A stretch of 27,918 bases of DNA from a virus. The position numbers and the translations under genes are program-made. This document shows, one piece after another, positions 1-27,918 of this stretch. Within the stretch, counting starts at the first letter, position 1. Each line of letters begins with the position of its first letter. The notes beneath the pieces were generated by a model, which saw nothing but the letters and a program-made list of their open reading frames with translations, was not told the DNA's origin and did not search any database. Where the stretch lies: the IMG/VR virus record IMGVR_UViG_3300033146_002360, positions 1-27,918 of that record. One strand, given 5' to 3'.

Positions 1-1
1 T

Positions 2-136
2 AATGAAGACCTTGCTATTAAGTTTTCAAATATGGTAAAAAATGTTAGTAAAGAAATGGATATTTTAGCATATCAAAAAAATGAAAATAATTTATTTCAA
101 CAAAAAGAAAATGTACATTTAAAAGCAATAGAATGA
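2..136 (+). CDS. 3' end of an unknown gene (partial)
   Basis: An open frame enters from the left edge and runs 44 codons to a TGA at 134-136. The visible C-terminus is Lys-, Glu- and Asn-rich, looks helical, and ends with HLKAIE. It has no recognisable motif. It is followed by a non-coding regulatory stretch of nearly 290 bases, so it is probably the last gene of its transcript. Its position next to the palindromes would suit a regulator or early gene, but nothing in the fragment shows this. Confidence 0.55.
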   Translation, partial: NEDLAIKFSNMVKNVSKEMDILAYQKNENNLFQQKENVHLKAIE

Positions 137-169
137 AAATATTTTATATAAAATTCATAAACAAATTGA

Positions 170-184
170 ACATAAATGTTATGT
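170..184. repeat. Palindrome ACATAA-ATG-TTATGT
   Basis: Perfect 6-bp inverted arms separated by 3 bases, in the non-coding stretch between the partial gene and the replication operon. The odd spacer and short arms suit a site for a dimeric HTH protein more than a terminator; no T-tract follows. It could be chance in such A+T-rich DNA. Confidence 0.35.
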
Positions 185-199
185 ATTTGTCAAGGAAGC

Positions 200-216
200 T
201 AACGGAATATTCGTTA
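200..216. repeat. Palindrome TAACG-GAATATT-CGTTA
   Basis: Inverted arms TAACG and CGTTA flank GAATATT, whose AATATT is itself self-complementary, so apart from one extra G the whole element is symmetrical. It lies about 30 bp upstream of the recurring TTTAGAA palindrome and may be a second operator of the same control region. It has no T-tract, so it is unlikely to be a terminator. Confidence 0.35.
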
Positions 217-247
217 AAGATTAGTTTGAAATATATTAATAACACTA

Positions 248-264
248 TTTAGAACCATTCTAAA
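248..264. promoter_or_regulatory. Recurring operator-like palindrome, copy A
   Basis: TTTAGAA-CCA-TTCTAAA, with perfect 7-bp arms. The same element occurs at 4086, 5692 and 12416, always just before an early transcription unit. Here its centre (256) lies 45 bp upstream of the -7 element chosen at 301. A binding site for a phage regulator is inferred; candidate proteins encoded here are the HTH protein at 4177, the Cro-like protein at 6865 and the KilA-N protein at 12515. Confidence 0.7.
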
Positions 265-276
265 CAATCCTGTACA

Positions 277-308
277 TTTGCAGAATTAAATAACATTTTA
301 TATAATTG
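277..308 (+). promoter_or_regulatory. Promoter of the primase-helicase operon
   Basis: TTTG at 277-280, then 20 bp, then TATAATTG at 301-308, one mismatch from the Bacteroidetes -7 consensus TAnnTTTG. Transcription would start near 313-316, a few bases before the first stem of the structured leader at 321. An alternative -7 element, TACATTTG, is at 273-280 and matches the consensus perfectly. It lacks a good TTTG upstream, and its -33 region would then lie inside the palindrome at 248-264. Confidence 0.55.
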
Positions 309-320
309 TAATTCATTTGA

Positions 321-406
321 AAGCCAAACAAACGAAATTTGCACCCATAAATTTACACGTTACGGACGGTTTGGCTTCCTAAATGGCGTGTTTTTTTTAT
401 GGGTGT
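321..406 (+). promoter_or_regulatory. Structured 5' leader with pseudoknot-like stems
   Basis: Three pairs of complementary segments interlock. AAGCCAAAC (321-329) pairs with GTTTGGCTT (369-377). CACCCATAAA (342-351) pairs with TTTATGGGTG (396-405). ACACGTTA (355-362) pairs with 384-391, counting two G-U pairs. The second and third pairs nest into one long hairpin whose 21-nt loop holds the 3' half of the first pair, so all three together make an H-type pseudoknot. The T-run at 391-398 follows the inner hairpin and could serve as an attenuator. It lies between the promoter and the start codon at 424. A riboswitch, a protein-binding leader or a replication origin are all possible; I do not recognise a known family. 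Confidence 0.6.
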
Positions 407-423
407 TTTAATTTAAAATCATT

Positions 424-1308
424 ATGAAAATTCAAGTTTTCACATCAAATATAAAGTCAGTAAGACCAATTGCAGAAATTGATTTTGATAGATTTATAAA
501 TGCGATAGGACAAATGAAACCCGAACTTAAAAAAGTTTATGAGGACATTAAACAGGCTGAAATTGATGGAGACTTGAAGAAAAAAGGAGAATTAAAGACA
601 AAGCTATATTATTTTGTTCCGTGTGTTTATGTTGACCCTAAAGGAAGAAGGTCTTATAAAGATATTCAAACATTTAACGGAATATTACACTTGGATTTTG
701 ACCATATAGACAATGCAGAGGAGTTTAAGTATTATTTATTTGAAAAATACGATTTTGTAATAGCTGCTTGGGTTTCTGCAAGTGGAAAAGGAGTTAAGGC
801 ACTAGTTAATATTCCTATTGCAGAATCAGTAAAAGAATTTAAAGCATATTTTTGGGGACTTGCAAAAATTATGCAACAATATAAGGGTTTTGATACTGCA
901 CCGCAAAACGCTGTATTGCCTTTATTTTTAAGTCCTGATGATAATATATTGTTCACAAAAGATTATTCAATATGGACAAAAAAAGGAGTTAATCCTAAAG
1001 ATATAGTAAGACAAGCGGTTGTTTTTAAACATGATTATTCCAAAGATGAAAAATATAAATCGTGGGCAATTTCAAACACAGAAAAAGGAATAAAAAAGAT
1101 TTTTGACAATGGACACCCACAATTAAGGGCAGCAGCATTTAGTTTAGGTGGGTATGTTGGTGGTGGTTATATTTCTGAAATAGAAGCTATTAGTTTAATG
1201 GATAGTTTGATTAATAGTAATTATTATTTGTCTCAAAAGCCTGAAACTTACATGAAAACAAGTAGAACGATGATAAAAAAAGGACAATTTTTCCCAATTA
1301 ATTTTTAA
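424..1308 (+). CDS. BT4734/VirE_N-type archaeo-eukaryotic primase
   Basis: 294 aa. Probable primase of the archaeo-eukaryotic superfamily, BT4734-like branch, which would make primers for phage DNA replication. Visible motifs: a strand with the acidic metal-binding pair HLDFDH (residues 89-94), then SASGKGVKALV (118-128), the small-residue/Gly/Lys loop that holds nucleotide in this branch. The final LFLSPDD (167-173) sits where the third motif is expected. There is no helicase domain in the same chain; the SF3 helicase is encoded two genes downstream, whereas in many Bacteroidetes elements the two are fused. The start follows a long structured leader, and the gene is the first of its operon. 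The family is fairly sure; enzymatic activity is inferred. Confidence 0.75.
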   Translation: MKIQVFTSNIKSVRPIAEIDFDRFINAIGQMKPELKKVYEDIKQAEIDGDLKKKGELKTKLYYFVPCVYVDPKGRRSYKDIQTFNGILHLDFDHIDNAEEFKYYLFEKYDFVIAAWVSASGKGVKALVNIPIAESVKEFKAYFWGLAKIMQQYKGFDTAPQNAVLPLFLSPDDNILFTKDYSIWTKKGVNPKDIVRQAVVFKHDYSKDEKYKSWAISNTEKGIKKIFDNGHPQLRAAAFSLGGYVGGGYISEIEAISLMDSLINSNYYLSQKPETYMKTSRTMIKKGQFFPINF

Positions 1309-1314
1309 AAAAGT

Positions 1315-1680
1315 ATGAAAAATTTAGATAAAAAATACAATAAAATAGTAAATAAATATTGCAAAATATTTGCAAAGAAACATGAAATTTATTTTGATGG
1401 GTGGGTAGCCGATAGAGTAGGAGAAATTGCTAATTTTGGAGATTATTATTTTGATTTTCGAGAAATTAAATTTTGCATTGACAAAGATATTTCATTTGAT
1501 TATTTAAGTGATTGGTATTTTTACTGTGTTGAGTTTCACAAAACTGCGGATTATAATTTTGAAAGTTATTGCAAATTAAGACAAGATTTTGAATATAAAC
1601 AAGGATTTGGATTTGTTTTGTTGGAATTTGAAAAATATTTATTAAAGTTAAAATTAGAAAGTAGTTATGATCGAATTTAA
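1315..1680 (+). CDS. Unknown 121-aa protein between primase and helicase
   Basis: 121 aa, rich in Tyr, Phe, Asp and Lys, with no motif I recognise. The N-terminus is a basic helix followed by aromatic-rich stretches (GDYYFDFREIKF near 41-52). It starts 6 bases after the primase stop and its last codons overlap the helicase start (1667) by 14 bases, so the three are translationally coupled. It might be a spacer or accessory subunit of a split primase-helicase, but the only support is gene order. Confidence 0.7.
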   Translation: MKNLDKKYNKIVNKYCKIFAKKHEIYFDGWVADRVGEIANFGDYYFDFREIKFCIDKDISFDYLSDWYFYCVEFHKTADYNFESYCKLRQDFEYKQGFGFVLLEFEKYLLKLKLESSYDRI

Positions 1681-3211
1681 AAAGCCTGAATACAATCCTG
1701 ATTACAACCCAGTTGATTACTATAATGAGTTTAAATCAGAACATGGACTATCTTTTTTTGAAAGTAGCATTAAAAATGTAACACTATCACAAAAAGACGG
1801 AAAGTATTCTGATACAGATGCAACTTATATTTTTGAGAATGGTTTTTTAAAAGCAAATAAACCGAATCAAAGGAAAATAGAACCAAGTATAAAATATTCT
1901 CCATTTATGTTGCTTGCAAAATACAAGTTTAAAGGAAACTATTATGCAGCCTATACGTGGGTAGCATCTGAATTTTTAAACAAACAAATTCCTTATATTC
2001 GTGTTGGTGTGGATTATTTTAAACAAATTTCAAAACCTGATAGATATTCTATTGATAGGATTGAATTAAAAAGGTGGAAAAAAGACGAAATTAAAGAAGA
2101 CCACGGAAAGTCAATATTAAATCATATAGTTAAGTACGATGATTTCATTATGCAGCCTGATAATAAAGAGTACCAAGCTGTTGTTGATAATATGTATAAT
2201 ATGTATTATGAATTTGCACACAAACCTCACAAAGGCAAATGGATATGGACAAAAAGAATTTTAGAACACGTTTTCGGAGTTCAATATAAACAAGGTTTAA
2301 AGTATTTGCAAATATTATATTTGTATCCAAAACAGATATTACCAATTTTGGTTTTAGCATCAAAAACAAGAAGTACAGGTAAAAGTACATTTTTAGATTG
2401 GATGTCGATACTATTTGGCGGTAACATGGTAGTTATTAATCCGTCAGATATTACCAATCAATTTAATTCGAGCTATGCACACGCAAACATAGTCGGAATA
2501 GAGGAAACAGTAACAGACAAAAGTAGTACTGTTGAGAAATTAAAAGCACTTTCAACAAATAAATTTATAAATCTGAATAGAAAATTTGTAGATAATTCAA
2601 AAATTCCATTTTTCGCGAAATTCATCGTAACAACCAACGATGAGAAGAAATTTATGAGAATAGACGATGAAGAAATTCGTTTTTGGGTGCGAAAATTAGA
2701 AAAACCAAAGTTTCATAATACAAAAATAGATATGGAACTAATAAAAGAAATTCCTGCATTTTTAGAATATTTAGAAACATTGGCAGTTCCTGATTTTAGT
2801 AAGTCAAGAATGGTTTTTACAGAGGACGAAATTATAACAGATGAGTTAATAAAAGTTAAAGAAGAGAGTAAGCCTGAATTATATAAGGATTTAAAAGAAA
2901 AAATAATTTATTTCTTTGGAAAACACCCTGAATATTCAGAGTTTTATGCCCACCCTGTGGACTTCGCAAGTCGGTGGTATGATAGGAAAGGAAACATAGA
3001 AGCACCATATATACGAACTATTCTAAAAGACCATTTCAATATGAAGCCTGAACCAAAGCCTATTTATTATTTTGCGTTCGGAAATGGAGAGGGAATAACA
3101 CAAAGAGCTTTTAAATTTTTACGTAGTGATTTTGTGGATAGTCCTGTTGTTCCTGAAACTATTGAAATTGATAATGAAATTATAGAAGTTAATCAAGATT
3201 TACCATTTTAA
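1667..3211 (+). CDS. SF3-type replicative helicase (primase-helicase C-terminal half)
   Basis: 514 aa. Helicase superfamily 3 ATPase of the D5/DUF5906 kind used by phages and plasmids to unwind DNA at the fork. Walker A is SKTRSTGKST (232-241), Walker B is NIVGIEE (274-280) and motif C is KFIVTTND (318-325) with its sensor Asn; RIDDEEIRFWVRKL (331-344) follows with a basic finger. About 220 N-terminal residues carry no recognised domain. The C-terminus is unusual: it ends NQDLPF after an acidic run, like the tip that SSB proteins use to bind partners; the phage SSB at 13152 also ends DLPF. It overlaps the gene before it and is followed after 2 bases by the D12 methyltransferase. Confidence 0.85.
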   Translation: MIEFKKPEYNPDYNPVDYYNEFKSEHGLSFFESSIKNVTLSQKDGKYSDTDATYIFENGFLKANKPNQRKIEPSIKYSPFMLLAKYKFKGNYYAAYTWVASEFLNKQIPYIRVGVDYFKQISKPDRYSIDRIELKRWKKDEIKEDHGKSILNHIVKYDDFIMQPDNKEYQAVVDNMYNMYYEFAHKPHKGKWIWTKRILEHVFGVQYKQGLKYLQILYLYPKQILPILVLASKTRSTGKSTFLDWMSILFGGNMVVINPSDITNQFNSSYAHANIVGIEETVTDKSSTVEKLKALSTNKFINLNRKFVDNSKIPFFAKFIVTTNDEKKFMRIDDEEIRFWVRKLEKPKFHNTKIDMELIKEIPAFLEYLETLAVPDFSKSRMVFTEDEIITDELIKVKEESKPELYKDLKEKIIYFFGKHPEYSEFYAHPVDFASRWYDRKGNIEAPYIRTILKDHFNMKPEPKPIYYFAFGNGEGITQRAFKFLRSDFVDSPVVPETIEIDNEIIEVNQDLPF

Positions 3212-3213
3212 TT

Positions 3214-4038
3214 ATGAATAGATATAGTACGAATCCCCCTCTTCGGAGATTAGGCAAGAAAAATGTAATAGCTCCAATTTTGGCAAAATACGTGCCTGAA
3301 AATTTTGATGCAATGATAAGTTTATTTTTCGGGACAGGAAGTTTTGAATATAATTATATAGGAAAAATAAAGTACTTGTTTGCGAATGATTTGGATAGTA
3401 ACGTTTTTAATTTATACCAAGTTTTAAATAATAAATCAGCTGAATTAATTGATGAAATTGAAACGCTGCCAGTTGGTTCGGATAGTTGGAACTATTTTAA
3501 GAATTATAAAAATATGGAATTGTCAAATGTAAAAAAAGCAATGTTCTTTTTGTATTATTCAAATTTTGGATACATGGGCAAACCTGTCACCCTAAAATTA
3601 GGATTGACTAGTGATAAGAACCAATTATTAAAAAACATAAAGAATTTTGTAAAAGAAATTTCAACAAATAAATTAACAGAAATTGATTATTTGAATTGTA
3701 ATTATAATGAAGTTTTAAAAAAGATAGCTTTTAAATCAGATATAGAATTAGATAAAACGTTTATTTTCGCAGACCCTCCTTATGTTGAAACTGAAAATAA
3801 TTATGATACTCCTGAATGGACTTTAGAAAATCATAAAGAACTTCAAACTTATTTAATTAATTCTAAAATGAAATTTATGATTTGCGAATTTGATAATAAA
3901 GATATAATTGAAATTGCGAACCAAAACAACTTGTTTGTTACTGAAATTTCAGAACGGCAAAATATGAAAAATAGAAGAGTTGAAATAATAATTACTAATT
4001 ACAAAATAAGTAAAAACATACAACAAAAATTATTCTAA
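3214..4038 (+). CDS. D12-class DNA N6-adenine methyltransferase (Dam-like)
   Basis: 274 aa. Transfers a methyl group from S-adenosylmethionine to N6 of adenine in DNA. The order is that of the D12/Dam class: N-terminal PPLRRLGKKNVIAPIL (8-23) equals the usual motif X with its Lys, FFGTGSFE (38-45) is the cofactor motif (F-x-G-x-G), ANDL (57-60) is the acidic end of strand 2, and DPPY (187-190) is the catalytic motif IV. Length is normal. It is translated from the primase-helicase operon, which suggests methylation of phage DNA during replication, either for protection from host restriction or for regulation. The target sequence cannot be read from the protein; no cognate restriction nuclease is visible nearby. 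Confidence 0.88.
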   Translation: MNRYSTNPPLRRLGKKNVIAPILAKYVPENFDAMISLFFGTGSFEYNYIGKIKYLFANDLDSNVFNLYQVLNNKSAELIDEIETLPVGSDSWNYFKNYKNMELSNVKKAMFFLYYSNFGYMGKPVTLKLGLTSDKNQLLKNIKNFVKEISTNKLTEIDYLNCNYNEVLKKIAFKSDIELDKTFIFADPPYVETENNYDTPEWTLENHKELQTYLINSKMKFMICEFDNKDIIEIANQNNLFVTEISERQNMKNRRVEIIITNYKISKNIQQKLF

Positions 4039-4085
4039 TGGAAGACTTAACAAAATTAAAGGTAAAATCCAATTAAAAAAAGCTA

Positions 4086-4102
4086 TTTAGAATGATTCTA
4101 AA
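4086..4102. promoter_or_regulatory. Recurring operator-like palindrome, copy B
   Basis: TTTAGAA-TGA-TTCTAAA, perfect 7-bp arms that extend to 9 bp with the flanking TA on each side. Its centre (4094) is 44 bp upstream of the -7 element at 4138, almost the same spacing as copy A. Being symmetrical with A-rich left and T-rich right flanks, it might also act as a weak terminator after the methyltransferase gene; recurrence at promoters makes an operator more likely. Confidence 0.7.
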
Positions 4103-4113
4103 TAAGCTATTTA

Positions 4114-4145
4114 TTTGGTTCTTAACATAATTTTATATAATTTTA
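4114..4145 (+). promoter_or_regulatory. Promoter of the recombination genes
   Basis: TTTG (4114-4117), 20 bp, then TAATTTTA (4138-4145), which differs from TAnnTTTG at the last base. The leader to the ATG at 4177 is short and A/T-rich. The weaker -7 element would fit a promoter that needs help from a protein bound at the palindrome immediately upstream. Confidence 0.45.
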
Positions 4146-4176
4146 CGTAATATTTATAATTTAAAGCTTAAAAAAA

Positions 4177-4392
4177 ATGGCAAACAGATTAGAAAATGAA
4201 AAAGAAGAAGTTACGATATCCACTAAGGAATTGTCGGACTTCTTACCTGAACACCCAGTACCGGGAACAATTAGAAACTGGGTAGGTGCTAATAAAATAC
4301 CTTATCATAAGGCAGGAAGTAAAGACCAAAGCACATTATATTTTAAAAAAAGTGAAATAATTAAATGGTTAGAAAATGGAAGAGTTATATAA
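4177..4392 (+). CDS. Small helix-turn-helix DNA-binding protein
   Basis: 71 aa. The arrangement STKELSDFLP...PGTIRNWVGANKIPYHK...LYFKKSEIIKWLENGR is that of the small winged-helix excisionase/MerR-like HTH family: recognition helix around PGTIRNWV (28-35), a wing around residues 38-54, then a final helix FKKSEIIKWLE. Such proteins bind DNA as excisionases, transcription regulators or accessory factors. It is the first gene after palindrome copy B and overlaps the next ORF by 17 bases. Because no integrase is visible, an excisionase role has no support here; local regulator is equally possible. Confidence 0.7.
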   Translation: MANRLENEKEEVTISTKELSDFLPEHPVPGTIRNWVGANKIPYHKAGSKDQSTLYFKKSEIIKWLENGRVI

Positions 4393-4882
4393 ATTTAAAG
4401 ATAGAAATGAGTATGTAAAGGCATTAGATAGTGTAATGCCTGATAAATTCGTAATGAAAAGAGATATTCCAACTGGAGTACATAAGTATTTACCAATGGC
4501 GATAAAAGAAGCCATTGCGGATAATATTTTCCAATATTGGAATATTATAGATGAAAAATACACAATCATCGCAAATGAATTAATTGCAACTATTAAAATT
4601 GTATTTGTACCTGCATATCCGAGTGCTGATGAATTGTTTTGTACTGGGTCTGCATCTGTACCTATTCAAATGGATAAAGGTGGCAAAATTTCAGATTTTC
4701 CAAATAATAAAAAAAGAAACGCACTTGAATACAACTTGCCGTCTGTTAGAAGTGAAGCTGCAAGTAACGCATTAGGAACTTTAGGAAATATTTTTGGTCG
4801 AAATTTGGCAAGAAAATTAAGTCCAAATAATAGTTTACCAGTTGATTTTTCTTTTAGAAAACATACGGAAACAAAAGAATAA
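4376..4882 (+). CDS. Probable single-strand annealing protein (Rad52/ERF-like)
   Basis: 168 aa. Probable recombinase that anneals complementary single strands. Support is mainly context: it directly precedes a YqaJ exonuclease by 4 bases, the usual exonuclease-annealing protein pair. The C-terminal segment SEAASNALGTLGNIFGRN (131-148) resembles the Ala-rich helix ending in a Leu-Gly/Phe-Gly turn seen near the end of the Rad52/ERF core, and central strands (IKIVFVPAYPS, then GSASVPIQM) would fit its beta-sheet. No diagnostic catalytic residue exists for this fold, so the assignment rests on weak similarity. The start overlaps the HTH gene by 17 bases. Confidence 0.5.
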   Translation: MEELYKFKDRNEYVKALDSVMPDKFVMKRDIPTGVHKYLPMAIKEAIADNIFQYWNIIDEKYTIIANELIATIKIVFVPAYPSADELFCTGSASVPIQMDKGGKISDFPNNKKRNALEYNLPSVRSEAASNALGTLGNIFGRNLARKLSPNNSLPVDFSFRKHTETKE

Positions 4883-4886
4883 TTCT

Positions 4887-5663
4887 ATGAATATATTTGA
4901 AATAGAGAATAAAGTCTTAGATATTTTTGATGTAAATCCAAACATTGAATTTAAAGAAGACGATAAACTACAACGCACCCCCGCTTGGTTCAAGCAACGT
5001 AAGGGCAAGTTTACTGGTTCTGAAATTCATAAATTAATGGGAACAACACGTGCAAGCTCAAAATTAGAGTGGGGACGTGCTGAAAAGATTATTGATTTTT
5101 CAGAAACTGCAAAAAAATATGTTTATTCAAAAGCAAAAGAACGCCAAAGAAATAAAGTCATAAGACTTGCTTCAAGTGTAGCAATGAATTATGGAACTAA
5201 CAGCGAAAGTGTTGTAATTGATATGTTAAAAAACATATATCCTGATTATAAATTTAAAGAAGTTGGGTTTATTGAGTTTATCAAAGATATTGCAGGAGCA
5301 AGCCCAGACGGTTTGATTAACGAAAATATGGCATTAGAAATAAAAGCATCTACTAACTGGGACACCGTCTATAATAGGCATGAAACACCATTTGAACAAA
5401 AACATCAAGACTTTTGGCAAATTCAATCAGAAATGTTAGCATTGAAAGTTGATAAATGTATGTATGTAGTTGCAGAGCCGTCTGAAAGTATTTTTGAGCC
5501 AAATATTACTGATTTGAGCATAAAAATAGTTGATGCTTCGATAATTCATCAAAAAGCTATTATACAGCGTTGTATGGTAGGAAATGCCGCAATTGAGTTG
5601 TATCTAAATGGTGTGAATTTTCAGGAAGCCATAAGGTCTGCTTGTACAAATTATGAATTTTAA
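4887..5663 (+). CDS. YqaJ-family exonuclease
   Basis: 258 aa from the ATG at 4887. An upstream in-frame ATG at 4842 is less likely because it would overlap the preceding gene by 41 bases. PD-(D/E)XK nuclease of the YqaJ/lambda Exo type, which resects double-stranded ends for recombination. Motifs from this start: RTPAWFKQRKGKFTGSEI (30-47), the arginine/glycine entrance motif; GTNSE (103-107) with the first catalytic Glu; SPDG (139-142) with the metal-binding Asp; EIK (151-153), the second half of the active site; Gln residues in FWQIQSEM (176-183). Length is typical. It works with the protein before it and probably feeds the SSB at 13152. Confidence 0.85.
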   Translation: MNIFEIENKVLDIFDVNPNIEFKEDDKLQRTPAWFKQRKGKFTGSEIHKLMGTTRASSKLEWGRAEKIIDFSETAKKYVYSKAKERQRNKVIRLASSVAMNYGTNSESVVIDMLKNIYPDYKFKEVGFIEFIKDIAGASPDGLINENMALEIKASTNWDTVYNRHETPFEQKHQDFWQIQSEMLALKVDKCMYVVAEPSESIFEPNITDLSIKIVDASIIHQKAIIQRCMVGNAAIELYLNGVNFQEAIRSACTNYEF

Positions 5664-5675
5664 CAAAATGTTAAA
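5659..5675. repeat. Inverted repeat TTTAACA-AAA-TGTTAAA over the exonuclease stop
   Basis: Perfect 7-bp arms with a 3-base spacer, overlapping the stop codon of the exonuclease gene. It shares the 7-3-7 geometry and the outer TTTA/TAAA with the recurring operator whose copy C lies 33 bp downstream (centre to centre). It may be a weak terminator hairpin, although only a short broken T-run follows, or a divergent operator. Confidence 0.4.
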
Positions 5676-5691
5676 GTTTAAATACGTTTTA

Positions 5692-5708
5692 TTTAGAATG
5701 ATTATAAA
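5692..5708. promoter_or_regulatory. Recurring operator-like palindrome, copy C
   Basis: TTTAGAA-TGA-TTATAAA, one mismatch in the right arm. The core is the exact reverse complement of copy D at 12416, and the similarity continues for several bases on both sides. Its centre (5700) is 66 bp upstream of the -7 element at 5766, compared with 44-45 bp for copies A and B. Confidence 0.65.
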
Positions 5709-5741
5709 TAAGCACATTTGAGTAAAATAAATGGGTTTTTA

Positions 5742-5773
5742 TTTGTTTATTAACACACAATCGTGTATCTTTG
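5742..5773 (+). promoter_or_regulatory. Strong Bacteroidetes-type promoter
   Basis: TTTG (5742-5745), 20 bp, TATCTTTG (5766-5773): both elements match the consensus perfectly. The surrounding bases, from TTTGTTTATTAA through the region after the -7 element, recur at 6544-6591. The leader ends in AAAATAGAAATT just before the ATG at 5822, an A-rich leader typical of highly translated Bacteroidetes genes. Confidence 0.85.
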
Positions 5774-5821
5774 TTGTATAAATAATTAGAAATACTAATA
5801 ATCATTAAAAAAATAGAAATT

Positions 5822-6022
5822 ATGGCTACTGAAAAAATTTATAATGAAAACGATATGAATGATGTATTTAATTTTGAATTAACCAAAGAACAGAGAAATA
5901 ATGTAAGAACTGAAAGAGTTAGAATAATAAAAGAAGAGTACGAAGGTATGACTATCACAACAGGTATTATAAATGCTGCATTTGAAAGAGCGATGATGTT
6001 AAAATATTATGCGAAAAAATAA
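5822..6022 (+). CDS. Small protein of unknown function (66 aa)
   Basis: 66 aa, charged and mainly helical by composition; the middle stretch ELTKEQRNNVRTERVRIIK (18-36) is strongly basic and the C-terminus is basic. I recognise no family. It is the first gene behind a perfect promoter and an optimal A-rich leader, so it is probably made in large amounts early. Such small genes in phages often act on host processes, but nothing in the sequence shows which. A 53-aa ORF begins 5 bases after its stop. Confidence 0.7.
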   Translation: MATEKIYNENDMNDVFNFELTKEQRNNVRTERVRIIKEEYEGMTITTGIINAAFERAMMLKYYAKK

Positions 6023-6026
6023 TATT

Positions 6027-6188
6027 ATGAAAAAATCAATCATAAACTGGTCTGAGGTGAGTAGGTTATTAACTACTAACAGGTCGGCAATTCGTTCGTC
6101 TTATTCAGGCAAAAAATATGCAAAGGTAGTAAATCATATTAAAAAAATTGAAAAAGCCTTGTTATGGTTTATTTCGCACTACTCATAA
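6027..6188 (+). CDS. 53-aa protein, HTH-like
   Basis: A short ORF starting at an ATG 5 bases after the preceding stop. Its central segment INWSEVSRLLTTNRSAIR reads like a compact helix-turn-helix (Trp-Ser-Glu-hydrophobic-Ser, then an Arg-Ser-Ala-Ile-Arg helix) followed by a basic KKYAKVVNHIKKIEKAL helix. A small DNA-binding protein is a guess. A hairpin begins immediately after its stop codon, which supports this as a real gene end. An overlapping frame beginning at 6164 has a poorer start. Confidence 0.6.
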   Translation: MKKSIINWSEVSRLLTTNRSAIRSSYSGKKYAKVVNHIKKIEKALLWFISHYS

Positions 6189-6220
6189 CGCCAAGTGTTT
6201 GTGGCGAAAATTTTTATTTT
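6189..6220 (+). terminator. Possible intrinsic terminator or attenuator
   Basis: CGCCA (6189-6193) and TGGCG (6202-6206) form a 5-bp G+C-rich stem with an 8-base loop. AAAA and then TTTTTATTTT follow. The stem begins right after the stop of the 53-aa gene. The stem is short and the T-run starts 4 bases late, so termination may be partial. Confidence 0.4.
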
Positions 6221-6226
6221 CAAATT

Positions 6227-6439
6227 ATGTATGATACAAATTTAAACAATATGCCTTATAATCAAGATGTTATAATTGCATATACATTTAATAAGGCTAA
6301 TAATCGTATTTTTTATACAATTATGCGAAAATTTCAAAATTCATATTTATTTCAAGATGAAAATGAGCCTGATGCAAAATCGGAATTTAGAATATTAGCA
6401 TTTTCATTAATTCCAAAATTTAACATTCAAGAGGTTTAA
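6227..6439 (+). CDS. Small protein of unknown function (70 aa)
   Basis: 70 aa from the ATG at 6227 (MYDTNLNNMPYNQD...). The frame is open back to an ATG at 6164, but that start lies inside the preceding gene and would place the hairpin at 6189 inside the coding sequence; 6227 has an A/T-rich leader ending AAATT before the ATG like its neighbours. The protein is rich in Asn, Phe and Tyr, with IIAYTFNKANNRIFYTIM suggesting two short strands. No motif is recognised. Confidence 0.55.
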   Translation: MYDTNLNNMPYNQDVIIAYTFNKANNRIFYTIMRKFQNSYLFQDENEPDAKSEFRILAFSLIPKFNIQEV

Positions 6440-6444
6440 GATAT

Positions 6445-6555
6445 ATGCCAAAATTGGAAGTTCCTACTTGTCCAGACATTGAGCGATGTTCAGAAAAAGA
6501 TATTGAAAATATTATTAATAATTTAAAAATAAATGCAAATAATTTTGTTTATTAA
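6445..6555 (+). CDS. Very small ORF (36 aa)
   Basis: An ATG 5 bases after the previous stop opens a 36-codon frame beginning MPKLEVPTCPDIERCSEKDI, with two Cys and an acidic-helical C-terminal half. Its 3' end runs over the -33 element of the next promoter. Size alone makes it uncertain, but spacing is that of a coupled gene. No family is recognised. Confidence 0.4.
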   Translation: MPKLEVPTCPDIERCSEKDIENIINNLKINANNFVY

Positions 6556-6574
6556 ATAAAAAAGTTTATCTTTG
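6544..6574 (+). promoter_or_regulatory. Second copy of the strong promoter cassette
   Basis: TTTG (6544-6547), 19 bp, TATCTTTG (6567-6574). It repeats the promoter at 5742: both carry TTTGTTTATTAA at the -33 end, TATCTTTGT at -7, GTATAA shortly after, and the AAAAATAGAAATT leader end just before the ATG (here 6615). No TTTAGAA palindrome lies upstream of this copy. Confidence 0.85.
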
Positions 6575-6614
6575 TGGTATAATTAATTAGTTAAACTTAT
6601 AAAAAATAGAAATT

Positions 6615-6851
6615 ATGACAAGAGAAGACAAAGTATTAGATTTTATTAATAATGACAAAGATTTACAAAAAAAGAAAAAAAATTTGAATGCTAATTACAA
6701 AGGTAAAGAGTTAAAAGATAAAGCATTGATGTGGAATTGTTTCGCTGTTGCTAAATTTGATTTTGTAGTCAATAATAAAATAGAGAAACCTTTATTAAAA
6801 AGTAATACATTTTCTGAAAATTTAATTTTACTTAAAAATAAATATATGTAA
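6615..6851 (+). CDS. Small basic protein of unknown function (78 aa)
   Basis: 78 aa, very Lys-rich in the first half (a run of six Lys-rich positions around DLQKKKKNLN) and containing MWNCFAVAKFDFVV (39-52). It is translated from the second copy of the duplicated promoter-leader cassette, so it is probably strongly expressed early. It is not visibly related to the 66-aa protein made from the first copy. No motif is recognised. The Cro-like gene follows after 13 bases. Confidence 0.65.
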   Translation: MTREDKVLDFINNDKDLQKKKKNLNANYKGKELKDKALMWNCFAVAKFDFVVNNKIEKPLLKSNTFSENLILLKNKYM

Positions 6852-6864
6852 TTTAAAAAAAGAT

Positions 6865-7092
6865 ATGAAAGTAAAAATAAAAGAAATTCGTGAGGCGAAA
6901 AACATTTCGTCTTACGAGCTTGCAAAGCGAATAGGCAAGTCTGCTCAATATCTGTATCAAATTGAGAAAACAAATACTTGCAGCATAAAAAGATTAAAAG
7001 ATATTTGTTTAGCTCTTGATTATACGCACAAAGAAACGGCTCAAATAGTTTTAGAAGAACTTAATTTAGACGTAGATTTGAGTTGCGTATAA
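6865..7092 (+). CDS. Cro/CI-type (XRE) transcription regulator
   Basis: 75 aa. A one-domain XRE helix-turn-helix protein: IKEIREAKNISSYELAKRIG (helices 1-2), then KSAQYLYQIEKTNTCSIKRL holding the recognition helix (QYLYQIE) and the next helix, then IKRLKDICLALD (43-54), the standard end of the domain. There is no dimerisation or cleavage domain, so it resembles Cro rather than a full repressor. It is a candidate binder of one of the palindromes in this window, since such proteins bind short inverted repeats as dimers. A 13-bp imperfect hairpin follows the gene. Confidence 0.85.
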   Translation: MKVKIKEIREAKNISSYELAKRIGKSAQYLYQIEKTNTCSIKRLKDICLALDYTHKETAQIVLEELNLDVDLSCV

Positions 7093-7100
7093 CGATTTTA

Positions 7101-7136
7101 TTTGAGGCGTTTTGTTTTTCGCAAAATGACTTCAAA
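7101..7136 (+). repeat. Long imperfect hairpin before the SMC-like gene
   Basis: TTTGAGGCGTTTTG (7101-7114) pairs with CAAAATGACTTCAAA (7122-7136) with one mismatch, one bulge and a G-U pair. It has a 7-base loop TTTTTCG. No T-tract follows on the plus strand. It could slow transcription, protect the 3' end of the upstream message, or be an operator. Confidence 0.4.
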
Positions 7137-7178
7137 CAAATATATTATAAAACATTATTTTTAATAAAAAAATAAATT

Positions 7179-8840
7179 ATGAAACAAAAAGAAGTAAAAA
7201 TAACAGGATTGATTTTAAACAAGCAATTAGGTATAATTGAAGCTAAAAAATTAACCTTTGATAAAGACAATAAACTAATTGTTTTTAAAGGTGGAGTAGG
7301 AGACGGTAAAACTACACTCCAAAAAGGGTTGCAACTTGCCACGCAAGGCTCAAAAACATTTGTAGATAATCAATTATACGGTGATATTGATTTGCAAGCA
7401 CAATTAACAGATGGAGACATTGATTTATTCGTTAATTGCAAAAGTAAAGGCAAAAAACTTGAAACTACATTGTTCACAAAAGATTTAAACGGAAAGAAAA
7501 TAACTAATCCTGTTATTGACGGAGTTAAAGCAACAGCTGCCAAGTATTTAGAATATTTGCAAACAGAATTAACTTGGAATATGGACAAATTGGTGTCTGA
7601 AAATCCAACAACTCAAAAGAATATTCTTTTAAAATTATATCACAGTCAATTAGCCAAAACAGGCGTTATCTTTGACAAAAAGCACCCTGATTATAATAGT
7701 TCTATTTTAGGATTGATTGATATTGCTGTTAAAAATAGAGATGAAAAAGATTATTTTCGCAAAACAAAAGGCGGAATTGCAGATGATTTAAAAGCTCAAG
7801 GATTCGACCCAGACCGTCCCGATACTTGCCCTGATTCAATTGATATTTCTACAATAGAACTTGAAATTAAAGAACTCGAAAAACAAAAAACAATTTTAGA
7901 ATCCGAACCCGAAGCGAAAAAGAACATACAACTTGCAGAAATTAAAACAAAAGCTGCAAATGTTACTAATGAATGTTTGACTTATAATTCAAAATTAGAA
8001 AAAGAATTTTTCAAAAAAACAGAAATTTACAATGAATATCTTGCTGAAATTTCAGTTATAAATGATAACTTAAATCAATTAGAAATAATTTTGAAAAACT
8101 TAGGATTAAGTGTTCATTTTGAAAATTTAGAAAAAGATGTTGAGTATTCTATTGAAATTAAAGAACCTGAATTACCTAACTATATCAAAATAGAGAATGG
8201 ACAAGTCCAAGGAACTAAAATGGTAAAAGACCATGAATTAGTAACAAAAATAGTTGCTTTAAGAAAACAATATTCAGAAATAAGCCTTGCTCCTATTTCA
8301 ATAGATACAAGCGAAATAACAAAAGAAATTGAATTAAAAGAAACTAAAAAACTACAAGCAAAAGAAACTAATAAAATAGTTGATGCAATAGATAGTTTTC
8401 ATCAATGGAGAGCCGCTAATGATGAAGTTTTCAAACTAAAAAATCAATACATAAAATTACTTGCAAAAGTGGATACTGGCGTTGAGGGTCTGCAAATTAT
8501 ACCAAAAGACGATGAAATTTACATTATGTATGATGGTAGTTATGATACTAAGTATTTTAATAATCCTAACAAAGAAATGCGAAAATTAAGTTCTTATTCA
8601 GGAACACAGAAACCTGTTATTTGCTTATTAATTCAGAACTTTTTATTATCAAAAAAAGACAAAGCAATGCGATATATGTATATTGATAATGTACCGATTG
8701 ACAACAAAACAAGGCTTCTTTTAGAAAATATGACCGAAGAATTAAACTTACATATTTTCTTAAATATAACTGGAGACTTTGAGCAGTCTAATTTAAAAAG
8801 CGGTGAAATTCTAATTAAAGGTGGAGAGGTTTTATTTTAA
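7179..8840 (+). CDS. SMC/Rad50/SbcC-like ATPase with coiled coil
   Basis: 553 aa. The N-terminus is a RecF/SbcC-like half-site: LIVFKGGVGDGKTT holds Walker A (38-46). The middle (about 225-400) is a heptad-rich Glu/Lys stretch interrupted by short loops, a coiled-coil arm. The C-terminus carries KLSSYSGTQKPVICLL (near 469-484), in the place of the ABC signature, then YMYIDNVP (499-506) as a Walker B with Asp-Asn instead of Asp-Glu. The C-terminal lobe ends with ILIKGGEVLF. This suggests DNA-end tethering or a partner for a nuclease in recombination or replication. No Cys-containing zinc hook is seen. The coiled coil is much shorter than in SbcC. It lies behind a 5' region with no clear promoter. 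Confidence 0.75.
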   Translation: MKQKEVKITGLILNKQLGIIEAKKLTFDKDNKLIVFKGGVGDGKTTLQKGLQLATQGSKTFVDNQLYGDIDLQAQLTDGDIDLFVNCKSKGKKLETTLFTKDLNGKKITNPVIDGVKATAAKYLEYLQTELTWNMDKLVSENPTTQKNILLKLYHSQLAKTGVIFDKKHPDYNSSILGLIDIAVKNRDEKDYFRKTKGGIADDLKAQGFDPDRPDTCPDSIDISTIELEIKELEKQKTILESEPEAKKNIQLAEIKTKAANVTNECLTYNSKLEKEFFKKTEIYNEYLAEISVINDNLNQLEIILKNLGLSVHFENLEKDVEYSIEIKEPELPNYIKIENGQVQGTKMVKDHELVTKIVALRKQYSEISLAPISIDTSEITKEIELKETKKLQAKETNKIVDAIDSFHQWRAANDEVFKLKNQYIKLLAKVDTGVEGLQIIPKDDEIYIMYDGSYDTKYFNNPNKEMRKLSSYSGTQKPVICLLIQNFLLSKKDKAMRYMYIDNVPIDNKTRLLLENMTEELNLHIFLNITGDFEQSNLKSGEILIKGGEVLF

Positions 8841-8841
8841 G

Positions 8842-8985
8842 ATGAAAAAGTTTTTAATCACATTTATAATCACATTTATTATTTTGATATTGTTTAAAAA
8901 TTTCAATGGTATTCCTTTAATTTTTAAGATTGTAATATCAACAATATCATCTTTTTTAACCTCAATCATATTTGAGGACGACTAA
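8842..8985 (+). CDS. Small membrane protein (47 aa)
   Basis: An ATG 1 base after the ATPase stop opens 47 codons. The N-terminus KKFLITFIITFIILILF is a membrane segment with a positive start; a second hydrophobic stretch (about 24-44, GIPLIFKIVISTISSFLTSI) suggests a hairpin in the inner membrane, followed by the acidic tail FEDD. The next gene starts 11 bases after its stop. The tight spacing supports it as a gene; function is not known. Confidence 0.55.
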   Translation: MKKFLITFIITFIILILFKNFNGIPLIFKIVISTISSFLTSIIFEDD

Positions 8986-8995
8986 TATATATACT

Positions 8996-9343
8996 ATGTA
9001 CGGAAACGAAATAAGCTCACAATCTTATATTGAAGCAAAAAGAATATTTTTAAGCACAGCTAAAAAAAAGATAAATAACTTAGATGATTTATTACATTCG
9101 GTTAGTAATTGTTCTAATATTTTTTTTGAAGCATTATCAGGAAGAGCAAGAGCAAGTAATAAAGTAACAGAAAGTAAGGCTGCATTTTGTGTTTTAGCAA
9201 AAAAATATTTTCCTAAAATTTCACATGAAATAATAGGCGGAAAAGTTAGTCGAAGTCATTGTACTGTTACACATTATTTGGGTTTGGAATACTCTGAAAT
9301 AGAGACTATTAAGAAAAAAGTATTAAAAAAATATTATTTCTGA
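8996..9343 (+). CDS. DnaA domain IV-like DNA-binding protein
   Basis: 115 aa from the ATG at 8996; an in-frame TTG at 8972 would overlap the membrane gene and is less likely. Residues 53-94 resemble the C-terminal DNA-binding domain of the replication initiator DnaA: an Arg/Ser-rich start, ESKAAFCVLAKKYFPKISHE for the helix normally written as ARQIAMYLAREL, and SRSHCTVTHY (85-94) in place of the signature GRDHTTVLHA. The ATPase domain of DnaA is absent, so it can bind DNA but not assemble an ATP-driven filament. A role in origin binding, or in competing with host DnaA, is inferred. The last base overlaps the next start (TGATG). Confidence 0.65.
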   Translation: MYGNEISSQSYIEAKRIFLSTAKKKINNLDDLLHSVSNCSNIFFEALSGRARASNKVTESKAAFCVLAKKYFPKISHEIIGGKVSRSHCTVTHYLGLEYSEIETIKKKVLKKYYF

Positions 9344-9513
9344 TGATGCAAGCATATTATAAAGTCCAAGATGTAATTAACAGTTGCAGTAAAATTAATC
9401 ATTTTACTGCAACTCGAAATATGATTTTAAATTTTCATAAGATGTATAATGATATTGATTTATATGTTATTTTGGAAAATAGGTATGAAAATAAAATATC
9501 GGAATTTGTATGA
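9343..9513 (+). CDS. Unknown 56-aa protein
   Basis: The start overlaps the previous stop (TGATG) and its stop overlaps the helicase start (ATGA at 9510-9513), so it is translationally coupled on both sides. It reads MMQAYYKVQDVINSCSKI and goes on with a Tyr/Asn-rich helical stretch. It has no recognisable motif. Its neighbours are a DnaA-like DNA binder and a helicase, so a role in DNA replication is possible but unproven. Confidence 0.6.
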   Translation: MMQAYYKVQDVINSCSKINHFTATRNMILNFHKMYNDIDLYVILENRYENKISEFV

Positions 9514-11093
9514 TTTTAAGAGACTATCAACAAAAAGCAATAGATGAAATAAAAAACTTCTTTAAAAAAGGAGGTTTACATTTAATATTGCAAGCTGCAA
9601 CAGGGAGCGGCAAAACTGTAATATTTACTTTTTTAGCAAAATTAGTTTCAAAAAAACATAAGAAAATACTAATTTTAACAGACCGAGCCGAGCTATTACA
9701 GCAAGCAGGAGGCTCACTTAAAAGAATAGGCTTAAATTCTATGTATATTCAGGCAGGACAACAAATTGTTTCAAATAATTTCAATTGTTATGTTGCAATG
9801 TCTCAAACATTAAGACGTAGAATTGATTTAAAATACTGGGTTGCTTTTTTGCAAAGTATTGATTTACTTATAATTGATGAATGTCATAAACAGGAATTTA
9901 ATTATATTTTTGAAAGCGGATTGTTTGACAAAAAGCACGTTATAGGATTTACTGCAACCCCTAAGAGGGGAGGGAAACAAAGACAATTAGGTCTTGACTA
10001 TGAAACTATTATTGAGGGAATTTCAATAATAGAACTGATTGATAAAGAATTTCTTGTTAATGATGACTTCTTTGATTTTGATGCACCCGATTTAGCAGAT
10101 GTAGAATTTGACTATAAAAAAGGCGACTTTAAAGATAGTTCTTTGTTTCAAAAATATAATACTCCTAAAGCGTATGCAGGTGCTGTTAAGAATTATCAAA
10201 AATTTGTTCCTGATACTAAGGCTATTTGTTTCTGTGTTAATATAGAACACTGTATTAAAACAGCTAAGGAGTTCAATAATGCAGGTATAAGCTCAAAGTT
10301 TGTTGTTTCTAACATATCACAACCAAAACAACCCGAAGACCTATTAAACTTAGGTAAAATGGCAAGATATGAAGAACGCAAAAGAGTTTATGATTTACTT
10401 CAAGAAAATAAGCATTTAACTGGTAAAAGAAATGAAATTTTTCAAGATTTTAAAAATAATAAGTTTCAAATATTAATTAATGCAGGAATAGCAACCACAG
10501 GTTACGATGAGCCAAGTATTGAAACGGTAATTGTACTAAGAGCAACACTTTCAACGGTCTTATGGTTGCAAATGTTAGGGCGTGGAAGTAGAATTTTTGA
10601 GGGCAAAACACACTTTAACGTTTTAGATTTTGGCGGTAATGCGGAACGCTTAGGTCATTATGCAGAAGAGAGAATTTGGAGTTTATGGCATGAAACATTT
10701 GAGGGCGAAGGCTTACCGCCTATTAAGGAATGTGGCATTGAAAGTGATGGGAAGCCTATAATATCAAACAAAACAGGGTGCAAAAGACCAATTTTAGCAA
10801 GTTATAAAATATGCCCTTTTTGTGGATTCAAATATCCAAAAAAAGAAGTAGAAGAAATTGATTTATCTATGATTATGCTTGATTCTCAAAGCAAAAAAGC
10901 GGTTAAAACAAAACGTATTAAAGATATGTATAACAAGGAACTTTATGAATATTGGAAAACAAAAGGGCATAAAAGTCCTTGGTTGTGGCGACAATTATGG
11001 TATCGGGGAGGTATTAAGTCTATTGAAAATTTTGGTAAAGAATTTGGGTGGAAGCCCGCCACGATTCAAAAAGCAATTAGCTATATGAAGTAA
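9510..11093 (+). CDS. Superfamily 2 DNA/RNA helicase (DECH-box)
   Basis: 527 aa. ATP-driven helicase of the type I restriction/RadD-like (DEAD-like) branch. Motifs: RDYQQKAIDEI (4-14, Q-like motif), ATGSGKT (30-36, Walker A), IIDECHK (121-127, DECH Walker B), FTATP (147-151, motif III), then in the second lobe AGIATTGYDEPSIETVIVL (motif V) and QMLGRGSRIFEG (motif VI with two Arg). The C-terminal part has a four-Cys cluster (GCKRPIL...ICPFCGFKYP) that looks like a zinc ribbon, followed by a Trp-rich helical tail. The family acts on forks, recombination intermediates or transcription complexes. It is coupled to the 56-aa gene before it. Confidence 0.88.
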   Translation: MILRDYQQKAIDEIKNFFKKGGLHLILQAATGSGKTVIFTFLAKLVSKKHKKILILTDRAELLQQAGGSLKRIGLNSMYIQAGQQIVSNNFNCYVAMSQTLRRRIDLKYWVAFLQSIDLLIIDECHKQEFNYIFESGLFDKKHVIGFTATPKRGGKQRQLGLDYETIIEGISIIELIDKEFLVNDDFFDFDAPDLADVEFDYKKGDFKDSSLFQKYNTPKAYAGAVKNYQKFVPDTKAICFCVNIEHCIKTAKEFNNAGISSKFVVSNISQPKQPEDLLNLGKMARYEERKRVYDLLQENKHLTGKRNEIFQDFKNNKFQILINAGIATTGYDEPSIETVIVLRATLSTVLWLQMLGRGSRIFEGKTHFNVLDFGGNAERLGHYAEERIWSLWHETFEGEGLPPIKECGIESDGKPIISNKTGCKRPILASYKICPFCGFKYPKKEVEEIDLSMIMLDSQSKKAVKTKRIKDMYNKELYEYWKTKGHKSPWLWRQLWYRGGIKSIENFGKEFGWKPATIQKAISYMK

Positions 11094-11134
11094 AATGTAA
11101 AAAAAGATTTGTTTGAAAATTCAAATTTAAAATT

Positions 11135-11353
11135 ATGATAGGAATAAGTAACGGCAACACATTTTTAGATTTTGCAAAAATAGACTTTAAATGTCCAAAA
11201 TGCGAAAAATTATATACAGATGAAAAATATTTTAATCGTTGTGAAAAAAACAAGTCAGGAATAACAAAAGTGAAATGTAGTTGCGGTAACAAAATTAAAT
11301 TAATAATTAATTACAAATCTGAAATACAAATAATACAATGCAAGAGCAAATAA
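11135..11353 (+). CDS. Zinc-ribbon protein (72 aa)
   Basis: 72 aa. FKCPKCEKLYTDEKYFNRCEKN and KVKCSCGNKIKLII hold the Cys pairs of a zinc ribbon: C-x2-C near residue 25, a middle Cys, and C-x-C-G near residue 50. The rest is basic. It probably binds zinc and may touch nucleic acid or a partner enzyme. The final codons overlap the DUF3310-like gene by 16 bases. The function is not identified. Confidence 0.65.
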   Translation: MIGISNGNTFLDFAKIDFKCPKCEKLYTDEKYFNRCEKNKSGITKVKCSCGNKIKLIINYKSEIQIIQCKSK

Positions 11354-11562
11354 AACCAAGCTATTACAATTTTGAAATAAAAGAAACTTTATTTGATATT
11401 TTTGATATTTCAAAGGCAATGAATTTGCCAAATACCTTATTTAATGCACTTAAATATTTTAGAGTAAAAGGTAATAAGGATAAGCAAATAAATGACTTAC
11501 AAAAGTCTATTGAGTGTATTAAAAGAGAAATTGAATATTTAAAAGAAAACAAAGGATTATGA
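11338..11562 (+). CDS. DUF3310-like small phage protein
   Basis: 74 aa. The layout LFDIFDISKAMNLPNTLFNALKYFRVKGNKDKQINDLQKSIECI is that of DUF3310: a helix, a short loop, the N-A-L-K-Y-F/I-x-R/V-x-G-x-K stretch, then a D-L-x-K-A/S-I-x-x-I helix. It ends with a Lys-rich helix. The family is found in phage nucleotide-metabolism and replication regions and is of unclear biochemical role. It overlaps both its neighbours: the zinc-ribbon gene and the methyltransferase start (ATGA). Confidence 0.7.
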   Translation: MQEQIKPSYYNFEIKETLFDIFDISKAMNLPNTLFNALKYFRVKGNKDKQINDLQKSIECIKREIEYLKENKGL

Positions 11563-12422
11563 ATGTTTTGAGCTTATTTAATGGTATGAATACAGGACGG
11601 CAAGCACTTGAAAATGTAGGCGTAAAAGTAAATAAATACTATTCAAGTGAAATAAAACCTTATGCAATAGAATTAACACAACATCATTTTTCAGATACTA
11701 TTCAATTAGGAGACATTAATAATTGGAAATCATGGAATATTGATTATTCAAAAATTGATTTAATTTTAAGCGGTTCTCCTTGCCAAGATTTAAGTATTGC
11801 AGGAAATAGAGCCGGGTTAAATGGTTCTAAAAGTTCTTTGTTTTGGGTTTTTATTGATATTTTAAATCATGTGAAAAAGTTAAATCCAAATGTTTTATTT
11901 TTACAGGAAAATGTAGGAAGTGCTTCTAAAAAAGATATTGGTACAATGTCAATAGCTTTAGGATTGTACCCGGTACGTATTAACAGTAAATTATTAACCG
12001 CACAGTTAAGAGACCGTTATTATTGGACAAATATAAAAACAAGAACATCTTTATTTGATATTATTACAGATATTCCACAACCAAGAGACAAAAAAATATA
12101 TTTAAAAGATATTATTGAAAATGGATTTACTTATAGAAAAAAAAGCCGTGCTATCTTAGAACGCTATTATTCAGACAAATATAAAGATGAATTTTCAGAA
12201 AAAGCACAACGATATTATAATAAAAGAATGAATGTAGGAGGTTTTACAACATATATAGAAACAAGCAACAATCTATTAAGAGCGTTTACGCAAATAGAAC
12301 TTGAACGATTACAGGGTTTTTCTGATGGTTACACTTCAATTTTAAGTTATAATCATGCTGCTTCATTATTAGGAGACGGGTGGACTTTGCCTGTTATAGA
12401 ACATATATTTTCTTATTTATAA
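11559..12422 (+). CDS. C5-cytosine DNA methyltransferase (Dnmt3/phage type)
   Basis: 287 aa. Methylates carbon 5 of cytosine. Motif I LSLFNGMNTGRQAL (4-17), motif IV SGSPCQDLSIAG (71-82) with catalytic Cys75, motif VI LFLQENV (113-119), motif VIII QLRDRYYWTN (149-158), then ELERLQGFSDGYT (motif IX) and LLGDGWTLPVIEHIF (motif X). The last two match the Dnmt3-like phage subgroup. The target recognition region is short. No partner nuclease is visible, so it is probably an orphan enzyme that protects or marks phage DNA. Its stop codon lies within the palindrome copy D. Confidence 0.9.
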   Translation: MNVLSLFNGMNTGRQALENVGVKVNKYYSSEIKPYAIELTQHHFSDTIQLGDINNWKSWNIDYSKIDLILSGSPCQDLSIAGNRAGLNGSKSSLFWVFIDILNHVKKLNPNVLFLQENVGSASKKDIGTMSIALGLYPVRINSKLLTAQLRDRYYWTNIKTRTSLFDIITDIPQPRDKKIYLKDIIENGFTYRKKSRAILERYYSDKYKDEFSEKAQRYYNKRMNVGGFTTYIETSNNLLRAFTQIELERLQGFSDGYTSILSYNHAASLLGDGWTLPVIEHIFSYL

Positions 12423-12432
12423 TCATTCTAAA
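12416..12432. promoter_or_regulatory. Recurring operator-like palindrome, copy D
   Basis: TTTATAA-TCA-TTCTAAA, with one arm mismatch. It is the exact reverse complement of the core of copy C, and the arms extend to CTTATTTA and TAAATAAG outside it. Its centre (12424) is 65 bp upstream of the -7 element at 12489, the same distance as copy C. It overlaps the end of the C5 methyltransferase gene. Confidence 0.65.
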
Positions 12433-12488
12433 TAAGAAAAACAAAACATAAGAATTAAAATAAAACAATAACATTAAAAATAAAACAT

Positions 12489-12496
12489 TATATTTG
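12489..12496 (+). promoter_or_regulatory. Promoter of the KilA-N/SSB operon
   Basis: TATATTTG matches TAnnTTTG perfectly, 19 bases before the ATG at 12515. There is no TTTG at the -33 position (about 12465), only A-rich DNA. A promoter with a good -7 and no -33 usually needs an activator or an UP-like element; the palindrome copy D lies at the matching distance upstream. Confidence 0.6.
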
Positions 12497-12514
12497 TAGA
12501 AAATATATAACATT

Positions 12515-13117
12515 ATGATAACACAAGTTGAAATGAAAAGAAAGCTTTTTGATTTTGAAATAAAACAGCAAAGTAAGACTGAATTTTTTAGTGCTACTGA
12601 CTTAGTTCGTGCAGGAAATAAATTTAGAAAAAGTCAAGATTTAAGTAATTTTAATTTTTCTGCATATCTGAATAATAAAGATACTAAAATTTTCATCAAA
12701 GAATTAGATAAAAAATTCAATAAATCAATAATAAAAGGGCGTGGGCGAAGTGCTAATACATGGGTACACCCTTTGTTATTTGTTGATATTGCACTTTCTA
12801 TTAATCCTAAACTAAAGATAGAAGTCTATGAGTGGTTAATGGATAGCTTGTTAAAATACAGAAACGCGAGCGGTGATAGTTATAAAAAAATGACTGGTGC
12901 ATTGTGGGAAAATGCAACAAATAAAACTAAATTTTCAAAATCTATTTTAAAAACTGCTGAAATTATAAAAAAAGCCTGTAATGTAAAAGATTGGCAAAAA
13001 GCAACAGAAAATCAATTAAAACTTAGAAATAAAATCCATGAAAACATTGCTTTATTATGCGATGTTCTTAAAGATAACAACCAAGCGATTTTAATAGGAA
13101 TAAATAAATCAATTTAA
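12515..13117 (+). CDS. KilA-N domain protein
   Basis: 200 aa. Residues about 10-120 are a KilA-N domain: FFSATDLVRAGNKF (25-38), LNNKDTKIFIKEL (52-64), then the diagnostic GRGRSANTWVHPLLFVDIAL and KLKIEVYEWLMDSLLKYR, where the Trp/Pro/Leu-rich and Asp/Trp positions define the family. The rest is a helical tail. The domain is found in phage DNA-binding and anti-repressor-like proteins. It is preceded by a promoter, and SSB and the nuclease genes follow. A regulatory or DNA-binding role is inferred. Confidence 0.82.
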   Translation: MITQVEMKRKLFDFEIKQQSKTEFFSATDLVRAGNKFRKSQDLSNFNFSAYLNNKDTKIFIKELDKKFNKSIIKGRGRSANTWVHPLLFVDIALSINPKLKIEVYEWLMDSLLKYRNASGDSYKKMTGALWENATNKTKFSKSILKTAEIIKKACNVKDWQKATENQLKLRNKIHENIALLCDVLKDNNQAILIGINKSI

Positions 13118-13151
13118 ACAAAAAGTAATTATTAATTTAAAACAAAAAAAA

Positions 13152-13541
13152 ATGTCAAAAAGAAATTTAAGTGGAAGTATCGCTTTAACAAAATTAAAGC
13201 ACGTTATTATGGAAAAAAAAGGCAAGTCTGGAATGGTTAAAGGTCTTTTTATTCCTATTGATGTAAACTATCTAAAAACAGATAAAAACGGTGCATTATA
13301 TATAAATATAAATGTAGTCGTTAATGATGAAGCAAATGAATATAAGCAACATGGATTTATTTCACAACAAGGAAATAAAAAATGGGGTGATTGTTCAGAC
13401 GAAGAAAAAGAGACTTTTAAAAAATTACCATATTTAGGTAATTTAAAAGATTTTTCAGGCGATAGAACAGCGAATGACAATTCAGGAGCTGCATCAACAG
13501 AACAATTTTCAGCAGACGGAGACGAAGATTTACCATTTTAA
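13152..13541 (+). CDS. ssb: Single-stranded DNA-binding protein
   Basis: 129 aa. A short OB-like core (LTKLKHVIM, then GLFIPIDVNYL and INVVVNDEAN strands) is followed by a disordered linker with Asp, Ala, Ser and Gly, and an acidic C-terminal tip DGDEDLPF. The tip is that of bacterial SSBs (D-D-D-I-P-F), which recruits helicases, nucleases and primases. The core is not strongly similar to E. coli SSB, so the name rests on the tip, the size and the replication-gene context. It covers ssDNA in phage replication and recombination. The start is preceded by an A-rich leader. Confidence 0.72.
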   Translation: MSKRNLSGSIALTKLKHVIMEKKGKSGMVKGLFIPIDVNYLKTDKNGALYININVVVNDEANEYKQHGFISQQGNKKWGDCSDEEKETFKKLPYLGNLKDFSGDRTANDNSGAASTEQFSADGDEDLPF

Positions 13542-13544
13542 AAT

Positions 13545-13841
13545 ATGAAAAAAACCTTAAAAATAAAACCTCTCATTTCACATGATTACAAGCTAATTCC
13601 TGTGCCAAGTGAGAGGTTTGGTAAAGATTTTGTTAGTGATTTTGAATTTTTAGAATCAGAAAATGAAAAATTCAAAATCATTGATAGAATAGAAATACTA
13701 AGAGGTCAGCAAATGCCTACAATCCTAACAGTTTTATCAATCGGAAAGTTTTTAAGTTCCGAAGATATTTTTAAAATTTACAAAAAATCAAATAGTATAA
13801 ATTTCTTTTTATGCGAGAAGCTCGAATCCAACACGATTTAA
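13545..13841 (+). CDS. Unknown 98-aa protein
   Basis: 98 aa with no recognised motif. It begins 3 bases after the SSB stop and overlaps the nuclease start by 31 bases, so it is part of the SSB/nuclease operon. It looks like a small soluble alpha/beta protein (LKIKPLISHDYKLIPVP, then MPTILTVLSIGKFLS). It may assist the nuclease, but nothing shows this directly. Confidence 0.65.
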   Translation: MKKTLKIKPLISHDYKLIPVPSERFGKDFVSDFEFLESENEKFKIIDRIEILRGQQMPTILTVLSIGKFLSSEDIFKIYKKSNSINFFLCEKLESNTI

Positions 13842-14245
13842 TAATGTGGTTTGGTCAAAATTACCCACAATATCGAAATTTATTATTTTTGGTACATAAT
13901 GAAACTATGAGTAAACAGCAAGGTACTAAATTAAAATCAATGGGATTAATTGCAGGTGTTTCAGACTTAATATTTATCAATCCTAAAGGTGGTAAATCAG
14001 CAGGAATTGAATTAAAAGCACCAAAAAGTACTCATAAAAAAACACATATTCAGCAACAATTATTTTGGGGTGCAGACTTAATTAATGCAGGAAGTAATTA
14101 TTTGATGACTTCAAATCTATTGCACGCTAAGAAATTCATAGTTGCATTATTGCAAAATGATATTGATAGCGTGGAATTTATTCAAAATGAAAGCATTAAA
14201 TTTGTTGAAAAACAATTTCATAAAAAAACTATTGCTTTTTTTTAA
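13811..14245 (+). CDS. VRR-NUC family nuclease
   Basis: 144 aa. PD-(D/E)XK nuclease of the VRR-NUC group. REARIQHDLIMWF (2-14) gives the first Glu and the Gln, then LVHNE (27-31), KSMGLIAGVSDLIF (42-55) with the metal-binding Asp52, IELK (66-69) with Glu67 and Lys69, and THIQQQLFW (78-86). This is the complete active-site set. In phages such enzymes can cut branched DNA or DNA ends; junction resolution here is an inference, because no RusA or RuvC is visible. It is the last plus-strand gene, ending against the convergent late operon. Confidence 0.85.
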   Translation: MREARIQHDLIMWFGQNYPQYRNLLFLVHNETMSKQQGTKLKSMGLIAGVSDLIFINPKGGKSAGIELKAPKSTHKKTHIQQQLFWGADLINAGSNYLMTSNLLHAKKFIVALLQNDIDSVEFIQNESIKFVEKQFHKKTIAFF

Positions 14246-14330
14246 TAAAAAATATAATAGCTTGAATAATTAAAATAAATAACCAAATAACAGCTCCTAT
14301 TAAAAATATATATATAAATAAATTTATCAT
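14229..14330 (-). CDS. 33-aa transmembrane peptide at the convergent junction
   Basis: On the minus strand an ATG overlaps the stop of the preceding gene (ATGA at 14327-14330) and opens 33 codons. Nearly the whole peptide is hydrophobic (FIYIFLIGAVIWLFILII) and it ends KKKQ, a classic single membrane span with a basic C-terminus. Its 3' end overlaps the last 17 bases of the VRR-NUC gene. It is short and in A+T-rich DNA, so chance is possible. Position at the end of the late operon suits a lysis-related protein. Confidence 0.45.
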   Translation of the reverse strand: MINLFIYIFLIGAVIWLFILIIQAIIFFIKKKQ

Positions 14331-14971
14331 AGCTTTGAAATTTCACGAATTAAATTAAATAAATAATTTTCTGTAAGCTTCTTAAAGGCTTTTTGTCGTG
14401 TTCCGTTTTCGTAGTCTTCAATAACTTTATTTATTGAAATTAAAAACCCCTCTTGAGCGTGTGATAAAATGTGAATTATTTTTTTACTATTTTCAATATT
14501 ATGTGATGAAATAATTCCATTTAATCGCATTAATTGACCGTCAAACATATTGATAATAAATGATTTATCATAATTTATAAACCCAATTTTTAGGATACTT
14601 AAAAATATATCAATACTTCTTTCTGACAAAGACATTGCAATTCCTTTAAATTCTTTATTTTGAAAAGAAGAACCCTGTATCACTTCATTATAATAAGTAT
14701 TTATATTTATTTCATAAGCAGGAATGAAATTATTATGCTCAATTCTGTCATCTATTCTTTGATAAGAATCAGCAAGTAATAAATGTTCTTTTTTATTCGT
14801 AACTTGCATTGATTTTATTTCTTTTTGCATATCCAAAATAGTACTACCAATATTATTATTTTGAGTTCTATTTTTTTTAGATGTAATCCATGTTCTTATA
14901 ATTGAGCCTAATTGTACTACAATTAAACCCATTATTCCGTAGTGTTCCATTATTTGAGGTATGTTTTCCAT
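14327..14971 (-). CDS. Membrane-anchored late protein of unknown function
   Basis: 214 aa. The N-terminus IMGLIVVQLGSIIRTWI (13-29) is a single membrane segment, followed by a basic KKNRTQ stretch and a long charged helical region (coiled-coil-like around 45-75). The rest has no known motif. It starts one base into the stop of the fibre gene (TAATG). A holin or spanin-like lysis role could be imagined from its position, but the soluble part is too large for a typical holin, so I leave it unassigned. Confidence 0.65.
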   Translation of the reverse strand: MENIPQIMEHYGIMGLIVVQLGSIIRTWITSKKNRTQNNNIGSTILDMQKEIKSMQVTNKKEHLLLADSYQRIDDRIEHNNFIPAYEININTYYNEVIQGSSFQNKEFKGIAMSLSERSIDIFLSILKIGFINYDKSFIINMFDGQLMRLNGIISSHNIENSKKIIHILSHAQEGFLISINKVIEDYENGTRQKAFKKLTENYLFNLIREISKL

Positions 14972-16602
14972 TATATTAATTCTTCTGTTACTGTTAATAT
15001 TGTTTGAATCCCTTCCCCAATAGATACTGTTTCTCCCGAAGTAGTAACTTTCATTTGAAGTTTAAAAATACATTGTAAAGGTATTGATGGTGTATCTAAT
15101 ACTATAATTCCTGTTACTGGTTCATATTCATTTTCAGTATTAACATATCTTTTATTCCTTGAAAAAATTAATTTATTACTATATGTAACCCCTCCATCTA
15201 AGGAGTAGTTAATATTTAAGTTAAACCCCTTTTGATTTGAATATAATCGACCCAACCCACTCACAGAAATTTCTAATTGTGTACCTGCTTTTTTTGGAGT
15301 ATATTGTAGTTCTATCCCTGTATCAGAATAGCTTGTACTTGTTTTACTTATATTAGTTGAGCTAACAACACTTGCCTTTCCCAACACAACAGGAACAAAA
15401 GGCACACCATTATAAGTTAAGTTTTTACCTGCAATTTCTATAACTCCATCGTCTTTTGCTTCTACTTTATTCTCAGCAAAAAGTTTGAAATATAAAGGAG
15501 TTGTTGCTGCTGCTGCAATTATATTCCCACCACTGGATAAAATATTATAAGCTATTCCTGTATGAGTATTGGGCCCAGACCTCTTAGTTTCAAAATATCC
15601 TTTATTCGGATATCCACCAGACCCACGACTGTAAATACATATTGAGTATGTGTTTCCTTTTTTAATTGTGTGAGTACTATCTAATGTTAATGTGTTAAAT
15701 GAGCCTGTTGTTGTTAATATTAGATTAGATTGTCTCTTATCGTAACCAGTTAATAAGTCATCAGCTGCTAATCCTAAAACTTCCGAAGGTGTAAATTCAT
15801 GGTCGAAAATATCTAAAACTACATCTGTATAATTAACTGATGAACCTTCTAATGCTATAATCATAGATTTTAATTCCATATCATTTTCCGCAATAAATGA
15901 AAATGAATGTATTTTTGCATCTGAAAGGCTATATCCTACTATATTTTCTATTTCAGGATATTCATTAGTAACCGCACTTCCTGAAATACTATTCAATCTA
16001 TAAGTTTCATTTCCACCTGCATTTATAACATCAGCAGAAACACCATTACCCATAATCAATTTATCAGTTAAATATCCGGGTGTTGTATCTGAACCTGTAA
16101 CTTTAAATGTACTTCCACCTGAACCACCTGAACCAGATAATGCCCATGATTCCCAACTACTTCCATTGTAATGAGTTGCCCAATATTGCAAAGCTCCTCC
16201 GCTCCAAGTATTGTAAATTAAATACATTAAATTACCTGTTGGGTATCTAATACTTTTAATATATCCTACCTTATTCGCACCACTTGGCAAGTTAGTAGTT
16301 CCTACATCTGTAATATAAAATCCATTATCAGAAATTGAATATACATCGTCTGACGGAACTTCTTTAATTGAATTACTCAATAATGCTATTTTTAAGGTCG
16401 CTTGAAAATCGTGCAAATTAGCACCTGTTATGTTACTTCCATCTATTTTTGAAAACAAAGAAGTAAGCCACGTAACGATATTTGCTAAACTCCACCATTT
16501 AGCAACTTTATCTGCCTGACTATCAGAAATTAAAACCTTATCATTTTCATTCATAGGCACGCTTTTACCTATCATATCATCTGGAAATTTTACTCCTGCC
16601 AT
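14971..16602 (-). CDS. Tail fibre with pyocin-knob-like domain
   Basis: 543 aa. The N-terminus (about 1-75) is helical and could attach to the baseplate. Residues 80-155 resemble the pyocin-knob fold: GFYITDVGTTNLPSGANKVG, strands, then the aromatic-rich GGALQYWATHYNGSSWESWA. A Gly/Ser linker follows (GSGGSGGS, 157-164), then beta-rich segments to residue 543 with no recognised domain. This is typical of receptor-binding or baseplate fibres of long-tailed phages. The stop lies 1 base into the next gene. The receptor cannot be predicted. Confidence 0.68.
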   Translation of the reverse strand: MAGVKFPDDMIGKSVPMNENDKVLISDSQADKVAKWWSLANIVTWLTSLFSKIDGSNITGANLHDFQATLKIALLSNSIKEVPSDDVYSISDNGFYITDVGTTNLPSGANKVGYIKSIRYPTGNLMYLIYNTWSGGALQYWATHYNGSSWESWALSGSGGSGGSTFKVTGSDTTPGYLTDKLIMGNGVSADVINAGGNETYRLNSISGSAVTNEYPEIENIVGYSLSDAKIHSFSFIAENDMELKSMIIALEGSSVNYTDVVLDIFDHEFTPSEVLGLAADDLLTGYDKRQSNLILTTTGSFNTLTLDSTHTIKKGNTYSICIYSRGSGGYPNKGYFETKRSGPNTHTGIAYNILSSGGNIIAAAATTPLYFKLFAENKVEAKDDGVIEIAGKNLTYNGVPFVPVVLGKASVVSSTNISKTSTSYSDTGIELQYTPKKAGTQLEISVSGLGRLYSNQKGFNLNINYSLDGGVTYSNKLIFSRNKRYVNTENEYEPVTGIIVLDTPSIPLQCIFKLQMKVTTSGETVSIGEGIQTILTVTEELI

Positions 16603-16604
16603 AT

Positions 16605-17993
16605 CTAATTATTTTTAATTATTCTTAATTCTTTTTTATATTCGTTTAACCGCTTGTCTATATCATATTGCCCATATATTAACTTTAACATTCTCGAAGT
16701 CTGCAAGTTATCTGTTAATTCCATAGTGTATTGATATGGATTTGCAAGACTTCTTGTTAGTGAATATACCCTTAATATTTCGGAAAAACTAAAATCATTT
16801 AATACTAATTTTATTTTTTGTCCTGTACTTATAATTATTTCATGTTTTCTTAAATACCTTGCATCTATTGTAATAGTATATTTTACAATAGGATTGCTAT
16901 ACTTTTGTAAAAATATAGTCCCCTCTGCTGCTAATTGCTCCTCTGCATCTTCTACATAGGCAATAGGCATATAAATATCTACAAAAGTATATCTGTCTCC
17001 TATGTTTAATTTTAGCGATGTGCTTGGTAATTCCTGCCCTATATCATCTTTTAACGTTGCAATTTCTACTGTTTTGGCACTACTATTATAAGATACTATA
17101 TCAAACGAATAACCTGATAAATCTCCTGACAAAAATACACATTTTGCAGCAATATCCGGTAAAAGATAATTGTTTAAATTAAAATCAATCTTATTATCTA
17201 TAAAAGTAGTTGTTCCTGCTACTACAACAGAACCCTCAAATTTTGGATATATATCTTCATATACAACAGAATGTTCATTAATTCCGTATTTTTCTACATT
17301 ATTGGTTAATGGAGGTATTGTTAATCTGTTTTTTTCGTAATCTTCGGGAATATTCTTTGAAGCACCCGAAACATATAGTTTTGTGATTATATTAGAATCA
17401 CTAATTGGTGTTTTATTAACATCAAAGATACCTGACTTATAGGCAAGTTCAACTCCCTCATAAACTCCAATAACATCTCTAATATTAATAGTATATGTAT
17501 TTTCAGTAGGTATAACTTCAAATTCCACATCAAAAAGTAAACACACACGATTTAAAACTTGAAGACAATTTTCATCTGTAATTTGTAAATCTTTAAAAGC
17601 TGTTATAGAACATACTCCTTTGACCCAGTCTATATCAGAAATTTCATTGATATTAATTAGTACTAAATCTAATAATTGTTCTATTGTAAAATTAACAGGA
17701 AATTCTAATGCACCATCTAATTTTAACAAAATCTTACTTAATTCATATTTTATTCCCTCAAATTTGATATTATAATTATACTCATTATTTGCTATTTTCT
17801 TTAAGGTGTATGGTGTGTTAATAACATATCTTTGCCCCTCATATTCAAGATAATCTCCTATTTGAAAATCTACATAAGAATCATATACAAATGATAGGTT
17901 GCACATTTCATCACCCATAATTGTATATTTATATATTGAGCTATTATCTAACTCAATATCAATTAATTGTATGTTTTTTCTATATATTTTCAT
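16605..17993 (-). CDS. Tail-associated (Tal-like) baseplate protein
   Basis: 462 aa from the ATG at 17993, which overlaps the upstream stop (TAATG). The frame is open further upstream to 18098, but that region lies inside the neighbouring gene. Beta-rich throughout, with FQIGDYLEYEGQRYVINTPY, ENCLQVLNRVCLLFDVEFEV and KIKLVLNDFSFSEI as typical strands, and without a clear enzymatic motif. The position next to the Dit-like gene and before the fibre suits the central baseplate protein Tal/gp27 type, which closes the tail tube. The name is inferred from order and size. Confidence 0.6.
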   Translation of the reverse strand: MKIYRKNIQLIDIELDNSSIYKYTIMGDEMCNLSFVYDSYVDFQIGDYLEYEGQRYVINTPYTLKKIANNEYNYNIKFEGIKYELSKILLKLDGALEFPVNFTIEQLLDLVLININEISDIDWVKGVCSITAFKDLQITDENCLQVLNRVCLLFDVEFEVIPTENTYTINIRDVIGVYEGVELAYKSGIFDVNKTPISDSNIITKLYVSGASKNIPEDYEKNRLTIPPLTNNVEKYGINEHSVVYEDIYPKFEGSVVVAGTTTFIDNKIDFNLNNYLLPDIAAKCVFLSGDLSGYSFDIVSYNSSAKTVEIATLKDDIGQELPSTSLKLNIGDRYTFVDIYMPIAYVEDAEEQLAAEGTIFLQKYSNPIVKYTITIDARYLRKHEIIISTGQKIKLVLNDFSFSEILRVYSLTRSLANPYQYTMELTDNLQTSRMLKLIYGQYDIDKRLNEYKKELRIIKNN

Positions 17994-18775
17994 TATTGTT
18001 CTAAAATAATTATGAAAGTATCCATTATACGACCGGGAGTGTTCAAATTTGAGGTGTAAAAAGTAATTTCTCCATTTGGGTAAATAGACCAATACCAATA
18101 AATATGATTAGAACTATAAGTATCAGGAGAAATATGTTTCTTTATTATATTTTTAGGTCTATAACCCTCAGGCAACACCCCAATAGTACTATAATTAGAT
18201 GATGCTAAGGTCTGTGTGTTATAGATAGCTACCATTAACTCCAAATGACCTTGTGCATTTTTTCTGTACCAAAAACCCGGGTATTCTGTAAATGTTGTAA
18301 AATCTGCCCAGTATGTTCCTAAAGCAAGTTTCGTCCAAGGCGAATAATCATGAGGAAACTTCGTTGTGCTAAACAAAACACCCTCCGCACCACTTGAATA
18401 GTAACCAAGTTCTAAAGTTCTGACAAGGTAAACGTTTTTAGCTCCTACCGTTTCATCTTTAAATGTTTTCAAACCTCTGCTGTCCCACTCTTCTTTAATT
18501 CTCCATTTTGCAACATTTGGCGAGCTACCAGTTGCAGACTGTACAGGTACTCTAAACATTTCTCCATTATACCAAGCCCAACCCTCCGTAACTACTTCAA
18601 TAGTGTAGCCGTCTGTACTTACATTAATTGTAGCCTTATTCATCAAAGTAACTATACTATTGTCTTCTAAACCCATAGAGGTCTTTGCAAGTTCTCTAAT
18701 TTGTTCCTGTATAAATTCAAAATCCTTAAAATAAACAGGCTGTCCGCCTAAATCTGTTGTTATTAATTCTTTCAT
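17993..18775 (-). CDS. Tail fibre / receptor-binding protein
   Basis: 260 aa. The N-terminus (about 1-110) contains VYFKDFEFIQEQIREL and a strand-rich WAWYNGEMFRVPV, of the kind that attaches to the tail. The C-terminal 100 residues resemble the beta-sandwich end domain of phage fibres: PGFWYRKNAQGHLELMVAI, then STIGVLPEGYRPKNII and a closing NGEITFYTSN. It starts in an ATGA overlap with the Dit-like gene. It probably helps bind the host surface. Confidence 0.62.
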   Translation of the reverse strand: MKELITTDLGGQPVYFKDFEFIQEQIRELAKTSMGLEDNSIVTLMNKATINVSTDGYTIEVVTEGWAWYNGEMFRVPVQSATGSSPNVAKWRIKEEWDSRGLKTFKDETVGAKNVYLVRTLELGYYSSGAEGVLFSTTKFPHDYSPWTKLALGTYWADFTTFTEYPGFWYRKNAQGHLELMVAIYNTQTLASSNYSTIGVLPEGYRPKNIIKKHISPDTYSSNHIYWYWSIYPNGEITFYTSNLNTPGRIMDTFIIILEQ

Positions 18776-19851
18776 TCTTCTAATTCTTCATTAGTAAATA
18801 AATATATTTCTTTTGATTCCTCATTATAATTTGGGTCTGTATCATCTAATTCTTCAGTAGTCCATAGGTAGGTATTATCGCCTACTTCTTCATCTGTGAA
18901 TAGATAAGTATCTTTGTTTTCATTAGTTGTTCTGTCTGCTACAATATAAATAAACTCTCCTGATGTTGTTAAAATAGGGTCTCCGTTAGTATCTAACAAA
19001 ATAGTTAAATTAATAGTTTCTATTTTCGGAACTGGCTCTTCAAATATAATTGTAAAAGATGCTACTATTTGATTATCATTTTGAATTACATTAGTAACCT
19101 TATATCCATTAACTGCAAACACTTCAAAAGGTTTCTCCAAACCCTCAATTGGCATCATTAACTTTCGCAAACCAACGGCTGCTAATAATGAATTAAATTG
19201 AGCAAATTTAGTGTTTAAATCTATTATATTCTCTGCAAATAAACTACATTTTAAAGAAATATTTCTTGAACCTCTCTTGTTTACTCTGTCGGATTCTCTT
19301 AAATACCTTGTTATGTTATCTGTTTTCATCTTTGGAAAGTCAAGAAAACCATCTGAACTTTCAACAACTATTCCAAATCTACTTAATTTTATCTTATCAA
19401 TCCAAAAGAAACTATTACTAACATTTTCATCAGGAATTAAAGTTTCACCAAAGTTATAAGAAATTTCATTAAATACTAATGAAAACTCCGCAATAACATT
19501 GTTACCATATTTATCATTAATAAACTTAACTTTTGCATTATCTTTTAAAATACATTCATGCAAAGAATAAGGCGTTTGAATAGTTACTTTTTGATATATT
19601 AATTCTCTAAAAAAACCCATTTGTTGTTGAAAAAATCCAATATCATCAGCTTCTAAAACACAATCTAATGTTATTTTTCTTTGCTTGAAATATAAATCAT
19701 TTTGTTCAACAAAGGCTTCTACTCCGTCCGTATCTTTCCAGTCTCTTTGATAAGTTCCAAAACGTCCGGGCATATCAAATGCACCCTTTATTTTACGAAC
19801 TTTCACACCGTACATCTTTGTATTGTTTCCGTTAATTAATACGTCTTGCAT
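18772..19851 (-). CDS. Distal tail (Dit-like) protein with acidic C-terminal repeats
   Basis: 359 aa. The N-terminal half (GAFDMPGRFGTYQRDW, KITLDCVLEADD) and the internal beta pattern suit the distal tail protein that joins the tail tube to the baseplate. Its position directly after the tape measure agrees. The C-terminus is unusual: an acidic tail with three copies of a short motif, YLFTDEE (316-322), YLWTTEE (328-334) and YLFTNEE (350-356). This tail could bind a partner protein or cations. It overlaps the next gene by 4 bases (ATGA). Confidence 0.62.
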   Translation of the reverse strand: MQDVLINGNNTKMYGVKVRKIKGAFDMPGRFGTYQRDWKDTDGVEAFVEQNDLYFKQRKITLDCVLEADDIGFFQQQMGFFRELIYQKVTIQTPYSLHECILKDNAKVKFINDKYGNNVIAEFSLVFNEISYNFGETLIPDENVSNSFFWIDKIKLSRFGIVVESSDGFLDFPKMKTDNITRYLRESDRVNKRGSRNISLKCSLFAENIIDLNTKFAQFNSLLAAVGLRKLMMPIEGLEKPFEVFAVNGYKVTNVIQNDNQIVASFTIIFEEPVPKIETINLTILLDTNGDPILTTSGEFIYIVADRTTNENKDTYLFTDEEVGDNTYLWTTEELDDTDPNYNEESKEIYLFTNEELEE

Positions 19852-19852
19852 T

Positions 19853-20743
19853 TTAGATTCCTCCGCTTCTTAATGATTCAACTTGTTCTTGTAATAATGC
19901 TTCTATATTTCCTAATTTTTCAAGTTCTTTATTATATTCCGTATTATTTGAAATAACAACCAAATGACCGTTCATATCTGTTAGTATTTCATTTTGTGTT
20001 GCTACAAATAGTCTAATAGAGTTCATTGTGCCTGCTAAAACTGTTCCTGTTTCTTCTGTAAGACTTGCTTTTATTTCGCCTGCTAAACCTTGTTTTTGTG
20101 CTTCCTCTTGGTCATCTCCAGCTATACCACTTCCGAACATATCATTAAATAGATTATCCATAAGACCAGCCCCAACCTGTGCTTTTTCAATAATACCATT
20201 ATATTCTAATTTTAACTTTTCCATTTCAGCAGGAGTAAGTTCTCCGCCTGATTCTGATGCCTCTGCAAAATTCTCATAAAACTTATCAAATTGTTTTTCT
20301 AAAAATTTCATTTTGAAACTCTCTAACATTGCGTTTTTCATTAAGTCCTCAAAAGTATCTGCGAAGTCCTCCGCTGCAAACTTACCATTTGCAAAACCCT
20401 GCAAAATACTGTTAGTTATGCTATCAGAAGTAGTTCCTGTTAAGCTCTCGTTTAATTCATTTATTAAGTCTTCTTTTTGTTGTTTTAAAATTTCAGCTTG
20501 CTCATCTAATTTTTCATTGTCATATTTAGATAGTTTTTCTGTACCAAAAAAATTAGACTCCTCCCTACCTATAATATTTGTTTTTATTTCAGTTTTCTTT
20601 TTATTTATATCTGCTAATTGCTTGTCAATATCTGACAAAGTATTATTATATTCTTTTAATTTATCAGTACCTCTTGTTTTTTCAAGTATTTTTAATTGTT
20701 TTTCTAATGCTTTATTTTGTTTTTTGTGCTTTTTGTTTTGCAC
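19853..20743 (-). CDS. Tape-measure C-terminal segment in a shifted frame
   Basis: The frame is open from just after a TAA near 20750, and the only usable start is a GTG at 20743; no other ATG occurs for about 130 codons. The protein starts with a strongly basic stretch (KKHKKQNKALEKQLKILEK), then coiled-coil, then a segment rich in Ala/Glu and Gly with LYQ-poor composition, and ends with ALLQEQVESLRSGGI. In composition it is the natural C-terminal part of the upstream tape measure, not a separate enzyme. Its frame is +1 relative to the upstream gene. Either a programmed shift, reinitiation at GTG, or a one-base sequence error explains the split. Confidence 0.55.
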   Translation of the reverse strand: MQNKKHKKQNKALEKQLKILEKTRGTDKLKEYNNTLSDIDKQLADINKKKTEIKTNIIGREESNFFGTEKLSKYDNEKLDEQAEILKQQKEDLINELNESLTGTTSDSITNSILQGFANGKFAAEDFADTFEDLMKNAMLESFKMKFLEKQFDKFYENFAEASESGGELTPAEMEKLKLEYNGIIEKAQVGAGLMDNLFNDMFGSGIAGDDQEEAQKQGLAGEIKASLTEETGTVLAGTMNSIRLFVATQNEILTDMNGHLVVISNNTEYNKELEKLGNIEALLQEQVESLRSGGI

Positions 20744-23486
20744 CTGAAATTATATCAGTAAATAATTTTATTCCTGCTACTATTGCCTGAATAATACCTA
20801 ATGGCCCCCCTGTAATTAATCCAGTTACAACACTGGCTATTCCTTGTCCTACATCTGCAATTGCTGATATTGTTTCGCCTAATTCTGCATTAACTGTACT
20901 TATAGAGTCTCCAATAGCACTCATACCATACAAGCCCTCTTGTATCCATGTTTGTAGTGATGTTGCAATATTTTTATTTACTTCGTGTTTTTCTTTATTT
21001 AATCTTTTATATTCTGCTGAAATTTCTTTAACTCCTTCAAGTTCAGTATCAATTGCCTTTCGCTTGATAAACAGTTCTTTTAGTGATAATTCACTTAATT
21101 TAATTTTTTCAGGAATTATTTTTTCTTGATTAATTCCTAATAATTTTTCTTGTTCTTTTATTTGAAGTTTAACTCCCTCTATTAATTGGTTTTGAGCAGT
21201 TATAGCTGCTTGGTCTATACTTTCCGCTTGCCCTGATAATTCTAATAGATTATTTTCTTCATCAATTAAATTTTGTTTTAATTTTTGATAATAATTAAGA
21301 CTTTTGGCTACTTCTTTTTGCTTAACTTCTTCTACTTCTTTTAATCCTAATAATATTTCTTGCTCTGAAATTTGAGATTCTACATTCTTAATAATATTTT
21401 TTTGTTGCTCAATTAAAGTGATATTTGCATTTTCCTGTACATCTGACAAATTCATCAAAGTACTTTTTGCGTCTGCTAAAGCACTTTTTAAGGTATCGTA
21501 ATAGTTTAGTTGTTTAACCTCTTCTTTTGGCTTTGTGGGGGTGGTTGGTGTTTTTGGCTTAATAATATCTTCCTCAACCTCTTCTTTTTTAATTACTTTT
21601 TTTTCTTTTTCTGTTGTATTTAAGTACCCTCCATAAGTAGCATCTAATTCTGAAAGAACTTCATTTTTTTTATTATATGCAGATGTAACTTCTGTAATTC
21701 CTCTTACTATTTTTTTAAAATCACTTGAAAACCCTATGTCATATTTTTTGATGAAATCAACTAATCCTGTCTTCCCCCCCTTTATTGACTCTTCTATAAT
21801 TGTATTTAATTCTCTACCTGCCTGTGCTGTAAGGTGTTTATTGTCCTTAATAGCTAATTGTAGAATTTTACTTGTTACAGATGCTCTTTTAGTAACATAA
21901 TCACCAATAGCACTATCAACAGCTTCTCTTTTATGCTTTAGTGCAATGTTTTTTTCTAATGCAAGATTTGCTCCTAATTGAGCCGTTTCTATATCGCCCA
22001 AGCTACTACTTTCTTTTAAAAGATAAGGCAAATAATCTTTATATTGTGTATTAATAGTATCAATTAAATCTTTACGTTCCGTTGTGCCTTTTGATGTGTT
22101 TTTTAAGGCTTCAAAAATATTATTTAATTCTGTTTGTTCCTTGTTTAACTCCGTATTAAATGCTGCAATACTCTCTTCCGTCCTATCAGTTTCGTTATTA
22201 AACAATACTAAAGCTGTTACTGCTGCGGTTACTCCTGCAACTAACAAACCGAACGGATTCATTTTTGATGCCAAATTTAATGCTTGCATCGCTTTACGTG
22301 CTGTTACTAATGCACGTTTCATATCCATTACAGAAACAGACGTTAAAGCGGTGGTAGCCTTATAAGTAATTAATGCAGTAACCGCCACACCAACCAACTT
22401 AGCAAATTTTTCTATATCTCCATTTTCAAAGGCTTCATTTAAGAAAACAGAAATATCTTTGTAAGATTCTAATATAAAGTCTCCTAACGGTTTAAATGCA
22501 GCTTCTATATTTGCAGCTAAAAGTTTACTTTGATTATCAGCACTTGCAACCATTGTATCAAATGCAGCTCCTGCAGCTCCTGCACTATCTGTAACACCTT
22601 TTAGGTCGTCTGCTGCCATTTGAGCGTTTTTGCCTGTAAGTCCTAAAACTCCATTCATAGCTTCAACACGCCCTGTCATTTCTTTTAGCTTGGTTTGTGA
22701 ACCTCCTGCTTCGTCCGCCATAGCTTTCATTCCCTCTTGAAAAGTCATAGTTTTCGACCAACCATCTCCCAAAACATCGTTTGTTGATAAAATTGCAGAT
22801 TTTATTTGTGTAAACGCTTGTGCTGTTGGGACTCCTTGTTTTGTTAGTGTTGCAATAGCTCCTAATATTTCGTTTAATGGAATTTCGGCACTTGATGCAA
22901 TACTTGCAACTTGACTAAGATTGTTTGATAATTCAGGAAATGTAGTTTTACCAAGTTTTACGGTCTTAAATAACTGGTCTGTTATTGTTTCTGCACCGTC
23001 TGAGGAAATTTTCCACGCATTCATTGCAGTTGTTATACCGTCCGCTGCTGTTTCTACGTCTGTAACTCCACCAATTGCTGCCTTTGCAGAAATATCTAAT
23101 AAATTTAAACCCTCTGCACCGTCATATCCTGCTGATGCAATTTGATAAAACGCCTTTGCAAGCTCATCTGCTGTTTGTGGAACTTCAAGACCTACTTTCA
23201 TTATAGATTCTGACATCCCATCAAAGTCCTCTTGCGTGGCTTCAGAAATAGTTTGTATTTCTTTCATTGAAGTCTCATAAGCTTTTGAAGCATTATAAGC
23301 ATTGGTTGCAATAGAACTGAAGGCATAAGCTCCGCCCATTGCCAAACCTGCGAAAACGTCCATTTTGTCTATGTTACTTGCAAAACCTCTTAAAATACCT
23401 TGAGCAGAAACAACACCTTGCTGTAATCCACTATTATTAATAGAAGTAGCTAAATGTAATCCTTTATCTCCTGTAACTAATGACAT
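20712..23486 (-). CDS. Phage tail tape measure protein
   Basis: 924 aa to the first stop. It carries the TP901-type tape measure core: FSSIATNAYNASKAYETSM (near 55-73), ELAKAFYQIASAGYDGAEG, the repeated Ala-rich helical segments, and TFPELSNNLSQVASIASSA, then hydrophobic stretches (about 408-430, NPFGLLVAGVTAAVTALVLF) and long coiled coil (about 640-850). A second hydrophobic region is near 880-917. It sets tail length and may insert into the host membrane. It ends KQKAQKTK, over A-rich DNA, exactly where the next ORF opens in the other frame. Confidence 0.85.
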   Translation of the reverse strand: MSLVTGDKGLHLATSINNSGLQQGVVSAQGILRGFASNIDKMDVFAGLAMGGAYAFSSIATNAYNASKAYETSMKEIQTISEATQEDFDGMSESIMKVGLEVPQTADELAKAFYQIASAGYDGAEGLNLLDISAKAAIGGVTDVETAADGITTAMNAWKISSDGAETITDQLFKTVKLGKTTFPELSNNLSQVASIASSAEIPLNEILGAIATLTKQGVPTAQAFTQIKSAILSTNDVLGDGWSKTMTFQEGMKAMADEAGGSQTKLKEMTGRVEAMNGVLGLTGKNAQMAADDLKGVTDSAGAAGAAFDTMVASADNQSKLLAANIEAAFKPLGDFILESYKDISVFLNEAFENGDIEKFAKLVGVAVTALITYKATTALTSVSVMDMKRALVTARKAMQALNLASKMNPFGLLVAGVTAAVTALVLFNNETDRTEESIAAFNTELNKEQTELNNIFEALKNTSKGTTERKDLIDTINTQYKDYLPYLLKESSSLGDIETAQLGANLALEKNIALKHKREAVDSAIGDYVTKRASVTSKILQLAIKDNKHLTAQAGRELNTIIEESIKGGKTGLVDFIKKYDIGFSSDFKKIVRGITEVTSAYNKKNEVLSELDATYGGYLNTTEKEKKVIKKEEVEEDIIKPKTPTTPTKPKEEVKQLNYYDTLKSALADAKSTLMNLSDVQENANITLIEQQKNIIKNVESQISEQEILLGLKEVEEVKQKEVAKSLNYYQKLKQNLIDEENNLLELSGQAESIDQAAITAQNQLIEGVKLQIKEQEKLLGINQEKIIPEKIKLSELSLKELFIKRKAIDTELEGVKEISAEYKRLNKEKHEVNKNIATSLQTWIQEGLYGMSAIGDSISTVNAELGETISAIADVGQGIASVVTGLITGGPLGIIQAIVAGIKLFTDIISGAKQKAQKTK

Positions 23487-23489
23487 ATT

Positions 23490-23792
23490 TTATTTTTTTA
23501 AAAGGTTGTTTTCTTTGGCAAAATCTAAAATGTTTTTTTTCTTTTTTTCTTTTGGTTGTGATTTTTCTGCCTTTGGAATACTTTTTGAAAGCAATAATAA
23601 TCTTTGCATCGGACTATCTATAATTTCCTGATAATTCATACCGAAATAATTCATATAACTACCTATAAATTCAAATGGATTAAAAGGATTCTTTACATCA
23701 GGTCTATTATCTTCTCCTGATTTAATAGGCTCATCGGAACTATTCCAATGATAGACTTCTGAAAATCCTGTATTCCTATTCGCATTGTGATA
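23490..23792 (-). CDS. -1 frame extension of the tail assembly chaperone
   Basis: A frame open from 23792, inside the upstream chaperone gene, down to a TAA at 23490-23492, 3 bases before the tape measure start. It has no start codon of its own for its first half; the encoded part after the upstream stop reads VKNPFNPFEFIGSYMNYFGM, then QEIIDSPMQRLLLLSK and a Lys-rich tail. The frame is -1 relative to the upstream gene. This is the arrangement of lambda G and G-T, where a minority of ribosomes slip to make an extended chaperone (about 213 aa in total here). I see no perfect slippery heptamer; the best candidate is the T4 run at 23762-23765. Confidence 0.6.
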   Translation of the reverse strand, partial: YHNANRNTGFSEVYHWNSSDEPIKSGEDNRPDVKNPFNPFEFIGSYMNYFGMNYQEIIDSPMQRLLLLSKSIPKAEKSQPKEKKKKNILDFAKENNLLKK

Positions 23793-24130
23793 TTAACCAA
23801 AACATCGTACATTTCAAAAGGTGTAAGACCACCTTTAATAAATGTAATTAATTCATCAGTAGGATTGGTTTTTTCTTGCAATATCATTGCAATTACCTTA
23901 ATAATTTTATTTCCATGATTTGAAATAAATTTAAAAATATCTTTACCTTCAAAAATATCTTTTATTTCAGTAATACCTATTTCTACTAATATCCCAGATG
24001 TTTCAATTAACAATCCTAATGTAGGTTGTTTTATTTCAAAATTTCGTGTTTCAGTACCATTTGTTATAGAAATTGGTAGAGGGTTATTATTAACCGCATC
24101 TACCAATTTTTTACCTATAATTTCATTCAT
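23693..24130 (-). CDS. Tail assembly chaperone (gpG-like)
   Basis: 145 aa. Lies between the tail tube and the tape measure gene, where every long-tailed phage has a chaperone. NEIIGKKLVDAVNNNPLP at the N-terminus, PTLGLLIETSGILVEIG (36-52), then a helical ELITFIKGGLTPFEMYDVLV and a short C-terminus ending IIDLM. It would bind the tape measure protein and recruit tube subunits. It overlaps the tail tube stop (TAATG) and is extended by the -1 frame. The family itself is not recognised; the role rests on position, size and the frameshift layout. Confidence 0.62.
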   Translation of the reverse strand: MNEIIGKKLVDAVNNNPLPISITNGTETRNFEIKQPTLGLLIETSGILVEIGITEIKDIFEGKDIFKFISNHGNKIIKVIAMILQEKTNPTDELITFIKGGLTPFEMYDVLVNITMRIGIQDFQKSIIGIVPMSLLNQEKIIDLM

Positions 24131-24657
24131 TATACTTCCTCAATAGTCAAAATATCGCCCTCAACACCTGCATCAGATACTGGAATTTGTGCTTCCATTG
24201 TAACCTGAATTGCTGTTAAGTCGTTAAATGTTAATGGATTGTCAATACCTGCTGTTAATAGTGCATAAGGCATCTCAATAACAAGTACCGTTCCGTCTTC
24301 GTCTGTTGGTTTTGTTGTCAATTTAATTGACTTATAAATATCAACATCGGTTTTTGGAGCTGTCCATTTGCCTGTTGCATAAGTACCTCCTAAAAACTCA
24401 ATCCATTTATCCATGTCGATTCCTAACATCTCTAATGCCAACATGGGGCCATCAGTAGTTCCACTTGAAACAACTCTATATGGTGCTTTCCTTTGTGTTT
24501 CGGAAAAGATTTTAGTTGTTTCCGATTTTGGTAATGTCAAAGTTGCACTACCCTCTTTAATATCATTAAACTCTACTAATACAGTACCCATAATGCCATC
24601 GCCCGGGTCTCCTATTTCTAATTTGGAAATACCAAATATATCTGAACTTTTACTCAT
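24130..24657 (-). CDS. Major tail tube protein
   Basis: 175 aa, beta-rich. GISKLEIGDPGDGIMGTVLVEF at the start and ITxQVTMEAQIP-like C-terminal strands (LTAIQVTMEAQIPVSDAG, 145-162) suit a tube subunit. It lies between the tail terminator and the chaperone, as in other siphoviruses. Length is at the low end of the family. It would be one of the most abundant virion proteins. Confidence 0.65.
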   Translation of the reverse strand: MSKSSDIFGISKLEIGDPGDGIMGTVLVEFNDIKEGSATLTLPKSETTKIFSETQRKAPYRVVSSGTTDGPMLALEMLGIDMDKWIEFLGGTYATGKWTAPKTDVDIYKSIKLTTKPTDEDGTVLVIEMPYALLTAGIDNPLTFNDLTAIQVTMEAQIPVSDAGVEGDILTIEEV

Positions 24658-24663
24658 AATTAT

Positions 24664-25071
24664 TTAATTTTTAAATGAATAACTTATTTTTAAATTACTA
24701 AAAAACATTAAAGGATTATCATTATCTCTAAATGTTTTTTGTGATATAATTCTGAAATTTAACCTCTCAAAATTACCTTCTCCAAATTGCATATTTAATG
24801 CTGCAATTATAACATTGTTTATTGTTTGCATTCTTAATGTATCGGGAGTATGCCCTGCCGTTTCAAAAGTAAATGAATTAATATTAACAACTCCAGTATT
24901 CAAGTGTCCGTTGTTTGAATTTTCATTTGTTAAAGTATTTATAACAATATCCTCAAATTCACGCCCAACAGGCTTTACAATTTTCCAAATTTCGCCATCA
25001 ATAATATCTGTTATTGATGAAACATTTAACAATTCGTAAAATTTTCCTAATATTTCAAAATCTGCTATCAT
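24664..25071 (-). CDS. Tail terminator / completion protein
   Basis: 135 aa. The position between the gp10-like gene and the tail tube gene, the size, and the beta-alpha pattern (FEDIVINTLTNE, then VVNINSFTFETAG, and a strand-rich end LKISYSF) match the terminator that caps the finished tail tube. No motif defines the family, so the name rests mostly on gene order. It starts in an ATGA overlap with the gene before it. Confidence 0.55.
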   Translation of the reverse strand: MIADFEILGKFYELLNVSSITDIIDGEIWKIVKPVGREFEDIVINTLTNENSNNGHLNTGVVNINSFTFETAGHTPDTLRMQTINNVIIAALNMQFGEGNFERLNFRIISQKTFRDNDNPLMFFSNLKISYSFKN

Positions 25072-25487
25072 AAAAACTTTTTAAACGCATTTTGCATTAT
25101 TTCATTTGTTGGTGCTGAACCTGTTATTACATCGTATCCTTTAGCTTCAACCGCTGCTGCATATTCCATACCTGCAATTCCGATTAAAACCAAACCTTTA
25201 TATTTTGATTTGATTTGATTTGCATAGTTCATTGCTGCTATTTTGCCCTCTGCATCGTTACCGCTAAAATTTTGATTCAAAACCTTACCATTATCTACAA
25301 GTATATATCCTATTGAACTTCTTAAATTGCCTGTATCGTCCATATACTCGCCTTTTGTTCGTGCTTTATTAACAAATTCCTCGCCTATTCTTATTAAAAT
25401 AGCAATTTCTTTATTAATTCTTTCAGCAACATAATCTTTCATTATGTTTTGAACATATCTCGGTGTAAACAAAGGAGTTAAACCCAT
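25068..25487 (-). CDS. HK97 gp10-like head-tail protein
   Basis: 139 aa. TGNLRSSIGYILVDNG (52-67) and LVLIGIAGMEYAAAVEAKGYDVIT (about 99-122) are the features of the HK97 gp10-like minor tail family: a substrate-like DTGNLRSSI core and the EYAxxVExKGYDV strand. It joins the connector to the tail. It overlaps the head-tail adaptor by 10 bases and the terminator by 4. Confidence 0.78.
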   Translation of the reverse strand: MGLTPLFTPRYVQNIMKDYVAERINKEIAILIRIGEEFVNKARTKGEYMDDTGNLRSSIGYILVDNGKVLNQNFSGNDAEGKIAAMNYANQIKSKYKGLVLIGIAGMEYAAAVEAKGYDVITGSAPTNEIMQNAFKKFL

Positions 25488-25783
25488 ACTTTACATCTGT
25501 TTTGATATTTACGAAATCTAATAATACTATATGTTTTACCTTGCCAAATTACCATACCATTATCAAAATTTTCATCAAATAAAGGAAATGTAATTGTGTG
25601 TGAAAATGGTGTTACGTCTCCATTTTCTGCAAGTCTGGTGTTTTGTCCTAATCCTGCTACTTTTGCACGACCTTTAACTGTTAATTCTGTAATAGTGGTG
25701 CTATTAGATGTATTGCCCTGTGCATCTTTAACCAATGCACCAAGCAATTTTAATGTAAAAGTATGTGGATAACGTTCTACCAT
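25478..25783 (-). CDS. Head-tail adaptor (head closure) protein
   Basis: 101 aa. Small beta-barrel protein with FTLKLLGALVKDAQGN, TELTVKGRAKVAG and HTITFPLFDENF followed by MVIWQGKTYSIIRF, the pattern of the SPP1 gp16/HK97 gp7-like head closure family. Genes on both sides are connector and gp10-like, as expected. It overlaps its neighbours by a few bases. A DnaA-box-like 9-mer inside the gene is a coding coincidence. Confidence 0.68.
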   Translation of the reverse strand: MVERYPHTFTLKLLGALVKDAQGNTSNSTTITELTVKGRAKVAGLGQNTRLAENGDVTPFSHTITFPLFDENFDNGMVIWQGKTYSIIRFRKYQNRCKVWV

Positions 25784-26088
25784 AGTCTTGTTTTATTAGA
25801 AATTTCAGGCTTTCCACTTCCGATAACCTCATCAGGTAAATTGTTTAATTCAAAAATTCTATTTGCTTCTTCAATTAAATATTTTCTATCATAAGTAATT
25901 TGTAAACCGTCCTCACTAAAATCAGGAGAAGTAGCAATACTTTTGAAACAATAGGCTTTTGCCAATTCAACCTCTGAATTATTATCAGAACTAAATTCTG
26001 TAACTGGGTCAAGCCCTATCAAAATAAGATTCTTATTTGATAAGGCTTCGTTCCCAACGTCAATATTTAGTGCTTCTAATACAGTCAT
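25777..26088 (-). CDS. Head-tail connector (gp6/gp15-like)
   Basis: 103 aa. Mostly helical: VELAKAYCFKSIATSPDF (41-58), ITYDRKYLIEEANRIFELNN. The size and place directly after the major capsid gene match the small helical connector bound to the portal in HK97-like and SPP1-like phages. No catalytic motif is expected. It begins 3 bases after the capsid gene's stop codon. Confidence 0.6.
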   Translation of the reverse strand: MTVLEALNIDVGNEALSNKNLILIGLDPVTEFSSDNNSEVELAKAYCFKSIATSPDFSEDGLQITYDRKYLIEEANRIFELNNLPDEVIGSGKPEISNKTRLW

Positions 26089-26091
26089 AGC

Positions 26092-27174
26092 TTAACTCCA
26101 AGATGTTGCATCACGTTTAAGTGAATAACATTCAGATATTGTTTTCCATGCAGGAAATGAGTTTGCTTCTGATTTTGTAAACTCCGCAACTGGGTCAACA
26201 GATGAGTATTTTGTTACTAAAACATTTCCTGATTTAGACTGAACCACGTTCTTAGGTGGCATTAACTCTTCTGCAATGGGACCGTTAAGCATACTACCTA
26301 ATGTAGTTTCAGTTACAAATGTAACATAAGAAGTATTCCATGGATTAGATTTTGTAATCACTCCATTTTTACCTTCAATACCAATAGACTGGTTAATCAC
26401 TCTAATTTGTGGTAAATCTGCTGCGTTTAAGGCTGCATTTACATAATCTAACGACAAAAATGGAGTAACTCCAGATGCTGTTATTTGTCCATAAGTTTTT
26501 ACAAACTCTTGCATTTCAGTAGATGCCGTTACGATATCAAAAGTGGTTTTATCCATTAATTGATATTTAAGAATTTGTCCTTTTGATAATGCAGCCTTAG
26601 ATATATCTTTCATATCTGTAACAGGCTTCATTGTTAATTTATTTGCACTCGACCACGCAACCGTTGCACCAAATTTATTTGCTGCTGGCATTTGAAAATC
26701 AATAGCTTCTTCCGTAACTCTACCATTGTTATTAGTAGATGAAAGTGTGATTTTTGTTTGTGAAATTGCAGTTAATGCTAACCATTCTAAACGTGCGTTT
26801 GCAGACTGTACAACAAAATCCAAGTCATCATAGATTAAATCTAAAATTTGCTTCTCATTTCCGTCTGCCATACTTGACAAAATTCTATACTCTAAAATAT
26901 CCTTTTCAGACATTTTTCTTTTCATTGCAATTTTAGGAATATCAACCTTCATTTTTGCAACTACTTGTCTTGTTTTCAAAGGTGCAGAAGCATCAAATGC
27001 TATTACGTCCGCTGCAACACGTCCGCCTTGCTCCCCAATTAAAGTCGTAACATCTAATGACAATACGTTTTTTAAAGGGAAAAATAATGGCCAGTACATT
27101 GCTTCAAAAGTTCTTGCCTTATAATAGGTGTCAAGACCTTTTTTTGTGATTTCGTTTATTAAACTTTTTTCCAT
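26092..27174 (-). CDS. Major capsid protein (lambda gpE-like)
   Basis: 360 aa. The N-terminal region YWPLFFPLKNVLSLDV (27-42), then KMKVDIPKIAMKRKMSEKDI, the central ATVAWSSANKLTMKPVTD, and the C-terminal TSYVTFVTETTLGSML and VQSKSGNVLVTKYSSVDPVAEF match the lambda gpE/Phage_cap_E group of HK97-fold capsids. Length is normal for that group. It builds the icosahedral head. A short gap before it holds only A/T-rich DNA. Confidence 0.85.
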   Translation of the reverse strand: MEKSLINEITKKGLDTYYKARTFEAMYWPLFFPLKNVLSLDVTTLIGEQGGRVAADVIAFDASAPLKTRQVVAKMKVDIPKIAMKRKMSEKDILEYRILSSMADGNEKQILDLIYDDLDFVVQSANARLEWLALTAISQTKITLSSTNNNGRVTEEAIDFQMPAANKFGATVAWSSANKLTMKPVTDMKDISKAALSKGQILKYQLMDKTTFDIVTASTEMQEFVKTYGQITASGVTPFLSLDYVNAALNAADLPQIRVINQSIGIEGKNGVITKSNPWNTSYVTFVTETTLGSMLNGPIAEELMPPKNVVQSKSGNVLVTKYSSVDPVAEFTKSEANSFPAWKTISECYSLKRDATSWS

Positions 27175-27193
27175 GATTTTTTATTTTTTTTGA

Positions 27194-27910
27194 TTATACA
27201 AATCTGATTAATGATAAGGCTGTAATATCGCCCGAAAATGCACCATAAGGCAATGCAACCGCTCTAACCGAACCTCTAACAACTCCGCTTGCATTTGGAT
27301 TGGCACGCTCGGTGTTTTCCGTATTCTTTAATACTGCATTTGCTGTATATTTTGCTGCTGAATCCGAACCAGTTGTAACCGCTGCTGCTTCAACTAAAAC
27401 GGTATCTGCTGACGGTGTGCTTCCTAATGTTGCAATCGTGAAAACATCATAATCTGCATTACTTGTGTCAATTGCAGTTATTTCAGAAGCTCTCCCCCCA
27501 GTTGCTAACATTACAACATCACTAACTTTATATAGGTGTTGTTTATTTACTCTTACGGCTGTGGTTGTACTTCCTGCTACTACTGTGGCTGTTTTTATGA
27601 CTTCTGCTAACCCATTTTCAATATATAATAATGCACCACCTAAAACTTGGGTATTACCAGACGGTAATCGTGTTCTACCTGGTAATCGTGTTCTACCTAA
27701 TGTAGCACCACCAACCCAGTCTTCAATAACATTATCAAAAATAACTGCTCCTGCAACTCCGTCTTCTCTTGTAATTGCAATACTACCAATAGCAACAACT
27801 GCTAATGTAATGTCTTGTTTTGCTGTTCCTTCCATATCAGAAGTAGCAAAAACCCCTGCTAATCCTACGAATAGCAAAAGTAAAATTGAATATAAAATTC
27901 TTTTTTTCAT
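27194..27910 (-). CDS. Head protein with an N-terminal signal-like segment
   Basis: 238 aa. It lies directly upstream of the capsid gene, where decoration or head-fibre proteins are found. Its body is strand-rich and Ala/Val/Thr-rich, with IAITREDGVAGAVIF and ending GDITALSLIRFV. Unusually, it begins MKKRILYSILLLLFVGLAGVF, a textbook secretion signal, although virion proteins normally assemble in the cytoplasm. A second in-frame ATG at 27835 (residue 26, MEGTAKQD) would remove it and could be the true start. Residues 72-83 are a perfect duplication of GRTRLP. No family is clearly recognised. Confidence 0.55.
   Translation of the reverse strand: MKKRILYSILLLLFVGLAGVFATSDMEGTAKQDITLAVVAIGSIAITREDGVAGAVIFDNVIEDWVGGATLGRTRLPGRTRLPSGNTQVLGGALLYIENGLAEVIKTATVVAGSTTTAVRVNKQHLYKVSDVVMLATGGRASEITAIDTSNADYDVFTIATLGSTPSADTVLVEAAAVTTGSDSAAKYTANAVLKNTENTERANPNASGVVRGSVRAVALPYGAFSGDITALSLIRFV
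27663..27698 (-). repeat. 18-bp perfect tandem duplication in the head gene
   Basis: GGTAATCGTGTTCTACCT occurs twice in direct succession (27663-27680, 27681-27698) with no mismatch. In the minus-strand reading it duplicates six residues, GRTRLP, in frame. The identity of the copies suggests recent slippage or a variable site. Confidence 0.9.
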
Positions 27911-27918
27911 CTTTTTTT

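Follow-up and report, generated by a model that had tools for sequence, protein, structure and literature searches.

The Locus and Its Promoter

The DNA analysed here, referred to below as the window, is a linear virus record of 27,918 bases, which also encodes a tape measure gene and a Phage_cap_E-type capsid gene. The features of interest lie around the head of an operon that begins with a gene for a VirE_N / BT4734-like_N replication protein (Table 1). An earlier sequence-only reading had placed the leader discussed below in front of "the primase gene", which was loose: the gene directly after it is the VirE_N gene (PF08800), and the DUF5906 gene of the helicase type lies two genes on. The closest named relatives of the VirE_N gene belong to Flavobacterium and Cellulophaga phages, so the host of the window phage is probably a flavobacterium.

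The operon is preceded by a TTTG element, a spacer of 20 nt, and a second box that differs by one mismatch from TAnnTTTG; TTTG and TAnnTTTG together are what we take to be the Bacteroidota promoter consensus. The second box sits 12 nt upstream of the stem S1 of the leader, where 8–14 nt is the distance that defines the family described below, and the relatives carry the exact TAnnTTTG at the same distance from the leader. Further upstream is a 21-bp palindrome, TATTTAGAATGATTCTAAATA, which occurs at four places in the window (246-266, 4084-4104, 5690-5710, and 12414-12434), giving eight strand matches with at most three mismatches compared with 0.02 expected by chance. Three of these sites lie in gaps preceding plus-strand genes, and one spans the end of a gene. 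The palindrome resembles the operator site of a phage regulator, and the copy just upstream of the leader promoter supports the existence of a regulated promoter there.

Two other features of the window were observed. A short open reading frame (383-427, ATG GCG TGT ... TTA TGA) lies within the leader, with a stop codon that overlaps the start codon at 424 (ATGA); no counterpart was seen in most relatives. At approximately 9382-9416, in a stretch without a long open reading frame, there is a near-perfect 14-bp hairpin, AGTTGCAGTAAAAT...ATTTTACTGCAACT.

Table 1. Features of the leader region and of the genes that follow it in the window.
Feature	Position	Strand	Basis or remark
21-bp palindrome TATTTAGAACCATTCTAAACA, operator-like, upstream of the leader promoter	246..266	.	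8 strand matches at 4 window places
Leader promoter, -33 element TTTG	277..280	+	sequence; sigma-type scan
Leader promoter, -7 element TATAATTG	301..308	+	one mismatch to the Bacteroidota TAnnTTTG box
P0, 5' strand UUCAUUUG	312..319	+	pairs with 329-336, one A.C mismatch; MFE; conserved and covarying in relatives
S1, 5' arm AAGCCAAAC, loop of hairpin 1	321..329	+	pairs with 369-377
P0, 3' strand CAAACGAA	329..336	+	MFE
A/U-rich linker between the two hairpins (330-340 without P0)	337..340	+	sequence; A-rich linker in relatives
S2, 5' strand GCACCCAUAAA	341..351	+	pairs with 396-406
S3, 5' strand ACACGTTA (= ACACGUUA)	355..362	+	pairs with 384-391
GG able to pair with CC 378-379, closing the kissing loop	364..365	+	
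S1, 3' arm GTTTGGCTT (= GUUUGGCUU), loop of hairpin 2	369..377	+	
CC pairing with GG 364-365, adjoining the S1 3' arm	378..379	+	
S3, 3' strand TGGCGTGT (= UGGCGUGU)	384..391	+	
U-run of 8	391..398	+	sequence
S2, 3' strand UUUAUGGGUGU, then UUUUAAUUU	396..406	+	
VirE_N / BT4734-like_N replication protein, operon gene 1	424..1308	+	PF08800 6.5e-11; phrog_23402 3.6e-82
Small gene, same operon as the VirE_N gene	1315..1680	+	weak phrog_35741 match
DUF5906 / primase-helicase-type gene	1667..3211	+	PF19263 1.1e-16; phrog_1156 'DNA primase' 1.2e-13

The Fold of the Leader

Three interlocking stems had been claimed between the promoter and the start codon, and all three can be read in the sequence: S1 (321-329/369-377) consists of nine Watson-Crick pairs, S2 (342-351/396-405) of ten, or eleven when the G.T pair 341-406 is included, and S3 (355-362/384-391) of eight, two of which are G.U. 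Since S3 is nested in S2 and the 3' arm of S1 lies in the loop of S3, S1 crosses both of the other stems. These stems had been described as an H-type pseudoknot; the crossing does exist, but P0, an additional hairpin, holds the 5' arm of S1 in its loop, so that a kissing-loop complex is the better description. To judge from its letters, therefore, the window leader is a kissing complex of two hairpins and not a bare H-type pseudoknot. P0 is already present in the minimum free energy (MFE) fold of the leader, where one A.C mismatch makes it weaker than in the relatives, and its pair 319-329 competes with S1 for base 329.

Lone complementarities of 8–10 bp are not rare in 290 nt, and a competing 10-bp pair exists here (193-202/371-380), which raises the question of chance complementarity in an A+T-rich intergenic stretch. 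A combined pseudoknot score, in which the energy of S1 is added to the MFE of the remainder with the S1 arms held single, gave -39.7 for positions 316-411; the 1000 dinucleotide shuffles averaged -21.4 ± 5.8, and none scored as well. The leader is the top-scoring 96-nt stretch of the 27.9-kb record on both strands; its nested part alone has a z of -2.66, and its G+C content is 40% (321-405) versus 21% in the preceding 137-320. The observed fold thus stands well above chance, and chance complementarity, against which the covariation and the descriptor controls given below also speak, has a negligible probability; what refutes it is the compensatory changes in the relatives.

No Rfam family matched at gathering score either the window or the loci that have the element, and for the window leader nothing rose above chance at E<=10, so the comparison with Rfam that had been suggested returned no known family. 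Among the self-cleaving ribozymes, HDV-like, twister, pistol, and others gave no Rfam match. The HDV ribozyme has a helix order that differs from the order S1 S2 S3 S1' S3' S2' of the leader. An HDV-like ribozyme, considered because of a resemblance in J4/2, was rejected on the grounds of this order and of the missing Rfam match.

Relatives and Compensatory Changes

The close relatives of the VirE_N gene have no leader at that gene, since the gene sits inside an operon there. This absence was first a candidate refutation and was dropped, as relatives found through the DUF5906 gene (42-49% identity) show leaders at operon heads: nearly all of them carry the element at the head of the operon, directly after a TAnnTTTG box and shortly before an ATG. 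The order of the parts is S1, S2, S3, S1', S3', S2', U-run, with quite different stem sequences, and the 5' arm of S1 forms the loop of the hairpin P0, as in GTTTC[GGTCTCACATTATA]GAAAC.

Fourteen leaders were aligned with MAFFT without structure and counted against the four helices. In this alignment, 98.2% of the cells are paired and 16 of the 32 pairs have changed on both sides, the number of independent events being smaller than the number of cells because many cells are inherited from a few ancestral types. S1 is paired in all 14 leaders, and four of its pairs covary (G-C/A-U, U-A/C-G, C-G/U-A, and C-G/G-C). The paired percentage was reached by none of 500 shuffles, and slid registers are only 29-50% paired. 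Given only the alignment, RNAalifold recovers P0, S2, and S3.

Separate groups add compensatory changes of their own to those of the alignment. The S1 arms are GGTCAGAGC/GCTCTGACC versus GGTCGAAGC/GCTTCGACC in loci L174 and L177, and CTCTCAC/GTGAGAG versus CTACCAC/GTGGTAG in L175 and L176, and in L226 and L235 a single base has been inserted in both arms with the pairing kept. About 20 distinct S1 sequences were gathered, all complementary. The prediction that relatives would keep the pairing through compensatory changes has therefore come true, both in the alignment and in the pairwise groups, and the comparative evidence makes it nearly certain that this family of leader RNAs is real. The homologous leaders also sit directly behind a promoter of the right type (TAnnTTTG).

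The insertion in L226 and L235 also bears on the possibility of a leader-peptide attenuator of the trp type, which short open reading frames crossing the leader in L175, L176, L180, the second copy of L170, L190, and L219 might suggest. The inserted base breaks the reading frame and keeps the pairing, and no comparable frame exists in L174, L177, or phage FCV-1; such an attenuator was rejected as not general for the family and is highly improbable as an explanation of the window leader. A short open reading frame starting M(K/T)IFK was observed in four leaders (L175:2752, L176:2335, L180:2605, and L170:2031), in a subgroup only and not family-wide.

Family Membership and Distribution

Members of the family have an S1 of at least seven Watson-Crick pairs joining two hairpin loops (nine in the window), a P0 hairpin around the 5' arm of S1 (312-319/329-336), and an S2/S3 hairpin that has the 3' arm of S1 in its loop and is followed by a U-run and an ATG (U8 at 391-398, UUUU after S2, and the ATG at 424). 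These features were written as a descriptor made up of the promoter box, P0, S1, the closing pairs by the 3' arm of S1, S2, the U-run, and the ATG, with limits (a U-run of 4, P0 with one mismatch) set so that the window passes. In its strict form, it has a single match in the window when both strands are scanned, namely the leader. It gives 60 matches in the family loci, some of them overlapping, and no match in 170 other viral or genomic loci (2.6 Mb, both strands) or in 6.3 Mb of Markov shuffles.

A covariance model, R1, built from the 14 leaders of one subgroup without S1, scores other subgroups weakly and gave no match to the window leader, so the membership of the latter rests on architecture, context, and the descriptor. 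The linker of the second-copy leader in locus G010 (ACGAAACGAAATTTTAAC) is similar to that of the window (CAAACGAAATTTG). With this architecture and context, there can be little doubt that the window leader belongs to the kissing-loop family, of which sequence similarity is not a defining feature.

The unchanged descriptor was then applied to phages fetched later. It found one place per whole genome in Flavobacterium columnare phage FCL-2 and in Parabacteroides distasonis phage PD691P3, and it also matched the fetched loci of Cellulophaga phages phi13:2 and phi19:3 and of PD691P4, with no further match in 0.83 Mb of later-fetched phage sequence. In FCV-1, 11b, and elemoA, all three of which the descriptor misses, the element is present by inspection. 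FCL-2 and FCV-1 have it at the same locus with completely different letters and the fold kept. The genes after the element in FCL-2 are those of a replication initiation protein and then a primase/helicase, and replication or replication-like genes come next in FCV-1, 11b, PD691P3, phi13:2, phi19:3, and elemoA. In these cultured phages, the element heads the replication module although the replication genes are from different families. Second copies occur between the VirE_N and DUF5906 genes (L170, L178), before a Dcm methylase gene (G018), and before a gene of unknown function (G010); a second copy was sought in the window and not found.

The association with replication modules of different families could mean that the element is part of a replication origin, transcript-primed or single-strand, beside the initiator gene. 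This is very unlikely, given that second copies precede unrelated genes such as those in G018 and G010, that the cumulative GC skew has no consistent turn at the element, and that strand-specific G.U pairs and a U-run before the ATG point to RNA.

The element was not found in phages 6H, RAP44, laban6-1, phi17:1, pippi8-1, and FPSV-S1, nor at the replication locus of Bacteroides phages B124-14, B40-8, BK649P1, and BF698P1. R1 gave one weak match, and none convincing, in one sample of 296 Bacteroidota genomes; the descriptor, the filters of which are stricter and lose weak matches, found nothing at this match. Searches of IMG/VR with exact patterns of the S1 region returned only unrelated coding or other matches, and blastn of the leader against phages and plasmids returned only chance matches.

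Two further observations concern other sequences. In the B. fragilis phages B124-14, B40-8, and BF698P1 and in B. ovatus phage BK649P1 (L285, L286, L287, and L292), a short hairpin around CATGGCGGGGTAATACCCGCC or a close variant lies upstream of the replication gene, in the place of the kissing-loop leader. In L052, L058, L062, L063, L064, L071, and L080, AAGCCAAAC and GTTTGGCTT enclose inner hairpins, the letters of which vary while the pairing seems to be kept, followed by TTTATATAA; this conserved element differs from the kissing-loop leader and is possibly another structured RNA.

A Proposed Transcription Attenuator

That a structured leader controls the synthesis of the replication proteins had been put forward from the sequence alone, and this is the best-supported reading: the pairing is kept, the position is promoter-proximal, and replication genes come next. 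More specifically, we propose, with a probability of roughly 0.55, that the leader (approximately 309-423) belongs to a family of cis-acting leader RNAs, not described before, in Bacteroidota phages and acts as a transcription attenuator. The comparison of leaders shows the fold: right after the TAnnTTTG promoter, the transcript forms hairpin 1 (P0), an A-rich linker, and hairpin 2 (S2 outside, S3 inside), with 7–9 bp of pairing between the two loops (S1). S2 and the U-run would constitute an intrinsic terminator, the kissing of its loop by hairpin 1 would set the frequency of read-through by RNA polymerase, and the leader would in this way meter the replication operon. The kissing might act alone, as the put RNA of phage HK022 acts on the polymerase, or with a further protein. 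Attenuation of the replication operon is the most likely of the mechanisms considered, at approximately even odds.

The U-run had already been read as a possible sign of attenuation, in combination with the inner hairpin. Attenuation fits the family, but in the relatives the U-run follows the outer stem S2 and not the inner S3. In most members, S2 is G+C-rich and is followed immediately by 5–7 U. This arrangement is weaker in the window, where S2 is followed only by UUUU-AA-UUU and the U8 lies in the internal loop between S2 and S3, and in FCV-1, where the U-run is UUAACUUUUU, so the terminator is not equally clear everywhere. A standard terminator scan, which allows loops of 3–8 only, found none in the window.

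In L175, L176, and L180, the genes upstream are divergent and no other promoter is visible for the replication operon, so that the polymerase must pass the element to make the replication proteins, an arrangement that argues for an attenuator. No classical competing antiterminator was seen. S1 is compatible with the terminator hairpin and the two can coexist, so the role of S1 is probably to adjust termination and not to prevent it. Recognition of specific bases in the loops is unlikely because their sequence varies while the pairing is kept. A bolder version, which we offer tentatively, is that of an RNA-only device used across phages of the whole phylum. Its 5' hairpin would kiss the loop of a terminator close to the promoter and so decide the transcription of the replication operon, and the freely drifting loop pair would be a private key for each phage and each copy.

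Having its own promoter and, in most members, a terminator-like end, the element could also be a stand-alone phage small RNA of approximately 100 nt, ended by S2 and the U-run and acting in trans, with incidental read-through. This is rather improbable: the element stands ahead of the first replication gene even where the replication genes are unrelated, the loops are hypervariable with no common trans target visible, and, in the divergent contexts, the operon would be left without another visible promoter.

The main rival of the attenuator is control of translation or stability of the repZ kind by the same RNA family, whereby a kissing complex at the 5' end would shield the mRNA or set the access of ribosomes to the start codon. 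P0 begins at about the position where transcription should start, the structure ends 5–30 nt ahead of the ATG in the members, and plasmid replication initiators under the control of leader pseudoknots are on record (ColIb-P9 repZ, as cited in PMC10724649). However, a conserved G+C-rich S2 with a U-run exceeds what such control needs, and a control of the plasmid antisense type lacks support, since no antisense promoter (TTG-N18-22-TAnnTTTG) was found on the other strand within 250 nt in 10 members. Control at this level is therefore unlikely, if less so than the small RNA, and attenuation of transcription is retained as the preferred reading.

Comparison with Known Systems

The closest phage parallel is the put RNA of HK022 (~70 nt), which the account in PMC9378689 presents as a pair of stem-loops that directly follow an early promoter and act in cis on the polymerase. 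It resembles the kissing-loop leaders in being phage-encoded, in its two stem-loops, and in an action in cis on early transcription, which in the leaders would be attenuation; the family, too, has two stem-loops just behind a promoter that would be early to judge from its gene content. As described in that account, put differs in that it keeps sequence similarity and has no reported loop-loop pairing and no U-run of its own. Put has a conserved sequence, binds the zinc-binding domain of the beta' subunit, and causes antitermination at distant terminators, whereas the loops of the kissing-loop family pair and their sequences are hypervariable. The likeness is one of architecture, and binding to the polymerase would be by analogy only.

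Among plasmids, the leader pseudoknots of repZ and repA (IncI-alpha, IncB, and IncL/M, as cited in PMC10724649) also rest on the long-range pairing of a loop, again in the leader of a replication initiator. As portrayed there, that pseudoknot acts as a switch of translation, in competition with an antisense RNA, unlike the family, which has a terminator-like end and no antisense promoter that could be seen. The countertranscript attenuators of plasmid rep genes of the pT181 type, cited in the same article, share a terminator-like hairpin between the promoter and the replication gene and, in the outline given there, differ from the kissing-loop family, which has its kissing partner in cis and no antisense promoter. 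Bacteroid-trp and Flavo-1 (Rfam; PMC2864571) are likewise structured leaders in Bacteroidota, from which the element is set apart by its lack of an Rfam match.

No description of the element was found in the open literature, including a keyword search of the structured-RNA surveys PMC2864571 and PMC8040213, the supplementary tables of which may list it. Leader RNAs, attenuators, and kissing loops have all been described before; what appears to be new is a kissing architecture before phage replication modules.

Significance

It is very likely that the element represents a hitherto undescribed RNA switch for the start of phage DNA copying. Its presence in the cultured phages FCL-2, 11b, phi13:2, phi19:3, elemoA, and PD691P3 makes it directly testable. 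With loops that vary almost freely and nevertheless stay paired, the family would provide kissing pairs as a natural library, and, if the RNA-only device were true, these loop pairs could serve as orthogonal switches in Bacteroidota. Phages of Bacteroidota abound in water and in the gut, and little work has been done on their regulatory RNA. That a single fold stands in front of unrelated replication genes in phages of Flavobacterium, Cellulophaga, and Parabacteroides suggests a shared means of timing or metering the replication of phage DNA.
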